A stretch of 64,000 bases of DNA from Mycoplasmatota bacterium (lineage in GTDB: Bacteria; Bacillota_I; Bacilli_A; Haloplasmatales; Haloplasmataceae), in contig CP074573.1 of assembly GCA_018394295.1 (NCBI GenBank), positions 124,001 to 188,000 on the forward strand, given 5' to 3'. Below are positions 1 to 64,000 of the stretch, in pieces. A model generated the notes under the pieces. It did not search any database. It had not been told where the DNA came from and was given only the letters and a program-made list of their open reading frames with translations. Every line of letters starts with the position of its first letter. The first letter of the stretch is position 1. The position numbers and the translations under genes were made by a program.

Positions 1-1
1 G

Positions 2-619
2 TTAACAACATATGAAATTGATTATAAAGAGGCTAGTATGATCAAAGCTATGGTTAAAGTAGGGGCGTTCCCCCATTACAAAGAATTGAAGGATTTTGAC
101 TTCTCTTTCCAAGAAAATATAAACAAAGAACAAATATTAGATTTTGAGAGTCATAGATTCATCCATCAATGCGAGAACATCGTTTTTATGGGAACGAGTG
201 GTGTTGGTAAAACCCACTTATCTACATCAATAGGTATATCCGCTGCGAAGAAGCGTATATCAACATACTTTATAAAATGTAATAATTTGATAGCCCAGTT
301 AAAGAAAGCTAAGTTAGAAAATCGCTTAAACGATAGGCTCAAGCATTTTACCAAGTACAAATTATTGATTATTGACGAACTAGGTTATTTACCTATCGAC
401 AAAGAAGATTCTAAATTGTTCTTTCAGCTAATAGATAGACGATATGAAAAACGAAGTACGATAATTACAACCAACATTAACTTTTCTAATTGGGATGATA
501 TTTTTAAAGACCCTATAATAGCTAACGCCATTCTTGATCGAGTTCTTCATCATGCTCATGTAGTTAACATTACAGGTAAATCTTATCGACTTAAAAATTA
601 CTTTATCGAAGAAAATTAA
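2..619 (+). CDS. istB: IstB-like ATP-binding helper protein of IS21 (5' partial)
   Basis: This is the AAA+ helper ATPase of IS21 transposition, which promotes strand transfer and target choice together with the IstA transposase. The reading frame is open to the window edge, so the N-terminus is missing. Upstream of the first ATG (38) the frame already reads IstB-like sequence, so that ATG is internal. Walker A is GTSGVGKTH and Walker B is LLIIDELGYLP. About 205 residues are visible, compared with about 250 in full IstB proteins. The gene stops at the first of the terminal AAAAATGTACATT repeats, as expected for the last gene of IS21. Confidence 0.9.
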   Translation, partial: LTTYEIDYKEASMIKAMVKVGAFPHYKELKDFDFSFQENINKEQILDFESHRFIHQCENIVFMGTSGVGKTHLSTSIGISAAKKRISTYFIKCNNLIAQLKKAKLENRLNDRLKHFTKYKLLIIDELGYLPIDKEDSKLFFQLIDRRYEKRSTIITTNINFSNWDDIFKDPIIANAILDRVLHHAHVVNITGKSYRLKNYFIEEN

Positions 620-654
620 AAATGTACATTATTAAATGATCAAAAATGTACATT
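618..654 (+). repeat. IS21 terminal direct repeats
   Basis: AAAAATGTACATT occurs at 618-630 and again at 642-654, with a 24-bp period. The first copy overlaps the istB stop codon. These are the likely transposase-binding repeats of the IS21 right end. Confidence 0.75.
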
Positions 655-678
655 CTTATCTTGACATTTATAAAGCAG

Positions 679-816
679 TTAATAATAGATGAAAATCATA
701 TTAACATAATTAATAATTTAAAAGATAGTATGAAGGGGAATTATATAGAATCATATAATAAAACAAGTGAGTATTATTCTCCTGAATGGATAAAAAAATT
801 AAGAAAGAAAAAATAA
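679..816 (+). pseudogene. 3' fragment of a gene cut by IS21 (possible immunity gene)
   Basis: An open frame without a start codon begins at the IS21 end and encodes about 45 residues, including YNKTSEYYSPEWIKKL, before a TAA. A terminator follows directly. It looks like the C-terminal end of a gene interrupted or deleted by the insertion. The family is not recognised. Its place at the head of a series of toxin/immunity remnants makes an immunity-type gene plausible, but this is inference. Confidence 0.4.
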
Positions 817-830
817 TAATTTGAAATTAA

Positions 831-856
831 ACTTCAAAATGATTTGAAGTCTTTTT
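831..856 (+). terminator. Rho-independent terminator
   Basis: The stem ACTTCAAA / TTTGAAGT has a 4-nt loop (ATGA) and is followed by CTTTTT. It ends the truncated gene at 679-816. Confidence 0.6.
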
Positions 857-910
857 ATTTAAACAAACCAAGAGATTGATTCTCTTTCATTTTATTTTTA
901 ACAAATATTA

Positions 911-1052
911 TATATTAACTGAAATTAAGGTTTTAAGTATATCAAACCAATATAATGACAGTATATAAAGTTTTTTAAACTCTAAATCATATCAAGTAGA
1001 TAATAATCATGATTATTTTCTATCAAAAGAACAATAAGAAGTACTATTAAAG
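911..1052 (+). repeat. Toxin-cassette direct repeat B, copy 1
   Basis: This stretch closely matches 4458-4605. Both copies contain AACTGAAATTAA, GACAGTATATAAAG, AATCATATCAAGT, AATAATCATGATTATT and end with AATAAGAAGTACTATTAAAG. Read in frame, copy 2 leads into a toxin fragment, so the repeat appears to be decayed coding sequence for the conserved region in front of exchangeable toxin domains. Both copies carry stops. Confidence 0.7.
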
Positions 1053-1298
1053 CTTTAAGTATTTAAACAATAATGTATGATTCTTGAAAAATATTAGTCA
1101 AACCCTTTATAAATTTAATGCGAGGTATTAGGTTCATAAAAAACAAAATAAAATTATGAAAAAGGTTATATATGTAAGGTATAGCAGATTAAATCTTAGC
1201 GTGATATAATACATGATAGAAACAACTATTGCCCCTATAAAGAATCTTAAAATATAAACTAATGTATTTTATGATATATAACAAAATCTGTCAAGGAA

Positions 1299-1561
1299 AT
1301 GAACTTTATACTTGATAAACAGTTCTTTGCCTCTGGTCCAATATCTACAGATAATGATGCTAATAAAGCTTAAAAAAGATAGGTCAAAATGGATTGGATG
1401 CTTTTAAAAAAGCTGTGATTAAGGGATTAAGTAATATTCCAAATGGATATATATATGAATTAAAATTGTTTAATAAACAATATGCTAATTATAGATTTTA
1501 TAGAAATGTAAATGAATATGGTGACATTATATTTGATTACTTTGGTAAAGAATTACATTAA
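1299..1561 (+). pseudogene. Polymorphic-toxin C-terminal fragment A
   Basis: A coding frame runs from ATG 1299 (MNFILDKQFFASGP...) and breaks at 1370-1371. One extra T there would join it to the frame GQNGLDAFKKAV... that ends with TAA at 1559-1561. The conserved-looking end, including FDYFGKELH, is followed 12 nt later by a small well-positioned gene (1574). This is the arrangement of a toxin tip plus its immunity gene. There is no ribosome site or full-length toxin upstream. The toxin family is not recognised. Confidence 0.45.
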
Positions 1562-1573
1562 GGAGTAAATTAC

Positions 1574-1885
1574 ATGGAACTTGATGAATTGATAATAAAA
1601 CATAATATTAAAAAAAGGTCATTTAAATGTTATGAAGAGTACATGAAAAATTATAAACTGGAAGATCCTAATGATTATGAAGACCTTTTTCTGTCAAAAA
1701 ATATTAATGAAGTAGAGTTAAGGATTCACAGTATTGCTTATGTTATAAATTGTTATTTTGATAAAGATATTAGATATTTAGCTTCAACAATAAGATTGAT
1801 ATATGATGATATAGAATTCGCTGAATATAAAGTTTTTTTTAACTTACATGGGGAAATAGAAGATGATTATTTAATAGAGATATAA
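1574..1885 (+). CDS. Putative immunity protein A (hypothetical, 103 aa)
   Basis: This is an acidic 103-residue protein with no signal peptide or membrane segment. It starts at ATG 1574 behind an AAGGAG site that overlaps the end of toxin fragment A. I do not recognise the family. The size, acidity and position directly behind a toxin C-terminal fragment are typical of cognate immunity proteins, which neutralise the toxin in the cytoplasm. The function is inferred from context only. Confidence 0.55.
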   Translation: MELDELIIKHNIKKRSFKCYEEYMKNYKLEDPNDYEDLFLSKNINEVELRIHSIAYVINCYFDKDIRYLASTIRLIYDDIEFAEYKVFFNLHGEIEDDYLIEI

Positions 1886-1986
1886 AATTATAACTATATA
1901 GAAATATTAAATATATCTTATATTATCGAAATAAAATTAAGGGAAAACTATGGATTATATGAGAAAATTAGTTATAATTTAAACTT

Positions 1987-2376
1987 TATTCTGAGGGGTG
2001 CAGTAATGCAATACCCGCAAGTGGTAAGTTTGCAAGGGTAATGCCAGCCGAATATGCAGATGACTTATTAAAAGGAACAGGCAAACTATCAGGAGGTCCT
2101 GAGGCATTCATTACAGCTGCAGATGATTTAGCGGGTATAAACACTATAGAAGGTGCTGCTAAAAGACTGACATTATTGGAGCCTTCTGGAGCATTAAGGT
2201 TAGATGGAAATGCAATAGTAGAGTTCCGATTAAAAAGCGTTAAAGGTATACGTTCACCATATAATAGAACATACCCAGGATTTATAAATGGTGGATTAAC
2301 TGGTGGTGGAGCACGAGAGTGGATTGTAGATAGTGGCGTGCAAATATATGATGTTACGGTAAGATATTTAAGGTAG
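1987..2376 (+). pseudogene. Polymorphic-toxin C-terminal fragment B
   Basis: An open frame without its own start or ribosome site runs from about 1987 (SNAIPASGKFARVMP) to TAG 2376. It includes KLSGGPEAFITAADDL and ends GGAREWIVDSG...VRYLR. The ATG at 2041 is internal to this conserved sequence. The style matches C-terminal toxin domains of large secreted polymorphic toxins. Without the N-terminal delivery part it is an orphan tip, useful only as recombination donor material or as a relic. A zinc-binding small gene follows 8 nt later. Confidence 0.55.
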
Positions 2377-2384
2377 GTGTACTT

Positions 2385-2630
2385 ATGGTTTGTAAATGTG
2401 ATAATAATGATATAATTTCAAATGGAAAAGAAATTTTAGAATACAAAACTAATTTAAGTAAATTAGAAGTGAATTCATATAAATGGAGAATACTCTTTAG
2501 ATGCCTAACATGTGGTACTTTTTGGGAACAACAACACTATGGCGGTACATATGATGAAGCACCGCATTTAGTTAAAGTATCACAAGAGTATGTAAATGAA
2601 AATTGGGGTAACAAGTATTTTAATAATTAG
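2385..2630 (+). CDS. Putative zinc-binding immunity protein B (81 aa)
   Basis: This 81-residue protein starts at ATG 2385, just after toxin fragment B. Cysteines occur as CKC near the N-terminus and in CLTCGTFWEQ (a CxxC knuckle). The W..LFRC..CGTFWE pattern resembles Imm27-type immunity proteins, but that assignment comes from memory and is tentative. The partner would be the toxin domain encoded at 1987-2376. Repeat A begins about 40 nt downstream. Confidence 0.55.
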   Translation: MVCKCDNNDIISNGKEILEYKTNLSKLEVNSYKWRILFRCLTCGTFWEQQHYGGTYDEAPHLVKVSQEYVNENWGNKYFNN

Positions 2631-2669
2631 TTATGTAATTGCGCATTTGAAGAACTCAAGAGATTTCCC

Positions 2670-2724
2670 GTCTCTTGTGTTTTGTTTTTAACTGATATAT
2701 TTTATTAAAACCAAGCAGACACAA
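2670..2724 (+). repeat. Toxin-cassette direct repeat A, copy 1
   Basis: The core is GTCTCTTGTGTTTT, TTTTTAACTGATATA and AACCAAGCAGACACAA. It recurs at 3649-3715 and 4338-4393, each time between an immunity-type gene and the next toxin fragment. This looks like the shared sequence that bounds exchangeable cassettes. Confidence 0.7.
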
Positions 2725-2727
2725 AAG

Positions 2728-2814
2728 GTAAATGACATATTTGATGATATGTGTTTACCAGTTGAAAAAGAATATCCTGTTAATATTGAAATACAGAAAG
2801 TAATAGGCTTATAA
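2728..2814 (+). pseudogene. Polymorphic-toxin C-terminal fragment C (very short)
   Basis: An open frame directly joined to repeat A encodes VNDIFDDMCLPVEKEYPVNI... and ends with TAA 2812-2814. Only about 28 residues remain. By position it is the toxin end preceding the gene at 2854. The family cannot be named. Confidence 0.35.
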
Positions 2815-2853
2815 TTTTTCATACTTTAAGTTAAATAGTAATAGGAGAGAAAC

Positions 2854-3582
2854 ATGGAAGAATTAGGATTATTATATGAAATAAATGGTTATATTAATAA
2901 TAAATATTCTTATGCGGATATAAAAAAAATAGTCGAAAGTCTAAATATTACTGAAGGTAAAATAAGATTATATAATCTAAATATTGAAAGTGATTATGAA
3001 GATATTATAAACTACAATGAGGAATTCTTAATGCTTGATTATGAAAATATTAGCATAATAAACATTGAAGTTTACTTAGTTCATGATATATATTTTAGAT
3101 GTATTTGTTATAATAGAAGTTTAGATTGTAGAATCCTTGTTACATACTGTGAAGATAAATCATATTCCATTAGTTTATTATTTAATTATTCAAATTTTAT
3201 TGAAATTGGTATAGACACCAATGAAATTAATAAAAGAAAAGAATATATAAATAAAGTTGAAAATTTTTTTTATTCGAGTAATTTATTTCTATATGGTTTT
3301 AGTGGTGTTGAAACGTATCCAGTTTATATTGAAAAAAACTGTGAATTTCATGTTTTCCCTTTAACAAATTGTTATTTTAGTAAACTTATTATTGATACTG
3401 AAATAATGGATATAATAAAAGATATCGATAAAAATTTAATAAATAATGTATATGCCAAAAACATTATTATCGGTCATCATTTTAATGTAAATAACTTATT
3501 ACCGAATGAAGACAAAAAGAAAAGTTTTATTAAAGCATTGAAAATTATAGAGGATAAAACAAAAACATATTTATATAATTAA
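2854..3582 (+). CDS. Putative immunity protein C (hypothetical, 242 aa)
   Basis: This is a soluble 242-residue protein, rich in Ile, Asn and Tyr, with no transmembrane segment. ATG 2854 follows an AGGAGAGAA ribosome site. It lies between two copies of cassette repeat A and behind a short toxin-end fragment. I do not recognise the fold. The role as an immunity protein is inferred from context. It is longer than the neighbouring immunity genes, so another function cannot be excluded. Confidence 0.45.
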   Translation: MEELGLLYEINGYINNKYSYADIKKIVESLNITEGKIRLYNLNIESDYEDIINYNEEFLMLDYENISIINIEVYLVHDIYFRCICYNRSLDCRILVTYCEDKSYSISLLFNYSNFIEIGIDTNEINKRKEYINKVENFFYSSNLFLYGFSGVETYPVYIEKNCEFHVFPLTNCYFSKLIIDTEIMDIIKDIDKNLINNVYAKNIIIGHHFNVNNLLPNEDKKKSFIKALKIIEDKTKTYLYN

Positions 3583-3589
3583 ATGGTGG

Positions 3590-3722
3590 GTAGTCATAAC
3601 ATTTCGTTATGGCTGCTATTTTTATTCAAGTAAACAAACAGAGATCGAGTCTCTTGTGTTTTATTTTTAACTGATATAATTTGTTATCAATATGTTAAAA
3701 ATCAAGCAGACACAAGAGATTT
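3590..3722 (+). repeat. Toxin-cassette direct repeat A, copy 2 (with terminator)
   Basis: This is an extended copy of the boundary repeat: terminator hairpin, AAACAAACAGA, GAGTCTCTTGTGTTTT, TTTTTAACTGATATA and AAGCAGACACAAGAG. Copy 3 (4275-4400) has the same order of blocks. Confidence 0.65.
3591..3623 (+). terminator. Terminator of cassette C
   Basis: The stem AGTCATAAC / GTTATGGCT is followed by a T-rich tract. The same hairpin recurs at 4282-4314 after cassette D, so the terminator is part of the repeated cassette boundary. Confidence 0.6.
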
Positions 3723-3759
3723 TATTTTAAATAAAATTATTAACATGATATACTAGCAA

Positions 3760-3929
3760 GTAGAAAATAAATTTGGTCCTAACGCTTTAGTAGATGAAGT
3801 TACATTAGCTAATACTCTAGCACATGAACTAATCCATGCGAGAAGTTTTCAAAGAGATGATTAGTTCCAGAATCAACAGCATATGCAGCTGAAGATGCTC
3901 TGGTATATTATATTAGAGGAATGAGGTAA
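3760..3929 (+). pseudogene. Toxin fragment D with HExxH metallopeptidase-like motif
   Basis: The frame from 3760 reads NKFGPNALVDEVTLANTLAH then ELIHARSFQRDD and stops at TAG. One extra T near 3864 would continue it as LVPESTAYAAEDALVYYIRGMR to TAA 3927-3929. HELIH is a zinc-metallopeptidase signature, and the downstream glutamate in the ESTAYAAED stretch could be the third ligand. Orphan metallopeptidase-type toxin tips are known in polymorphic toxins. The small gene at 3934 is the expected immunity partner. Confidence 0.5.
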
Positions 3930-3933
3930 TAAA

Positions 3934-4272
3934 ATGTTTATACCATATAATTCAATTCACGAGATTGAAGTACAAAATCTTATAGAAATAATTAATGAAA
4001 ATAATATTATTTTTCCATATCAATGTCCTAATTGTAAAGAAATAGATACGCATATATATTTTCACAAAAATAATAATAGTGAAATTGGTGGAATATGGAT
4101 TTGGTGTGGTTCATGTAAACATTATTTACACGGAAGTATAATTCCTCCTACTTGGTGGAAAAATTACTCATTAATTACTACCGAGGACTTGTATGCTGAA
4201 CCATATAAACTAGATAGTGTTAAAAACGAATTGGATAAACATTTTAATGAATTATATAAAATGAATTTTTAA
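3934..4272 (+). CDS. Putative zinc-binding immunity protein D (112 aa)
   Basis: This 112-residue protein has two CxxC knuckles, CPNC (near residue 29) and CGSC (near residue 58), that suggest a zinc ribbon. It starts 4 nt after the HELIH toxin fragment, the tight spacing expected of a toxin/immunity pair. The hairpin 4282-4304 ends the unit. The family is not recognised, and the immunity function is inferred. Confidence 0.5.
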   Translation: MFIPYNSIHEIEVQNLIEIINENNIIFPYQCPNCKEIDTHIYFHKNNNSEIGGIWIWCGSCKHYLHGSIIPPTWWKNYSLITTEDLYAEPYKLDSVKNELDKHFNELYKMNF

Positions 4273-4274
4273 GC

Positions 4275-4400
4275 TTAAGGTAGTCATAACAATATGTTAT
4301 GGCTTCTTTTTTATTTAAGCAAACAAACAGATATTGAGTCTATTGTGTTTTGTTTCTTAACTAATATATTTTATTAAAACCAAGCAGACACAAGAGAATT
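4275..4400 (+). repeat. Toxin-cassette direct repeat A, copy 3 (with terminator)
   Basis: The blocks follow the same order as at 3590-3722: AGTCATAAC / GTTATGGCT hairpin, AAACAAACAGA, GAGTCTATTGTGTTTTG and AACCAAGCAGACACAAGAG. It separates cassette D from repeat B copy 2. Confidence 0.65.
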
Positions 4401-4457
4401 GAGTTTAAATATAAAAAATTTAACTTATTTTATTTTTCAAAAAAATCAATTTTATTA

Positions 4458-4605
4458 TATACTAACTGAAATTAAAGTTTTAAGTTTATCAAATTAATAT
4501 AAAGACAGTATATAAAGTATTTTAAATTGTAAATCATATCAAGTTAATTAAGATAATAATCATGATTATTTACTATCAAAACAACAATAAGAAGTACTAT
4601 TAAAG
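4458..4605 (+). repeat. Toxin-cassette direct repeat B, copy 2
   Basis: This is the second copy of the element at 911-1052. Its 3' end, read in the frame of the following toxin fragment, gives TIRSTIK and joins directly to VNGWVGDAIDVV. The repeat is therefore the conserved carrier sequence to which different toxin tips can be attached by recombination. Confidence 0.7.
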
Positions 4606-4898
4606 TAAATGGATGGGTAGGTGATGCTATTGATGTAGTTAAAATGCTTGATGGAATGCTGACATCTCTTGATAATACAAGGTTGTTATCAGCAAAATAT
4701 GCAGGAATAAATGTTAATGCAAGAGTTCATAATTTTAATGATGCTTTACCACTTGATTTGGTTGATAGATTTACAACAAAAGGAGGTATTCCAACCACAT
4801 GGGGAGATGCAGTAAATTTAAAAATCGGTAATCAAAATTCTCTTTATAGAAATACATATCCAAGTGGATCTTGGATAACAGGATGGAATGGATGGTGA
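4566..4898 (+). pseudogene. Polymorphic-toxin C-terminal fragment E
   Basis: An open frame from the end of repeat B to TGA 4896-4898 reads TTIRSTIKVNGWVGDAIDVV, then MLDGMLTSLDNTRLLSAKYA, and ends with RNTYPSGSWITGW. The ATG at 4644 is internal. The segment LPLDLVDRFTTKGGIPTTWG is the kind of compact C-terminal domain found at the ends of RHS, CdiA or LXG toxins. No delivery domain or start signal is present. The SUKH-type gene overlaps its end. Confidence 0.5.
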
Positions 4899-5260
4899 TT
4901 TATTTGAATAATAAATTTTGTATTAAAAAAGAAGATTTACCTAATGGATTTGAATATCCACAATCTTATTATAGAATCATTAATCTTAATTTAGTTGATT
5001 TTGATGTGTGGTATTTATTGTGGGATGAAAGATTAATAAATAGATACAATGGCTTAAAGACAAGATATCCTAATCGGAGTCTAATACCTTTTGCAAAAAG
5101 AGATGATAATGATGACATTGCATGTTTTGAATTAGGAAAAGGTGAAGGTGTCTTTATTATTCATGATTTTGCTTCTCCAGGTTATGAAGAAAGACAAATT
5201 TTTGAGGATATCTTTGAGTGGTTAAAATATACGATTGTTGAGATGAAAAACTTTGATTAA
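4892..5260 (+). CDS. SMI1/KNR4 (SUKH)-like immunity protein E
   Basis: This protein of about 122 residues ends with a pattern typical of SUKH proteins: LIPFAKRDDNDDIACFELG, VFIIHDFASPGYEER and a closing FEDIFEWLKYTI. SUKH proteins are a common immunity superfamily for polymorphic nuclease toxins. The reading frame opens upstream at 4871, but ATG 4892 gives the usual N-terminus and overlaps the toxin fragment stop by a few bases. This is the most confidently named immunity gene of the array. Confidence 0.65.
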   Translation: MVIYLNNKFCIKKEDLPNGFEYPQSYYRIINLNLVDFDVWYLLWDERLINRYNGLKTRYPNRSLIPFAKRDDNDDIACFELGKGEGVFIIHDFASPGYEERQIFEDIFEWLKYTIVEMKNFD

Positions 5261-5334
5261 GTAAATTAATTATAGAGCCATAAATAATTTAGCTAGGCTA
5301 TGTGTTTTAATATTCATATATTTTTACCAAATAT

Positions 5335-5363
5335 TTGAAATACTTGGGGCTTTCCTATATAAT
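5335..5363 (+). promoter_or_regulatory. Promoter of the M55 peptidase gene
   Basis: A -35 TTGAAA (5335-5340) and a -10 TATAAT (5358-5363) are separated by 17 nt, about 60 nt ahead of the gene at 5425. Confidence 0.6.
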
Positions 5364-5424
5364 AAAAGAAGATAGAAGTTTAAAATACTATATAAAATTT
5401 CATGATTGAAAGGGGGGGGATTTA

Positions 5425-6267
5425 ATGAAGAAACAATTAATTATTTTCACAGATATGGAAGGAGCATCAGGTATTTTTGATGAAAATTCTAAAACCATGA
5501 TTCACGGAACTGAAGAATGGAGAAATGTAGGAAGAGAATATATGACAACTGATGTTTTAGCGGTGTGTGAGGCAGCTAATGAATTTGGTATTGATGAAAT
5601 ATTAATTTATGATGGACATTTTGCTGGAGATCCAGAACATAATATCATAATAGAGAAATTGCCCTCAAATGTGAAATTCTTTGATACACCAGATAGGTGC
5701 TTTGACTGGAGAAGAATTCGAGGACAAGCAGAATGGGAACCATATGGAATTATTACCGTTGGTCAACATGCAAGGTATGGTGAAGAAAATGCTTATTTTC
5801 CTCATACCATACAAAGTCCACCAATAAAAGAGTTAACTATAAATGGCATACATATTGCTGAAATTGGGACTGCAGTACTTAATTTTCAAGGTGTAAGATA
5901 TATAGCTAATGTAGGTTGTCAAGCATCGATGAAAGAAGCAAGAGAATTAAGTGATACGGTTGCTACTATTCCAATAAAAGATAAAGCAAAAGGTTGGGAA
6001 CCAGGAATTAAAGAAACATTTCCTATTATAAAAAATGGTGTTTTAGAAGCACTAAGAAATAGTGAAAATATAAAAGTTGTTAATATTAAAGAACCTTATG
6101 AGTTTTCAATGACATTAACTGAAGAGTTTAGATATAATATTCCTGATAGTATTAGTTGGAAAGGAAGTTTTGATAAAAGTAAATCCATCTGGGAAGCACC
6201 AAGCGTAGAGATAGGATTAGAGATATTTCATTATGTTAGAGAATATATTATAAAAGATAATTCATAG
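5425..6267 (+). CDS. M55-family D-aminopeptidase (DppA-like)
   Basis: This is a zinc-dependent peptidase of the DppA family, which releases D-amino acids from D-Ala peptides, probably of cell-wall origin. Its 280 residues match the usual length of about 275. Metal ligands visible from family knowledge are D and E in TDMEGASG (residues 9-16), H in YDGHFAGD, H in VGQHARYG and E in HIAEIGTAV. The start ATG 5425 follows a run of eight G. It has its own promoter and is not linked to a dpp transporter here, although an opp operon lies 32 kb away. Cytoplasmic. Confidence 0.88.
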   Translation: MKKQLIIFTDMEGASGIFDENSKTMIHGTEEWRNVGREYMTTDVLAVCEAANEFGIDEILIYDGHFAGDPEHNIIIEKLPSNVKFFDTPDRCFDWRRIRGQAEWEPYGIITVGQHARYGEENAYFPHTIQSPPIKELTINGIHIAEIGTAVLNFQGVRYIANVGCQASMKEARELSDTVATIPIKDKAKGWEPGIKETFPIIKNGVLEALRNSENIKVVNIKEPYEFSMTLTEEFRYNIPDSISWKGSFDKSKSIWEAPSVEIGLEIFHYVREYIIKDNS

Positions 6268-6356
6268 TATTTTACAGTAGATAAATTGATATCATATGAA
6301 GAACTTTTTGAAGTTAAAAATATATTAATAAAATTAAGAAATTAACGGGGGAGAAT

Positions 6357-7619
6357 ATGAGATTAATATTATTATTATCAAATTTAAGGTTAACAAAGTT
6401 TTTATTAGGTAATCAAAATAAACTGAAAACACATTTTGTGTATTTTCAGTTTCACTTTATCAGTTTTTTTCTATTGATTAGTCTATTTAATCTGGAATAT
6501 AATCATTTATTTATCATTTTTATTATTTTTCTTGTTGGAGAAATCTTTTTAATTTTTAATTGCTTAAAAAATAAAAACAATCCAAATAAGTATTTATTAA
6601 ATGCTAATTTCTTTTTATATGGAATTAGAATATCACTTATATATTTATCATTAGTATTTAATAATGGTAATTATATGATACTATTGTATATTTTATTAAT
6701 TAGTATTAGTATCTATTTCTTTTTAAATGTAATTAGAAAATTACATAAATCTTTATCATTAGTATTTAATAATACAAGTAAATATATGATACTATTGTAT
6801 ATTTTATTAATTAGTATTGGTATCTATTTCTTTTTATATGTAAATAGAATACCACTTATATTTTTATCATTAGTATTTAATAATGAAAGTAATTATGTGA
6901 TACTATTGTATATTTTATTAATTAGTATTAGTATCTATAAACCATTATTTAAAATTAATCTATTGACTAAAGAATTGAAATATAATAATTTTATAGGATT
7001 ATATATCATCGTATTTATAACATTAATTTTTAATCAAATTTTATCTTTTCAAAACTACTTATTACTTTTAATAACCTTTTTAGTAACTATTTTTGCTAGT
7101 ACTTACACCTTTGGTTTTAAAAGGTTGGTAAATAAGCCTAAATCTAAACTTTATAAGAAGGATTTAGAAGAAAGGAAATTATTTATTGATACAATAGAAT
7201 ATAATAACGATTTTATGGGAATTAAAGTTGATAAGGATTTCAAATTAATAACCTGTTATAATATGAGAAAAATTATAAAAAATATTTTATTTTATATGTT
7301 TTTATTTATTCTAACAGGATTAATTATTAATCGTACCTTTCTTTATTTTAATGGTGAGATATCTAATAAACTTGTTTTTCATATTATTAACATGATATTG
7401 CTTATGTTGTTTTTGGCATTAATAATCAGAATTTTTGTAGACAAAGATCAGTTTAAATATCAAATGTTAGAATCTCAAGATCATTTATATTTAATTATCA
7501 ATAAGAATTTGAATCATGTTGATATTAAAAAGAAAAAAAACAATATATGTATTTCAGGATTAGATCTGTATAAAGTAAAGGTTAACGATAAAAAATATCA
7601 TTTTCTTGTAAATTCTTAG
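6357..7619 (+). CDS. Polytopic membrane protein with internal tandem repeats (unknown function)
   Basis: This is a 420-residue protein with about ten hydrophobic segments. The central part (residues about 97-200) contains three copies of a 36-37-residue unit. Each unit carries SLVFNN and a variant of YMILLYILLISISIY and forms a membrane hairpin or single pass. The C-terminal portion (residues 260-420) has a soluble loop and two more hydrophobic helices, followed by a basic tail. ATG 6357 is behind GGGGGAGAAT. A terminator follows at 7645. No family is recognised. Confidence 0.6.
   Translation: MRLILLLSNLRLTKFLLGNQNKLKTHFVYFQFHFISFFLLISLFNLEYNHLFIIFIIFLVGEIFLIFNCLKNKNNPNKYLLNANFFLYGIRISLIYLSLVFNNGNYMILLYILLISISIYFFLNVIRKLHKSLSLVFNNTSKYMILLYILLISIGIYFFLYVNRIPLIFLSLVFNNESNYVILLYILLISISIYKPLFKINLLTKELKYNNFIGLYIIVFITLIFNQILSFQNYLLLLITFLVTIFASTYTFGFKRLVNKPKSKLYKKDLEERKLFIDTIEYNNDFMGIKVDKDFKLITCYNMRKIIKNILFYMFLFILTGLIINRTFLYFNGEISNKLVFHIINMILLMLFLALIIRIFVDKDQFKYQMLESQDHLYLIINKNLNHVDIKKKKNNICISGLDLYKVKVNDKKYHFLVNS
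6645..6940 (+). repeat. Three tandem in-gene repeats (108-111 bp period)
   Basis: Units begin at 6645, 6753 and 6864, each with TTATCATTAGTATTTAATAA followed by GATACTATTGTATATTTTAT and TAATTAGTATT. The spacings of 108 and 111 bp are multiples of three, so the frame is kept. The near-identity at DNA level indicates recent duplication. Confidence 0.85.
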
Positions 7620-7644
7620 GATGAATGATAAACTAGTTTATTTT

Positions 7645-7671
7645 ACCACAACAATTTGTTGTGGTTTTTTT
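7645..7671 (+). terminator. Rho-independent terminator
   Basis: CCACAACAA / TTGTTGTGG forms a perfect 9-bp stem with almost no loop, followed by seven T. It ends the membrane-protein gene. Confidence 0.85.
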
Positions 7672-7745
7672 AATGTTAACTATCTTAAATGAGTGTGTCG
7701 ATACATATATAATAATGTAGGATGTTTTATAAAGGGGAAGGTTGG

Positions 7746-8894
7746 ATGAACAAAAAAGAAATGATTGCCATGCTTTTAGCGGGAGGTAAGGGAACAAGAT
7801 TAGTTGATTTGACAAAAGAGATAGCGAAACCTGCCGTTTATTTTGGGGGAAAGTACCGTATTATAGATTTTTCATTAAGTAATTGTACAAATTCTGGGAT
7901 AGATACAGTAGGGGTATTAACGCAGTATGAACCCCTTGTATTAAATTCATATATTGGAAATGGAAAAGCATGGGACTTAGATGTGATTAATGGGGGTGTG
8001 ACGGTATTACCCCCCTATTCATCTGGTAGAGAGGTACAATGGTATAATGGGACAGCTAGTGCTGTAGCTTTAAACTGTAAATTTATTGATTATTATGAAC
8101 CCTCTTATGTTTTAATATTATCAGGTGATCATATTTATAAAATGGATTATTCGAAGATGTTAGATTATCATATGAAGAATAAGGCAGATTTAACAATATC
8201 TGTGATTGAAGTTCCAATGAGTGAAGCGAGTCGATTTGGGATTATTAATACCTTTGAAAATAATTTAATCAATGAGTTCGAGGAGAAACCTAAGAAACCA
8301 AAGAGTAATTTGGCTTCAATGGGAATTTATATTTTTAATTGGTCAATTTTAAAACAGTTCTTAATGGATGATTTAAAAGAAATAAACTCAACACATGATT
8401 TTGGAAAGGACATTATTCCTAAGATATTGGCCTCTGGGTTAAGATGTTTTGCTTATCCATTTAAAGGCTATTGGAAAGATGTTGGAACAGTGAAGAGTTT
8501 TTGGGATGCGAATATGGACTTGTTAGATAGTAAGTGTGATTTAAATTTATATGATAATTCATGGCCAGTTTATTCAGTTAGTCAACATCTTCCTCCTCAT
8601 TATATTAATGAAGTTAGTGATATTGATGAGGTACTAGTTAACAAAGGATGTATTGTGTATGGATCTGTTCAAAAGTCACTTTTATTTTATCAGGTATATA
8701 TTGATGAGGATTCAGTCGTTAGGCATTCTGTTGTGATGCCGAATGCGAGAATTGAAAAAGGGGCTATATTAGAATATACGATTGTTCAAGAAGGAATTGT
8801 CGTACCAGCCAATACAGTGATTAAAGGGACAAAAGATAATATTATTTTGGTTTCTAAAGTGTATTTAGAAACTTTAAAGCAGGTGGGAAGATGA
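7746..8894 (+). CDS. glgC: Glucose-1-phosphate adenylyltransferase, catalytic subunit
   Basis: It makes ADP-glucose from glucose-1-phosphate and ATP, the committed step of bacterial glycogen synthesis. The nucleotide-binding loop [10 protein letters not shown] is near residue 10, [10 protein letters not shown] marks the metal site, and the C-terminal half is a left-handed beta-helix domain. Length is 382 aa. The frame opens at 7722, but ATG 7746 lies behind AAAGGGGAAGG and gives the standard N-terminus [14 protein letters not shown]. The stop overlaps the glgD start (ATGA), so the two are translationally coupled. No glgA, glgB or glgP lies in this window. Confidence 0.93.
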
Positions 8895-9907
8895 GTATAA
8901 AGTTTTTAGGGATTATCGATGATACCATTCAGTTTAAAGAATTAGGGGAATTGACTACTTATAGAACGGTTGGAGCGATTCCTTTTGGAGGACATTACCG
9001 GTTAATTGATTTTCCATTGTCCTGTTTTCAACAGGCAAATGTACGTAATGTTGCGATATTTTCAAGTGGTAAGTTTCGTTCTTTACAAGACCATATTGGT
9101 AATGGTGAAATATGGGACTTAAATCGTAAGCGGGATGGTTTGTTTTTTTTTCCTAAGATGAGTGATAAACCATCTGTGATGTTATCCTTTTATCATATTC
9201 ATGACCATATAGAGTATTTATTAAAGAGTCATGAAGATTATGTAGTAATTACAAATTCTTATGTTGTGTCACTTCTTGATTATAAACAGTTGGTTAAAGA
9301 GCATGCGAGAATGAATGTGGATATTAGTGAACTATATTATCAAGATGAGCGATTAAATATTTTTATTTTAAGTCGTAAGTTATTAATTGAACTTGTATTA
9401 GAGGGAATAAATTTTGGATATAATAATATAATTCAGGTCATTGATTTATCGAATAGGTATCATATTGGAAAGATACATTTAGATAAGGAAATCTTACTCT
9501 TAAAGTCAGTGAATGATTATTTTAAAGCGCATATGCGTTTATTAGAACCAACCATATTTAATCGTTTGTTTGTTAAGAATAAACCAATCATCACCAAAAT
9601 AAATGATGCTCCATCGACTTATTATAAAAGAGGTGCAAAAACCTTCAACTCAATCTTATCTAACGGTATAATTTCTGAAGGATTGGTAGAAAATAGTATT
9701 GTATTTGATTCAGTGATTATAGGTAAGAATACACACATTAATAATTCAATTATAAATGAGAAATGTATCATTGGTTCAGGAAGTCTATTAGAAAATGTTA
9801 TATTAGATAAAGAATGTATTATTGCTCCAAATGTTTGTATTAAAGGAGAAATTAACCATCCTGTGATGTTTTCCAAGTATACAAAAATTGCCAAGTATAA
9901 TTTATAG
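8891..9907 (+). CDS. glgD: Glucose-1-phosphate adenylyltransferase regulatory subunit GlgD
   Basis: This is a GlgC paralogue that in Gram-positive bacteria forms a hetero-oligomer with GlgC and tunes its activity. It keeps the fold ([25 protein letters not shown]) but lacks the GGKGTRL catalytic loop at the N-terminus, as in other GlgD proteins. At 338 aa it is somewhat shorter than the usual 370 or so. It overlaps glgC by 4 nt. Within the C-terminal beta-helix the hexad pattern [20 protein letters not shown] is clear. Confidence 0.9.
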
Positions 9908-9938
9908 TTGAAGTAATCGCTTTCATATTTAAATGTCA

Positions 9939-9966
9939 TTGAATTTTCCATAAAATAGGTTATAAT
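9939..9966 (+). promoter_or_regulatory. Promoter of eno
   Basis: TTGAAT (9939-9944) and TATAAT (9961-9966) are separated by 16 nt, about 42 nt ahead of the eno start. Confidence 0.65.
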
Positions 9967-9993
9967 TAAATTGTGAAAAAAAATGAAAACTAA

Positions 9994-11304
<1,311 letters not shown>

Positions 11305-11321
11305 GACAATTAATTAATGAT

Positions 11322-11349
11322 AAAAAAGGCACCGATTTTGGTGCTTTTT
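11322..11349 (+). terminator. Terminator of eno
   Basis: The stem GCACC / GGTGC is extended by A-T pairs, with loop GATTTT and a T5 tail. Confidence 0.8.
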
Positions 11350-11369
11350 CTATCACTGTCTAAAAAATG

Positions 11370-11398
11370 TTTACAATATGAGAAATATGGTTTATAAT
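11370..11398 (+). promoter_or_regulatory. Promoter of secG
   Basis: TTTACA (11370-11375) and TATAAT (11393-11398) are separated by 17 nt, 34 nt before the secG start. Confidence 0.65.
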
Positions 11399-11431
11399 AG
11401 TAAGGGATTATATAAACTAAGGAGGCTACCT

Positions 11432-11653
11432 ATGAATTTTCTAGATTGGTTTTTATTAATAGATGCTATGATTGTAATCACGTTTGTAGCTTTACAAGAA
11501 TCTAAGGGTGGATTAGGCGAAGCATTAACAGGCGCTAATACCGAATTATTTAAGAATCAAAAAGAACGCGGTGTTGAATTATTTTTAAGTCGTGGGACAT
11601 TGGTTTCGGTTATAATATTTATTGTATTGGCAGTTCTTACTAAGCAATTTTAA
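11432..11653 (+). CDS. secG: Preprotein translocase subunit SecG
   Basis: This small membrane subunit of the SecYEG channel aids protein export. It has 73 residues, two transmembrane helices (about residues 3-20 and 53-71) and the conserved cytoplasmic motif ALQESKGGLGEAL between them. ATG 11432 follows AAGGAGG. The frame is open from 11378 but lacks a ribosome site there. It is the usual neighbour of eno and smpB. The rnr gene that often lies between secG and smpB in Bacillota is absent here. Confidence 0.9.
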   Translation: MNFLDWFLLIDAMIVITFVALQESKGGLGEALTGANTELFKNQKERGVELFLSRGTLVSVIIFIVLAVLTKQF

Positions 11654-11656
11654 TTG

Positions 11657-11685
11657 AAAATCCCGTAGATCTTCGGGATTTTTTT
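11657..11685 (+). terminator. Terminator of secG
   Basis: AAAATCCCG / CGGGATTTT with loop TAGATCTT is followed by a T-run. Confidence 0.85.
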
Positions 11686-11745
11686 GTTTTAAATTATAAT
11701 TTTATGTGATAAACTAAATGTAGAATGGAATAAGGGTGTGATAGT

Positions 11746-12213
11746 ATGCCAAAAGGATTTGGAAAGATTATTGCGCAAAATAAAAAGGCTTATCATGATT
11801 ATTTTATTGAAGATACTTATGAAGCTGGTATTGTGTTAGAAGGTACTGAAATAAAATCGATTAGACAAGGGAAAGCAAGTATTAAGGATGCTTATGCTCA
11901 TATTGATAGTAATCAAGCATATATTAATAATATGCATATAACACAATATGATTTTGGGACAAAAGGTAATCATGAACCAACAAGAACAAGAAGATTGCTT
12001 TTACATAAAAAAGAAATTAGTCGTTTATTTGGATTACAACAACAGCAAGGGTATTCATTAATTCCTTTAAAGTTGTATTTAAAGGATGGATTTGCTAAGT
12101 TAGAGATTGCTTTAGCTAAGGGGAAAAAGCAGTATGATAAAAGAGAAGCGCTTAAGATAAAAGATTCAAATAGACAGATAGAAAGAGCGATGAAAGATAA
12201 ATATAGGGGGTAA
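11746..12213 (+). CDS. smpB: SsrA-binding protein SmpB
   Basis: It binds tmRNA and delivers it to stalled ribosomes for trans-translation. It has 155 residues, the standard length. Conserved stretches include [38 protein letters not shown] and the basic C-terminal tail [14 protein letters not shown], which enters the ribosomal mRNA channel. It starts at ATG 11746. Its partner RNA ssrA lies 0.7 kb downstream, with two small membrane-protein genes in between. Confidence 0.96.
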
Positions 12214-12219
12214 TGGTTA

Positions 12220-12537
12220 ATGGGAGAAGATATGTTTCCTAAAGAGTATACAGATGAGGAATTAGAAAAGATAGCGATAAGACGGATTAAGTTAAGAAGA
12301 AATATGTGTTCAAAAATCTTTTCTTATATCGTTGTAAATCTATTTCTTATTATAATCTACTTTTTGACAAAAGATCCTGATGATAAGGGAATGCCTTGGT
12401 TTGTTTGGCCATTATCAATTTGGGGTGTTGCGTTAATATTAAATATATCAAAGTCGATACAGGAATTAAGATTTACATATAATACAAAAGTATTAAATAA
12501 AGAAGTAGAAAAAATAAAAAGAAGTTTAAAAAATTAG
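12220..12537 (+). CDS. 2TM-domain membrane protein (first paralogue)
   Basis: This 105-residue protein has a charged N-terminal helix, two hydrophobic helices (about residues 34-50 and 61-78) with PWFVWPLSIWG between them, and a basic amphipathic C-terminal tail. The layout fits the small 2TM domain family of unknown function. It starts 6 nt after smpB, so it is probably co-transcribed. It is a clear paralogue of the next gene. Confidence 0.7.
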   Translation: MGEDMFPKEYTDEELEKIAIRRIKLRRNMCSKIFSYIVVNLFLIIIYFLTKDPDDKGMPWFVWPLSIWGVALILNISKSIQELRFTYNTKVLNKEVEKIKRSLKN

Positions 12538-12549
12538 GGAGGATATAAA

Positions 12550-12879
12550 ATGGATAAATTTGATTTCTCAAAAAAAGAGTTTTCTGAAGAAGAGTTAATT
12601 AATCTAGCGAAAAAAAGAATTAAAATAAAAAGAGAATTGTATTCTCATATCGCAGCTTATGTTTTCGTCAATGCATTTTTACTTTTTATTTATTATTTTA
12701 GTTCTGATTTTGATTTTAATTTTGATGTTACTTTTTGGCCAGGTTGGGTTTTAGCTGGTTGGGGTCTAGGTTTATTGTTTCATATTTTTGAAACAATACA
12801 AGAACTTAATTTTAAATATAACGCTAATGTGATAAATAAAGAGATGGAAAAAATTAAAAAGCATATTAAGCCAGAATAA
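12550..12879 (+). CDS. 2TM-domain membrane protein (second paralogue)
   Basis: This 109-residue protein is colinear with the preceding gene product: the N-terminal EEELINLAKKRIKIKRELYS matches EELEKIAIRRIKLRRNM, then come two helices with WPGWVLAGWGLG between them, and then FETIQELNFKYNANVINKEM. ATG 12550 follows AGGGAGG. Function unknown. Its end lies directly at the ssrA promoter. Confidence 0.7.
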   Translation: MDKFDFSKKEFSEEELINLAKKRIKIKRELYSHIAAYVFVNAFLLFIYYFSSDFDFNFDVTFWPGWVLAGWGLGLLFHIFETIQELNFKYNANVINKEMEKIKKHIKPE

Positions 12880-12881
12880 CA

Positions 12882-12909
12882 TTGACAATATATGTGAAAA
12901 TGTTATAAT
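12882..12909 (+). promoter_or_regulatory. Consensus promoter of ssrA
   Basis: A perfect -35 TTGACA (12882-12887) and a perfect -10 TATAAT (12904-12909) are separated by 16 nt. It begins 3 nt after the preceding stop codon. A hairpin CCGGGA / TCCCGG (12916-12931) lies between the expected start site and the mature tmRNA 5' end. Confidence 0.9.
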
Positions 12910-12946
12910 TATTATCCGGGAGTAATCCCGGGTAATATATAAATAT

Positions 12947-13300
12947 GGGGATGTTACGGATTCGACGGGGGCATTTGAACTTGATAAGCAGGTCGTGCTT
13001 AACATCACGTTAAACTGTAGAGGTTTAAATAACCGGAAAAAATAATTTACAATTCGCAGCTTAATTAAATAAGCTCGGCTCCATTCGACTATTGCCCATG
13101 TAGTTGTCTAGGGGCTCATTGATAGTGGGCTACGCTAACATCCGCCTCCTTAGGATGTTAGAAGAAGATGAATAAGGATCGCTAGCAAATAGCCTGTCTA
13201 TCGGCAGTTTGTTCGTTAAATTTTAAAGATAGTCTAAACCTGTAGAAAGTCAAGTGTTCGGTGTTTTCGGACGCGGGTTCGACTCCCGCCATCTCCACCA
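12947..13300 (+). ncRNA. ssrA: Transfer-messenger RNA (tmRNA)
   Basis: This is the trans-translation RNA. The 5' end GGGGATGTTACGGATTCGAC and the 3' end GGGTTCGACTCCCGCCATCT plus CCACCA form the alanyl-tRNA-like domain, with encoded CCA. Length is about 354 nt. The tag frame ends at GCAGCTTAA (13056-13064) and reads GKNNLQFAA, preceded by an ACC (Thr) codon. The tag would therefore be about 9-10 residues, ending in Phe-Ala-Ala. The exact resume codon cannot be fixed by eye. It has its own promoter and works with SmpB encoded just upstream. Confidence 0.95.
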
Positions 13301-13354
13301 TGATATTTACGTACAAAATAATCAAATAATATAGATATAACTATTGAAATTAAC

Positions 13355-13391
13355 ATGTCTTTGATTTATGATATAATCAAGGACTTTTTTA
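13355..13391 (+). terminator. Terminator after ssrA, member of a repeated family
   Basis: The stem GTC(T)TTGAT / ATCAAGGAC is followed by six T, with TTATGATATA in the loop. Nearly the same element, including the loop sequence, recurs at 58497-58535 and 62072-62104. Confidence 0.75.
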
Positions 13392-13508
13392 TTTGACAAA
13401 AATAGTCAATTTAGAAATACGTCAAAATCAAAATAAAATGAGGAAAATGGACGCGGATATGGTGGAGAGGGGTCCACCAAGTTAAATTAAATATAAAGGA
13501 GTGAAATA

Positions 13509-14642
13509 ATGTCTGAAAGTAATGAAAAAGTTTCTAGTATATCAAATCTTATGCAAGAGCAAGGATTTAATTATCAATTCTTTTATTTCCTATATAAATT
13601 AATGAATAGTAAACGGGGAGAGACTATAAGATACGAAGAAGTAGATGATATATCAATTGTTAGAATAAATAAAATGGAGGTATATCAATTAAAATATCTA
13701 ACTTCGAGTAATATATCTGATTTGTCTGAAGCTTTTTGGAAAACACTTTATAATTGGGGTAGTTTACAAGGAATTAATTTTAGTAATACAACATTTTTTA
13801 TAGTTACAAACGCATTAATAACAAATAAACTAGTAAAATATATTGAAAAATATCAAGAAAACGTGTGTACTTTTTCCGATATAAAACGTAGAATAGAGGA
13901 TTATAAAAATAATACTTCGAATGAGGATATTGAGAAATACATTAGTGATGTAATAGAAAATAAGAATATGAGTTCTATTCTCAAAAATATAAAATTTATT
14001 CAAGATATTAATATAATCGAAAAAATTTATGATAATCTTTATAGATTTCTAATTCCTGAAGAAAAACAAATATTATTTTTAAAAAAACTAATTGGGGAAT
14101 TAAAATTAAGACAATTTAAAGATACAAATGAAAAGAAAAAATTTGAGGTTACATTTGAAGAGTATTTTAAATTTGGTTGTAAATTAGCTGATCGAATAAG
14201 ATCTAATAAATTTGTTGAATCATTTTATGAATGTAATAATATTAAAGATTTTATAAAAAAGTTCTTTATTGTTCAAGCTCAAGATATTGGTGTAGTAAAT
14301 GATGAAGACGACATTATAACACTATCAACAAATTATTTGAATTATATAAATAATATGATAGAAATAATGAAATATAAATTTGCAACAGATAAAGAAATAG
14401 ATGATAGTTTAAAGTTTGTTATACAAAATTGGAAGAGTGTTTTTATGGAATGTAAAAGACTAATAGCTGATGATATATCTAAAGGTAAGAAGTGCTTTAC
14501 AGATACATTAAATAAAAATATAAAAATTGGTAATATAAGTTTAGAGGATATTACTAGTAAGGGATGTTTTTTAAAATTATCTGATGAATTAAGAATAGGT
14601 TGGTTGCCAAAATGGGAGGAGAAATATAAAAATGAGGAGTAA
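13509..14642 (+). CDS. ABC-three-component system effector: Cap4-like dsDNA nuclease domain protein
   Basis: This 377-residue protein is the first gene of a three-gene unit. The N-terminal region (about residues 17-110) matches the Cap4/DUF4297-type nuclease pattern: FNYQFFYFLYKLM, then YEEVDDISIV, then VYQLKY, the restriction-like D...QxK core, then DLSEAFWKTLYNWG. The remainder is probably the helical C-terminal domain typical of ABC-3C effectors. It would cleave DNA when the partner ATPase senses infection. It overlaps the next gene by 11 nt. Family placement is by pattern recognition; the defence role is inferred from the family. Confidence 0.75.
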   Translation: MSESNEKVSSISNLMQEQGFNYQFFYFLYKLMNSKRGETIRYEEVDDISIVRINKMEVYQLKYLTSSNISDLSEAFWKTLYNWGSLQGINFSNTTFFIVTNALITNKLVKYIEKYQENVCTFSDIKRRIEDYKNNTSNEDIEKYISDVIENKNMSSILKNIKFIQDINIIEKIYDNLYRFLIPEEKQILFLKKLIGELKLRQFKDTNEKKKFEVTFEEYFKFGCKLADRIRSNKFVESFYECNNIKDFIKKFFIVQAQDIGVVNDEDDIITLSTNYLNYINNMIEIMKYKFATDKEIDDSLKFVIQNWKSVFMECKRLIADDISKGKKCFTDTLNKNIKIGNISLEDITSKGCFLKLSDELRIGWLPKWEEKYKNEE

Positions 14643-15075
14643 GTATAAAAATTTTAACACAACAATAATTATTTTACTTACTTATTTAATTAAATTTGAA
14701 AAAATCGAAGTATTAAATGTTTATTTTATAGTAGCTTTTTACAGTAATAATACACTTTTAGATGAATTTGAGAAGAAGAAAAAAATTTACAGTAGTCTAG
14801 TAGATTATAGTATTGAATTTCCTGATTATATTGAAATAACCAAAAATAGAATAGATTATTATTATGAATCTATTGCGGAATCATTGTTGTTCTTATCTGA
14901 ATGTTCTTTAATTGATTTAAAAGGTAATCAGATAATATTAAATAAGGATATTTATACAAAATATAATTTAAATAATATTTCTACTAAAAGAATGGAAATT
15001 TGTATTAAACTAACTGGTAACATATTTAAAATAAAGACACAAGAATTATTCTTGCGTACTGGGGTGATATTATGA
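14632..15075 (+). CDS. ABC-three-component system middle component
   Basis: This 147-residue protein sits between the nuclease-like and ATPase genes and overlaps both (11 nt and 4 nt). It is predicted to be soluble and mostly helical, with a winged-helix-like C-terminal part (residues about 80-145). Middle components of ABC-3C systems are small, divergent proteins in this position and are thought to bridge the effector and ATPase. The assignment rests on gene order more than on sequence. Confidence 0.6.
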   Translation: MRSKYKNFNTTIIILLTYLIKFEKIEVLNVYFIVAFYSNNTLLDEFEKKKKIYSSLVDYSIEFPDYIEITKNRIDYYYESIAESLLFLSECSLIDLKGNQIILNKDIYTKYNLNNISTKRMEICIKLTGNIFKIKTQELFLRTGVIL

Positions 15076-16817
15076 AATTTCATATAAAAAAAATAGTGTT
15101 ATGGAAAAAAGATGGAACAATTAAAACCCATAATTTTAAAAATAATAAAATAAATATAATAAAAGGTAGTAGTAATACTGGAAAAAGTAGTTTCTTTAGT
15201 GTATTAGACTATTGTTTTTTGTCATCTGGAAAGGATATACCAAGTGAAATAGATAGACAAGTTAATTGGTATGGTATTGAATTTAAATTAAATGATCAAA
15301 ATTATTTTATTGGTAGGGAAAGCGGTGAAACTAATAAAGCTAGTAACAATGTATATTTTAGTAACTTTCTTCCAAAAAATGTAGATAAGAAAAATTCTAG
15401 TATAAAGAATATTAAAGAAATAATAAATAAAAAATTTAATTTAGATTCAGAAAAACATCGTGCTTATGGTGGCCCAGCAACTGTAAAAAATAGCAAATTA
15501 TCATATAGGCCATTTTTACTTTTTAACACTATATCACAAGAAATAATAAGTAGTAAAGATCAATTTTTTGATAAACTGAATAATAGACAATATTTAGGAA
15601 CTTTCCCTGCAGCAATGGATATAGCCTTGGGAATATATACTTTAGATAAATTAGAATTACTTGTACAGAAAAAAAAATTAGAAGATAAATTAAATAAAAT
15701 AAATAATGATGATGATAATGAAAGTAACAAATATCATAAGTATATTGACAGCCTTTTTAAAGAAGCTTCAGAGTTAGGGGTCAATACATTATCATGTACA
15801 TCTTTAGGTGATCTAAGAGAACAGTTTAATAATAATTTATATACTTCAAAGATATATAATAATGATATGTATAGGCTTAAAGAAAAAGAATTTAAATTAA
15901 TTCAAAAGTTACGGAGTCTTGAAAGTTATAATAATGAACTAAATAAAAGTGAGAGATTATTTGATAAAGAGGAAGAGGAAAATAACGTTATAAAATATTT
16001 TGATAAATATAAACAAACAAGCCTTTTAGCCGAATATTTTATAGAAGCAATTACAGAAGAATTAATGAGATTAAAAAAAGATAAGAAATTAATAACAGAA
16101 ATAAGAATAGATGTTAATGAGAGAATAAAAGTGATAAAAGAAAGTTTGGATAGTGTACAAAAAGATATAAAGAGAATTAGTAATCAAATATCTTTAGAAA
16201 ATAATTATAAGGATTATATAGAGTTATTAGGGAAAATTAAAATAATAGATTTTATTAGTAAAAATGAAAAACAAGATATAGACGAAAATAATATCAAAAA
16301 AATTGAAAAAGAATTAAAAAAGTTAGAAAAAAAATTAGAAAAATATCCAAACAAAGATAGTGTTCTGTTTGATATAAATGAAATTTTAAATGAAAATTTA
16401 GAAAAATTAAAGGTATATATAAAGGGATATGAAAATAAAAACTTAAAAGCTTTCTTTAATATGTCTAAGAAAAAATTAGAATTTAAATTATATGATTATA
16501 AGGAAATCCTTGGTAGTGAATCTAATTTTATGATTGAACACTTACTATTATTTACATCATTACATCAATATGCAAAAGACTATTATGATAAATTTATCTT
16601 ATCATTTTTAGTTATAGATTATTTAAGTAAACCATACAATGTGGAATTACCTGAAGATTTAAAAACATTTAAAGGAGTTTTATCTTATTTATGTATTTTT
16701 TTAAAGAACATAAAAGATTTTCAGTTAATAATAATTGATAAATTAGATTATCAACATTATGTAGATAAAGATAATAAACAGTTAATATATAATTTAAATT
16801 TTGATACATTAGTATAA
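15072..16817 (+). CDS. ABC-three-component system ATPase (DUF3732-like, SMC/RecN type)
   Basis: This 581-residue ATPase has Walker A GSSNTGKSSF (residues 32-41), followed by the family-typical FSVLDYCFLSSGKDIPSEI, a long charged coiled-coil middle (about residues 190-440) and a C-terminal lobe. In that lobe FLVIDYLSKPYN corresponds to the usual Walker B segment of DUF3732 proteins, and FQLIIIDKLDYQHY to the H-loop segment. The Walker B Glu/Gln region reads YLSK rather than the more common QPSQ. Length and domain order indicate a complete protein. It is the sensor/motor of the 13509-16817 operon. Confidence 0.75.
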   Translation: MKFHIKKIVLWKKDGTIKTHNFKNNKINIIKGSSNTGKSSFFSVLDYCFLSSGKDIPSEIDRQVNWYGIEFKLNDQNYFIGRESGETNKASNNVYFSNFLPKNVDKKNSSIKNIKEIINKKFNLDSEKHRAYGGPATVKNSKLSYRPFLLFNTISQEIISSKDQFFDKLNNRQYLGTFPAAMDIALGIYTLDKLELLVQKKKLEDKLNKINNDDDNESNKYHKYIDSLFKEASELGVNTLSCTSLGDLREQFNNNLYTSKIYNNDMYRLKEKEFKLIQKLRSLESYNNELNKSERLFDKEEEENNVIKYFDKYKQTSLLAEYFIEAITEELMRLKKDKKLITEIRIDVNERIKVIKESLDSVQKDIKRISNQISLENNYKDYIELLGKIKIIDFISKNEKQDIDENNIKKIEKELKKLEKKLEKYPNKDSVLFDINEILNENLEKLKVYIKGYENKNLKAFFNMSKKKLEFKLYDYKEILGSESNFMIEHLLLFTSLHQYAKDYYDKFILSFLVIDYLSKPYNVELPEDLKTFKGVLSYLCIFLKNIKDFQLIIIDKLDYQHYVDKDNKQLIYNLNFDTLV

Positions 16818-17066
16818 GATTTTAAAAGAATTAATAGAAAACCTTTATTGAGTAAATAAGAATGAAATATATTATGTTTATAAGTTAAATAAAATTTATC
16901 ATTATTAAGAATAAATGTTAAAAATATTTAATTAATCAATTATTTTTAGCAATATTTTGCAAAAAAATATAGAAAAATAGAATTGAATATTTTATGATTT
17001 AATAAAGGAAAAGGCTTTCTAAAATATAAATAATAATAATCGAATAATATATTTTTGGGGGAATAT

Positions 17067-17648
17067 ATGAAAAAAACGTTAATTATTTTAGTGTTTGGTA
17101 TATCTGGGTCGGGTAAAAGTACGTTAAGAGATTATATTATAAAAAATACAGATGAAATATATAAATTAATAGCTGTAACTGATAGAAGTCCTAGAACTGG
17201 TGAGCAAGATAAAATCGATAAATATTTTTTAAGTGAAATGGATTTTTTTAAAAAAAAGAATCAAGGAGAATTATGTATAATTAATAGACTTTATAATACT
17301 AATTATGCATTTTTTAAAAATGATTTTACCTCAGGAAAAATTTTATTAGGGGAATTACATTATTCGGCTATAGATAGCTTCAAAGCATATCATCAAAATA
17401 CGATCCTCTTATATATTAAAATTAAATCCAAAGAAAAAATTATAGATGCAATAGAACAGCGAGATAAAAATATTGTAAATAATAGTATTCGGATAAAATA
17501 CATAGAAGAAGAAAAAAAAGCTTTATATAAATTAGAAAAACAAGGGATTTTTGATTATAGTTTTGAAAATAATTATGATGAAGAAAGCAAAATAAAATTT
17601 GTTGGGATAATTAAAAAAATTATTAAAGATTATGGGGAGAAATTTTAA
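17067..17648 (+). CDS. P-loop nucleotide kinase (guanylate-kinase-like)
   Basis: This 193-residue protein has Walker A GISGSGKST (residues 11-19) and the segment TDRSPRTGEQD, which resembles the substrate-binding loop of guanylate kinases (TTRxPRxGE). GELHYSAIDSFKAYHQ sits where GMP kinases contain their Y-G/D loop. A lid region rich in Lys and Glu follows. It could phosphorylate a (modified) nucleoside monophosphate. ATG 17067 is behind GGGGG. The frame opens at 17055 with a TTG that lies on the ribosome site. It is the first gene of a four-gene unit, and its stop is directly followed by the next ATG. Confidence 0.7.
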   Translation: MKKTLIILVFGISGSGKSTLRDYIIKNTDEIYKLIAVTDRSPRTGEQDKIDKYFLSEMDFFKKKNQGELCIINRLYNTNYAFFKNDFTSGKILLGELHYSAIDSFKAYHQNTILLYIKIKSKEKIIDAIEQRDKNIVNNSIRIKYIEEEKKALYKLEKQGIFDYSFENNYDEESKIKFVGIIKKIIKDYGEKF

Positions 17649-18587
17649 ATGATTGAAGAGATAATAAAGTTAATAAGTCAAAAAAATATAGATAATAATT
17701 TAATTAAAAAATTAGAAAATTTTGAACAAAAGAAGTTAGTTTATACATCATTCGACGGAGATTTTATGCAATTTCTTATGGACATGATGGAAATTACAAT
17801 GAAAAGAGGTTATATTCCTATTAATCCTGAAGCAACTTTAGGATATTATGTCTCAACTACCACTCATGAAGGAAATAAAATACCTGTAATGATTGATTGC
17901 ATAAAAACTGAATTAATGTGTGATGAAATGTGGATTTTTAACCCGCTTAATAATCATATTCCAGAAGGTGTTTTAGCAGAAATGATGGTTTGGAAAAATG
18001 AAAAAAAAAGTGATATTAATTTAATTACTATTTTTGATTCTGTTGAATTAATTAAAGAAATTAAATTTAACATTTTACATGAAAATGATATTAATCAGAT
18101 CATCAATAAGCATAATAAAGTAGACATAGAATCTATTAAAAATAAATTAATTCTATCAAATCCTGAAAATGGATTATCTCATTCGTATATTGTAGCGAAT
18201 TTTTATAATTTTAAACATATTGATTGGACAAGATTTTATTGTTATAAAAATGGAATTTGTCCAATTTCGCCTCATAATATTTTATCATATTACTTATATA
18301 GAAATATCTATGGTGAAAAGGCAAAAGAGAATTATATTATTGACAGAATTACTTTATTAAATAAAGCAGATAATTTATTATTTTTTACAAATATGAATAA
18401 TTTATATATTGAGATAGAAAATTTAGATATTTATTCTTGTATGGAATTGCTATACTGGTATAAATATAAGGATAAATCAAAAATTAAAATAATAAACTGG
18501 TCTGATGCTAATGTTCCAAAATATAAAAATAGTGATAAATGGGCAATAACTAATACTGAAAAAAAAGAGGTAATCAATTATGTATAA
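17649..18587 (+). CDS. Duplicated nucleoside 2-deoxyribosyltransferase-like protein
   Basis: This 312-residue protein has two related halves. Residues about 30-100 read VYTSFDGDFMQFLMDMMEI, then GYIPINPEATLGYY and CDEMWIFNP. Residues about 178-250 read HSYIVANFYNFKHIDWTRF, then GICPISPHNILSYYLY and ADNLLFFT. Both have the Rossmann-like layout of nucleoside deoxyribosyltransferase or DUF4406-type proteins, which act on the N-glycosidic bond of nucleosides. The catalytic residues cannot be assigned with confidence. It starts the base after the kinase stop and overlaps the glycosylase gene by 8 nt. Not a characterised family, to my knowledge. Confidence 0.55.
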   Translation: MIEEIIKLISQKNIDNNLIKKLENFEQKKLVYTSFDGDFMQFLMDMMEITMKRGYIPINPEATLGYYVSTTTHEGNKIPVMIDCIKTELMCDEMWIFNPLNNHIPEGVLAEMMVWKNEKKSDINLITIFDSVELIKEIKFNILHENDINQIINKHNKVDIESIKNKLILSNPENGLSHSYIVANFYNFKHIDWTRFYCYKNGICPISPHNILSYYLYRNIYGEKAKENYIIDRITLLNKADNLLFFTNMNNLYIEIENLDIYSCMELLYWYKYKDKSKIKIINWSDANVPKYKNSDKWAITNTEKKEVINYV

Positions 18588-19326
18588 TGAAATTTTTAAA
18601 TCCCTTCAAATATATGAAAAAGAAATTGTAAATAATTATAATATTTTTAAAGGTAATTTATTAGAAGATGAGGTAAAAAAATTTTTGATAACTAATCCTA
18701 ATGCATTTCTATTTGGACTCATTTCGGATCAATCAATTAAAGCAGAATTAGCATGGTCATTGCCATTAAGATTAAAAGAAAGAATAGGATATTTCAATAT
18801 AAAAAGAATAGCAAATGAGATTAATGAAGAAGAGATGGAAACTATTATTAAAAAAAAGCCATCATTACATAGATACCCCAAGAATATAGCAAAATATTTA
18901 ATTTATGCTAGCAAAATTTTAGTTTATAAATATGATGGTAATGCAAGTAATATATGGAAAAATACATCAGCCAAAGAACTTATAATGAGGTTACAAGAAT
19001 TTAAAGGTATTAGTCACAAAAAAGCATCATTAGGTTGTTTATTATTAGTAAGAGATTTTAACTTAGACTTGATAGATAAAGAAAATATAAATATAGTTTA
19101 TGATATCCATATACGACGTATCTTTCTTAGAGCAGGATTATGTGAAAATGATAAAATCGAAGATATATATAATGCAGCTAAAAAAATTTATCCTCAGTTT
19201 CCGGGATATTTAACATCTATGTTTTGGGCTATTGGTAGAGATATATGTAGACCGAAAAATCCAGAATGTAATCTTTGTCCTATAGAAAAGCATTGTATGA
19301 AATATACTAATATAAACATAAAGTAA
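18580..19326 (+). CDS. HhH-GPD DNA glycosylase with 4Fe-4S cluster (endonuclease III superfamily)
   Basis: This 248-residue base-excision enzyme has an N-terminal FLFGLISDQSIKAELAWSLP (EndoIII-like Q motif), a helix-hairpin-helix LQEFKGISHKKASLG (residues 138-152) with lysine at 147/148, and the catalytic aspartate in VYDIHIRRIFLRAG (D175). The Fe-S ligands C223-x6-C230-x2-C233-x5-C239 have exactly EndoIII spacing. The lysine plus aspartate pair suggests a bifunctional glycosylase/AP lyase. Lying inside a nucleotide-enzyme operon instead of beside other repair genes, it may act on modified or foreign bases. Confidence 0.82.
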   Translation: MYNEIFKSLQIYEKEIVNNYNIFKGNLLEDEVKKFLITNPNAFLFGLISDQSIKAELAWSLPLRLKERIGYFNIKRIANEINEEEMETIIKKKPSLHRYPKNIAKYLIYASKILVYKYDGNASNIWKNTSAKELIMRLQEFKGISHKKASLGCLLLVRDFNLDLIDKENINIVYDIHIRRIFLRAGLCENDKIEDIYNAAKKIYPQFPGYLTSMFWAIGRDICRPKNPECNLCPIEKHCMKYTNINIK

Positions 19327-19341
19327 GGTGGGAGTTAGAAA

Positions 19342-19992
19342 ATGCAAAATCTAATATATTACAATAATTTTAAAAGAATAATAAAAAGATCATATGAAAT
19401 AAATAATTATTGGAAAAAATATAGAGAAAATAGGCAGTTAACTAAATTCGAAAAAGAGTCAATTGATAGTTTTATTATTAGTTTAAAATCACCAGTAAAA
19501 AAAGTATTAGATCTTGGTTGTGGAACAGGACTACCATATGATGATTATCTTGTTAAAAATGGCTGTTATCTTACAGGAATTGATTTTAGTAAAAAACATA
19601 TCAGTATGGCAAAAAAAAATATCCCCAATGCAAAATTTATATATGATGATTTTTTAAGTTATAAATTTTCTAATAAATTTACTGGAATTCTCTTATTTTA
19701 TTCTTTTTTTCATATTCATAGATCTAATCATAATTATTTGTTGAAAAAAATTTATAATTTATTATTAGATAATGGTATTGTTTTGATGAACGTACGTAGT
19801 GAGGATTCTGGGGATATTAAATATAAAGATAATTTTTGTGGAAAACCTATGTGTTGGAGTCATTTTAATTTCGAAAAATTTCATAGTATGGCTATCTCAT
19901 GTGGGTTTTCTATTAAAGTATTAGGAGACGAAAAAGATTATGGAAGTGATGAAAGTCATATTTGGATAATAATGAAAAAATGTTTAAAATAA
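19342..19992 (+). CDS. Class I SAM-dependent methyltransferase
   Basis: This 216-residue Rossmann methyltransferase has motif I VLDLGCGTGLPYDDYL (residues about 55-70), the acidic end of strand 2 TGIDFSKKHISMAKKN, and FYSFFHIHRSNHNYLLKKI in the motif IV region. The FFHIHR motif resembles small-molecule methyltransferases of the UbiE/TehB type and not DNA methylases, which would show DPPY or PC. It follows the glycosylase by 15 nt with its own GGTGGGAG ribosome site. Substrate unknown; operon context suggests a nucleobase, nucleotide or nucleic acid. Confidence 0.75.
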   Translation: MQNLIYYNNFKRIIKRSYEINNYWKKYRENRQLTKFEKESIDSFIISLKSPVKKVLDLGCGTGLPYDDYLVKNGCYLTGIDFSKKHISMAKKNIPNAKFIYDDFLSYKFSNKFTGILLFYSFFHIHRSNHNYLLKKIYNLLLDNGIVLMNVRSEDSGDIKYKDNFCGKPMCWSHFNFEKFHSMAISCGFSIKVLGDEKDYGSDESHIWIIMKKCLK

Positions 19993-20253
19993 TTTAATAT
20001 TAAAGAGTTAAATTGTTAATTATTTCTTTATTTTTAAACTAATAGATGGATGTGGATACTATCCTATACGTGCTGGACTTTTGTATATGAAAAAAATAGT
20101 CAATTTTATGATTAAAATACACATTAAAAGAAATTATCTGTAAAATCACTAAATCTTATTAAATTTAGTAAGAATATTACCATAATAGTTAAAGAGAGAG
20201 GACAGGTATCACATATATTTTTGTACTTTATCAAAGTGTAAGGAAGTGTTCGT

Positions 20254-20529
20254 ATGAAACATTGGTGTTATAAACAAATTTATTATCATGACTATACATT
20301 ATGTAATATTAAAGGTGAAGTAAGACATCAAGATGAATGTAATACTGGTCAAAAAATTAATCATGAAGATTTTAAGTTAATTGATATATATCATATTTTC
20401 AAATTAAAAAATGGAAACTTAAGAATAGAACTTTCTGACAAATCTATTATAGTTGTGAAAAATAGTAAAGATAAATCTGCTACTATTGATTGGATAAATA
20501 AAACACTTTGTCAAGAGGAAAACATTTAA
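20254..20529 (+). CDS. Small hypothetical protein (91 aa)
   Basis: This 91-residue protein is rich in His and Tyr (KHWCYKQIYYHDYTL) and has beta-strand-like alternation in the second half (NGNLRIELSDKSIIVVK), possibly a small PH-like or SH3-like fold. ATG 20254 is preceded by AAGGAAG. No family is recognised, and it stands alone between the methyltransferase operon and the nuclease gene. Confidence 0.5.
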   Translation: MKHWCYKQIYYHDYTLCNIKGEVRHQDECNTGQKINHEDFKLIDIYHIFKLKNGNLRIELSDKSIIVVKNSKDKSATIDWINKTLCQEENI

Positions 20530-20841
20530 AGAGAATATTTTATATCATCTAAATGGAATTCTTCACTAACAGTAAACAATAAAGTCAAGTTTACGTTAAC
20601 AAATCAAGAAAGCAAAGAAGATTATTCATTTTCAATTCTTATACTAAAATAAAACTTTCATATAAATGATGAAAGGATATAATTCATAGAACTTGCCTTG
20701 TTTCACATGTCGAATGTTGTGTAGCAATGGAGTATAACCCTAGATAATAAAAATATTGTATTAATATGTAGAAAAATCACTGAATTTTCAGTGTTTTTTT
20801 GATATAATGTAACTATATATATTATGAATTGAGGTTTAAGT
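20530..20841 (+). other. Intergenic region with short coding relic and terminator
   Basis: The first part (20560-20650) reads as a short open stretch (VNNKVKFTLTNQESKED...) without a start, probably the remnant of a beta-sandwich gene. The second part ends in a terminator at 20778-20800. No intact gene is visible. Confidence 0.35.
20778..20800 (+). terminator. Rho-independent terminator
   Basis: CACTGAA / TTCAGTG with a 2-nt loop is followed by seven T, immediately upstream of the promoter region of the nuclease gene. Confidence 0.8.
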
Positions 20842-22314
20842 ATGAACGTCTATTTTTCAGATTTTTTTAATATCAATAGTAAAGATTTAGAAGAGTATGG
20901 TGCTTTTAATATTTCATTAATAGGAGATTTACCACTGTTTATTGATCCTTTTCTACTTTTCAATAGTAAAAAACAGGAATATCAGAAATTACATCAATGT
21001 ATAATAAAATACTTAGGTTTTTTAAGAGATAAATCACTTGAGGGTAAAGTTAATAGAGGTTTATTAAAATCTTGGTTTGCTTTTAAAGAAGTTAAACAAA
21101 ATTGGCTTGGATTTTCAAAGGTTGGTAATAGTGGTAGTGGTTTAGGTATGTCATTTGCTAATGCATTGAATAGAAACTTACATTCTGTTTTTTCTTCATT
21201 TGGGAATGAGAATATAACAAAAGAAAGTCATATGGAAAAACTTTGTCTAATTGATTCAGGAGTTGGTAAAGATAATTTAAGTGATTTTACTACAAATTTA
21301 ATAAAAGATTATTTATTGGAATATACACAGGAGTTTACAAGAAAATATATTGACTCTAAGTTGGTAAATGAATTTACAGTTGAAAAGGTAAGATTTAATT
21401 ATGTTACTGAATCATGGGAAAGTGATACTTATATACTACCTAATTTTTATGGGGATTATGTTATTTTAACACCCAGAGATATGTTAACAAAGGATGATAA
21501 CTTTATTAATAGTATGGATATGATAAATAGCTTTACATATATAGTAAACACGATAGACAATGAATCATTAAGAGCACAAATTAATAACTATTTAAGTAAA
21601 TCTTTGAAGGACGATATGAAGCAGGATGAGCGTAAAAAAGTTTATGCAGAATTAATTAAAGAGTTACCAATTATAATAGATTATTATATTAAAAGAAAGG
21701 AAAATAATAAGGATTCTGCAACATCTAATAGTGATGAAAAAGTAAAGTATTCTACAAAAGTTTATGTAGAACAATTTAGTGAAATAATTAATTTACTAGC
21801 AAATAAAACATCATTTTATGATATAAATCCAACAAGTTTTGATGAGGCATTAGAAAGAGTAAAATATCTAAAAACCGTTATCGAAGATATGGATGGATAT
21901 AGAATATTCTATTTTAATGGCCAACCAATAAAAAAAGAAGAAGACTTACAAATCATGTATAAATTAACTTGGTATAGTTCTAAATCAGATATAAATGCAG
22001 AGGTAAATAATGGAAGAGGTCCAGTTGATTTTAAAACATCAATTGGATCAAATGATAAAACATTAATAGAGTTTAAGTTAGCAAGTAATACGCAACTAAA
22101 ACATAATCTAGCAAAACAAGTTGAAGTTTATAAAAAGGCAAATAGAGAAGCAAAAACAATAAAGGTAATACTATGCTTTACTGAACAAGAACAAAATCAC
22201 GTTCTTAATATTTTAAGGGAACTTAATTTAAATGATGAAGCGATAATTTTAATTGATGCAAGAAAAGATAACAAAAAATCAGCATCAAAAGTTCGAATTG
22301 ATGAAGTAATTTAA
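20842..22314 (+). CDS. PD-(D/E)XK nuclease-like protein (490 aa)
   Basis: This is a large soluble protein. The C-terminal domain contains a restriction-endonuclease-like core: D396 in GRGPVDFKTS, then E410 and K412 in LIEFKLASN, then a helix LAKQVEVYKKANREAK and the strand TIKVILCFTE. This is the D-x13-ExK pattern of PD-(D/E)XK nucleases. The first 380 residues show no recognised domain but include GSGLGMSFANALNRNL. ATG 20842 follows GAGG. It is probably a stand-alone anti-phage or mobile-element nuclease, inferred from its position in a defence-rich stretch. Confidence 0.65.
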   Translation: MNVYFSDFFNINSKDLEEYGAFNISLIGDLPLFIDPFLLFNSKKQEYQKLHQCIIKYLGFLRDKSLEGKVNRGLLKSWFAFKEVKQNWLGFSKVGNSGSGLGMSFANALNRNLHSVFSSFGNENITKESHMEKLCLIDSGVGKDNLSDFTTNLIKDYLLEYTQEFTRKYIDSKLVNEFTVEKVRFNYVTESWESDTYILPNFYGDYVILTPRDMLTKDDNFINSMDMINSFTYIVNTIDNESLRAQINNYLSKSLKDDMKQDERKKVYAELIKELPIIIDYYIKRKENNKDSATSNSDEKVKYSTKVYVEQFSEIINLLANKTSFYDINPTSFDEALERVKYLKTVIEDMDGYRIFYFNGQPIKKEEDLQIMYKLTWYSSKSDINAEVNNGRGPVDFKTSIGSNDKTLIEFKLASNTQLKHNLAKQVEVYKKANREAKTIKVILCFTEQEQNHVLNILRELNLNDEAIILIDARKDNKKSASKVRIDEVI

Positions 22315-22327
22315 ATATTTATTTAAT

Positions 22328-22383
22328 TTTCCAGTACAAATTAAAAATTCATAAACCCAAAAGTAAAACTATTGTACTGGAAA
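22328..22383. repeat. 12-bp inverted repeat between two genes
   Basis: TTTCCAGTACAA (22328-22339) and TTGTACTGGAAA (22372-22383) are perfect inverted arms around a 32-nt spacer. There is no poly-T tail, so this looks more like a protein-binding site or an RNA stem than a simple terminator. Confidence 0.6.
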
Positions 22384-22419
22384 TTTGATAATTATTTATT
22401 TTGATAAGGGGATAGGATT

Positions 22420-23640
22420 ATGAAATACGTTAGACACCATTTTATACCACAATTTATTTTAAGAAACTTTAGTAAAGAAAATGACAGTGTTGGTGAAGCA
22501 TTTATAAATGTATATCATAATTTTACAAATGAAGTAGAAACAATGAAAATATCTAATGCTTATATGGTACACAATTTATACGATTCTACTCAATTTGATG
22601 ATATTAAACAATTAGAAAAAGATTTGGGTCAATATCTAGAAAGTAAAGTAGCACCAATTATAAAGAGAATATTTAATTCTAATAAAAATTTTGTGATGAA
22701 TAGAGATGAGTTAAAATTAATAAAAAAATATTTACTTATAACTATTTATAGAACAGAAACCAACATGTCATATTATATAAAAGAAAATATTAAAGATAAA
22801 ATAGAACTTTCAGATTTATCAATTAATGAAGGTGAATCAAAATTAGATTTTTGGAAAAGGGAAATGTTTACCATTATACATAATGAATGGGACTTCCTTT
22901 GTAGTCCTAAATGTCCAATTGAATCTGTTCGTCATTTTACAAGTGAAATTAATCAATCACACTTATGTATTTTTGAAAATGATGATGAAGAATTTATAAT
23001 TAATGATATAGGTAGAGTATCTGAAATGATCCCTGTTCAAATCCCCGAAAATGAAGTAGAAAATTTTAAAGAAGCAGCAGAAATGGTATCAAAAAATTAC
23101 TTATGTAAAGCTAAAGAAATTTTAGAATATGAACTAAAGAATAAGACAAGTAAAATAGAGACCTTTATGTTTTTCCCTATATCACCTAAAAAAGCAATAG
23201 TAGTTGCAAAGAAATCAAATGCAGTTGGTATTGAAATTAGGCATTATGAAATGAGTATTACTCTAAATCAAAGACGTTTTAGTCCTCCTTTTAATGATTA
23301 TATTAATAAAGAAGTATATTCAATAAAGAAAGAAATTCAAGAATATTACAGAAAAAATATTCGGAAAATTCACTATATCTATATATCTAATAAATTAGAA
23401 CAATTAAATACCTTATATAATAATGAGGACAAATTTATATATCCAATACAAAAACTTAATAATAGTGAAGTTATTTTAATTAATTGTTTAATGCTCAATG
23501 AGTCAAAAAAACATTTTTCTTTTTTGAATTCATCAAGAATTTGTAAATCAATACGGGCATATAACGATATGTACAGGGCTAATACGCCTAATATTAAAAA
23601 TAATTTTTTAGGTAGTGAAGTTGTAATAAGGAAAAGTTAA
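22420..23640 (+). CDS. DUF4238 family protein
   Basis: This 406-residue protein begins with the family hallmark VRHHFIPQFILRNFS, a histidine-rich motif. DUF4238 proteins are widespread in accessory regions; the family function is not established to my knowledge. A later segment HNEWDFLCSPKCPIESVRH carries conserved-looking aromatic, Cys and His residues. ATG 22420 follows AAGGGGATAGG. It stands alone, flanked by the inverted repeat upstream and decayed DNA downstream. Confidence 0.75.
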   Translation: MKYVRHHFIPQFILRNFSKENDSVGEAFINVYHNFTNEVETMKISNAYMVHNLYDSTQFDDIKQLEKDLGQYLESKVAPIIKRIFNSNKNFVMNRDELKLIKKYLLITIYRTETNMSYYIKENIKDKIELSDLSINEGESKLDFWKREMFTIIHNEWDFLCSPKCPIESVRHFTSEINQSHLCIFENDDEEFIINDIGRVSEMIPVQIPENEVENFKEAAEMVSKNYLCKAKEILEYELKNKTSKIETFMFFPISPKKAIVVAKKSNAVGIEIRHYEMSITLNQRRFSPPFNDYINKEVYSIKKEIQEYYRKNIRKIHYIYISNKLEQLNTLYNNEDKFIYPIQKLNNSEVILINCLMLNESKKHFSFLNSSRICKSIRAYNDMYRANTPNIKNNFLGSEVVIRKS

Positions 23641-24347
23641 AATAAAGTAATTGTCATTTTAATTTTAATTATACAAAATAAAAGTTAACTGCAATTGCAA
23701 TTTATGTTAAGTAATGAATTTAAACCAATTATATACCATTATTTATTTGGATAAACCAAATATGTATAAGTATCAAATCTGTATTAGGGTGGCAGTTAGA
23801 TGAACATAAACAATACAATCTCTTAGTAGATTGACCAGGTAGATTTATATGGTCACAAATTAAGTAGTACAATGGTTATTTGGTTAAAAGAATCTGTACC
23901 ATTTTTAGAAGGTAAATTAATTAGAGATTATTTTTATTGGATTTATCTTTTCAGATCAACCTATAAAAGCAAAAATGGCTATATATTTATCTTTGAAAAG
24001 ATAAGAAGAACTCAAAAATAATTTTTGGAGCTTATCAATCAATCCTTTCGATGATTGGAATAAATATGCAGATTTATATTTTTATTAAAAGAAAAAGAAA
24101 GCTTATTTACGGAAAAAGAACACGAACAGATGATTGAATGGATTACTTCCACATACTTTGGAGGAAAAAGAATAAATAATAAATAATGTATATAAATTCT
24201 AATAAATATGAAGCACTTAAACTTCTTGGTGTATTTAGTATAAAGGCTAAGAAAAAGGCATTATCTTTATATAAACCTGAATTTGATTCTTTAGATGTGT
24301 TTTCTGAGAAAAATTAGATTATAATAATATCTTCAAGTTTTGAAAGA
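23641..24347 (+). other. Decayed coding DNA, no intact gene
   Basis: Several short in-frame relics are visible: SVLGWQLDEHKQYNLLVD (about 23790-23830), SLSINPFDDWNKYADLYF (about 24030-24090), FTEKEHEQMIEWITSTYFGG (about 24106-24166) and a 40-codon frame from ATG 24186 without a ribosome site. They are separated by stops and frameshifts and look like remains of one or two genes. No family is recognised. Confidence 0.5.
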
Positions 24348-24757
24348 ATGAAAGAAGATATTTTAGACGAACTTAATGGATTAGAACCTTTAGAAGTTTT
24401 TAATATATTAAAAGAGAAAAAATTAAATTATAGACATGAAATTTATGATTATCAAAATGCTGTAACAACTTACTTACAAGATGACCATAATATATTAAAT
24501 CTACTAAATAATATAGAATATTTAGATAGTGTACCAACATTATATTTATCATGCGAGATATTTTGTGGGAATATGCAACTAAGTTAGGTTCACAGTTTAA
24601 ATCTTATTTTTCTGATGAAATAGCTGAAGCAATAAAAGATACTTATATTACAGATTGTCAACATGTTATTATATTCTTCAAAAGTATAGTAAAAAATGGT
24701 GATTTTTGGGTTTTTACTACAGAGGATGAACATATACAAAGTATAATTGATCTATAG
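24348..24757 (+). pseudogene. Frame-disrupted hypothetical gene
   Basis: Two overlapping frames (24348-24587 and 24551-24757) appear to be one gene broken near 24560. The first ends its conserved part at EYLDSVPTLYLS, and the second continues MRDILWEYATKLGSQFKSYF...TEDEHIQSIIDL. The acidic composition and size (about 135 aa when joined) do not identify a family. Unlike the other broken genes here, a single added base does not obviously repair it. Confidence 0.45.
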
Positions 24758-24912
24758 AAGGATAAGGATTATGATTCTCAAGATATAGATTAAAATGTAA
24801 ATGTATTAAGTAAATTTACAAGTAGTTTACTAAATAACATTACAAACATAATATTATGTAAAATAATGTCAGTATATGTTATAATTATTATAAACTAAAG
24901 GATGGATAAAAA

Positions 24913-26091
24913 ATGTCAACTATGATAAAAAGAATAGAAAAATACTCAGAAAATATTGTGGAGGACAAAACTCTCTTTCCTTATGATGTTGAATTTTATA
25001 AAGAATACTTTTTAACTTTTTTAGATAATGAATCACATAATTTTAATAAGGTATTGTTAGTAAATGTAATAGAAAATATTACATGGTATAGACAATCACA
25101 AATAAACTCATTTTTTACTAGAACTATGACTGAAGAAATATTTGATTATGATTTCATACTTGCTTATAAGAACAAAATAAGTAGTAGTTCAAATAATATA
25201 ATATCTAATTTAAGACAACAAGGTATAATTTATGATGAAATATTAGATTTATCTAAAATAAAACACACAGTTAAGAATAAAACTTTAATTATATTAGATG
25301 ACTATGTAGGTAGTGGTAATACTATCATAAATAATGTCTTAATAAATAAATCTTTTCAAAATTGTAAATTTATAATTATTGCTTTTGTGTGGCAGGAATT
25401 AGCAATATCTAACTTAAAGAAATTTCTAAAATCTTATAAACAAAATAATGTTGAAATACATAAAAAAAATGTAATAGTAGAAAAAAATTTTGAACATAAA
25501 GTTAACGATATTAAAACTATTAATTATATTAAGAAAATATGTAATGGACTAATATATTCAAAGGAATATTATGGTTACAACAATACGGGGGCCATGATAT
25601 CTCTAATGGGAATATCACCAAATAACAATATTTCTATGATTTGGAGAGATGATATTATAAAAGATGGTCAAAAATGGATACCTCTTCTTGACAGGGAAAT
25701 TGGACTAAAAATGATAACAAGATATAGAATAGAGGTTTTTAAAAATAATAAAAAGCTATTATATGATTTTTATAAAAAAATTAGTAAAAAACTAGAAATA
25801 ACTTTTGAGGAATATAAAGTAATTTATCTATTTTTTGTTAAAAAAAACATTCAATTCAATGAAATTAAAAAAATTTTAGGCTATGATAATCATAATCAAA
25901 TCAATGAAATTATAGCTAATTTGAAATATAAAAAGATAATTACATTTATTGATGGTTATATAAATATTTTAAACCAATACCTAATAAAAAATATGAAAGA
26001 TTTAACAAATCGAATTTTAGTAGTATTAAAAAAAGAGGGAATAGAGCGGAAGAAAAAAACAGATGTGTTTTTAGCTAATCAATCTAGTTAA
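24913..26091 (+). CDS. Phosphoribosyltransferase-like (PRTase-CE) retron effector
   Basis: This 392-residue protein has the PRPP-binding loop TLIILDDYVGSGNTI (residues 124-138; DD followed by GSGNT) and a later GAMISLMGISPNNNISMIW, typical of the PRTase-like proteins that accompany some retrons. The C-terminal 110 residues look like a winged-helix module (FNEIKKILGYDNHNQINEII). It directly precedes the retron RNA and reverse transcriptase, so it is probably the toxic effector held in check by the RT-msDNA complex. ATG 24913 follows AAAGGATGG. Confidence 0.75.
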   Translation: MSTMIKRIEKYSENIVEDKTLFPYDVEFYKEYFLTFLDNESHNFNKVLLVNVIENITWYRQSQINSFFTRTMTEEIFDYDFILAYKNKISSSSNNIISNLRQQGIIYDEILDLSKIKHTVKNKTLIILDDYVGSGNTIINNVLINKSFQNCKFIIIAFVWQELAISNLKKFLKSYKQNNVEIHKKNVIVEKNFEHKVNDIKTINYIKKICNGLIYSKEYYGYNNTGAMISLMGISPNNNISMIWRDDIIKDGQKWIPLLDREIGLKMITRYRIEVFKNNKKLLYDFYKKISKKLEITFEEYKVIYLFFVKKNIQFNEIKKILGYDNHNQINEIIANLKYKKIITFIDGYINILNQYLIKNMKDLTNRILVVLKKEGIERKKKTDVFLANQSS

Positions 26092-26094
26092 TAA

Positions 26095-26296
26095 GTTTCC
26101 CTTCTAGGAGGGCAAATGAGTCATTTGCATGGTAATTAGGTTTCTAGTAATCATCCGACTTCACAGACTGCGAAGTATACTCGTCTTGAAGTCTAATGTA
26201 TTTGAGTGTGTATAAATACCTTTCGCACAGCTGTGCCAAAGAATATTTATATTTACACACAAACTCTTATAGCAAGGAGTTGGCTAGGAGGGAAAT
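26095..26296 (+). ncRNA. Retron msr-msd RNA
   Basis: This is the non-coding RNA template/primer of the retron, between effector and RT. Ends: a1 GTTTCCCTTCTAG (26095-26107) pairs with a2 CTAGGAGGGAAAT (26284-26296) over 13 positions with two G-U pairs. Inside are hairpins GCAAATG/CATTTGC (26112-26128) and GACTTCA/TGAAGTC (26157-26193). A long stem at 26204-26266 is capped by the palindrome GCACAGCTGTGC (26225-26236) and probably is the msd part. The a2 arm contains the AGGAGGG ribosome site of the RT gene. The branching guanosine cannot be placed with certainty. Confidence 0.8.
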
Positions 26297-26301
26297 TTAT
26301 T

Positions 26302-27366
26302 ATGGAAAATAAAAATTTATATAGGAAAAAAATTGAAAATAGCGACATAAGTTTTAATGAAAAACAAAAATTATTATCTAATTTAGGTAATATTAAAGAT
26401 GATTATCCAATCATTTTAAATGGATACCATATTTCCAATAAAGTTGGTATAAAATGGAATGATTATCTTAAATTATTGAAAAATACTAATAAATATTATC
26501 ATGTATATTATATGGCTAAAAAAAGTGGTGGAAGAAGAAAAATAACTATACCTGATCAAATACTTATGGATATACAATATTTTATTAAAAATAATATTTT
26601 AGAAAATATTAAAATTGATGAAAGTGCATTTGGTTTTAGGAAACAAAAATCTATTTTAGCTAATGCAACCTACCATCGAGAAGGTGAAAAAGTATTAATT
26701 ATGGATATAGAAAATTTCTTTCCCAGTATCCATAAAGGACGAGTCTATTATGTGTTTAATAAAATATGTGGTTATTCAAGAGAAGTGTCTTACGATTTAA
26801 CAAGACTGGTTACTTATAATAATGGATTACCACAGGGTGCTCCGACTAGTCCAATTATTTCAAATATAGTAGCTTATAAATTAGATTTAAGATTGAAAGG
26901 TTTGTCTTATGTCATAGGTATAAAATACTCTAGATATGCTGATGATTTAACATTTTCTGGTGCTGAAAATAAAATTAATGATAAATTATTGTATACTGTA
27001 TCTAACATTATTGAAGATGAAGGCTTTAAACTTAACCTGAAGAAAATTAGATTCTATGGAAAGAATAGCACAAAGATTATTAATGGGTTAGTAATAAATA
27101 ATGGATATGTCACTATTCAAAAAAGATACATAGATAAAATAAAGCAAGAATTATACTATATTAGAAAATTTGGACTTGAATCACACCTTAATTATGTTGG
27201 GTTTAAAAATAAACATTATGCTGAACATCTTAAAGGGAAAATACTGTATGTTTATAGTATAGATAAAGAAAAAGGAAAACAATTATTTAGTCTTTATAAT
27301 GAACTAAATATTGAAAATAAACCTAATCTTGTTAGAGGGGGATTTGATGAGATGCCCGTATTGTAA
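26302..27366 (+). CDS. Retron-type reverse transcriptase
   Basis: This RNA-directed DNA polymerase makes branched msDNA from the adjacent RNA. It has 354 residues from ATG 26302, 9 nt behind AGGAGGG; the longer frame from 26206 runs through the ncRNA and is rejected. Retron signatures are NATYH (121-125, the NAxxH motif), a first catalytic Asp in LIMDIENFFPSIH (D135), LPQGAPTSPIISN (177-189) and SRYADDLTFSG (210-220). The usual VTG motif reads NGLVINN (261-267). There is no maturase or endonuclease domain, so this is not a group II intron RT. The end overlaps the next gene by 20 nt. Confidence 0.9.
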   Translation: MENKNLYRKKIENSDISFNEKQKLLSNLGNIKDDYPIILNGYHISNKVGIKWNDYLKLLKNTNKYYHVYYMAKKSGGRRKITIPDQILMDIQYFIKNNILENIKIDESAFGFRKQKSILANATYHREGEKVLIMDIENFFPSIHKGRVYYVFNKICGYSREVSYDLTRLVTYNNGLPQGAPTSPIISNIVAYKLDLRLKGLSYVIGIKYSRYADDLTFSGAENKINDKLLYTVSNIIEDEGFKLNLKKIRFYGKNSTKIINGLVINNGYVTIQKRYIDKIKQELYYIRKFGLESHLNYVGFKNKHYAEHLKGKILYVYSIDKEKGKQLFSLYNELNIENKPNLVRGGFDEMPVL

Positions 27367-28096
27367 TAGATGGGGATTTAAATTTATATTAAAATTGAAT
27401 GAACATAACATGTGTCGTTTTTGTAAACGGTTAAAAATACGTCACTCGAACTATACAATTAATTCTATCAAAAATAATTGTACTAAAATTAATATGACTC
27501 TTGATGTTAATGAAGTTCAAGGCTTAATCATTACTCTAAACAAATTAATTGAAAATTTTAAAATAAATTTTCTAAATAAAGGATTTAAAATTAACTTTGA
27601 TTTAAAAAAATTGTCTAATAGTATTATTTTTTTAAATGATATGATAACTAATCAAGAGGATTATCTTCTAAAAAGATTAAATTTGATAAAAGAAAGAAAA
27701 AAAGTAATTAATTTCTTTGAAAATAAAAAAAGAATAATTCCATTATTAGAAGAAATACACAGAACATATTTATTTTTAATTAATTATTATTATAAAATGA
27801 GAAAAATTTCTGAATTTAATGTTGAAAAAACTATTGAATATTGTATAAAAGATATTCAACTAATAGAGAGCAATTTAAATAAAATGAGAAAAATAATTCA
27901 AGATAGTTATAATGTTAGATCATTTACACAGTTGATAATAATATACACAAATAGACAACAATATGATAAAGCCCTTGAAATTTGTGATAAAGCATTAAAG
28001 TATAAAATACCACAAACTAAAGTGAAATATGGATATTATGGACGAAAAATTAAAATTTTAAAGTTAAAAGAAAAAAATTTACAAGTGCTATTATAA
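27347..28096 (+). CDS. Zinc-ribbon protein with TPR-like C-terminus, retron-linked
   Basis: This 249-residue protein starts at ATG 27347 behind AGAGGGGGA, inside the end of the RT gene. Two CxxC knuckles (CPYC at residues 3-6 and CRFC about 20 residues later, followed by K and R) form a zinc ribbon. The middle is helical, and the C-terminal segment (about residues 190-235: IYTNRQQYDKALEICDKALK) looks like a TPR pair. Overlap with RT implies a functional partner of the retron, perhaps a nucleic-acid-binding adaptor. I do not know this partner from described retron types. The frame opens at 27311 without a ribosome site. Confidence 0.65.
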   Translation: MRCPYCNRWGFKFILKLNEHNMCRFCKRLKIRHSNYTINSIKNNCTKINMTLDVNEVQGLIITLNKLIENFKINFLNKGFKINFDLKKLSNSIIFLNDMITNQEDYLLKRLNLIKERKKVINFFENKKRIIPLLEEIHRTYLFLINYYYKMRKISEFNVEKTIEYCIKDIQLIESNLNKMRKIIQDSYNVRSFTQLIIIYTNRQQYDKALEICDKALKYKIPQTKVKYGYYGRKIKILKLKEKNLQVLL

Positions 28097-28247
28097 TATT
28101 TAAAATATAACACTTTGGAAAATATGAAGTGGATATGTAATGGCACTGGCCATCTCCAGAACGTCATGAAAACAAAGAGACCAAGAGTTTCTTGTTTCAT
28201 TTCTAGGGAATATTTCTCTAGATTTGTAAGCTGTTATCATATAATGA
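28097..28247 (+). other. Non-coding stretch before intron remnant
   Basis: No gene is visible. It contains GAAGTGGATATGTAATGGCA, which loosely resembles the GATGTGGATACTAT stretches at 20049 and 54113. Confidence 0.3.
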
Positions 28248-28425
28248 GTGCGAATCTCATCTAGTAAAGTCTAACCAACAACTAGTACTTAGTCTTGGAG
28301 ATGAAGCAGTAATGTGAGGTTTAAGTGTAGTCAAAGGAACTTTCGAGCCGGAAGTGAATACTGAAGTTGTAGCCTCGAAAGACCGAGACTGGAAAGATTG
28401 ATGTTTTTGTATAATTAGAAGAAGT
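28248..28425 (+). ncRNA. Group II intron 5' fragment (domain I)
   Basis: GTGCGAATCTCATCTAG at 28248 resembles the conserved 5' end of bacterial group II introns (GUGCG). Downstream motifs fit domain I: TAAAGTCTAACC, ACTTTCGAGCCGGAAGTGAA and the returning TAGCCTCGAAAGACCGAGAC. No intron-encoded protein or domains V-VI follow in the right place, so the intron is truncated and cannot splice. Recognition is by pattern; a covariance-model search would settle it. Confidence 0.5.
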
Positions 28426-28454
28426 ATCGTAAAAGATGAGATATAATTAATTTT

Positions 28455-28637
28455 TTAGGGTTTATAAGCCCTAGAGATAGTACTTCCGATTTTATCAATG
28501 TTAGCACAACGTACAGGCAAAGGTATATATGCCTGTCTTTTCATTCTAGATAATAAATTATCAAGAATACTACTTGAAGAATATTGATACTCAACTTTAC
28601 CTATTTTATCAATCCTCTTTGCTTTTGTTGAATCCAT
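28455..28637 (-). pseudogene. N-terminal fragment of a group II-type reverse transcriptase
   Basis: On the minus strand, a frame of about 60 codons reads SSILDNLLSRMKRQAYIPLP followed by VRCANIDKIGS. This matches the pattern LxxRMxxxxYxPxPVRRVxIPKxxGG at the N-terminus of group II intron RTs. The catalytic domains are absent. It faces the intron 5' fragment at 28248 in opposite orientation, so the two pieces are separate relics or were inverted. Confidence 0.4.
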
Positions 28638-28800
28638 ATCCCCATGACATTCAAGAAATTTACAGGTAGCACAAGAGAAAACCTAAATTATTGAGTTTGG
28701 TCGATTCGCTGAAATTAGTAAAAGAGTAAAGGAAAGAAAAGACCAGAAAGATTCAATTTTAAGGTTATTTATATTTAATAGAATATAATCAGAACAGGAT

Positions 28801-29635
28801 ATGAGAATGATTCAATTTGATTTAATATTTGTTCCCACTGACGGAAAAAGAGAAGTAGAACATTCAATTACCACAGAAAATTTAGAAGATTTACAAAAGT
28901 TTAAAGATGCTAGAACAATTAAAATTTGTTTTTAGACCAAACTGGATTTGAAGAATTTATAAAGTTTGTTCCTAAGACATTAGTAAGTTTATCATTATTT
29001 CAGTGTAAAGATATTAAAGATTTATCTCCACTTGAAAAATTAAATAATATAGAATATTTAAATTTTTATTGGAACAGAAAAGCAACAAAATTATGGAATA
29101 TGACATTTACCCCTAAGTTGCAAACTTTACAAATGGTTGATTGTAATAAAATAATTGATTTTTCATATTTGAAAAATGCAAACATTAAGAAATTGAGGTT
29201 AATGGGATGCAATGGATTATCATCATTCACATCTAAACTTATGATTGACGATCTTTCCAATATATTTAATATGAAAATTTAGAGTCACTTGCTCTTGATA
29301 TAGTAAAGAATTATGATGTGTTAGAGTTTCTTAAAAGTCTTGTCAAACTTATATATTTAAAGGAATTATATATTCCGGATAATTCCTTAACATTTGAACA
29401 ATTTGCATGGTTAAAATCCAAACTACCAGACACTGAGGGTTTAGAGGGAGTAAGATTTTTTAGTATATCGGGAGTTGTTGATTCTAATGAAACAGTCTTA
29501 GAGTGTTATTCTATCATTGGAAAAAGAAAACCTAGGTGTTTGTCAGTAGATAAAATAGATCTTGTTAATAAATATAAAAATGATTATAACAAACTTGTAG
29601 AAAAATACGGGAATGAAATTGAACCACTGGAATAA
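28801..29635 (+). pseudogene. Leucine-rich-repeat-like gene with two frameshifts
   Basis: Three frames form one protein. ATG 28801 (MRMIQFDLIFVPTDGKREVE) stops at 28935. 28926-29282 contains LSLFQCKDIKDLSPLEKLN, IEYLNFYWNRKATKLW, LQTLQMVDCNKIIDFSYLKN and IKKLRLMGCNGLSSF, which are LRR-like repeats of about 22 residues. The last frame runs to 29635 (YLKELYIPDNSLTFEQFAWL). One extra T near 28930 and one extra A near 29272 would restore a continuous protein of about 277 aa. Function unknown; LRR proteins bind partners. Confidence 0.6.
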
Positions 29636-29700
29636 ATTAGTTTTTATCCACTAAATCGAATTTATAAAATATTCAATAATCTAGGAATGAGGGAAGTAAC

Positions 29701-31074
29701 GTGATATTAACAATTACCTATGAAAAACAAAACGCAAGTGATTTGGGTTATCTTTTACATAAGAACCCGTATCGACCACAATCGGTTGATATTAGTAAAG
29801 GAAGAGCCTATATATTTTATCCTGAAATAAGTGATACATCGTGTACTATGTCAATGTTGTTAGACATTAACTCAGTGAATTTAGTTCGTAAATCAAAAAA
29901 CAGTATTTTTGATTATGTAAATGACAGACCTTATACATCTTCGTCATTTTTAAGTGTCGCAATTGCTAAAGTTTTTAGTACTGCATTATCAGGAATATGT
30001 CAAAAGCGACCTGAACTAGTGGATGAAGAAGTACCGATACAAGCATCATTAACCATGGTACCTTGTAAAGGTGGAAAGAAAATAATTTATGATTTTTTCG
30101 CATCAGAACCTTTAAAGTACCAAGTGGAGGTTGAAGAATTTTTATTAGATGAAAATCATCCACATTGGGGTAAAGGGAATTACTACAACATCACAATTAA
30201 AAAGAAAACCACTATTAAAGAAGTTCTAAGACATATTTATATATTAGTTCCATCACTTGATATAGACAAGCATTATTTTGTGAGTGAGAATGAAATTGAT
30301 AAGTTAGAACGATATGGAGAACCATGGATTCAGAGTCATCCTTTTAAAGAAGAAATTATATCAAGATATATGATTAAAATGAAGAGTTTATATAATCAGG
30401 CAGTAAAAAGATTGTTTGAAGACAGTGATGAAAAAGAAGAGGAACAAGATATTGAGAAATTAAATAAAAAATTAAAACTAAATAAACTAAGAATGAATGC
30501 AGTAGTAGAAGCAATTTTAAACACTAATGCAAGTAAAATTATCGATTTAGGTTGTGGTGAAGGTAAATTAATTGGAAAAATAATTAATAATAATCGTATA
30601 AACAAAATTACGGGTGTAGATATATCCTATTCTCAATTAGAACGAGCTAAACAAAGATTAAAATTAGATGAATTAGCACCTAACAGAAGAGATAAGGTGA
30701 AACTTATTCAAGGATCATTAACTTATATTGATGAACGATTTCTAGGTTATGACCTAGCAACTTTAATCGAAGTGATTGAACATATAGATTATGATCGTTT
30801 ATGGATGTTAGAAAAGAATATATTTGAAAATGCAAGACCAAAATTCGTTATCGTTACAACACCAAATAAAGAGTATAACGAATATTATGGCATGAAAGAA
30901 TCTAATTTAAGGCATCCTGATCACAGATTTGAATGGAGTAGAAATGAATTTGAAACTTGGTGTCTAAGGATGGCCAAAGAATATAGATATGATGTCACGT
31001 TTAAAGAAATTGGTGAAACCATTGATCAAATTGGTGCTCCAACACAAATGGGGGTGTTCGCACTATGCAAATAA
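29701..31074 (+). CDS. hen1: RNA 3'-terminal ribose 2'-O-methyltransferase Hen1
   Basis: Bacterial Hen1 methylates the 2'-OH at the 3' end of a cleaved RNA before Pnkp reseals it, which makes the repaired RNA resistant to the same ribotoxin. It has 457 residues. The N-terminal half is the bacterial-specific domain that activates Pnkp ligase. The C-terminal methyltransferase starts about residue 275 with IIDLGCGEGKLIGKI, has the metal-binding EVIEHID and ends with RHPDHRFEWSRNEFETW. The start is GTG 29701 behind GAGGGAAG. It overlaps pnkp by 10 nt. Confidence 0.93.
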   Translation: MILTITYEKQNASDLGYLLHKNPYRPQSVDISKGRAYIFYPEISDTSCTMSMLLDINSVNLVRKSKNSIFDYVNDRPYTSSSFLSVAIAKVFSTALSGICQKRPELVDEEVPIQASLTMVPCKGGKKIIYDFFASEPLKYQVEVEEFLLDENHPHWGKGNYYNITIKKKTTIKEVLRHIYILVPSLDIDKHYFVSENEIDKLERYGEPWIQSHPFKEEIISRYMIKMKSLYNQAVKRLFEDSDEKEEEQDIEKLNKKLKLNKLRMNAVVEAILNTNASKIIDLGCGEGKLIGKIINNNRINKITGVDISYSQLERAKQRLKLDELAPNRRDKVKLIQGSLTYIDERFLGYDLATLIEVIEHIDYDRLWMLEKNIFENARPKFVIVTTPNKEYNEYYGMKESNLRHPDHRFEWSRNEFETWCLRMAKEYRYDVTFKEIGETIDQIGAPTQMGVFALCK

Positions 31075-33650
31075 AAGTACCTGATTTATCGTTAGTTGTG
31101 TTAATAGGTGCTTCGTCTTCAGGAAAGACTACGTTCTCAAAAGCACATTTTAATAGTAGTGAAGTTGTCTCATCTGATTATTGTAGAATGATTTTATCAG
31201 ATGATGAAAATAATCAATCAGTTAATCAAGAAGCATTTGATTTATTACATACGATTGTAGATAAGCGTTTGAAATTAGGACGATTAACAGTTGTTGATGC
31301 TACTAATATTCAAAAATCAGCTAGAAAAAAACTCATTTCGATTGCTAAGAATAATGACTGTTTTCCGGTAGCGATTGTTTTAAATTTACCCGTAGCTCTT
31401 TTAAAAGAAAGAAATAGAGAACGAGAAGATCGCCAGATTGGTCAGTATGTTATAAAGCACCATGCTGATGAGGTTAGAAGAAGTATTCGTCATTTAAAAC
31501 AAGAGGGGTTCCGGTTTATCTATGTTATTAAATCGTTAGAAGAATTAGAATTAGTGACAATTGAGCGGAAGAAGTCATGGAATAATAAAAAAGATGAAAA
31601 AGGTCCTTTTGATATTATAGGAGATGTACATGGTTGCTATGACGAACTGATTGAATTATTGACTCGACTAAACTATAAAGTTGAAACTGATTATACCAAA
31701 AAATATGGTGTAAAAATCACGGCACCGGAAAATAGAAGGTTAATTTTCCTTGGTGATTTAAATGACCGAGGACCGAAATCTGTAGAAACATTTAAATTAG
31801 TCATGACATGTGTTGAAGAAAAAATCGCCTTTTTCATTCCAGGTAATCATGAAATAAAACTCTTAAGGAAATTAAGTGGTAAAAATGTTTCTATTAATCA
31901 TGGCCTTGATAGTACATTAAAACAATTAAAAAAAGAAACAGATGAATTTAAAGAGAAGCTACAAATATTTATTGATCAATCGGTAAGTCACTATGTACTA
32001 GATGATGGTAAATTAGTCGTAGCACATGCTGGTTTACCAGAACATTATCATGGACGAACATCGGGTAGAGTTCGAAGTTTTTCTATATTCGGTGATGTTA
32101 CTGGAGAAAAGGATGAAGAGGGACTGCCAATTAGAAATGATTGGACCAGCGATTATCGTGGAGATGCTGTCGTAGTCTATGGACATGTCCCTCAAAAAAA
32201 GGTTTATCAATCCAATAATACCTTTTGTATTGATACCGGCTGTGTTTTTGGTGGAGAATTAACAGCCTTACGATATCCTGAATTAGAATGTGTAAGTGTT
32301 TTAGCTAATGACATTTACTGTGATGATAATGTTAATTTTAAGAATGATCAAGCTATTCGAATAGATAAGAATTTAATTTATGCTAAAGATGTTCTGGGTA
32401 ATAAGGTGATTTATACTCGTTTATTAAATCAGATAAAGTTAAAAGAAGAAAACAACATAGCAGCCTTTGAAACAATGAGTCGTTTTGCTATTAATCCTAA
32501 TTGGCTTGTTTATTTACCTCCAACAATGTCACCATCTGAAACCTCAAAAGATGATGCATACCTTGAGTATCCAACTGAAGCCTTTAATTATTACTTTAGT
32601 AATGGGATAGAAGAAATCGTATGTGAAGAAAAACATATGGGATCAAGAGCTATTATTGTTCTTTGTAAAAATCAAGCAACTGCGAAAGAAAAGTTTAATG
32701 CGATGAATGGAGAAATTGGTATTTGTTATACGCGAACAGGACGAAATTTCTTCAATGACCGCAGTCTTGAACAAGATTTCTTAAACAAAGTTAAAGGTAT
32801 ATTAGACAAGACAAATTTTTGGGATGATTTCAATACAGACTGGGTAGTATTGGATAATGAATTAATGCCATGGTCCATAAAGGCACAACATCTTATACAT
32901 GATCAATATGCTCCTATAGGATTAGCAGGGAAAGTATCTTTGAAAAAGGCGAATGAATTATTAGAACAAGTCAAGGATGTACAAAATCAATATATTATGA
33001 ATAACAAAAATGGAGGAGCTAGTTCTTTTGATATTAATCAATTGATAGAAAAAACAAAAGAGCGATATACAAAAATAAATAACTACATTAAAGCCTATCA
33101 AAATTATTGTTGGGATGTTGTAAGTATTGATGACTTGAAATTAGCTCCATTTCACATATTAGCAACTGAAGGTTTTGTTCATGCTGATAAAAATCATATC
33201 TGGCATATGAAAACAATTGAACAGTATTTTGATACTAAAGATTCCATTATTAAAAGAACTAATTATATTATAGTAAAAAATAACGAAGCAAGTATTCAAA
33301 AAGGAATCGATTGGTGGTTAGACCTTACTAAACAAGGTGGAGAAGGAATGGTCGTTAAACCAAAAGAGTTTATTAATTATGGCAAGAAAGGACCTCTCCA
33401 ACCAGCCATTAAATGTAGAGGTAAAGAATATTTAAGAATAATTTATGGACCAGAATATGATTTCAAAGAAAACCTAGATACACTTAAAAAGCGTGGACTG
33501 AGTAAAAAGAGATCAATGGCAATTAAAGAATTCTCATTAGGATTAGAAGCATTAAAACGTTTTGTTCAAGGAGAACCATTATATCGAATACATGAGTGTG
33601 TATTTGGTGTTTTATCGATGGAAAGTGATGCTGTTGATCCAAGATTATAA
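31065..33650 (+). CDS. pnkp: Polynucleotide kinase-phosphatase-ligase Pnkp
   Basis: This is an RNA repair enzyme with three modules in 861 residues. The 5' kinase is at residues 1-170, with Walker A GASSSGKTTFS at 15-25. The metallophosphatase is at about 180-420, with DIIGDVHGCYDEL, FLGDLNDRGPKS and IPGNHEIKL. The adenylyltransferase/ligase is at about 470-861, with the nucleotidyl-lysine motif CEEKHMGSRAIIVL. It heals and seals tRNA or other RNA ends cut by ribotoxins together with Hen1, with which its gene overlaps. Length and modules are standard. The operon is complete. Confidence 0.93.
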   Translation: MQIKVPDLSLVVLIGASSSGKTTFSKAHFNSSEVVSSDYCRMILSDDENNQSVNQEAFDLLHTIVDKRLKLGRLTVVDATNIQKSARKKLISIAKNNDCFPVAIVLNLPVALLKERNREREDRQIGQYVIKHHADEVRRSIRHLKQEGFRFIYVIKSLEELELVTIERKKSWNNKKDEKGPFDIIGDVHGCYDELIELLTRLNYKVETDYTKKYGVKITAPENRRLIFLGDLNDRGPKSVETFKLVMTCVEEKIAFFIPGNHEIKLLRKLSGKNVSINHGLDSTLKQLKKETDEFKEKLQIFIDQSVSHYVLDDGKLVVAHAGLPEHYHGRTSGRVRSFSIFGDVTGEKDEEGLPIRNDWTSDYRGDAVVVYGHVPQKKVYQSNNTFCIDTGCVFGGELTALRYPELECVSVLANDIYCDDNVNFKNDQAIRIDKNLIYAKDVLGNKVIYTRLLNQIKLKEENNIAAFETMSRFAINPNWLVYLPPTMSPSETSKDDAYLEYPTEAFNYYFSNGIEEIVCEEKHMGSRAIIVLCKNQATAKEKFNAMNGEIGICYTRTGRNFFNDRSLEQDFLNKVKGILDKTNFWDDFNTDWVVLDNELMPWSIKAQHLIHDQYAPIGLAGKVSLKKANELLEQVKDVQNQYIMNNKNGGASSFDINQLIEKTKERYTKINNYIKAYQNYCWDVVSIDDLKLAPFHILATEGFVHADKNHIWHMKTIEQYFDTKDSIIKRTNYIIVKNNEASIQKGIDWWLDLTKQGGEGMVVKPKEFINYGKKGPLQPAIKCRGKEYLRIIYGPEYDFKENLDTLKKRGLSKKRSMAIKEFSLGLEALKRFVQGEPLYRIHECVFGVLSMESDAVDPRL

Positions 33651-33705
33651 AGTATATAAGAATTTAAATTCATTTTATAGATTATGGGAGAATGGTAGTA
33701 AATAT

Positions 33706-34487
33706 ATGATTTCTGAAATTAGAATTATTCCGATGAGCTCAAAAGATGATGATATGAAGAACAAGAGTACCATTGAGGTACAACACGACTTCTTTATGAC
33801 AACTTTAATGAATAGAGCTAGAGGTAAGTATTATTATAAAACCAGAATAAAAGCTATACCTAATTCACTTTTTCTATTTCAATATAAAGGACAAATTATA
33901 GCTTCAGCTAACTTAATTAGTATTGATGAAGATAATATAAAATCTCCATATAAAGGTGCATTTTTGTTAAAGAAAGACAGTATCAAAATATTTAATCCTA
34001 TTACATCTGATAAATTTAAAAAATAGTTAAAGAATTTAAAGGATTTAATCAATCCAAGCAAAAAATAGATACAAAGTATCTTATAGCTTTACTTACTCTA
34101 ATAAGAAGTAAAATCTATAAATTTGTTCCTGAAGATCTTAATGAGGTTGGCAGTTTAAAAGAAGGCGCAAAAAAGCAAATAATTGTTAATAAAAATGAAA
34201 GAAACTTAAGTGCAAGAGAGGAATGTATTAAATTTTACGGCGCAAAATGTCAAATATGTGGATTTGATTTTGGATCTTTTTATGGAAAAGATTTTGAAGG
34301 AAAAATTCACGTACATCATAAAAAGCCAATTTCACAAATAAATGAAGAATATGAAGTAAATCCGATAAATGATTTAATACCCGTTTGTCCTAATTGTCAC
34401 TTAATTATTCATAGCAAAACTGGCGAATCATTTTCTATTAATGAAGTTAAAGAATTTATTAATATTACCAAAGGTACTAGTAATTAA
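33706..34487 (+). pseudogene. HNH endonuclease gene with a single frameshift
   Basis: The first part (ATG 33706 to TAG 34026) encodes residues MISEIRIIPMSS...TSDKFKK. The second frame continues IVKEFKGFNQSKQKI and contains an HNH core: CQICGFDFGS, then IHVHHKKPISQI, then NPINDLIPVCPNCHLIIH, ending TAA 34485-34487. One extra A in the A6 run at 34018-34023 joins them into a protein of about 260 aa. The domain is the HNH type often seen in restriction or stand-alone defence nucleases (N-terminal DNA-binding part plus HNH). The frame opening at 33562 overlaps pnkp and is not needed. Confidence 0.7.
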
Positions 34488-34636
34488 TGTACGTATATCA
34501 GATTTACGAGACAGGTCTTTTAAAAATCTATTTAATAGATATAAAACTAGATGAATCCTTAAAAATAACTAATATTTCTAAATTCATATAAATTTAAATT
34601 ATAAAGAACTTATTAATTTAGGAGAAGTATAAAAAG

Positions 34637-34978
34637 ATGAATGTAAATAAAAACATGACGAAGATAAAAATTGTTAGAAAAATAGAATATGTAGATAAAC
34701 TAAGAAAATACAAAGTAATATTGGATGATAGTTATATAGGGGATATTAATTCTGGTGAAATAAAGAATTTTGAAGTCATCCCAGGTAGGCATACAATTTA
34801 TTTGAAGATTGATTGGTGTAGAAGTAATAAAATAGATTTTTATGTTTCGGAGAATGAAGTTATTAAATTTGATTGTGGTAGTTCTATCAGAGGATGGAGA
34901 ATACTGATAAATCTTATTTATATAACTTTTCTAAAAAATAAGTATTTATGGATAAAAATAAAAGATAAAATCAGTTAA
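34637..34978 (+). CDS. Hypothetical beta-sandwich protein (113 aa)
   Basis: This 113-residue protein has the pattern KYKVILDDSYIGDINSGEI, then FEVIPGRHTIYLKIDW. That is the layout of small PEGA/DUF2846-like beta-sandwich domains (strand, D-G turn, GE, PG-x-H). The end is hydrophobic (RGWRILINLIYITFL), possibly a membrane anchor. ATG 34637 follows TTAGGAGAAG. No close family is named with confidence. It is the last + strand gene before the convergent RNase III gene. Confidence 0.5.
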   Translation: MNVNKNMTKIKIVRKIEYVDKLRKYKVILDDSYIGDINSGEIKNFEVIPGRHTIYLKIDWCRSNKIDFYVSENEVIKFDCGSSIRGWRILINLIYITFLKNKYLWIKIKDKIS

Positions 34979-35153
34979 TAACATTATTGTTTAATGCTTA
35001 AATAAAGAAATTACTTATACTTAATAAAAGAATATTATCAAAGTTATTCAGAGTAGAAGCAAAGAAGATTACTAAAATAAAGGAATCAAATTTTTAGGCT
35101 TTGGTTTTTACTAATAAGAGACTTTGTGGCAAATTTTATATTTTAATGGATAG

Positions 35154-35192
35154 AAAAAAGTATCATGAATAAAAAATTCATAATACTTTTTC
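35154..35192. terminator. Bidirectional terminator
   Basis: AAAAAGTATCATGAAT / ATTCATAATACTTTTT forms a long imperfect stem with A-rich and T-rich flanks. It lies between the convergent genes at 34637 (+) and 35203 (-). Confidence 0.75.
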
Positions 35193-35202
35193 CTTTTATA
35201 AA

Positions 35203-36432
35203 TTAATATTTTAAATTTTCTAATGCTTCTTTAGCAACATTTTGTTCAGCTTCTTTTTTTCTTTTACCCGAACCACTCCCCATTAATTCACCGTCAATAT
35301 ATACATTAATTTCAAATGTCTTATTATGATCTGGACCATATTCTTTTAGGACTCTATATTCTATATATTTTTGTGGGAACTTTTCTTGCAACCAATTTTT
35401 ATAGTAATAATTTACTTCTTCATTTGTATTAAATAGGCTATCAAACATATCTCTAGATATATTTTGTACTTTTTGTTTATTAGTAATATTATTAATTGCA
35501 TCTCTAGCAGCTTTTCTTTCTGCTAGAATTCTTCTTTTACCAGAACCACTACCCATCTTTTTATTGTCAACATATACATCAACATAAAAAGTTTTATTAT
35601 GGTCTAAACCTTCTTCATTTATAAGCTTATATTCTATTTCTTTATCGTAAATCATAAAATTTAATTCCTGTTTAGAATTATCAATTAAGTTTGCTTTATC
35701 AAAAATACTTGTCCTTGAAGTTTTATCATTATCTTTTTCATAAAGTGTTTTTTGATTCTGAATAACATGTGTGTTTTTTTGCAATGCATCTTTCGCAGCA
35801 TTTTGTTCAGCATCTTTTTTTCTTTTACCCGAACCACTCCCAATTTTTACATCATTAATATAAATATCAACATAGAATGTTTTATCATGATCGAATCCAC
35901 TTTCTTTTACAAGTATATATTCTATAGGACTTTGAGGGTATTTTTCTTGAAGTTCATTCTTATAACTATATTCATTATTACTAGCATAGGGTAATAACTT
36001 ATTAACTAAAAAATTAAATACGTAATCGAAGCCTGAATCTAAGTATATAGCGCCAATTAAGGCTTCAAATGCATCCCCTAATATTGAATGATTATTAGGG
36101 TTTACACCATTTCCAACAAGTATATATTTATTTATTTCTAGTAATATAGCATAATTATAATTAGCGTTTTTATCAACATAATTTTCTTTTAATTTTGTCA
36201 TATCTCCTTCAGTTGAAGTTTCATCATTGTTATATAAATAAGTTCTAACAACATTTTCTAATACAGAATCGCCTAAAAATTCTAATCGTTCATTACTTTC
36301 ATTAATATAATTTTCATACGAATAAGATGAATGAGTAAATGCTGTTTTTAATAAAGATTTGTTTTTAAATGATAGATTATGTTTTTTACAAAACTCATTA
36401 AGTAATTCTTCATAATTAAATATGTCTTTCAT
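35203..36432 (-). CDS. Ribonuclease III with three dsRNA-binding domains
   Basis: This is a dsRNA-specific endonuclease. It has 409 residues, against about 230 in ordinary bacterial RNase III. The catalytic domain (residues 8-150) carries NERLEFLGDSVL (48-59, E51 and D55) and GDAFEALIGAIYLD (119-132, D120 and E123), so it should be active. Three dsRBDs follow at about 157-219, 256-317 and 343-408, each with HxKTF, GSGSGKR and a closing KxAEQxAAKxAL-like helix. The middle one has lost most of its first helix. Repeat 1 and 3 DNA is nearly identical around the GSGSGKRKK motif. The promoter region upstream holds an inverted repeat. Probably a defence-associated paralogue, not the housekeeping rnc. 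Confidence 0.85.
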   Translation of the reverse strand: MKDIFNYEELLNEFCKKHNLSFKNKSLLKTAFTHSSYSYENYINESNERLEFLGDSVLENVVRTYLYNNDETSTEGDMTKLKENYVDKNANYNYAILLEINKYILVGNGVNPNNHSILGDAFEALIGAIYLDSGFDYVFNFLVNKLLPYASNNEYSYKNELQEKYPQSPIEYILVKESGFDHDKTFYVDIYINDVKIGSGSGKRKKDAEQNAAKDALQKNTHVIQNQKTLYEKDNDKTSRTSIFDKANLIDNSKQELNFMIYDKEIEYKLINEEGLDHNKTFYVDVYVDNKKMGSGSGKRRILAERKAARDAINNITNKQKVQNISRDMFDSLFNTNEEVNYYYKNWLQEKFPQKYIEYRVLKEYGPDHNKTFEINVYIDGELMGSGSGKRKKEAEQNVAKEALENLKY

Positions 36433-36479
36433 ATTAAGCTCTCCTCATAAATAAGTTTTTCATTAATTTAATAAATAAA

Positions 36480-36523
36480 AATCAATTATTTCAATGCATA
36501 TAAAAGCATATGAATAATTGATT
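36480..36523. repeat. Inverted repeat upstream of the RNase III gene
   Basis: Arms AATCAATTATTTCAATGC (36480-36497) and GCATATGAATAATTGATT (36506-36523) are inverted with one mismatch region around an 8-nt loop. It lies about 50 nt ahead of the minus-strand start, a position suited to an operator or a leader hairpin. Confidence 0.6.
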
Positions 36524-36704
36524 TAAATGGAAAATGATAATAATAAATTACTATAATTAAAGTACACTGAAAAAAGTACTTAAGATTAATTTCTTATAAC
36601 GTACTAATTAATTATAGAATTTAGAATTAATCAATATATAGTACGTAATAGTCATCAATAATTCTGATGAATCACTTATATTTTCAACTTAAAATAAGTA
36701 ACAC

Positions 36705-36754
36705 TTGGCAAATGATTGCGTTATTTCGCGCGTTATAACGCAATCATTTGCCAA
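36705..36754. repeat. Perfect 20-bp palindrome with 10-nt loop
   Basis: Left arm TTGGCAAATGATTGCGTTAT (36705-36724) and right arm ATAACGCAATCATTTGCCAA (36735-36754) are exact inverted copies around TTCGCGCGTT. The arms are much richer in GC than their surroundings, and there is no T-tract. Confidence 0.85.
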
Positions 36755-37044
36755 ATAACATTTATAATATTTTGAAAATATATCTAATTGATCAAAATGA
36801 GTGATCATTAAGACGTATTATATGAACCTTAAATCAAAAAAAGTGTTAGATCCAATTATCAACCTCCTTGAACTTGTTTAGTAATATGAATTTCTAAATG
36901 TTATAGAAACAAAAGAAATAATAATTACACTTCAATGATAACGCTATCATTCAATAATAGCAAGGTTATTTATCTATATTTAGTTTTTTTACATGCTTAT
37001 AAATTCTACTTTGTTAAGCAGGTCACATGTCAGTTATAGTTGCA

Positions 37045-37197
37045 TTACATGGGAAAAAGAAACATGAGATAGAAGGAACTCCGTTGCGAGAAACTCATTA
37101 TTTTGATGTAGAAAAATGTAAAACGTGTCCATTTAAAGAAGAATGTTGATATAAAGAAGGACAAGATAGTAAATCTTTATTAGAGTTGACAATTTAA
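37045..37197 (+). pseudogene. Transposase remnant (IS1182-like)
   Basis: A short frame reads GTPLRETHYFDVEKCKTCPF followed by KEEC and a stop, then YKEGQDSKS. The pattern of two CxxC-like cysteine pairs next to a HYFD segment is characteristic of the cysteine-containing stretch in IS1182-family transposases. The rest of the transposase is missing. Confidence 0.5.
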
Positions 37198-37304
37198 GCG
37201 ATTAATGTTGAAAGTGTCATAAATTCAATAATGGTAAATAATGTAAATATTGAGTAGATGGTAGAACTTGTCCAAGGTATCATAAATAATATATTTAGGT
37301 AAAT

Positions 37305-37349
37305 AAAACCACCAATTAACTGTAATGAGCGGTAAAGTTGGTGGTTTTT
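37305..37349. terminator. Terminator-like hairpin
   Basis: AAAACCACCAA (37305-37315) / TTGGTGGTTTT (37338-37348) is an 11-bp perfect stem with A-run and T-run on either side. It has the form of a bidirectional terminator, although no intact gene ends here. Confidence 0.7.
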
Positions 37350-37646
37350 GTATTTATACGGTTAGCTCACAAAAAGGTATCAAATAGAACAACCATTTAT
37401 TTGTCTAACTGAATAAATTTTCTTTTTGATAATGAATAATTTTAACTGTATCCACTTGTCTATGTAATGAATTAATTGTGGAAATTGAGTTTTTTATTTT
37501 TAACAATTTAAATGCTTTTTAGACTACTGGTATTTCATTTATCTTCTTATCTAGTATATCTGAAAATGAACATATTTCATGGGTAAAGTCAAAAATATGT
37601 AATCTCTGCGAAAAAAAGTGAAAAACGTTTACAGTCATTTACCCCC
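37350..37646. other. Non-coding, nothing recognised
   Basis: No open frame with a start and ribosome site and no clear repeat are visible between the hairpin at 37305 and the promoter at 37647. Confidence 0.4.
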
Positions 37647-37706
37647 TTTACAACAGTTTTAAATTAAAGTATAATGATAAAAATATTTTTTCGACAATAT
37701 TCGACA
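37647..37706 (+). promoter_or_regulatory. Promoter with tandem Spo0A-box-like sites, probably for opp
   Basis: TTTACA (37647-37652) and TATAAT (37670-37675) are separated by 17 nt. Just downstream, TTCGACA occurs at 37690-37696 and 37700-37706, ten bases apart. The complement, TGTCGAA, is the core of the Spo0A box. Tandem boxes downstream of the start site would give repression, as at the abrB promoter of Bacillus. The binding protein is inferred; the match is exact for the 7-mer only. Confidence 0.5.
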
Positions 37707-38194
37707 TTAATATTTCTTAATTAAGATGAACTAAATAGAGTTAAAACAAGCAGAACTAGATTAACTAAAATAGCTATTAAACTTGTAAAAACAGGAAGAG
37801 AAATTTATTAAAAGTTTAGTGTCCCTTTCCATACAGGGACTCATTTAAACAGGTTGTGGAAAACCTAAAAGAAATATCATCTTCCTTTTTCTATACCCAA
37901 AATATCATTTTGATAAATACTTTATAGGAAAAAATGTTGGAAAAGCTCATTTGTGGTTTAAATAGAAGAATTAATTAGTGAAAGGTATAAAAATCGAATC
38001 ATTTTCAGAAAAATGATTCTAAATTATAACTTACATGATTAAGTGTCATCCTATAAAGTTTAATCGTGTTGTCTTCAGATTTAATACTTATTAATTTGAT
38101 TAAATCTTCACAGAGTAATTCATATTAAGTATTGATTCTTAAAAGTTAAATAAATAGTAAAGTTAACAAAATTTAGTTGTGAGGAGAAGTGAGT
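37707..38194 (+). promoter_or_regulatory. Long structured leader ahead of the opp operon
   Basis: About 490 nt separate the promoter from oppB. It contains two hairpins, GTCCCT / AGGGAC (37822-37841) and GAATCATTTT / AAAAATGATTC (37996-38019), but no gene. If the promoter at 37647 drives opp, this is a long untranslated leader that could carry regulation. Alternatively a closer, weaker promoter is used and the upstream signal belongs to a small RNA. Confidence 0.4.
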
Positions 38195-39109
38195 ATGAGT
38201 AAATACTATTTGAAAAAGGTCTTATCATCTATACTTACAGTGTTTATTATAGTAACAGTCGTTTTCTTTATGTTACGAATGATTCCAGGTGGACCATTTA
38301 CAAGAGAAAAACCTTTACCACCTGCTACTCAAGAAAGACTGGAAAAAGCTTATGGATTGGATAAACCGATTATTGAACAATATTTTCATTATATGGGAAA
38401 TTTAATGAAAGGTGACTTAGGGGTATCTTTTAATGATCCAGCTTACTCAGTTAATCAATTGCTTAAAGAAGGAATACCTCAAACTGCAAAGGTAGGAGTA
38501 CTAGCAGTTATAGTAATTATAGCTGTCGGTATACCTATAGGAATAATCTCAGCTCTTAAATCAAATTCAGCAATTGATTACGGTACAATGATTTTAGCTA
38601 CATTAGGTATAACCGTACCGAGTTTTGTTATTGGATCCTTATTTATATTGTTAGCTCAGCATGTTGAGTGGATACCTGTTGGAGGAATTGATAAACCAGT
38701 TGCTTATATAGGTCCTGTTATTGCTTTATCTGGTTACTCGTTAGCATTTGTGACAAGACTTACAAGATCAAGCATGCTTGAAGTTGTCAGACAAGATTAT
38801 ATTAGAACGGCAAGAGCAAATGGATTATCTAATTTTAAAGTCATTGGCAAACATGCCCTTAAAAATGGATTAATTCCTGTTGTAACGTATATTGGTCCAA
38901 TGATTGCTGCATTATTAACAGGTTCATTTGTTGTTGAGAAAATATTCGTAATTAATGGTATTGGTAGATATTTTACAGAATCTGTTAGTGGTCGTGACTA
39001 TACTCTAGTAATTGGAGTAACTGTTTTCTATGCAATATTTTATATAATAATGGTATTTTTGGTTGATATAATTTATTCAATTATTGACCCTCGAATTAAA
39101 GTTTCTTAG
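38195..39109 (+). CDS. oppB: Oligopeptide ABC transporter permease OppB
   Basis: This is the first membrane subunit of the Opp peptide importer. It has 304 residues and six transmembrane helices. The N-terminus is typical (YYLKKVLSSILTVFIIVTVV, then RMIPGGPF), with the EAA loop in RQDYIRTARANGLSNFKVIG near residue 205. ATG 38195 lies 8 nt behind GAGGAG; the GTG at 38189 is rejected. It is first in an operon of five genes with tight spacing. Confidence 0.92.
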   Translation: MSKYYLKKVLSSILTVFIIVTVVFFMLRMIPGGPFTREKPLPPATQERLEKAYGLDKPIIEQYFHYMGNLMKGDLGVSFNDPAYSVNQLLKEGIPQTAKVGVLAVIVIIAVGIPIGIISALKSNSAIDYGTMILATLGITVPSFVIGSLFILLAQHVEWIPVGGIDKPVAYIGPVIALSGYSLAFVTRLTRSSMLEVVRQDYIRTARANGLSNFKVIGKHALKNGLIPVVTYIGPMIAALLTGSFVVEKIFVINGIGRYFTESVSGRDYTLVIGVTVFYAIFYIIMVFLVDIIYSIIDPRIKVS

Positions 39110-39127
39110 TAAGGAGGAGACAACAAT

Positions 39128-40384
39128 ATGACAGAACATGATTATTCTTTTGTTGAAAACAATGAAAAAATGGATAAAGAACAAATTAGACGAAGTCTAA
39201 CTTATTGGCAAGATGTATGGCGACGATTGAAAAAAAATAAATTAGCATTGGTTGGATTAATTGGTGTAATATTTATATTATTATTTTCTACTGTTGGTCC
39301 TTTGATGGTAAATCATACATATAGTGAACAAAATAATAAATTTTATAATATTCCACCTAGAATTAAAATATACCATGTTCACGATGATTTATATGTTTAT
39401 CTATCAAAAATGTACCATTTAATAATTGTAAGTGAAGATGGTGAACTATTGGGTACAATGCAAAACAGAGATGCTATTAAAGATAATATAAATAAAGTTT
39501 ACATTTATCGATTGTTTAATGAAGAAAATGAGGTAATAGAATCAGTAACAATTGATTATTCGTATAAAGTCGATCCTTCAAAAGCAGATGAGGGAATTGA
39601 ATACAGTGTAATTTATGATGGAGTAGAAAATAAAACACCTTATAAAACCGTATGGAATAAAACATTCTTACTTGGTACTGATGAACTAGGTAGAGATATA
39701 TTATCACGATTAATGTACGGTATGGGGATTTCACTTATAATCGCAGTTATAGCTGCAATTATAAATGTGTTAATTGGTGTGTTATATGGTAGTATTTCAG
39801 GTTACTTAGGTGGACGAGCAGACAATATTATGATGAGAATTGTAGATATTATCAACTCAATTCCATTACTACTTTATGTAATATTATTGATGGTAGTGCT
39901 AAAAGACAGTTGGTTCGAAAGGAAAATTCTAATTGAAATTTTGCATTTAAATGGAGGTCTAGGTACTATTATAATTGCACTAATTAGTGTTTATTGGGTA
40001 GGAATGGCACGTTTGGTTCGAGGTCAAAATTTAAGTCTAAAAGAACAAGAATATGTACTAGCTGCTAAAACAATGGGAGTTTCTAATTTCAGAATAATTA
40101 CTAAACATTTAATACCAAACACTTTAGGACCAATCATTGTAACATTAACAATGATGATTCCAACTGCTGTATTTACTGAAGCCTTTTTAAGTTTTATTGG
40201 TTTAGGTATCTCTGCTCCAAAGGCATCTTTAGGTACACTTGCAAACACTGGTGCTGATTTGATGCAAAAATATCCTTATCAACTAATAATTCCATCAATA
40301 GCAATTGCAACTATGATGTTATCATTTAACTTCTTAGGTGATGGTCTACGTGATGCATTAGATCCAAGATTGAGAAAAGGCTAG
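39128..40384 (+). CDS. oppC: Oligopeptide ABC transporter permease OppC with a large extracytoplasmic insertion
   Basis: This is the second permease. It has 418 residues, against about 300 in typical OppC. The N-terminal cytoplasmic part and TM1 (about 40-61) are normal. Then a soluble insertion of about 90 residues (about 78-172, containing HVHDDLYVYLSKMYHLIIVS and repeated beta-strand stretches) precedes the conserved FLLGTDELGRDILSRLMYGM. The EAA loop LKEQEYVLAAKTMGVSNFRI is intact. The insertion faces the outside and could contact the binding protein. It starts 18 nt after oppB. Confidence 0.9.
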   Translation: MTEHDYSFVENNEKMDKEQIRRSLTYWQDVWRRLKKNKLALVGLIGVIFILLFSTVGPLMVNHTYSEQNNKFYNIPPRIKIYHVHDDLYVYLSKMYHLIIVSEDGELLGTMQNRDAIKDNINKVYIYRLFNEENEVIESVTIDYSYKVDPSKADEGIEYSVIYDGVENKTPYKTVWNKTFLLGTDELGRDILSRLMYGMGISLIIAVIAAIINVLIGVLYGSISGYLGGRADNIMMRIVDIINSIPLLLYVILLMVVLKDSWFERKILIEILHLNGGLGTIIIALISVYWVGMARLVRGQNLSLKEQEYVLAAKTMGVSNFRIITKHLIPNTLGPIIVTLTMMIPTAVFTEAFLSFIGLGISAPKASLGTLANTGADLMQKYPYQLIIPSIAIATMMLSFNFLGDGLRDALDPRLRKG

Positions 40385-40393
40385 GTGAGTAGA

Positions 40394-41695
40394 ATGTCTA
40401 AAAAAATAATTGAAATAAAAGATTTAGAAACATCATTTTTCACTCACTTGGGTGAAGTAAAAGCTGTTAGAGGAGTTAGTTATGATTTAGAAGAAGGCCA
40501 AGTATTAGGTATAGTTGGTGAATCTGGTTCTGGTAAATCAGTAACTTCTTTATCAATCATGAGACTTATTGATAAACCAGGAAAGATTAAGTCTGGAAAA
40601 ATTATTTTTAATGGAAAAGTAATTTCAAGTCAGGAAGAAGTTTTAAATAAACAACTTAAACAAATAAAACAAAAATACAAAGAAGAATTGAAGAACCTAA
40701 AAATGTCTTTTAAAGTGGATAAAAATAAAGAGAAATATATAAATGATAAACAAATAGTAATAGAGAAATATAGTAATTTAGTAGAAGAAATCAAAGAAAA
40801 AATCAGATTAGATGTTTCAGAAAAAGATATGACTAATTATCGTGGTGAAGAAATCGCAATGATTTTCCAAGATCCAATGACTTCATTAAACCCTGTTTTT
40901 ACAATACAAAATCAAATGATTGAAGTTATTAGAAAGCATGTTAGGATTACAAAAGAACGAGCATTAGAAGAAGCTAAATTAATTAATAATCCTATAATAA
41001 GAAAAAGACAAATTAAGATGATTGAATCAGGAAAACTAAGAAAATTAAATAAACGTGAAGCTTATGAGAGAGCTATTGAATATTTAAATTTAGTTGGAAT
41101 TCCAGAACCTGAAACTAGAATTAACCAATACCCACATCAATTTTCCGGTGGGATGAGACAACGTGCACTTATAGCTCTTGCATTATCATGTGAACCAAAG
41201 TTATTAATTGCTGATGAACCGACAACAGCATTAGATGTAACCATCCAAGCTCAAATACTGGAATTATTAAAAAAATTACAAAAGGAAACCGGTACATCAA
41301 TAATATTTATAACACATGATTTAGGAGTAATTGCAGAGTTATGTACAAATGTCGTAGTTATGTATGGTGGGATGTTAATGGAAAGAGGTACTGTAGATGA
41401 GATATTCTACTCTCCACAACATCCTTATACGAGAGGATTACATCAATCTATTCCAAAAGACATAGTAGGACAAAGGGAAAGATTAAGACCAATCGAAGGT
41501 TCACCACCTGATCTATTAAACCCACCAAAAGGATGTCCGTTTAGTTCAAGATGTCCACATGCTATGAAAGTATGTTTAGAGAAATCTGCTCCACTTTATA
41601 AAGTTTCTGATACACAAGCATCATCATGTTGGTTATTAGACAAAGATGCTCCTCAAGTAGAAGACTTTAAGAAGGCAAGGGGGACAGTGGAATGA
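40394..41695 (+). CDS. oppD: Oligopeptide ABC transporter ATPase OppD with coiled-coil insertion
   Basis: This ATPase subunit has Walker A GESGSGKS (42-49), the Q-loop in IAMIFQDPMTSLNP (154-167), signature FSGGMRQRALIALAL, Walker B LLIADEPTTALDVT, and the C-terminal cysteine region CPFSSRCPHAMKVC of the Opp/Dpp family. At 433 residues it is about 90 longer than usual. A Lys/Glu-rich, probably coiled-coil segment (about 78-145) is inserted between strand 3 and the Q-loop, and a second short charged insertion precedes the signature. ATG 40394 follows AGGTGAG; the GTG at 40385 is unlikely. Confidence 0.92.
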   Translation: MSKKIIEIKDLETSFFTHLGEVKAVRGVSYDLEEGQVLGIVGESGSGKSVTSLSIMRLIDKPGKIKSGKIIFNGKVISSQEEVLNKQLKQIKQKYKEELKNLKMSFKVDKNKEKYINDKQIVIEKYSNLVEEIKEKIRLDVSEKDMTNYRGEEIAMIFQDPMTSLNPVFTIQNQMIEVIRKHVRITKERALEEAKLINNPIIRKRQIKMIESGKLRKLNKREAYERAIEYLNLVGIPEPETRINQYPHQFSGGMRQRALIALALSCEPKLLIADEPTTALDVTIQAQILELLKKLQKETGTSIIFITHDLGVIAELCTNVVVMYGGMLMERGTVDEIFYSPQHPYTRGLHQSIPKDIVGQRERLRPIEGSPPDLLNPPKGCPFSSRCPHAMKVCLEKSAPLYKVSDTQASSCWLLDKDAPQVEDFKKARGTVE

Positions 41696-42876
41696 ATATA
41701 GAACAAAAACCATTATTAGAAATCAAAAATCTGAAGAAACATTTTTCGATAAAGAAAACTTTTTTTGGTAAAACAATTAAAGCAGTACATGCAGTAGATG
41801 ATATTAGCTTTACTATTAATAAAGGTGAAACTTTCGGTCTAGTTGGTGAGTCTGGTTGTGGGAAATCTACTACTGGTAGAACAATTATAAAATTGTATGA
41901 AAATACTGAAGGTGAAGTTTTTCTTGATGGTGAAAAAATTTCTGTAGGAATTGAAGGATTAAGAAAAAAACTAAAACTTGAAAGAAAAAAACTAAGAACT
42001 GAATTAGGGTCCTTAATAGAAAGAAAACAATCAATCAATGAAAATGAATACCAAGCAGAACATACTAAAATAAAAGATAATTTTAAAAAGAATGTAAAAG
42101 CTATTAAAAAGCAAATAAAAGAAGGTAAGATCATTAATAAAAGAACTAAAAATTCTTGTAAAAAAATTCAAATGATTTTCCAAGACCCATACGCTTCTCT
42201 AAATCCAAGGATGACCGTTACGGAAATTATTGGAGAAGGTATTGATACACATAAACTTTTATTTGGAAAAGAGAAACAAGAAAGAATTTATAGTTTGCTT
42301 GAAAAAGTTGGTTTAAAACGTGAACATGCCTCACGTTATCCACATGAGTTTTCTGGCGGTCAACGTCAACGAATAGGTATTGCAAGGGCTTTAGCAATAA
42401 ATCCAGAAATAATAATATGCGATGAGCCTATATCTGCTTTAGATGTTTCTATACAAGCACAAGTTGTTAATATGTTAGAAGACTTACAAAAAGATTATGG
42501 AATAACTTATTTATTCATTGCTCACGATTTATCAATGGTTAAATATATAAGTGATAGAATCGGAGTTATGTATTTAGGTAAGATGATGGAAATAGCAGAG
42601 AGTGATCCATTATATGAAAATCCTCTACACCCTTATACTAAGGCATTACTATCATCAATACCACTTCCAGATCCTAAAGCAAATAGAGTAAATAAACGAA
42701 TTACCTTAAAGGGCGATGTTCCAAGTCCTATTAACCCTAAACCTGGATGTAGATTTGCTGCTAGATGTAAATATGCAAAAGCAAAATGTAAAGAAGTTGA
42801 TCCTGTGTTAACTGAAGTATTACCAAAAAGATTAGTGGCTTGTCATTATGTTAAAGAAATTAATGGTTTAGAGTAA
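41692..42876 (+). CDS. oppF: Oligopeptide ABC transporter ATPase OppF with coiled-coil insertion
   Basis: This is the second ATPase, 394 residues. Walker A is GESGCGKST (52-60), the Q-loop is in IQMIFQDPYASLNPR, the signature is FSGGQRQRIGIARALA and Walker B is IIICDEPISALDVS. The C-terminal CRFAARCKYAKAKC is a Cys-rich Opp motif. As in OppD, a charged insertion of about 70 residues (84-155) lies just before the Q-loop. It overlaps oppD by 4 nt. Confidence 0.92.
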   Translation: MNIEQKPLLEIKNLKKHFSIKKTFFGKTIKAVHAVDDISFTINKGETFGLVGESGCGKSTTGRTIIKLYENTEGEVFLDGEKISVGIEGLRKKLKLERKKLRTELGSLIERKQSINENEYQAEHTKIKDNFKKNVKAIKKQIKEGKIINKRTKNSCKKIQMIFQDPYASLNPRMTVTEIIGEGIDTHKLLFGKEKQERIYSLLEKVGLKREHASRYPHEFSGGQRQRIGIARALAINPEIIICDEPISALDVSIQAQVVNMLEDLQKDYGITYLFIAHDLSMVKYISDRIGVMYLGKMMEIAESDPLYENPLHPYTKALLSSIPLPDPKANRVNKRITLKGDVPSPINPKPGCRFAARCKYAKAKCKEVDPVLTEVLPKRLVACHYVKEINGLE

Positions 42877-42951
42877 CTTATTTGGATATAAATTCTATTT
42901 AATTAGATTTATATAAGTAACAATTCGAAAATTAAAAGGGAGGAATTTAAA

Positions 42952-44652
42952 GTGAAGAAATTATTATTATTATTAGTTGCATGTGCATTATTTGTTGGAA
43001 TTTCAGGTTGTGAAAAAGAACAAAGTAATGATGATGCAGTATTTAACTGGAATATTGGTGCTGATCCTAAAACATTAGATCCAGGTCTAAATGGGGCTAG
43101 TGATGGTGGAGACGTAATTAATAATACGTTTGAAGGGCTTGTTAGAGAAAAAGAGGGTGAAGTTTTACCAGGTATAGCAGAAAGTTGGGTTACATCATCA
43201 GATGGTTTAACAGTAACATTCACAATTAGAGAAGATGCTAAGTGGAGTGATGGTACATCAATTACTGCAGATGATTTTGTTCGTTCTTGGTTAAGAGGAA
43301 TGGACCCAAGAAACGCTAGTGAGTATTCTTGGTTATGGGATTATACTAATGTAGTAGGTGTAATGGATTTCGTTAATTCAAAATCTGAAGTTGATTCTGA
43401 ATTAGATGCCTTAGCGGCCGCTGTAGGTATTAAATCTTTAGAAAATGGTAAAAAGTTTGAAGTTAAATTAACTACTCCAACTAACTGGTTTGTTAGTTTA
43501 ATGTCATTCTATCATTTTATGCCAGTACCTGAAACTGCTACTATTGAGGGTAATGGTGCTTGGGCAAAAAATCCAGAAAAGGCAATTTCAAATGGTCCTT
43601 TCAAATTAGTTGAGTATACTAAAGGAAAAGGATTAAAACTTGTGAAAAATGAAAATTACTGGAATGCTGACGCAGTTAAAATTGATGTGATTAATGGATC
43701 TTTTATTGATAAAGAAACTACAGCATTTGCAAAATACTATGCTGGTGAATTAGATTTTATCCCATCAGTACCAACTTCAGAAGTTCCAGCATTAATCGCT
43801 GAATCAGATGAGTTCCATATTTTCCCATTATTAGGTACATATTACATTAACTTTAATTTATCAGGATGTACGATAGGTGGAAATAGAGATGTTGGAGATA
43901 GAGACAACACATTATGGTGTAATGCTAAATTAAGAGAATCATTAGCATTAGCAATTGATCGTGAAGCTTTAACTGAAGCATTAGGAGCAGGGCAAGTTCC
44001 AGCTGCAGGATTTATCTCTCCAGGATTCTCAGATAATGAAGGTAACGATTTCTTTGAGACTAGCAAAGATGATTCAAGTATTGTTACTGATGATAGTAAA
44101 TACTCAGAAGCTGTAACATTATTTTCAGAGGCAGCTACTGAATTAGGAATGACAGTAGAAGAATTAAAAACTGTATTATCTACTAAAGAATACAGATACA
44201 ACACATCTGAAAGTCATAAAAAAGTTGCAGAATTAGTTCAAGAAAACTGGAAAACTAATTTAGGTTTTGAAATTCAATTGGCTAATGAAGAATGGGCGTT
44301 ATTCCAAACTGATAGAACAAATGGTAATTTTGACTTAGCTCGTGGTGGATGGTTAACAGACTTTATGGATCCATCTGGTATGTTAGGTATCTTCGTACAA
44401 GGTGTAGCATATAACGATGCTGATTACGATAATCCGCAATACGAAGCTAAAATAGAAGCTGCAAAAACTGCAACAACTGCAGCAGCTCATTTCCAAGCAT
44501 TATATGAAGCACATGAAATCTTTATGGAAGATATGCCTGTAATTCCACTATATCACTATAATGATTCAATCTATGTAAAATCATATGTAACTGGTTGGTC
44601 AAGAAGTGTATTAGGTTCAATTGACTTCTCAACTGCAGAAGTTAGCAAGTAA
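42952..44652 (+). CDS. oppA: Oligopeptide-binding lipoprotein OppA
   Basis: This is the solute-binding protein of the importer (SBP family 5), anchored to the outer face of the membrane by lipid. It has 566 residues with a signal peptide and lipobox VGISGC (Cys20). The conserved start of the mature domain reads NWNIGADPKTLDPG, and later GNGAWAKNPEKAISNGPFKL is typical. It lies 75 nt after oppF with a GGGAGG ribosome site and is followed by a terminator. Peptides imported may be nutrients or signals. Confidence 0.93.
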   Translation: MKKLLLLLVACALFVGISGCEKEQSNDDAVFNWNIGADPKTLDPGLNGASDGGDVINNTFEGLVREKEGEVLPGIAESWVTSSDGLTVTFTIREDAKWSDGTSITADDFVRSWLRGMDPRNASEYSWLWDYTNVVGVMDFVNSKSEVDSELDALAAAVGIKSLENGKKFEVKLTTPTNWFVSLMSFYHFMPVPETATIEGNGAWAKNPEKAISNGPFKLVEYTKGKGLKLVKNENYWNADAVKIDVINGSFIDKETTAFAKYYAGELDFIPSVPTSEVPALIAESDEFHIFPLLGTYYINFNLSGCTIGGNRDVGDRDNTLWCNAKLRESLALAIDREALTEALGAGQVPAAGFISPGFSDNEGNDFFETSKDDSSIVTDDSKYSEAVTLFSEAATELGMTVEELKTVLSTKEYRYNTSESHKKVAELVQENWKTNLGFEIQLANEEWALFQTDRTNGNFDLARGGWLTDFMDPSGMLGIFVQGVAYNDADYDNPQYEAKIEAAKTATTAAAHFQALYEAHEIFMEDMPVIPLYHYNDSIYVKSYVTGWSRSVLGSIDFSTAEVSK

Positions 44653-44700
44653 TTTAGGTACTTTGTAAAGTAGTGTGGGTAGAAAATATCCAATAAAATT

Positions 44701-44736
44701 AAGGATTAAGCAATTCATTTTGCTTGGTCCTTTTTT
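44701..44736 (+). terminator. Terminator of the opp operon
   Basis: AAGGATTAAGCAA / TTGCTTGGTCCTT forms a stem with a short loop followed by T6. Confidence 0.8.
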
Positions 44737-44891
44737 CATTTTACATATACTTTGTGTAATAAGTATTCTAGCCTTGAAATGGTATCATTTAATAAAAGAA
44801 ATAATATTAATATATATAAATATATTTAGCTACTGCTTTAATCTATACAGCTTTACACAGATAATATGAACGGTAATTTGAGCCCTAATGA

Positions 44892-45079
44892 ATTGATTTG
44901 TACATAAATGGAGAATTTGAATTAAAAGAAGTTCTAAGAAAATTATATTATACCATTTATGGTATAGGTAAGACATTGCCATTAATAAATGATTTGAAAA
45001 ACCTTATCCTAAAAGAACAGCCCTAATTGATGAATTGAGTAATCTTATCCACAAAATAGATTTAGATAAAAATGATTAA
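44892..45079 (+). pseudogene. Relic of a small hypothetical gene
   Basis: The frame IDLYINGEFELKEVLRKLYY continues to a TAA and then resumes after a shift as LIDELSNLIHKIDLDKND. No start codon with a ribosome site is visible. It lies between the opp terminator and the next gene. The family is not recognised. Confidence 0.35.
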
Positions 45080-45243
45080 GATAGAATAGAACCCGATTTC
45101 AATTAATGGAGGACGGGTTATTTTTATGTTTGAAATATAAAATGATTGTTTTAGATAATAAAGTAACTCTAATGAAATCATTAGTATTTACTATAACACT
45201 CAATATTAATAAATTTCATATTATATATTGGGAGGTAAAAGAA

Positions 45244-46376
45244 GTGACTTATTTAAATAGAAATAATGATCACATTTATTCAATTCCCTATCCTATTCAA
45301 CCTAGATTTTATATGCCATATGAAATTGATTGGAGATATTTTGATCCTTATTACTCAAATCCAGAAGTAATAAAACAGATGATAGAGTCTATGGAAAAGG
45401 ATATAAAGGTAGATACTGATGATATATTGGATGAAAAAGAAAAAGAAATAAGAACATTAACAACTGCAATTTATGACCTGAATAATAAAGTAAAAACTTA
45501 TGTTTTAGATGGGAAAACAAAAGAGGAAATTAAAGAAGAAGTTGGGCTAACTAATGAATTTGTTCAAGAGGCATTAAAACTTGAACTTCAAGCAAAAGAT
45601 TTAAATATATATGTAAATCTACTTGCTGATGTTTTTGGAATAATTGTTACAGTATTTAGTAAATTCTTACCAAAACTTTTTGACTATTTTAATTTTATAA
45701 CATCTAAAGCGGCAACCTTATCTACTGATAATATATTAGATAGTGCAACTGTATTAAGAGAATTAGCAGAAGATAAAGCAAGAAGAGCTTATATAAAAAT
45801 GAAACTACTAGGAAAAGATGAAGAGTGTAAAAAGAAATTAGAAGAAAAGGATAAAAAAATAGATGAGTTAAAAGAAAAAATAAAAGAATTAGAAGAGAAA
45901 CTAAAAAAAAAACTCAAATAGAGTATGAAAAAAAAGAAATTTCAGATGATGAATACACTATTGCAGAATTAATAGAATACAAAGGAAAAGAGTATAAATT
46001 TGATGATGCTGACGTTTTTGTTATAAAAATATACTTCAAATTATATAATAATGGTGATATTGAGTTTACACCAGAATTTGAATACCTTGAAAATGAAGAA
46101 AAATGGGATTATTTTAAAGTTAATTTAACAGTAAATATAGATAATTGTTATATGGAAGATAATCGATATAAATTGAGGGTAATTTTTAACTATAGTTGGG
46201 ATGGTTATAAACCTGATTGGGAATCTTCTTATAGTGGAAATAAAACAAAAGTAGAGGAAATATCTTTACTAGATGAATATGATTATGAACTAAGTCATCC
46301 TATATATGATTATCTTAATAAATTAGTAATAGATAAAAGTAAGGGTAAAAATCAAAGTTATGAGTTTTTAAAATAA
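45244..46376 (+). pseudogene. Hypothetical gene with coiled coil, one frameshift; paralogue of the 46574 gene
   Basis: The start is GTG 45244 behind GGGAGGT. The first frame (to 45921) has an aromatic N-terminus (YSIPYPIQPRFYMPYE), a helical middle with a hydrophobic stretch (VNLLADVFGIIVTVFSKFLP) and a Lys/Glu coiled coil. After an A10 run (45903-45912) the next frame continues to 46376 with FKLYNNGDIEF, LTVNIDNCYMEDNRYKLRV and YSWDGYKPDWESSYSG. This C-terminal part is clearly related to the minus-strand gene at 46574-47227. One extra A joins the frames (about 377 aa). The function is unknown. Confidence 0.6.
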
Positions 46377-46455
46377 CAAGGAGTTAAAAAAACAAATGAA
46401 AAATCAAAAGACACATTAATGATTGATCTTTAGAACAATATGAAAGTAATGAATT

Positions 46456-46490
46456 AAACCCCAATTGAGTTAGGTACTCAAATGGGGTTT
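46456..46490. terminator. Bidirectional terminator between convergent paralogues
   Basis: AAACCCCA-TTGAGT / ACTCAA-TGGGGTTT forms a nearly perfect stem with loop TAGGT, between genes that converge from 45244 (+) and 47227 (-). Confidence 0.8.
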
Positions 46491-46573
46491 AAATATATAC
46501 ATCTATTTCAGAATAAGTGTTATATTGAATTAACTAATTGTATCAATTAATATATTATTTCTCATATTAAAAA

Positions 46574-47227
46574 TTACTCCTGATATAAAGTAAGATTTTT
46601 GCTTACGCCTTTACATTTCGCGAATAATAATGCATTAAAGGCGCTATACACTGGGTAATTAAGATCAAAAACATCATGACCTGTATATATTAATACATAT
46701 GACTCTCCCGAATCTTTGCCCTTTATAGAAGTTTCCCAAAAATCGCTATAACCCTCAAAAGTGTAACTATAATGAAAATTTATTCTATAGCTTGCTTTAG
46801 ATTTATCATTAATGTTACAATCATTTATACTTATTTTTAAGTGAACATACTGATTGTCAAAATCGGTAGCATTTAATTCAGGATCTTCTTGAACTTCAAT
46901 TTCTCCAGTATTATATAAAACAAAAATTACACTAAAGGATAAAGTCCGTGTATAATCCTTATATTTAGCGTGCGCTGGTGCTTTTATTTCTTTAGTAAAA
47001 TCCCAACTAGTTGTATTAATTACTCTTTTTTCTATTCCCTCATTCCTAACATTATATATAATCTCATTGTCTTCTTGTAACTTCTTGCTAATATATGTTT
47101 TATAGTAAGTAGGATTTATAAATGGTTGTGTATAAGTAACCTGTTTTGGTATCATTTGATAATCATAATGTATAATGTATGGAGTTGAATGATAATTTTT
47201 CATAAAGTTTCTTAAAAAATAGTACAA
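46574..47227 (-). CDS. Hypothetical protein (217 aa), paralogue of the preceding gene
   Basis: On the minus strand, 217 residues. The C-terminal half (about 95-215) contains VIFVLYNTGEIEVQEDPELN, LKISINDCNINDKSKASYRI and FHYSYTFEGYSDFWETSIKG, which align with the C-terminal domain encoded at about 46000-46376. The N-terminus has an aromatic Pro/Tyr-rich stretch like its neighbour, but the helical middle and coiled coil are absent. Start ATG 47227 has GGAGGTGAT upstream. The shared beta-rich domain is not recognised. Confidence 0.6.
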   Translation of the reverse strand: MYYFLRNFMKNYHSTPYIIHYDYQMIPKQVTYTQPFINPTYYKTYISKKLQEDNEIIYNVRNEGIEKRVINTTSWDFTKEIKAPAHAKYKDYTRTLSFSVIFVLYNTGEIEVQEDPELNATDFDNQYVHLKISINDCNINDKSKASYRINFHYSYTFEGYSDFWETSIKGKDSGESYVLIYTGHDVFDLNYPVYSAFNALLFAKCKGVSKNLTLYQE

Positions 47228-47517
47228 TGAATATCACCTCCTGTTGTATAATATGTTGTTTTATAACCTAGAGTACAGTTCTAAAAGAGTAACTTACTTA
47301 ATCTTATAAAAGTCCAAATATTGAGACCTTTCACCCTTTAGCACATAGTTTTCTTTGTTGATTCTAATTTCTTTACTTTTTGAGTTGATTATATAGAAGG
47401 CATCAAATAAGAAGGTTCAAGGATTATTTACATATATAAATAATTATGCTAGTATTGATAGAAGTATTTTCTATATTTCACTGTATGGAACTAGAATTAA
47501 AATTGGAAGGGGATAAT

Positions 47518-47948
47518 ATGAAAAAAAATCAAGAAAAATTATTGAAGTAGCATTTATTATTGTTTTTTTACTCGGGGTATATTTATCAATTTCTTCACCA
47601 CATTATATTGATGGTACTTCTTCATTAGAGAAAACAATAATTGTTCCATTGATGGGATTGCCAAAAACGATTCAAGGTATATCTCTAGCACTTATAGGAG
47701 GAATTGGAATAATAAAATTAAAAAGCATTTTTACTTCAAAAATATATATTGGATTTTTCTTATTACTGGTGATTTTAGGGTTGTGTTTATATTTAAATGC
47801 ACCAACATATAAAGGTAATCTTCTTGATTCTAATTTGAATGACATAGAGATTATTGAGTCAATATTTAGTTCTACAATAATTTCGCTAAGAGGATTTATT
47901 TTTGTTTTGGTTGGAGGGTTAGGCATAATAAGTTATTTAAAAGACTAA
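47518..47948 (+). pseudogene. Membrane protein gene with frameshift at poly-A
   Basis: ATG 47518 follows GGAAGGGGA. The first codons run into a stop after ten residues, but one extra A in the A8 run (47521-47528) gives MKKKSRKIIEVAFIIVFLLG and a continuous frame to 47948 (about 143 aa, three hydrophobic helices). The last 60 codons and downstream DNA are duplicated at 51262-51437. The family is not recognised. Confidence 0.55.
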
Positions 47949-48384
47949 AATTAGATGTAAAGAAATGTCAACATAAATGTTCCAATTTAAGTTGACAATA
48001 GTTGTAACATGGATACTTTTTTTAAAAATATTTATCAACATGAGCGTGACGATACATAATATTCTTGTACATAATGACCAATATTAAGTAAATATAATTA
48101 TAGAATTAAGAGCTTCTGTAGTTTATAATAGAACTATAGGAGTTTTTGTTTATATATAAATAACTGTAACACTAAAAGAAGTGAAAATGTCTAAAATGGA
48201 CCTAGGCCCGAGAGAGGATTCCCACCTTACTAGACTTATATAATATTGGAGTGGATAAATCATGTATTGTCCATATTGTAGTAATGAATTAAATAAGGTA
48301 AATGATCAATATTATTGTCAGACTGGAGACTGTTACTTTTCTATTAATATTAGTCAAGAGTTTGAAAAGAATACTAATAGTAAA
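47773..48384 (+). repeat. Direct duplication, copy 1 (upstream of ABC transporter)
   Basis: About 600 bp closely resembling 51262-51811. It contains the end of the membrane-protein gene, a spacer with a hairpin of the CTTCTGTAGTTTATAATAGA type, and the start of a zinc-ribbon gene (CCATATTGTAGTAATGAATT). The two copies lie on either side of the ABC transporter gene 48478-51195. Confidence 0.8.
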
Positions 48385-48411
48385 CAGAATTTAGATATTT
48401 TTCTCGTTTAA
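48262..48411 (+). pseudogene. Truncated zinc-ribbon protein (49 aa)
   Basis: A 49-codon frame encodes MYCPYCSNELNKVNDQYYCQ, then TGDCYFSINISQEFEK, and ends FLV. Two cysteine pairs form a small zinc ribbon. The related gene at 51694-52253 is much longer, so this copy appears to have lost its 3' part when the ABC transporter gene was inserted or the region duplicated. It could still be expressed (GGAGTGGAT upstream). Confidence 0.5.
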
Positions 48412-48477
48412 AAATGTAAGTTAATCATCAGTATTTAACTTGAACACAACAAAAATTATTAGAGAAGGAGCATATAT

Positions 48478-51195
48478 GTGATAGAGATTAATAACTTAAA
48501 AAAAATTTATGGTTCTCAAAATAATACAAAAGTTATTGCAATAAATGATTTAAATTTGAACTTTGACAGTCGTGGATTAGTTTTTATAGTTGGAAGATCA
48601 GGAAGTGGTAAATCTACATTACTTAATCTATTAGGTGGACTAGATAATTATGATAATGGTGAAATAAGAATAAAAGGTATCTCAACAAAAGATTTTACAC
48701 AAAGCGAACTAGACTTATATCGTAATAGAAACATAGGCTTTATTTTTCAAGAGTATAACCTATTAAATGAACTTAATGTTTATCAAAATATTGCTTTAGC
48801 CTTTGATATAAAAGGTATTAAGGTAGATTATTCTTTAATTGATTCAATACTAGAACAAGTCGGATTAGTAAACTTTGGAAAGAGAATGCCAAATGAATTA
48901 TCTACAGGACAAAAGCAACGTGTTGCAATTGCACGAGCCCTTATTAAGTCACCAGATATTATTTTAGCAGATGAACCAACTGGTGCTTTGGATTCAGTGA
49001 CAGGAACAAACTTGATTAATTTGTTAAAAGAGTTATCAAAAGAAAAACTAGTTATTGTAGTTAGCCATGATCGTTCGTTAGCTGATGAATATGGTGATCG
49101 AATTATTGAATTATCAGATGGGAGGCTAATTGGTGATTTTAATAAACAAAAATATGACAAGGAAAATACAAAAATAAATCTTTATTCGTCCACTAAAGAT
49201 TTAAAAAAATATAAAGTATCTTATAAATTTTCCTTGCTCATGGCAGTTCTAAATTTTAAAAGAAAAAAGTTACGGTTTACTTTCGCTATAATGCTATCGA
49301 CATTTGCATTTATTTTATTTGGAGTCATTGATACAACTAGATATTCTAAAGCTGATACGACATTAAAGTCATTTTATGATTCAGGTATAGATTACGTTAG
49401 TCTTAAAAAGACTTATTCAAGAACTGAAAATGATGAATTCTATACTATGAGTTCAAAAATATCAAATAGGGATATTAATGTGTTAGCTGAGAAATTTCCC
49501 AATTATCAATTTATTCCAGCTTTTGATCAATATAATGATGAATATCAGCAAACTTATTGTTATGAACAGCCTAGAGGTGGAGAAAAAGTATATTTTAACG
49601 GTGAAATTACAGGGACTGTAGAAATGAATAATTCATTCATTGAAGATTATAATCTAAAATTATTAGCGGGTAAATTTCCCGAGAAAAATAGTGAGGATAA
49701 TGAAATTCTAATAACAGAATATACCTTTCAACATTTTAAAAAGTTTGGCTATAAAAATAGTGGAAATAAAATTGAAATCACAAACTATCAAGATATGCTT
49801 GGTAAGCAAATGATTCTGCGAGATAAACAATTTGTGATAACAGGTGTCATTAATACTCATTTTAATTTTGATAGGTATAATGTATTACTAAAAAAGAATC
49901 TCGTATTAGATGACTATATTGATTTAATAAATGAAATGAATGAATATGTAACTACAGGTCGACATAGTGTCATTTTTGTAAGGGATGGTTACTATAATGA
50001 TAATTTAAATCCGATATATACAGGGTTAACTGATAATGCCCTTACAATGATATTTAATAAAGATGAATCTGGCAAAGATGTTGGAGCCAAATTCTTTTCA
50101 GTTTCAAAATTAGATAATTTAGATCAAGTGACTCTGTGGGAAGATGAAATTGAAAAAACAGAGTTAGCTGATAATGAAGTGTTAATTCCAATATCATCTA
50201 TACCTACAACTCAAATAATTGTTAATATGCAAACATTTTCTGAATTAATATACCAAACTTCTAACATATTGATTAATGAGTTTACTGAATTGCACTTTAA
50301 AGAAATACAAATGGAATTTGAAAATGAGTATGGATCAGGAAGTCCAATAGATTATGCAAATTTTATAAGAAGAGGTTATGGTAACCCGTTTCACGAAGGT
50401 TTTGACAAGGATTATTTTAAGTCAGAAGCTGTGAAAAAGGTGTTAAATGAGATATTTTTTGACTTATTAAAATCTGTAGAGTTATTTAATTTTGAAAATA
50501 ATTATGGACAATATAATTTTGAAGAAAACGTGAAAGTTGTGGGCTTTTATGGTACCACTGACAATTCTTCTTCATTTAATTTACCTATAATAGTTTCAGA
50601 TAAATTGTTCAATGATTTTATTGAAGCCTCAGAGGGGGATTTTAATTTTGTATTTACTAAACTGACACACAATCCAAATGAGGATATTGAATTAGTTAAA
50701 TACAATAATGAAACAGGTGTAGGAGTAAGATATCATATTGTCAATGAAGTAACATATGTGATTAAACAAGTCTCTTCTTGGTTAGAAATATTTTCTCGAA
50801 TATCTTTTTACTTAGGGATTGGTCTTGCACTTTTTTCTATAGTGCTGTTTTTTAACTTTATTTCCACTAGTATTTCTAACAGAAAAAAAGAAATTGGAAT
50901 TATTCGCGCTTTAGGTTCAACAGGAAAAGATATTTTTAGAATTTTTATCTGTGAAAGTGTAATCATAGCAATGGTTATTTTCGTTCTATCTTTAGTTGGA
51001 ACGTACTCAATAAGTGTTTACTCTAATTACTTTTTAAGAAATAAATATTGTCTTATACTTACCCTATCATCGTTTAAACTACGACAAGTAATCTTATTAA
51101 TAGCTTTAAGTATTTCTGTAGCGATAGTATCAACATATATACCAATAAAGAGATTTTCAAAACAAAAACCTATTGATGTAATTAATAATATGTAA
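48478..51195 (+). CDS. MacB/FtsX-type ABC transporter, ATPase fused to permease
   Basis: This 905-residue protein has an N-terminal ATPase (1-220) with Walker A VGRSGSGKST (39-48), signature LSTGQKQRVAIARAL and Walker B ILADEPTGALDS. This is followed by one TM helix, a large extracytoplasmic domain (about 290-740) and a three-helix FtsX permease end. It belongs to the class of peptide-detoxification or lipoprotein-exporting mechanotransmission transporters. The start is GTG 48478, 8 nt behind AAGGAG. It stands alone between two halves of a duplicated segment. An AraC-type regulator follows at 52487. Confidence 0.85.
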   Translation: MIEINNLKKIYGSQNNTKVIAINDLNLNFDSRGLVFIVGRSGSGKSTLLNLLGGLDNYDNGEIRIKGISTKDFTQSELDLYRNRNIGFIFQEYNLLNELNVYQNIALAFDIKGIKVDYSLIDSILEQVGLVNFGKRMPNELSTGQKQRVAIARALIKSPDIILADEPTGALDSVTGTNLINLLKELSKEKLVIVVSHDRSLADEYGDRIIELSDGRLIGDFNKQKYDKENTKINLYSSTKDLKKYKVSYKFSLLMAVLNFKRKKLRFTFAIMLSTFAFILFGVIDTTRYSKADTTLKSFYDSGIDYVSLKKTYSRTENDEFYTMSSKISNRDINVLAEKFPNYQFIPAFDQYNDEYQQTYCYEQPRGGEKVYFNGEITGTVEMNNSFIEDYNLKLLAGKFPEKNSEDNEILITEYTFQHFKKFGYKNSGNKIEITNYQDMLGKQMILRDKQFVITGVINTHFNFDRYNVLLKKNLVLDDYIDLINEMNEYVTTGRHSVIFVRDGYYNDNLNPIYTGLTDNALTMIFNKDESGKDVGAKFFSVSKLDNLDQVTLWEDEIEKTELADNEVLIPISSIPTTQIIVNMQTFSELIYQTSNILINEFTELHFKEIQMEFENEYGSGSPIDYANFIRRGYGNPFHEGFDKDYFKSEAVKKVLNEIFFDLLKSVELFNFENNYGQYNFEENVKVVGFYGTTDNSSSFNLPIIVSDKLFNDFIEASEGDFNFVFTKLTHNPNEDIELVKYNNETGVGVRYHIVNEVTYVIKQVSSWLEIFSRISFYLGIGLALFSIVLFFNFISTSISNRKKEIGIIRALGSTGKDIFRIFICESVIIAMVIFVLSLVGTYSISVYSNYFLRNKYCLILTLSSFKLRQVILLIALSISVAIVSTYIPIKRFSKQKPIDVINNM

Positions 51196-51261
51196 TTCTT
51201 TATAAGAGTACATCAATATCGGTTTCTTACAGTTATTTAGTAACATTAACCTGTATACTGA

Positions 51262-51437
51262 TTTTTGGATTGTGTTTATATTTAAATGCACCAACATATA
51301 AAGGTAATCTTCTAGATTCTAATTTGAATGACATAGAGATTATTGAGTCAATATTTAGTTCTACAATAATTTCACTAAGAGGATTTATTTTTGTTTTAGT
51401 TGGAGGGTTGGGCATAATAAGTTATTTAAAAAATTAA
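51262..51437 (+). pseudogene. Duplicated 3' fragment of the membrane-protein gene
   Basis: The frame LCLYLNAPTYKGNLLDSNLN...GGLGIISYLKN* is nearly identical to the end of the gene at 47518-47948 and has no start. It belongs to the direct duplication. Confidence 0.75.
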
Positions 51438-51811
51438 AATTGAATACAAAGATATGTCAGTATTTATGTTCCAATTTAGATTGACAATAGTTGCACAGTT
51501 CATTTTAAAAAATATATCTACATATGGACGAGGAGACATAATATCCTTGTATATGGTGATCAATTATAGAATTAAATGCTCCTGCAGTTTATAATAGAAC
51601 TACAGGAGTTTTTATTTACATATAAAAATAATCCTTTATTACATCAAAAGTATCGAAAACAGCTAAAATAGTTATGAGTTTGGAGTGGGTTAAATGTATT
51701 GTCCTTATTGTAGTAATGAATTAAGGTAAATGATCAATATTATTGTCAGACGGGAGACTGTTACTTTTCTATTAATATTAGTCAAGAGTTTGAAAAGATA
51801 ACTAATAGTAA
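51262..51811 (+). repeat. Direct duplication, copy 2 (downstream of ABC transporter)
   Basis: Second copy of 47773-48384, diverged by scattered substitutions and a few indels. Within the zinc-ribbon start it lacks 4 nt relative to copy 1 (GAATTAAGG instead of GAATTAAATAAGG). Confidence 0.8.
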
Positions 51812-52253
51812 TTACAAAAATGATAACTTAAAAGATTATGGTAATTTTTTTTGTGTTAAATGTGGAAAACAAATGTTAAAGAATGATGAAATTGAATATT
51901 GTGTTGACTGTTCATTTGAAATTAATAAAAGTTTAAATTTTAGAATTACTGAATTTGCTCCACATAAATGTTTAGTACTTAATATAAAAGATTTATATAA
52001 ATGGATTATAGGTAAAGAATTAAAAAATATCACAATAATAAAAGAAAAACAAATTACTGAACAGTCTGGTTACATTAATCTTTTTACTAGTGACTTAGTT
52101 GGGAGAATTACATTAAATAGTAATGGTTTTGTAGATAAAAAAATTATATCAGCTGATACAAGTAAACAAGTTTACTATGATGTTTCGATTTATTATGAAA
52201 TAAATAAATTTTTTGAATCAATTAATAATTTTATTACTTACTTAGATGAGTGA
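51694..52253 (+). pseudogene. Zinc-ribbon protein gene, frameshifted
   Basis: It begins MYCPYCSNELR and stops after a 4-nt deletion. In the next frame it continues VNDQYYCQTGDCYFSINISQ, then FCVKCGKQMLKNDEIEYCVD, and a C-terminal domain to 52253 (YKWIIGKELKNITIIKEKQI and DVSIYYEINKFFESINNFIT). Four cysteine pairs suggest two zinc ribbons. The intact protein would have about 186 residues. A relic of its 3' part also occurs at 54004-54090. The function is unknown. Confidence 0.6.
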
Positions 52254-52486
52254 AATAATACTTTAATATGGTAAGTAGTAATTTTTTTTAGAACTGCAAG
52301 TTATTGTTAACAGAAAAAGTTAGAAAAATTAAACAGTTTTGCGTAGAGTCTAATTTATAATAAGTGTGAGCAGATTTACTACTATAGAATAAATTTTGTT
52401 TTATATAATGAAATATCATAAAAAAAATCAAAAGTTAGTTGAGGAATTATTTTATACTATTAATATCTAATGATTGGGGTGAAAAT

Positions 52487-53953
52487 ATGAGTAATAGGGA
52501 GTTAATTAGTAAAGTAACAGATTATGTTGATATCAATTTACTAGATGATATTCATATAGAGGATTTATTATCTATTAGTAACTATAAATTATCACAATTT
52601 TATATAATTTTTAATCATGTGACTGGACAGACACCAAAAGAATATATAAGAAATAGACGATTATCATTATCTTGTTATGATCTATTATTTTCTAAGTTAA
52701 GTATATTGGATATTGCAATAAAATATAAGTTTTCATCTCAAGAGGCTTATACAAGAGCATTTTCAAAGTTATTCAATATTAATCCAGGGAAATTTAGAAA
52801 GAGTAATATAACTAAAGGGATAACTAAAAAAAATGAAGGGGATAAAATTATGGAATATAAATTTCCAAGTGAAAAAATTCTGAGTAATGTTGAGAAAGTA
52901 GGATTTTGCGTTGAAGAAGGGAAAATGCCTGAAAATATAACATTTCCAAGTTGTTTAGCCTCAGTTATGAGATACTTAGGTGAAGATTTTCCAAAGATAC
53001 CACAAACACAAAGCATACCATTTATCGCAAATTATGCATACATACATTTTTTAGGTGTCACTGGTATGGCATATAGTATGCTTTGGAGAGATGGTTGGCA
53101 CTTAGATAATGTTGATTACATGTTTATAGAAAACCCACTAGAAATTATCAAAAAAGCATTTGATTCTATCGGATATGATTATAAAGTTTTAGTAAAGGAC
53201 GAGGATGAAGCATCTAAGCAATACTATACTCAAGAAATCATAAAATCTATTAATAGAAATGTCCCAGTTTTAGCCTTCGGAGTAGTAGGTCAAAGTGATT
53301 GTTGTATTATAACCGGCTACGATAATATGGGTGATGAGTTAATAGGTTGGAGTTTTTATCAGGATGATCCTAAATATAATGATGACTTAAATTACACTGT
53401 AGAAGGGTATTTTCAAAAGAGTAATTGGTATGATAAGACCAAAAGTATAATAATTGTTGGAGAAAAGAATAATCATTTTAATCGTTCATTAGTGACCAAA
53501 GATATCTTATTATGGGCTATAAAAGTAATGGAAACAAAATCAATTTATGGTAGAAATAGTGGGATAAATGCGATAGAATCTTGGAAAGATCATTTACTAA
53601 ATGAGAACTATTTTACAAAAGTAGATGATGAAATCCTAGAAAGAATGTTTTTAAGCCATACACTTGCCACTTTAATGTTTGCAGAGAGCCGTTATTATGG
53701 TAGCTTATTTTTACAGAGTATTGCTTCTCAGGATATAAAATTTGAAAATGAATTAACTGAGGCATCTTTCTACTGTAATAAAATTCATAATCTAGTGTAT
53801 AAAATGTGGGGTATCTGTAACATTGAGTTAAGTGAAGATAATAAAAAGATATTTAAAAATCAAGAGACACGAGAGAAATTTGCGGAAATCTTGGATGAAG
53901 CAAAACAACTAGATATAAAAACACTTAACATCTTTAAGCAAATAGTGAAGTAA
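52487..53953 (+). CDS. AraC-type regulator with C39/BtrH-like sensor domain
   Basis: This 488-residue protein starts at ATG 52487 behind TGGGGTGA. The N-terminal 100 residues are an AraC-family double HTH (DIHIEDLLSISNYKLSQFYI, FNHVTGQTPKEYIRNRRLSL, then YKFSSQEAYTRAFSKLFNIN). The large C-terminal part has a papain-like layout: CLASVMRYLGEDF with a Cys, VPVLAFGVVGQSDCCIITGY and WSFYQDD. It resembles peptidase C39/BtrH-like domains used as ligand sensors. It probably controls the nearby transporter genes; the ligand is unknown. Confidence 0.75.
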   Translation: MSNRELISKVTDYVDINLLDDIHIEDLLSISNYKLSQFYIIFNHVTGQTPKEYIRNRRLSLSCYDLLFSKLSILDIAIKYKFSSQEAYTRAFSKLFNINPGKFRKSNITKGITKKNEGDKIMEYKFPSEKILSNVEKVGFCVEEGKMPENITFPSCLASVMRYLGEDFPKIPQTQSIPFIANYAYIHFLGVTGMAYSMLWRDGWHLDNVDYMFIENPLEIIKKAFDSIGYDYKVLVKDEDEASKQYYTQEIIKSINRNVPVLAFGVVGQSDCCIITGYDNMGDELIGWSFYQDDPKYNDDLNYTVEGYFQKSNWYDKTKSIIIVGEKNNHFNRSLVTKDILLWAIKVMETKSIYGRNSGINAIESWKDHLLNENYFTKVDDEILERMFLSHTLATLMFAESRYYGSLFLQSIASQDIKFENELTEASFYCNKIHNLVYKMWGICNIELSEDNKKIFKNQETREKFAEILDEAKQLDIKTLNIFKQIVK

Positions 53954-54003
53954 TAATAAAAAAACAAATTATACATCTGGTCCACTAATCTATATACTAA
54001 TGT

Positions 54004-54090
54004 TAGTTAGTAGAATAACAGTTAATAGCAATGGTTTTGTAGATAAAGAAATTATTTCAAATGATACGAGCAGGAGAATCGGATGAAAGC
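54004..54090 (+). pseudogene. Relic of the zinc-ribbon gene 3' end
   Basis: GTTAGTAGAATAACAGTTAA and AGCAATGGTTTTGTAGATAA match the coding DNA at about 52090-52150. It shows a third, strongly decayed copy of this gene region. Confidence 0.6.
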
Positions 54091-54552
54091 ATTAATATAA
54101 TAAATTAGTACTGATGTGGATACTATACGACACGCCCCATCTCCCTTGAATGAAAACACAATGATTAAATAATTAAGGTTAAATAAATAATAGATAAATA
54201 AATATAAAGGTGTATCTAAAACATGGTTTTGATACACCTTTTTAGGTGTTCTATAAAGCGCTATGGAGGAGAATATCCTATAATCTAACACAAGAAATAA
54301 GTTCATGAAAAAACTAAAAGAATTTGATGAACGACTAATAAATATTGGTTTTAGAATCTTGATTCTTGTTAATTTTCTTTCCAATAATTGACAAGTGAAA
54401 TATAGAGTGAGATAATAAAATTAATTGACTGGTAGTGTCAAATAAATTATGAAAACACATAAAAACTCTATAATCAAAAATAAAAAGAACTGAATTTGTA
54501 GTGTGTTGGACTACAATACTCAGTTTAATCGTACTATGCATTTTATGTAAAT
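54091..54552. other. Non-coding region with terminator
   Basis: No credible gene. It contains the terminator 54207-54244 and a GATGTGGATACTAT stretch (54113-54126) also present at 20049-20062. Minus-strand frames here have no ribosome sites and run through the terminator. Confidence 0.45.
54207..54244. terminator. Strong hairpin, terminator or insertion-sequence end
   Basis: AAAGGTGTATC / GATACACCTTT with an inner TAAAACATGGTTTT loop is followed by T-rich DNA. AGGTGTATC recurs at 56077-56085 on the far side of the transposase, so part of this element may belong to the IS terminus. Confidence 0.6.
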
Positions 54553-54579
54553 AAAAAAAAGCATATTCAAATACGCTTA
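54553..54579 (-). terminator. Terminator of the transposase gene (minus strand)
   Basis: Read on the minus strand, AAGCGTATTTGAATATGCTT is followed by TTTTTT, a stem-loop with T-run just after the transposase stop. Confidence 0.7.
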
Positions 54580-54604
54580 AATAGAGATACTCCTTAGTTA
54601 AGAA

Positions 54605-56032
54605 TTAGTTTATATAAGAGTAACTCATATCTATTAGAGAAAGCCATTTGCTTGGCGTATGAGGTAAATCATCAAATTCTTCTAACTTAACAGGCGGATT
54701 ATAACCTAACGATTTATGTGGTCTTAGAAAGTTAAAAAACGTTGTAAACAAGACCATATAAGCATTAGCGCTCTTGATATTACCAAATCCGTTCATTTGG
54801 ATATAATCGTCTTTGAAAGTTCTATTTAAACGCTCAGTTACTTGTTTAAATGGACGGTAATCCTTGTCTGTTTTCGTGTTATTAGTGAGTCCTATAACTT
54901 GAAATAAATCGAAATTTATGTTCATGCTTTTAAAGTATGACCATGCAACGTTGTAAATAGGATTACCATCCACAACTACTTTCAAATTCTTAGGTAGTTC
55001 AGTGTATTTTTTGAATGTTTGATATAGTGAAACGACTGCTGAAAAAGTATCACGTTTACTAAAAACTTGATAAGAAGTAATAATCTTTTTAATTTTATCT
55101 GAGAAGAAGAAGATATAATGCTTCTTCCCCTTAACCCTAACATATGTTTCATCCCCACAAAGGTCAGATGATAAATCATATGGGTAATTTTCAAGTAAGG
55201 GACGAATCATTGTAGAAACACTATTTGCATAATTCATCACGGTTTGATGGGAAATCTTAACTTGGTGAATATCATACATGATAGCTGCAGTTTTCCTACT
55301 CGACAAACCGTAGTTAACGTAATACGTTAAGATTAAGCCTAGAGTATGCTTAGAATGTCTGATATTGGCTAAATCAACCTTCATATTTAAATTAGACATA
55401 GAGTCACGTTCTAGGGAATCAAAGTTAATATCGAAAGCACGATAGATATAATGAAGTTTAAATTTACCTGGTTTCTTTTTGAATTGTTTTAATTGATCTG
55501 GTGTTAATTTCTTTAATTTATCTAAATAAAAGGAACATTTCTTATGTCTACATTTATAAATAATATAACTATTACGGTCTTTAATTCTTTCAAGGTTCTT
55601 TGAACAATGAGGACATTTTAAAATAATCTTTTCAAGAAAATCATTATTCAAGGTAAATGTATGACTACATACCTTACAAAGTAACTGTTTTGATTTAATA
55701 TTATTTTCATAGATGTAATCATGAGGAGCACCACAAATAGGGCAATTTCCTTTGAAATCAAGTTTTGATGGCCTTCGTCTAGTAACTGGTTTGAGATGCT
55801 TATTGTACTTTAAAAAATACACATTAAGCAATTCTTGATAATCTAGCTTTTCAACCTTCTGAATAATAGGTTCACCATCAACAGTGAACTTCCTAAAAGG
55901 TTCATAATAAGTGCCAGATGACTTAGAACTAGGTGTAGAAATAATGTGTGAATCTAGAAAAAGAATAAATTTATAAAGTAGTTTGTTTAAATACTTTAAA
56001 AATACTGAAAGAACTGATATAATTTTAACCAT
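54605..56032 (-). CDS. DDE transposase with N-terminal zinc ribbons (IS6-like catalytic core)
   Basis: This 475-residue transposase has cysteine knuckles CPICGAPH, CKVCSHTFTL and CPHCSKNL plus CRHKKC (about residues 95-165) that form zinc ribbons for DNA binding. The catalytic triad is plausible: D in LCGDETYVRVKGKKHYIFF, D in LKVVVDGNPIYNVAW and E in VTERLNRTFKDDYIQ. The DDE spacing and RVKGKWHYL-like strand resemble IS6-type cores. The N-terminus is longer than classical IS6. The start ATG 56032 has TAAGGAG upstream on the minus strand. The gene appears intact. Confidence 0.8.
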   Translation of the reverse strand: MVKIISVLSVFLKYLNKLLYKFILFLDSHIISTPSSKSSGTYYEPFRKFTVDGEPIIQKVEKLDYQELLNVYFLKYNKHLKPVTRRRPSKLDFKGNCPICGAPHDYIYENNIKSKQLLCKVCSHTFTLNNDFLEKIILKCPHCSKNLERIKDRNSYIIYKCRHKKCSFYLDKLKKLTPDQLKQFKKKPGKFKLHYIYRAFDINFDSLERDSMSNLNMKVDLANIRHSKHTLGLILTYYVNYGLSSRKTAAIMYDIHQVKISHQTVMNYANSVSTMIRPLLENYPYDLSSDLCGDETYVRVKGKKHYIFFFSDKIKKIITSYQVFSKRDTFSAVVSLYQTFKKYTELPKNLKVVVDGNPIYNVAWSYFKSMNINFDLFQVIGLTNNTKTDKDYRPFKQVTERLNRTFKDDYIQMNGFGNIKSANAYMVLFTTFFNFLRPHKSLGYNPPVKLEEFDDLPHTPSKWLSLIDMSYSYIN

Positions 56033-56242
56033 GATAGATACTCCTTATAGTTTTTTTGTGGTGATTAAATTATATCAGGTGTATCTATCTTTTTGTATTT
56101 ATATGATAAAAAAATATAACGAGCAACCTCCAAAATACAGGGGGGGATACTTATTATAGAATAAAAACAAAATATATATAAGGTTTTGTATTGGTTTTAA
56201 GAAAAACTTTTACACTACCAATTGACTTAGGGGAGGATTTTT

Positions 56243-57973
56243 ATGAAAAAGGTAGTATATTTTATTGTTATTATGGTATTTTCTATTTACTTATTTGTTT
56301 GTAAGAATAAAGATGAATTTAATAAAATTCCTGAATGCACAAATGGATCAGTAGAGGATGGATGTCTTATGGTAACAACTAGTAATCAACTTGAAGATAA
56401 AGATAGGCATCTTACTGTAACACCTGGTGTTCAGCTTGAAGTTAAAGATCTATCAGATGAATACTCAATTGATGCTAATACTTTAACGACATATACAAAT
56501 AGTAATGATATAAATCGTTATGTTAATATTGAAGAATTCATCCAATTTTTTGAAGGTGCTATACATCCATTAAGTGTTGAGAAAGATAAGGATTTAACAT
56601 TATCTTTAGAAGTTGAAACTGAAAATGAAATTGGGGAAAACGAAAAATATAATGCTAGAATAGTTTTTGATAGTGATGATGAGACGATTTATTTTAGTGA
56701 CTTTCACTACTCAGAGTATTTAAATGTGGATGCAGAAACGGATTTTGGTGAAGGTTTAGTAGTTATTGATTATATCACTGAATCAAAGAGCCTTGAGAAA
56801 ACAATGGATTTAAAACCCTATGGAATAAATATTGTTGAAAAAGATAACAAATACTACATTCCACTCTACTTAGCGAATTTATTATTAACAGGTGATTCTG
56901 CACATATTTATGATGTAAATTATACGTTATATTTGTTTGATAATTTCAGTGATGCAATGTTTACAGAAGATTTAACAACATATCAAAAAGTTAAAGCTAC
57001 TAATAAGCTATTTTCAAATTCTAAGAATTTTTTAGCACTACTATTTGACTATTATTATGGATTAAAAGACTATAAACAAGTTGACTCTTATATTAAAGAA
57101 TTTAATGATTATGAATTAGAAGAACAAGATAATTTCTTAGATTACTACAACGAATTAACTGAATTTTTAGTCGATAATGATGATTTACATACATGGTTAA
57201 TTTCAACAGGTTATAATTTAGATATGGAATCTTATACACCAGATCTATCTAATCTAAAAAAGTCCAGTAATATTTACAGAAATGCAATTAGTTCATATGT
57301 GTCTCATCAGTGCTCTTTACAAACAGAAGAAATTACTTATGAAGAAATTGATGGTGTTATGTACATTAAAATTAATGCTTTTTCAGAACAGACTGATGAG
57401 TTATTGAAACCAGTAATGGAAATTGCATCTCAATATGATGATATTGTTTTTGATGTAAAATGTAATGGTGGTGGAATGGTTAGTGGTGTGATTCACTTAT
57501 TATCTTATATGACAGATGAACCAATTGATATTCATTATCGTGATGAAGTGTTAGATATAAATAATAATCTTATCTTTGAAACAACTGAAAGTAATTATAT
57601 GGATAAGAATTATTATGTGGTTACATCACCTGTAACATTTAGTGCTGCAAATTTATTTGTCTCTATTGTGAAAGAAAATGAACTTGGGGTTGTGATAGGT
57701 GAGCCTTCGTTAGGAGGTGCCTGCGCAATCAAAATGGTTGTATTACCAGATGGAAGTATCATTCAAATGTCAGGACCTATTGGTTTTACCAATTCAGATT
57801 ATGAAACAATTGAAAATGGAGTTACTGTAGATTTTGAACTAATACCAAGTGATTATGATGAAACGTATGAAAGGCGTGCTGCCTTTTTTGCAACATCGAA
57901 GGATATTAATTCAAGTATTGACTATCAAAACTTTGATGATGAAATGACTATGGATGATCTGGTATTTTCCTGA
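56243..57973 (+). CDS. S41-family peptidase-like lipoprotein
   Basis: This 576-residue protein has a signal peptide ending in a possible lipobox (LFVC, Cys about 20), so it is probably an outer-surface lipoprotein. The C-terminal third is a tail-specific-protease fold: DIVFDVKCNGGGMVSG (strand and NGGG loop), then VTSPVTFSAANLFVSIVKEN with the nucleophile serine in FSAAN, and VIGEPSLGGACAIKMVVLPD. No PDZ domain is evident. S41 enzymes cleave unstructured protein tails; the substrate is unknown. ATG 56243 follows GGGGAGG. Related coding debris follows in the next 360 bp. Confidence 0.7.
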   Translation: MKKVVYFIVIMVFSIYLFVCKNKDEFNKIPECTNGSVEDGCLMVTTSNQLEDKDRHLTVTPGVQLEVKDLSDEYSIDANTLTTYTNSNDINRYVNIEEFIQFFEGAIHPLSVEKDKDLTLSLEVETENEIGENEKYNARIVFDSDDETIYFSDFHYSEYLNVDAETDFGEGLVVIDYITESKSLEKTMDLKPYGINIVEKDNKYYIPLYLANLLLTGDSAHIYDVNYTLYLFDNFSDAMFTEDLTTYQKVKATNKLFSNSKNFLALLFDYYYGLKDYKQVDSYIKEFNDYELEEQDNFLDYYNELTEFLVDNDDLHTWLISTGYNLDMESYTPDLSNLKKSSNIYRNAISSYVSHQCSLQTEEITYEEIDGVMYIKINAFSEQTDELLKPVMEIASQYDDIVFDVKCNGGGMVSGVIHLLSYMTDEPIDIHYRDEVLDINNNLIFETTESNYMDKNYYVVTSPVTFSAANLFVSIVKENELGVVIGEPSLGGACAIKMVVLPDGSIIQMSGPIGFTNSDYETIENGVTVDFELIPSDYDETYERRAAFFATSKDINSSIDYQNFDDEMTMDDLVFS

Positions 57974-58337
57974 AAAACCAATCATTTATTTTATAAATAC
58001 TGAAGCTCAAACATAACATACATATAATTACGATACACAAGACCTTAATACAATTTCATTTGAATTTCCAGTAAAAACGATTGAATACTACAATAATGAA
58101 ATCTATCTTACTTTATCCAAAGAAGCTGAAAATTCAACATCGAGCAATAAAGTATTTACCGTTGAAGAGAGCGGTAAGTATTTTGTTGAGATTAATACAC
58201 CGACCTTATATGATATATTAATCTACAATGAAAATGGACAAATCATTAATAGCACAATTCAAGAAAACATACCACTTATATTAACTGAAGGAACATATTA
58301 CTTCCAAGTAACTAATCTAGACACTATACCACTTTAA
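57974..58337 (+). pseudogene. Remnant of a surface-protein C-terminal domain
   Basis: A coding-like stretch without a start reads YDTQDLNTISFEFPVKTIEY, then VFTVEESGKYFVEINTPTLY and LTEGTYYFQVTNLDT before TAA. The SGKYFVEI pattern resembles a small extracytoplasmic beta-sandwich. It may have been fused to the S41 gene before a frameshift near its end. Confidence 0.4.
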
Positions 58338-58634
58338 TAGTTGGTGGGGTGATAACGATAGAAATAGAAGGTTATAAAGATAAAATATTTACACTATCAA
58401 TACAGTAACAGGTCTTTTGTTGTCTTAGGATGTATAAGTGGAGGAAAATATATAACGTTAATGACCACCTCCACTAAATGTTTATAGATTTTTTAAAGTC
58501 TTTGATTTATAATGATATCAGGGACTTTTTTTTACAATAAATGTCATTTTTAGACACATATTTAATGAGTAAATGCCAATATACACTTTTATTAAGTCTT
58601 GATAGTAATTTAAAGTAAAAATCGGAGAAGATAA
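58338..58634 (+). other. Intergenic region with hairpins
   Basis: No gene. A hairpin GTGGAGG ... CCTCCAC (about 58438-58474) precedes the repeated terminator element at 58497-58535. Confidence 0.5.
58497..58535 (+). terminator. Terminator-like repeat, second member
   Basis: AGTCTTTGATTTATAATGAT ... CAGGGACTTTTTTTT is the same element as at 13355-13391, with the loop sequence conserved as well as the stem. Confidence 0.7.
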
Positions 58635-60215
58635 ATGAAAATTTTTAATCAAAAAATCAATGTGATCCCTTTTATTATTCATAATTTATTGAAAAAGCTT
58701 TATTTTCTCGCAAATGCATTTTTTATAAAATATCTTTTTGATATGACATTAAATAATAAAAGTAATAACTTAATACAATTTTCAATATATTATCTGTTAG
58801 TTTTTATTTTTATTAATTTTCTATTAAGCATAATTAATTATTTAAACAATAAAAATAAAATGAAAAAAGCAGACAATGTTAAAATATATTTACATATAAA
58901 AGTGCTTGATTTAGAAGATACAACCCAAGGGTTTAATACAGTTGAAATAACTAAAAGAATTGATAAAGATTTAGATACTATTATTAGTACTAAAATAGAT
59001 ATAAATGCTGAAATTATAGGTAGTTTATTAATAACCCTTATATATTTATATATTTTATATAAAATTAATTTATTATTCTTGATTGTATTGTTAGTTTCTT
59101 CTCTTTTATTTTTCATATCACCATTAATCTTTAGTAACACTTTTAAATCAGATTATGAAAAACAAACAAAAATTGAAGAAACTTTAGAAAAAACTATTAA
59201 ATCAAGTATTGATAACTTTTTAATTATAAAATTATACAATTTACAGAAATATTACTCTATGAGATATTCTATTAGTTCAAAAGATGTTACCAAAATTAGT
59301 TTTAATAATGAAAAAAATGATATTTTAAACAATGTATTACTAGACACAGTTAATATTTTTCTTAAAGTTATATTAGTAATGACGAGCTTTTACTTATTTA
59401 CCAAAGGAAAAGTACCTCTTACAGATGCATTATTTTTACTATTCATCGCAAATTCCTTAAAAAATATTATATCATCGATGTTTAAATATATTAGTAAATT
59501 AAAAAGTCAGATAATTGCTAAATCAAGGATAGAAGAGTTATTTCATGAAAAAAGAGATAATTTAAATAATGTAGATTTTATTAGAGAAATTCAGTTTAAA
59601 GATGTTAGTTTATTTCATCAAATAAAAGATAAAAAAATATGCGTTTCTAAAAATATTAGTTTTAGAATAAGTAAAAAATCAGTTAACCTAGTTCATGGTG
59701 ATAATGGAAGTGGTAAATCTACTTTAGTATCTACTTTATTAGGACTAAATAAATCTTATTCTGGTAATATTCTTTTGAATGGTATTAATTTAAGACAAAT
59801 AGATGTTAGGTCTTTGAGAAGGAAAATTGCTTATATGCCACAAGAATCAACTTTATTGAATCAAACAGGTTATGAAAATATTTATGCAATTACTAATAAT
59901 GAATATAACTTAGATAAGATGAATTATCTTATGAATGAATTAAATCTAACTGATGAAATACTGAAAATGAATATTAATGAAATATCAGGCGGAGAAAAAA
60001 GAAAAGTTGAACTCCTTAGCTTGTTACTTAAAAATTATGATGTATTAATCTTAGATGAATTTGAAAACAATCTTGATCTTGATACAATTAATAATATTAA
60101 TAAATTATTATATAAGTTAGATAAAATAGTTATCATAATATCTCATAGAATATCTAATTTAGATGAATTTCAAAATAAAATACTAATAGGAGGAATGAAT
60201 GAAAAAAATACTTAG
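58635..60215 (+). CDS. ABC exporter half-transporter (TM + ATPase), first subunit
   Basis: This 526-residue protein has a six-helix membrane domain (about 1-290) and an ATPase with Walker A GDNGSGKST (about 351-359), signature NEISGGEKRKVE and Walker B DVLILDEFENNLD, followed by the H-loop IIISHR. The acidic residue after Walker B is E, so the site may be active. No N-terminal C39 peptidase domain is present. It overlaps the next gene by 17 nt and probably forms a heterodimeric exporter with it. Substrate (peptide, lipid or drug) unknown. Confidence 0.8.
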   Translation: MKIFNQKINVIPFIIHNLLKKLYFLANAFFIKYLFDMTLNNKSNNLIQFSIYYLLVFIFINFLLSIINYLNNKNKMKKADNVKIYLHIKVLDLEDTTQGFNTVEITKRIDKDLDTIISTKIDINAEIIGSLLITLIYLYILYKINLLFLIVLLVSSLLFFISPLIFSNTFKSDYEKQTKIEETLEKTIKSSIDNFLIIKLYNLQKYYSMRYSISSKDVTKISFNNEKNDILNNVLLDTVNIFLKVILVMTSFYLFTKGKVPLTDALFLLFIANSLKNIISSMFKYISKLKSQIIAKSRIEELFHEKRDNLNNVDFIREIQFKDVSLFHQIKDKKICVSKNISFRISKKSVNLVHGDNGSGKSTLVSTLLGLNKSYSGNILLNGINLRQIDVRSLRRKIAYMPQESTLLNQTGYENIYAITNNEYNLDKMNYLMNELNLTDEILKMNINEISGGEKRKVELLSLLLKNYDVLILDEFENNLDLDTINNINKLLYKLDKIVIIISHRISNLDEFQNKILIGGMNEKNT

Positions 60216-61794
60216 AAAAGAATTTAGAAAAAAATTCTTACTTGCAATATTTATTACTGTAATTTCTGAATTAATTCTTGAATTAGTAAACATCAAATTA
60301 ATTGAATTAATATCAGAAAGTATTGATAATTTTTTTATTCATTCTAATATAGATTATAGCTATTTTATAAAGTTAGGTGTAGTGTATTTAATTTTCATGT
60401 TATTAATAATTCCTCTCTCTGATTTATTTGGTAATTTAAAACTTCTAAAATCTGGAGAGGAGTTCTATAAATACATTTTTAACACCTATTTAATTCAAAA
60501 ATATGAATATATTAATAGTAAAGATAAAGGGGAGTTGTATAATAACATTGATTGGCATCCTATTTCTTATACTTTAGGATCATTTGAAATATATACTAAA
60601 ACAATAATAAAATTCACAACAGCAATAGTAATTATTGTGATGTTATTAACTATTCATCATGTATTATTCTTGGTTTTCTTTGGGATTACTATTTTACTAA
60701 TTGTGATTCCTATTATTACTGGTAAAATAAAATCGAGATTATTTAAAGAAAATATTAATTTAAGTAATGTAGCAAAAGAGGTATCGCTTGAAACCATCGA
60801 ATTAAGAGATTTTATAAGAATTAATCAACTTGAAAAATATCAAATTAATAGATTGAAAAATGTCTATTATAATTATTTCAAATCAAAAACAAAAAAAATG
60901 AGATTTAACATTTTATATGGAAATTTTAATTCAATGGTAGAATTATTTGTACATTCAATGTATTTTATAATTGGTGCATATTGTATTTCAAAATCAATTA
61001 TAACGGTAGGAATTTTTATAACATTTTATGGATTATCAATTATTCTTAAGTCAACTTTAAAGAGTTTGTTTAGTCAATATTCAAGCTTCATTGAATTAAA
61101 AGTTGTTGAAGAAAAACTAATAGAACTACTCGGCAATATTGAAGTTAATAAAGGTATTGATGTTGGTCGAATAAAAAGTATTAGATGTAATAATTTTAAC
61201 TTTGGCTATACGAAAGATCATGTTTTTTTGAGTAATATTAAATTAGATATAAGTGAGGCAGATAAAGTTTTAATTCAAGGTTCAAATGGAAGTGGTAAAT
61301 CAACACTTGTCAAATTACTTCTAAAGACACATGAATTAGAGCGAAATAGTATTTATATAAATGATATCGATATTTGTGACTTGAATCCATATTCACTAAG
61401 AAAAGAGATTGTGTATGTACCACAAAAACCGTTATTGTTAGATGCGACTGTGTATGAGAATATCGCTATCAAATGTGATGATGAAAATAGAATTATAGAA
61501 TACTTGAACAAATTTGATATTTTAAATAAAAAGGATGTTATGATATCTGAGAATCAAAGTAATCTTTCAGGTGGAGAAATTCAAAAAATATCCTTAATAA
61601 GAGCTTTAATGTTAAATCCTAGTGTTATAATTTTTGATGAAATTGACAATAATTTAGATAAAAATTCAATTGATAAATTACTTAATTATATCAACCAATT
61701 AGATTGTATTTGTATTTTAATAATGCATAAATTGAAACCTAGATTTATTAACAAAGTGTTTAGTTTAGGTGACCCGTATCCTACACAGATATAA
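60199..61794 (+). CDS. ABC exporter half-transporter (TM + ATPase), second subunit
   Basis: This 531-residue partner has the same layout: membrane domain to about residue 310, Walker A GSNGSGKST, Q-loop YVPQKPLLLDATVYENIAI, signature NLSGGEIQKISLIRALM, Walker B VIIFDEIDNNLD and an H-loop histidine in ILIMHK. The start lies inside the end of the preceding gene behind AGGAGG. No peptide precursor or modification gene is seen nearby, so export of a bacteriocin cannot be claimed. Confidence 0.8.
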   Translation: MKKILRKEFRKKFLLAIFITVISELILELVNIKLIELISESIDNFFIHSNIDYSYFIKLGVVYLIFMLLIIPLSDLFGNLKLLKSGEEFYKYIFNTYLIQKYEYINSKDKGELYNNIDWHPISYTLGSFEIYTKTIIKFTTAIVIIVMLLTIHHVLFLVFFGITILLIVIPIITGKIKSRLFKENINLSNVAKEVSLETIELRDFIRINQLEKYQINRLKNVYYNYFKSKTKKMRFNILYGNFNSMVELFVHSMYFIIGAYCISKSIITVGIFITFYGLSIILKSTLKSLFSQYSSFIELKVVEEKLIELLGNIEVNKGIDVGRIKSIRCNNFNFGYTKDHVFLSNIKLDISEADKVLIQGSNGSGKSTLVKLLLKTHELERNSIYINDIDICDLNPYSLRKEIVYVPQKPLLLDATVYENIAIKCDDENRIIEYLNKFDILNKKDVMISENQSNLSGGEIQKISLIRALMLNPSVIIFDEIDNNLDKNSIDKLLNYINQLDCICILIMHKLKPRFINKVFSLGDPYPTQI

Positions 61795-61837
61795 ATATTT
61801 TGTCAACAGGTTTTAAAACATGAAGAATTTTATAATT

Positions 61838-62020
61838 AAAACAATTCTTTTGAATATGCTAAAAGATATTTAGAGAATCAAACTTTGAGTTTTAATGAGA
61901 GAAGTATGCGAACTTTAGGTTTAATTAATGAAGACAAATATTATACTAACTTACGTCTTATTCTTTCAGACCAATCACCTTTTATACTATTTAAAATAAA
62001 TGGGTTTATAATTTTATAAG
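61838..62020 (+). pseudogene. Relic of an AlbA_2/Schlafen-type regulator gene
   Basis: A frame without a start reads YAKRYLENQTLSFNERSMRT, then LGLINEDKYYTNLRLILSDQ, then SPFILFKINGF, and stops. The LTFxERSMRxLGLINEDxxYTNLALLLSDQ pattern is typical of AlbA_2-domain ATP-binding regulators. Only about 60 residues remain. Confidence 0.55.
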
Positions 62021-62184
62021 TAAATTTTTCAAGTGATTTTATTATAAACTTACTTGAATAAATAAAATAAAGTCTTTGATTTATAGAATATCAAGGCTTT
62101 TTTTATTCAGTAATTGAATATTGACCAATAAATGTCCTAATATTATGCATTTAGTTGTTGAACCTTTATTAAAAATTAATGTAT
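62021..62184. other. Non-coding stretch before IS3 element
   Basis: It holds the third copy of the repeated terminator (62072-62104) and no gene. Confidence 0.5.
62072..62104 (+). terminator. Terminator-like repeat, third member
   Basis: AGTCTTTGATTTATAGAATA followed by TCAAGGCTTTTTTTA matches 13355-13391 and 58497-58535. Confidence 0.7.
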
Positions 62185-63701
62185 AAAAGGAGCAATTTGA
62201 TATTATACCTATATAGTAGACACGAAATAAAAAAGTGTTGGTTATGTAGGTATTTTATTTTATAATAGAGAAAGTTGAAGACGGGAGTAATAATAATGAG
62301 TAAAATAAGTATTAAAGAATATATTAAAGAACATCGTCAAGAATTGGAACAGAATCCTAATGTGCTTAAGGTAGGTAAGATACTTCAATATACCCCTAAA
62401 TTTAAGATTAAGGCTGTAGAGATGAGAAAACAAGGATATCCAATGAGGGAAATATTCGAACTAAATAAACTACCATTTAATAAAGATAAAAATGATATGT
62501 ATGTACTAAAGTGGATAAAGCAATATGATGAACAAGGAAAAGAATCCTTCTATAAGAAAAATAGAGGTCGTAATAAAAATGGCAAATCAGGACGACCAAA
62601 GAAAGAAATAGAATTATCTAGTGATGAAAAAGTACTGATCCAAGAGAAATTAATAGAAGTCCTAAGAAAAGAAAATGAAGAATTAAAAAAAGAATACAGG
62701 CTAGGAAAGGAAGTGAAACAAAGCGGAAATGAGTTTAAAATTAAGCCTACTCAAGATATTTTCCGTTATATACATAAAATAAAAGATCAAGTTAAAATAT
62801 CCATTGAGTTATTATGTAAATATTATGAAGTATCTCGATCAGGTTATTATAAGTGGGTTAAAACAATACCTAATAGACAAAAAAGAGAAGAACAGGATTA
62901 CGCTGATTTTGTAGTTATAAAAAAAACATGGTTAAAACATAATAAGAAGCATGGATACTTAAGAATAAATATGGATTTAAAAAACGATGAAGGCATTGTC
63001 ATGAATCCTAAGAAGATTTATAGACTAATGAAGAAATATGGAATACGAGCTGAAATACGTAAGGTAAACCCTTATTTAGGGATTATGCAGGCAAATAAGG
63101 AACACAATTATTTTGAAAACAAATTAGATAGACAGTTTGATGTTAAAGAGCCAGATACTGTATTTGTGACCGACATAACTTATTTAATCTATGGTAACCA
63201 AAGATATTATTTATCTGTCGTTAAAGAGCTTTGTACGAGAGAAATAGTGGCTTGGAAGCTATCTAGAGGATTAAGTTTAAATTTATCACTTGAAATAATT
63301 GATCAACTTGTTAAAAAATACGGAAAGAAAAAGTTGAAAAACACCATGATTCATTCAGACCAAGGTGTTCATTATACAAATCCGTCATATGTAAATAAAT
63401 TGAAAGAATTAAATATAATACAATCTATGTCTAGAAGAGGTAATTGCCTGGATAACGCTAAAATGGAAACATTCTTTGGTCATTTCAAAGATGAATGTGA
63501 TTATCAACAGGCTAAAGACTTTTATGAGTTATATAAAATTGTTGATAACTATATGAGATATTATAACTGTAAGAGATATCAATGGACATTAAATAAGATG
63601 GCCCCTACTCAATATAGAAACCATCTTAAAGCAGCTTAATGAAATTTTTACTTTTTTTGTTTCTGTCTACTTGACAGGTGTAAGTTCAATTTGCTCCTTT
63701 T
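62185..63701 (+). mobile_element. IS3-family insertion sequence, complete
   Basis: It is about 1.52 kb with imperfect terminal inverted repeats. The left end reads AAAAGGAGCAATTTGATATT at 62185, and the complement of the right end reads AAAAGGAGCAAATTGAACTT up to 63701. Inside both ends the similarity continues (ACCT...GTAGACA). It carries one transposase gene. No clear target duplication is visible. It lies directly next to the stop codon of a small minus-strand gene (63704-63820). Confidence 0.85.
62296..63639 (+). CDS. IS3-family transposase, single continuous ORF
   Basis: This 447-residue transposase starts at ATG 62296; the frame opens at 62275 with TTG but has no better ribosome site. 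N-terminal HTH (FKIKAVEMRKQGYPMREIFE), a Gly/Lys linker, a leucine-zipper-like stretch (LIEVLRKENEELKKEYRLGK), HTH_21 and the rve DDE core follow. D is in DTVFVTDITYLIYGNQRYYL, D in MIHSDQGVHYTNPSYV and E in GNCLDNAKMETFFGHFKDEC. Most IS3 elements split OrfA and OrfB by a -1 frameshift; here they are fused in one frame. It appears intact. Confidence 0.9.
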   Translation: MSKISIKEYIKEHRQELEQNPNVLKVGKILQYTPKFKIKAVEMRKQGYPMREIFELNKLPFNKDKNDMYVLKWIKQYDEQGKESFYKKNRGRNKNGKSGRPKKEIELSSDEKVLIQEKLIEVLRKENEELKKEYRLGKEVKQSGNEFKIKPTQDIFRYIHKIKDQVKISIELLCKYYEVSRSGYYKWVKTIPNRQKREEQDYADFVVIKKTWLKHNKKHGYLRINMDLKNDEGIVMNPKKIYRLMKKYGIRAEIRKVNPYLGIMQANKEHNYFENKLDRQFDVKEPDTVFVTDITYLIYGNQRYYLSVVKELCTREIVAWKLSRGLSLNLSLEIIDQLVKKYGKKKLKNTMIHSDQGVHYTNPSYVNKLKELNIIQSMSRRGNCLDNAKMETFFGHFKDECDYQQAKDFYELYKIVDNYMRYYNCKRYQWTLNKMAPTQYRNHLKAA

Positions 63702-63703
63702 AA

Positions 63704-63820
63704 TTATTGGGTATTCGTTTTGTCATAAGCAATTAGAATATATTTTTCTCCTAATTCTTTTTCTAATTGTTGAATCTTTTTTAATTGTTCTGTATTTAAG
63801 TTAGAAACAGGATATTCCAT
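63704..63820 (-). CDS. Small hypothetical protein (38 aa), possibly truncated by IS3
   Basis: The minus-strand ATG at 63820 lies behind AAGGAG (10-nt spacing) and encodes MEYPVSNLNTEQLKKIQQLE and a short C-terminus, LIAYDKTNTQ. The stop codon lies only 2-3 bp outside the IS3 end, so the original 3' part may have been removed by the insertion. A charged N-terminal helix is the only visible feature. It is shorter than what the ORF caller lists, but the ribosome site is convincing. Confidence 0.55.
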   Translation of the reverse strand: MEYPVSNLNTEQLKKIQQLEKELGEKYILIAYDKTNTQ

Positions 63821-63926
63821 AAAATCATCACTCCTTATTTTGTATTATGCCCAATAATAATAATATTTAGCCATTTTTTTAGAACAAACATAAGTAAATA
63901 AAATAAGTAGTATAATAGCATAATAT

Positions 63927-63955
63927 TTGGCAAATAATAAAAAATATTATATAAT
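63927..63955 (+). promoter_or_regulatory. Promoter of the gene at 63982
   Basis: TTGGCA (63927-63932) and TATAAT (63950-63955) are separated by 17 nt, 26 nt ahead of the ATG at 63982. Confidence 0.65.
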
Positions 63956-63981
63956 TATGGTAGACATAAGGAGGAATATTA

Positions 63982-64000
63982 ATGATTAGTGAAAAATTAG
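63982..64000 (+). CDS. Start of a gene cut by the window end
   Basis: ATG 63982 with an AAGGAGG site at 63968-63974 and a promoter upstream. Only MISEKL can be read before the window ends, so the product cannot be identified. Confidence 0.6.

Follow-up and report, generated by a model that had tools for sequence, protein, structure and literature searches.

Which function could hold together a kinase, a duplicated protein resembling nucleoside deoxyribosyltransferases (NDTs), a DNA glycosylase and a methyltransferase whose genes are packed end to end within a bacterial defence island? The question is raised by a four-gene operon in a window of 64,000 nucleotides (the whole stretch of DNA that was analysed, to which the positions below refer unless another contig is named). 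With less than even confidence, we favour the view that the operon is an accessory cassette, probably directed against phages, whose core activity is the excision of a modified base. In the following sections, we describe the operon, its setting, its four products and their relatives, and weigh this proposal against other explanations.

Operon Layout and Genomic Setting

The operon consists of four intact open reading frames on the + strand (17067-17648, 17649-18587, 18580-19326 and 19342-19992), whose junctions are, in order, a 0-nt gap, an 8-nt overlap and a 15-nt gap, and about 250 bp separate it from the upstream ABC-3C genes as well as from the next downstream ORF. The coordinates, strand and tight packing given by a sequence-only reading of this DNA all hold, and the overlap together with the zero gap implies co-translation of the genes. 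The start codon of the first gene is ATG 17067, which is preceded by GGGGGA, an alternative TTG at 17055 being less likely. With regard to coding evidence, the longest ORF in Markov-random DNA of the same composition, generated with neighbour frequencies kept, had a mean of 66 aa and a maximum of 123 aa over 300 trials, versus 312 aa for the longest frame of the operon. A promoter scan returned no more matches than shuffled sequence. PADLOC 2.0, run on the four proteins, found no catalogued system as one unit, its matches within the set being a partial mad2 (methyltransferase domain) and a P-loop mad8 (E 0.013), and nothing else; a known PADLOC defence system was therefore rejected, since no model covers the four proteins.

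The defence island in which the operon had been placed from the letters is confirmed by its neighbours, namely, Lamassu/ABC-3C, PDC-M36A, retron-type and Pnkp/Hen1 genes. The island starts just behind the tmRNA gene (12947-13300). The ABC-3C/Lamassu-like set comprises three ORFs (13509-16817, + strand) with LmuB, DUF3732 and weak CTD7 matches, and includes an LmuB-like ATPase (LmuB model, E 1e-60). A repeat search revealed a 32-nt direct repeat, the left copy of which (13381-13412, +) lies roughly 80 nt behind the tmRNA gene and the right copy (20075-20106, +) just after the operon. The copies, 91% identical and the only two in the whole 3.29-Mb genome, bracket the ABC-3C genes and the four-gene operon, and may be the borders of a single inserted cassette or a duplicated leader. 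In a genome of the same genus, in which an empty site was sought, the contig ends shortly after the tmRNA gene. Further defence genes follow downstream, encoding PDC-M36A, a PRTase with a retron-type reverse transcriptase, and Pnkp/Hen1.

An HhH Fe-S Glycosylase Distinct from Endonuclease III

The third gene (18580-19326, +) codes for a predicted HhH-GPD Fe-S DNA glycosylase/lyase, assigned to a TIGR03252-related clade from PF00730, alignments and a tree. The protein scores 39.1 bits against PF00730 (HhH-GPD; cut-off 26.2) and harbours the catalytic residue D175, the HhH lysine K147 typical of lyases, and a cluster loop, C223-x6-C230-x2-C233-x5-C239, with the spacing of endonuclease III; its PF10576 score is below the cut-off of that family. 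Lys, Asp and the four Cys are invariant in three close relatives, which are about 30% identical. An earlier description as a complete endonuclease III-type glycosylase was thus borne out for D175 and the C-x6-C-x2-C-x5-C loop, but not for membership of the Nth family. Indeed, the score against the Nth family model is 31.5 bits versus a cut-off of 211.7, and a maximum-likelihood tree sets the glycosylase, its relatives and TIGR03252 apart from Nth/MutY with 100/100 support, which leads us to reject a plain endonuclease III/Nth orthologue. The branch order inside the glycosylase/TIGR03252 group is unsupported.

Compared with Nth/MutY, the operon enzyme shares the HhH-GPD domain, the catalytic Asp, the HhH Lys (of Nth) and the four-Cys Fe-S loop, but it scores far below the family cut-offs, occupies a separate branch, and carries a DQ/DR motif in place of the SAQ/LQQ loop. 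The uncharacterised TIGR03252 family, on the same side of the tree, matches its N-terminal half (E 3e-23; 82.3 bits, below the cut-off of 136.5), whereas the canonical members sampled have a Gln at the K147 position and lack both D175 and the Fe-S cysteine loop. The clade therefore joins a first half of the TIGR03252 kind to an active site and an Fe-S loop resembling those of Nth. In a Foldseek search with an AlphaFold model (pLDDT 66), the first 12 matches were all HhH glycosylases, with weak E-values; PUGT 8z2n was also among the weak fold matches, far below the glycosylases (E 3.2).

The three relatives occur in diverse neighbourhoods. Within a few kilobases of the first (L005, G211) are genes for a methyltransferase and a helicase akin to type IIG restriction enzymes, and for another helicase. 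In the second (L004, G075), the glycosylase is joined to a DUF4357 domain, which also occurs in candidate defence models (PDC-S14 and PDC-S57), and the gene overlaps an HTH gene upstream. The third is present on a viral contig with a terminase gene (L033, 5878-6657, on the strand opposite to its neighbours), where its neighbours are ParB-like and DpdA-like genes and, farther out, QueC-like and transporter-like ones; the DpdA-like and QueC-like neighbours place it among 7-deazaguanine modification genes. This phage-borne relative could act in competition between phages. No kinase, NDT-like or methyltransferase partner was found in these three neighbourhoods. Profile A3 of the glycosylase clade detected no new members when run on viral contigs and on two additional families (the last of these searches was run without a positive control).

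A Guanylate-Kinase-Like Protein with Altered Base Contacts

Guanine is held in guanylate kinase by S34, Y50, E69 and D100 (yeast numbering). The first gene (17067-17648, +) encodes a guanylate-kinase-like P-loop kinase of 193 aa in which such contacts are lost, as judged from PF00625 (E 2.6e-9), TIGR03263 (63 bits versus a cut-off of 160) and an alignment with the own gmk of the host; the genome carries this normal gmk as well, and the operon kinase is a paralogue sharing 26% identity in the alignment. The P-loop G-x-SGSGKST, the LID-side motif R-x-P-R-x-G-E and the acceptor-phosphate residues R40, R43 and Y76 are retained, which, together with PF00625, supports at the level of family chemistry the initial guanylate-kinase-like P-loop call. 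In contrast, the guanine-contact Ser, Tyr, Glu and Glu of the host enzyme (the last one being Asp or Glu in Gmk) are, respectively, Ala, Lys, missing and His. Phosphate contacts kept and guanine contacts lost form the pattern expected for a kinase of another dNMP, and judging from these residues the protein probably phosphorylates a substrate other than GMP. A working guanylate kinase is unlikely, given the lost base contacts and the normal gmk elsewhere in the genome. Relatives in phages and plasmids were limited to short or weak matches, whose gene contexts were uninformative.

A Duplicated, Putative NDT-Like Protein and a Methyltransferase

The second gene (17649-18587, +) codes for a protein of 312 aa, considered NDT-like by motif, for which the sequence-only reading had proposed two NDT-like halves. 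The duplication is confirmed: the half-versus-half alignment scores 65 against a shuffle mean of 34, and only 2 of 2000 shuffles reached as high a score. Each half harbours a G-x-x-P-I-x-P motif, a pair of Asp at a distance of nine residues, and a Glu with a Trp close behind it. The catalytic pattern of the NDT superfamily is Tyr, Asp or Asn, and Glu (PMC12884076), and candidate triads can be placed by position and in register in the first (Y32/D83/E111) and second (Y180/D232/E266) halves, the triad Tyr falling in different alignment columns. The NDT homology itself comes down to these motifs and to the sole profile match, DUF7768 (E 0.006, below cut-off), there being no NDT family match, so that the original assignment of the four proteins to families holds for three of them and is weaker than claimed for this one.

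Comparison with the PDB yielded no sequence match, and a single-sequence AlphaFold model (pLDDT 36) is uninformative for the fold. Very shallow alignments of both halves, compared by hhalign with solved NDTs, gave nothing; the NDT query matched PDB 1f8x over its full length. We regard the protein as putatively NDT-like, on the strength of a motif argument. No relatives were found in 395 genomes of the class, or in phages, plasmids, viral contigs and genome contigs, the pattern scans of contigs being much less sensitive than HMMER and tblastn. The likeness to the NDT superfamily, including DNPH1 and the phage enzyme DmtZ, would lie in the candidate Tyr-Asp/Asn-Glu pattern and, for DmtZ, in a location within a nucleotide-modification cluster that is comparable with the operon (PMC12884076). 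The operon protein, whose NDT fold is putative, differs by its two fused halves and its lack of a significant profile match.

The fourth gene (19342-19992, +) encodes a class I SAM-dependent methyltransferase of 216 aa, and its earlier designation as a small-molecule-type enzyme stands (PF13649, E 3e-13). Two relatives (L056 and L057) occur in unrelated chromosomal contexts, one of them overlapping an ogt-like gene, without the operon partners. The methyltransferase has no obvious role in a base-excision model.

Occurrence of the Four-Gene Set

No second four-gene set was found in the genomes and collections searched. These searches were narrow: the genome search comprised 1,375 draws, many of which were repeats; all the genomes belonged to the phylum of the operon's host, and the listed ones to its class. 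The other collections were covered by pattern scans of limited sensitivity. Co-occurrence of the four families, which had been suggested as a check of their joint function, has one partial parallel: a Rhizobium plasmid carries a dTMP kinase gene with a TIGR03252-type HhH gene immediately behind it. Two cases of a kinase gene adjoining an HhH gene are hence seen, the kinases being unrelated; this hints at a link but is insufficient to prove one. It had also been argued that homologues occurring independently would speak against a joint function, and this is in part what we observe, as the three glycosylase relatives and the two methyltransferase relatives all stand without partners. In other respects, the Rhizobium cluster (L003, 2218-8465) encodes a MazG-like protein, two radical SAM proteins, a TPR protein, an unknown protein, the dTMP kinase and the TIGR03252-type HhH protein, and represents an uncharacterised nucleotide-related cluster.

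Proposed Function and Alternative Explanations

Glycosylases have been reported as anti-phage effectors, namely, Brig1 (PMC11078745) and Brig3 (PMC13160076), and the helper encoded in the Brig3 operon converts a hypermodified base into a substrate of the glycosylase (PMC13160076). Within the NDT family, DmtZ remakes a modified nucleotide (PMC12884076). Our favoured model combines the base-excision precedent of Brig with the nucleotide-remaking precedent of DmtZ, and we hold it with rather low confidence. The Fe-S HhH glycosylase/lyase, through K147 and D175, would remove a non-canonical base from DNA, and the resulting abasic sites or nicks would block replication, as with Brig1 and Brig3, which have a different fold. 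The NDT-like protein would target this base in the free nucleotide, by cleaving or exchanging the base of the dNMP, and the altered NMP kinase and the methyltransferase would process the nucleotide in question or shield that of the host. From the genes, we infer the substrate, the cooperation of the four proteins, the anti-phage effect, and all roles of the NDT-like protein and the methyltransferase.

The operon resembles Brig1 and Brig3-BapA in that a glycosylase lies within a defence island (PMC11078745, PMC13160076), and Brig3-BapA in that the glycosylase is encoded in an operon, which for Brig3 includes a helper enzyme (PMC13160076). However, the Brig proteins have the uracil-DNA-glycosylase fold, whereas the operon enzyme is an HhH-GPD protein with an Fe-S cluster motif, accompanied by three nucleotide or methyl-transfer partners, and its defence role is a prediction. 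The cassette is supported by the tight packing, the defence neighbours, the bracketing repeats and the clade-invariant Lys, Asp and Cys, as well as by glycosylase relatives near restriction-modification genes, in a phage with deazaguanine genes and in a DUF4357 fusion, by the HhH gene next to a dTMP kinase in Rhizobium, and by the Brig precedent. Against it stand glycosylase relatives without partners, an NDT homology that is not established, a methyltransferase of no obvious role, the different fold of the Brig enzymes and, as the strongest counter-argument, a four-gene set found once in the narrow searches described above. A more elaborate version, a two-level defence in which the new-branch glycosylase acts on DNA while the NDT-like protein, the re-purposed kinase and the methyltransferase destroy or remake the matching nucleotide, is doubtful. 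If it acts in defence, this small HhH Fe-S clade would represent a second, independent origin of base-excision defence, the published examples considered here (Brig1/Brig3) having the uracil-DNA-glycosylase fold, and would link DNA base excision to nucleotide-pool control.

The single occurrence of the set, within the narrow searches described above, and the solitary glycosylase and methyltransferase relatives would also be expected if the four were separate accessory genes gathered in a hotspot of horizontal acquisition, the glycosylase alone being a defence or repair enzyme. Islands do collect unrelated genes, and we regard this explanation as possible, if somewhat unlikely. It is opposed by the overlap and zero gap, which imply co-translation, by the kinase-HhH adjacency that recurs in Rhizobium, and by the fact that three of the four families work on nucleotides or nucleobases.

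The altered kinase lends itself to another reading, that of modified-nucleotide synthesis with editing, which we consider unlikely. Base exchange by the NDT-like protein would give an unusual dNMP, which the kinase would phosphorylate; the methyltransferase would finish the base, and the glycosylase would remove misplaced copies, the product marking self DNA or poisoning phage replication. The kept phosphate contacts and lost guanine contacts of the kinase, and the candidate triads in both halves of the 312-residue protein, are consistent with such a pathway, for which DmtZ provides a precedent by making an unusual dNMP through base exchange (PMC12884076). Nevertheless, inspection of the ORFs revealed no dedicated polymerase or base-synthesis gene beside the operon, the NDT homology is unproven, and the modified DNA of the host would itself be at risk from the glycosylase.

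Improbable, in our view, is repair coupled to pool sanitation with no phage role, in which the NDT-like enzyme would destroy a damaged dNMP and the glycosylase would remove it from DNA. DNPH1 and SMUG1 are reported to give such a pattern in animals, and the active site of the glycosylase is of the Nth type; yet the operon lies in a defence island of accessory genes and is absent from the other sampled genomes of the family, and relatives of its glycosylase are found in a phage as well as close to restriction-modification genes. Finally, DNA hypermodification, with the HhH protein as a phage-type base-modifying transferase working with the kinase, is very improbable: some phage hypermodification pathways do have a P-loop kinase and an HhH-fold protein at their core and PUGT is among the weak fold matches, but K147, D175 and the four Fe-S Cys are glycosylase/lyase features, the kinase is of the GMK type, no Pfam match to such transferases was obtained, and a transferase fits poorly with fold matches led by glycosylases.

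Other Genes of the Island

With regard to the downstream part of the island, in the region 24913-27366 a PRTase-type gene precedes one for an St85-like retron reverse transcriptase, which scores just below the curated cut-off. An RNA-repair pair, Hen1 and Pnkp, is encoded at 29701-33650, both proteins being above their family cut-offs. On the opposite strand, 35203-36432 (-) codes for a 409-aa protein of the RNase III type, whose C-terminal end contains a repeat of about 190 nt in three tandem copies, apparently corresponding to repeated dsRNA-binding domains.
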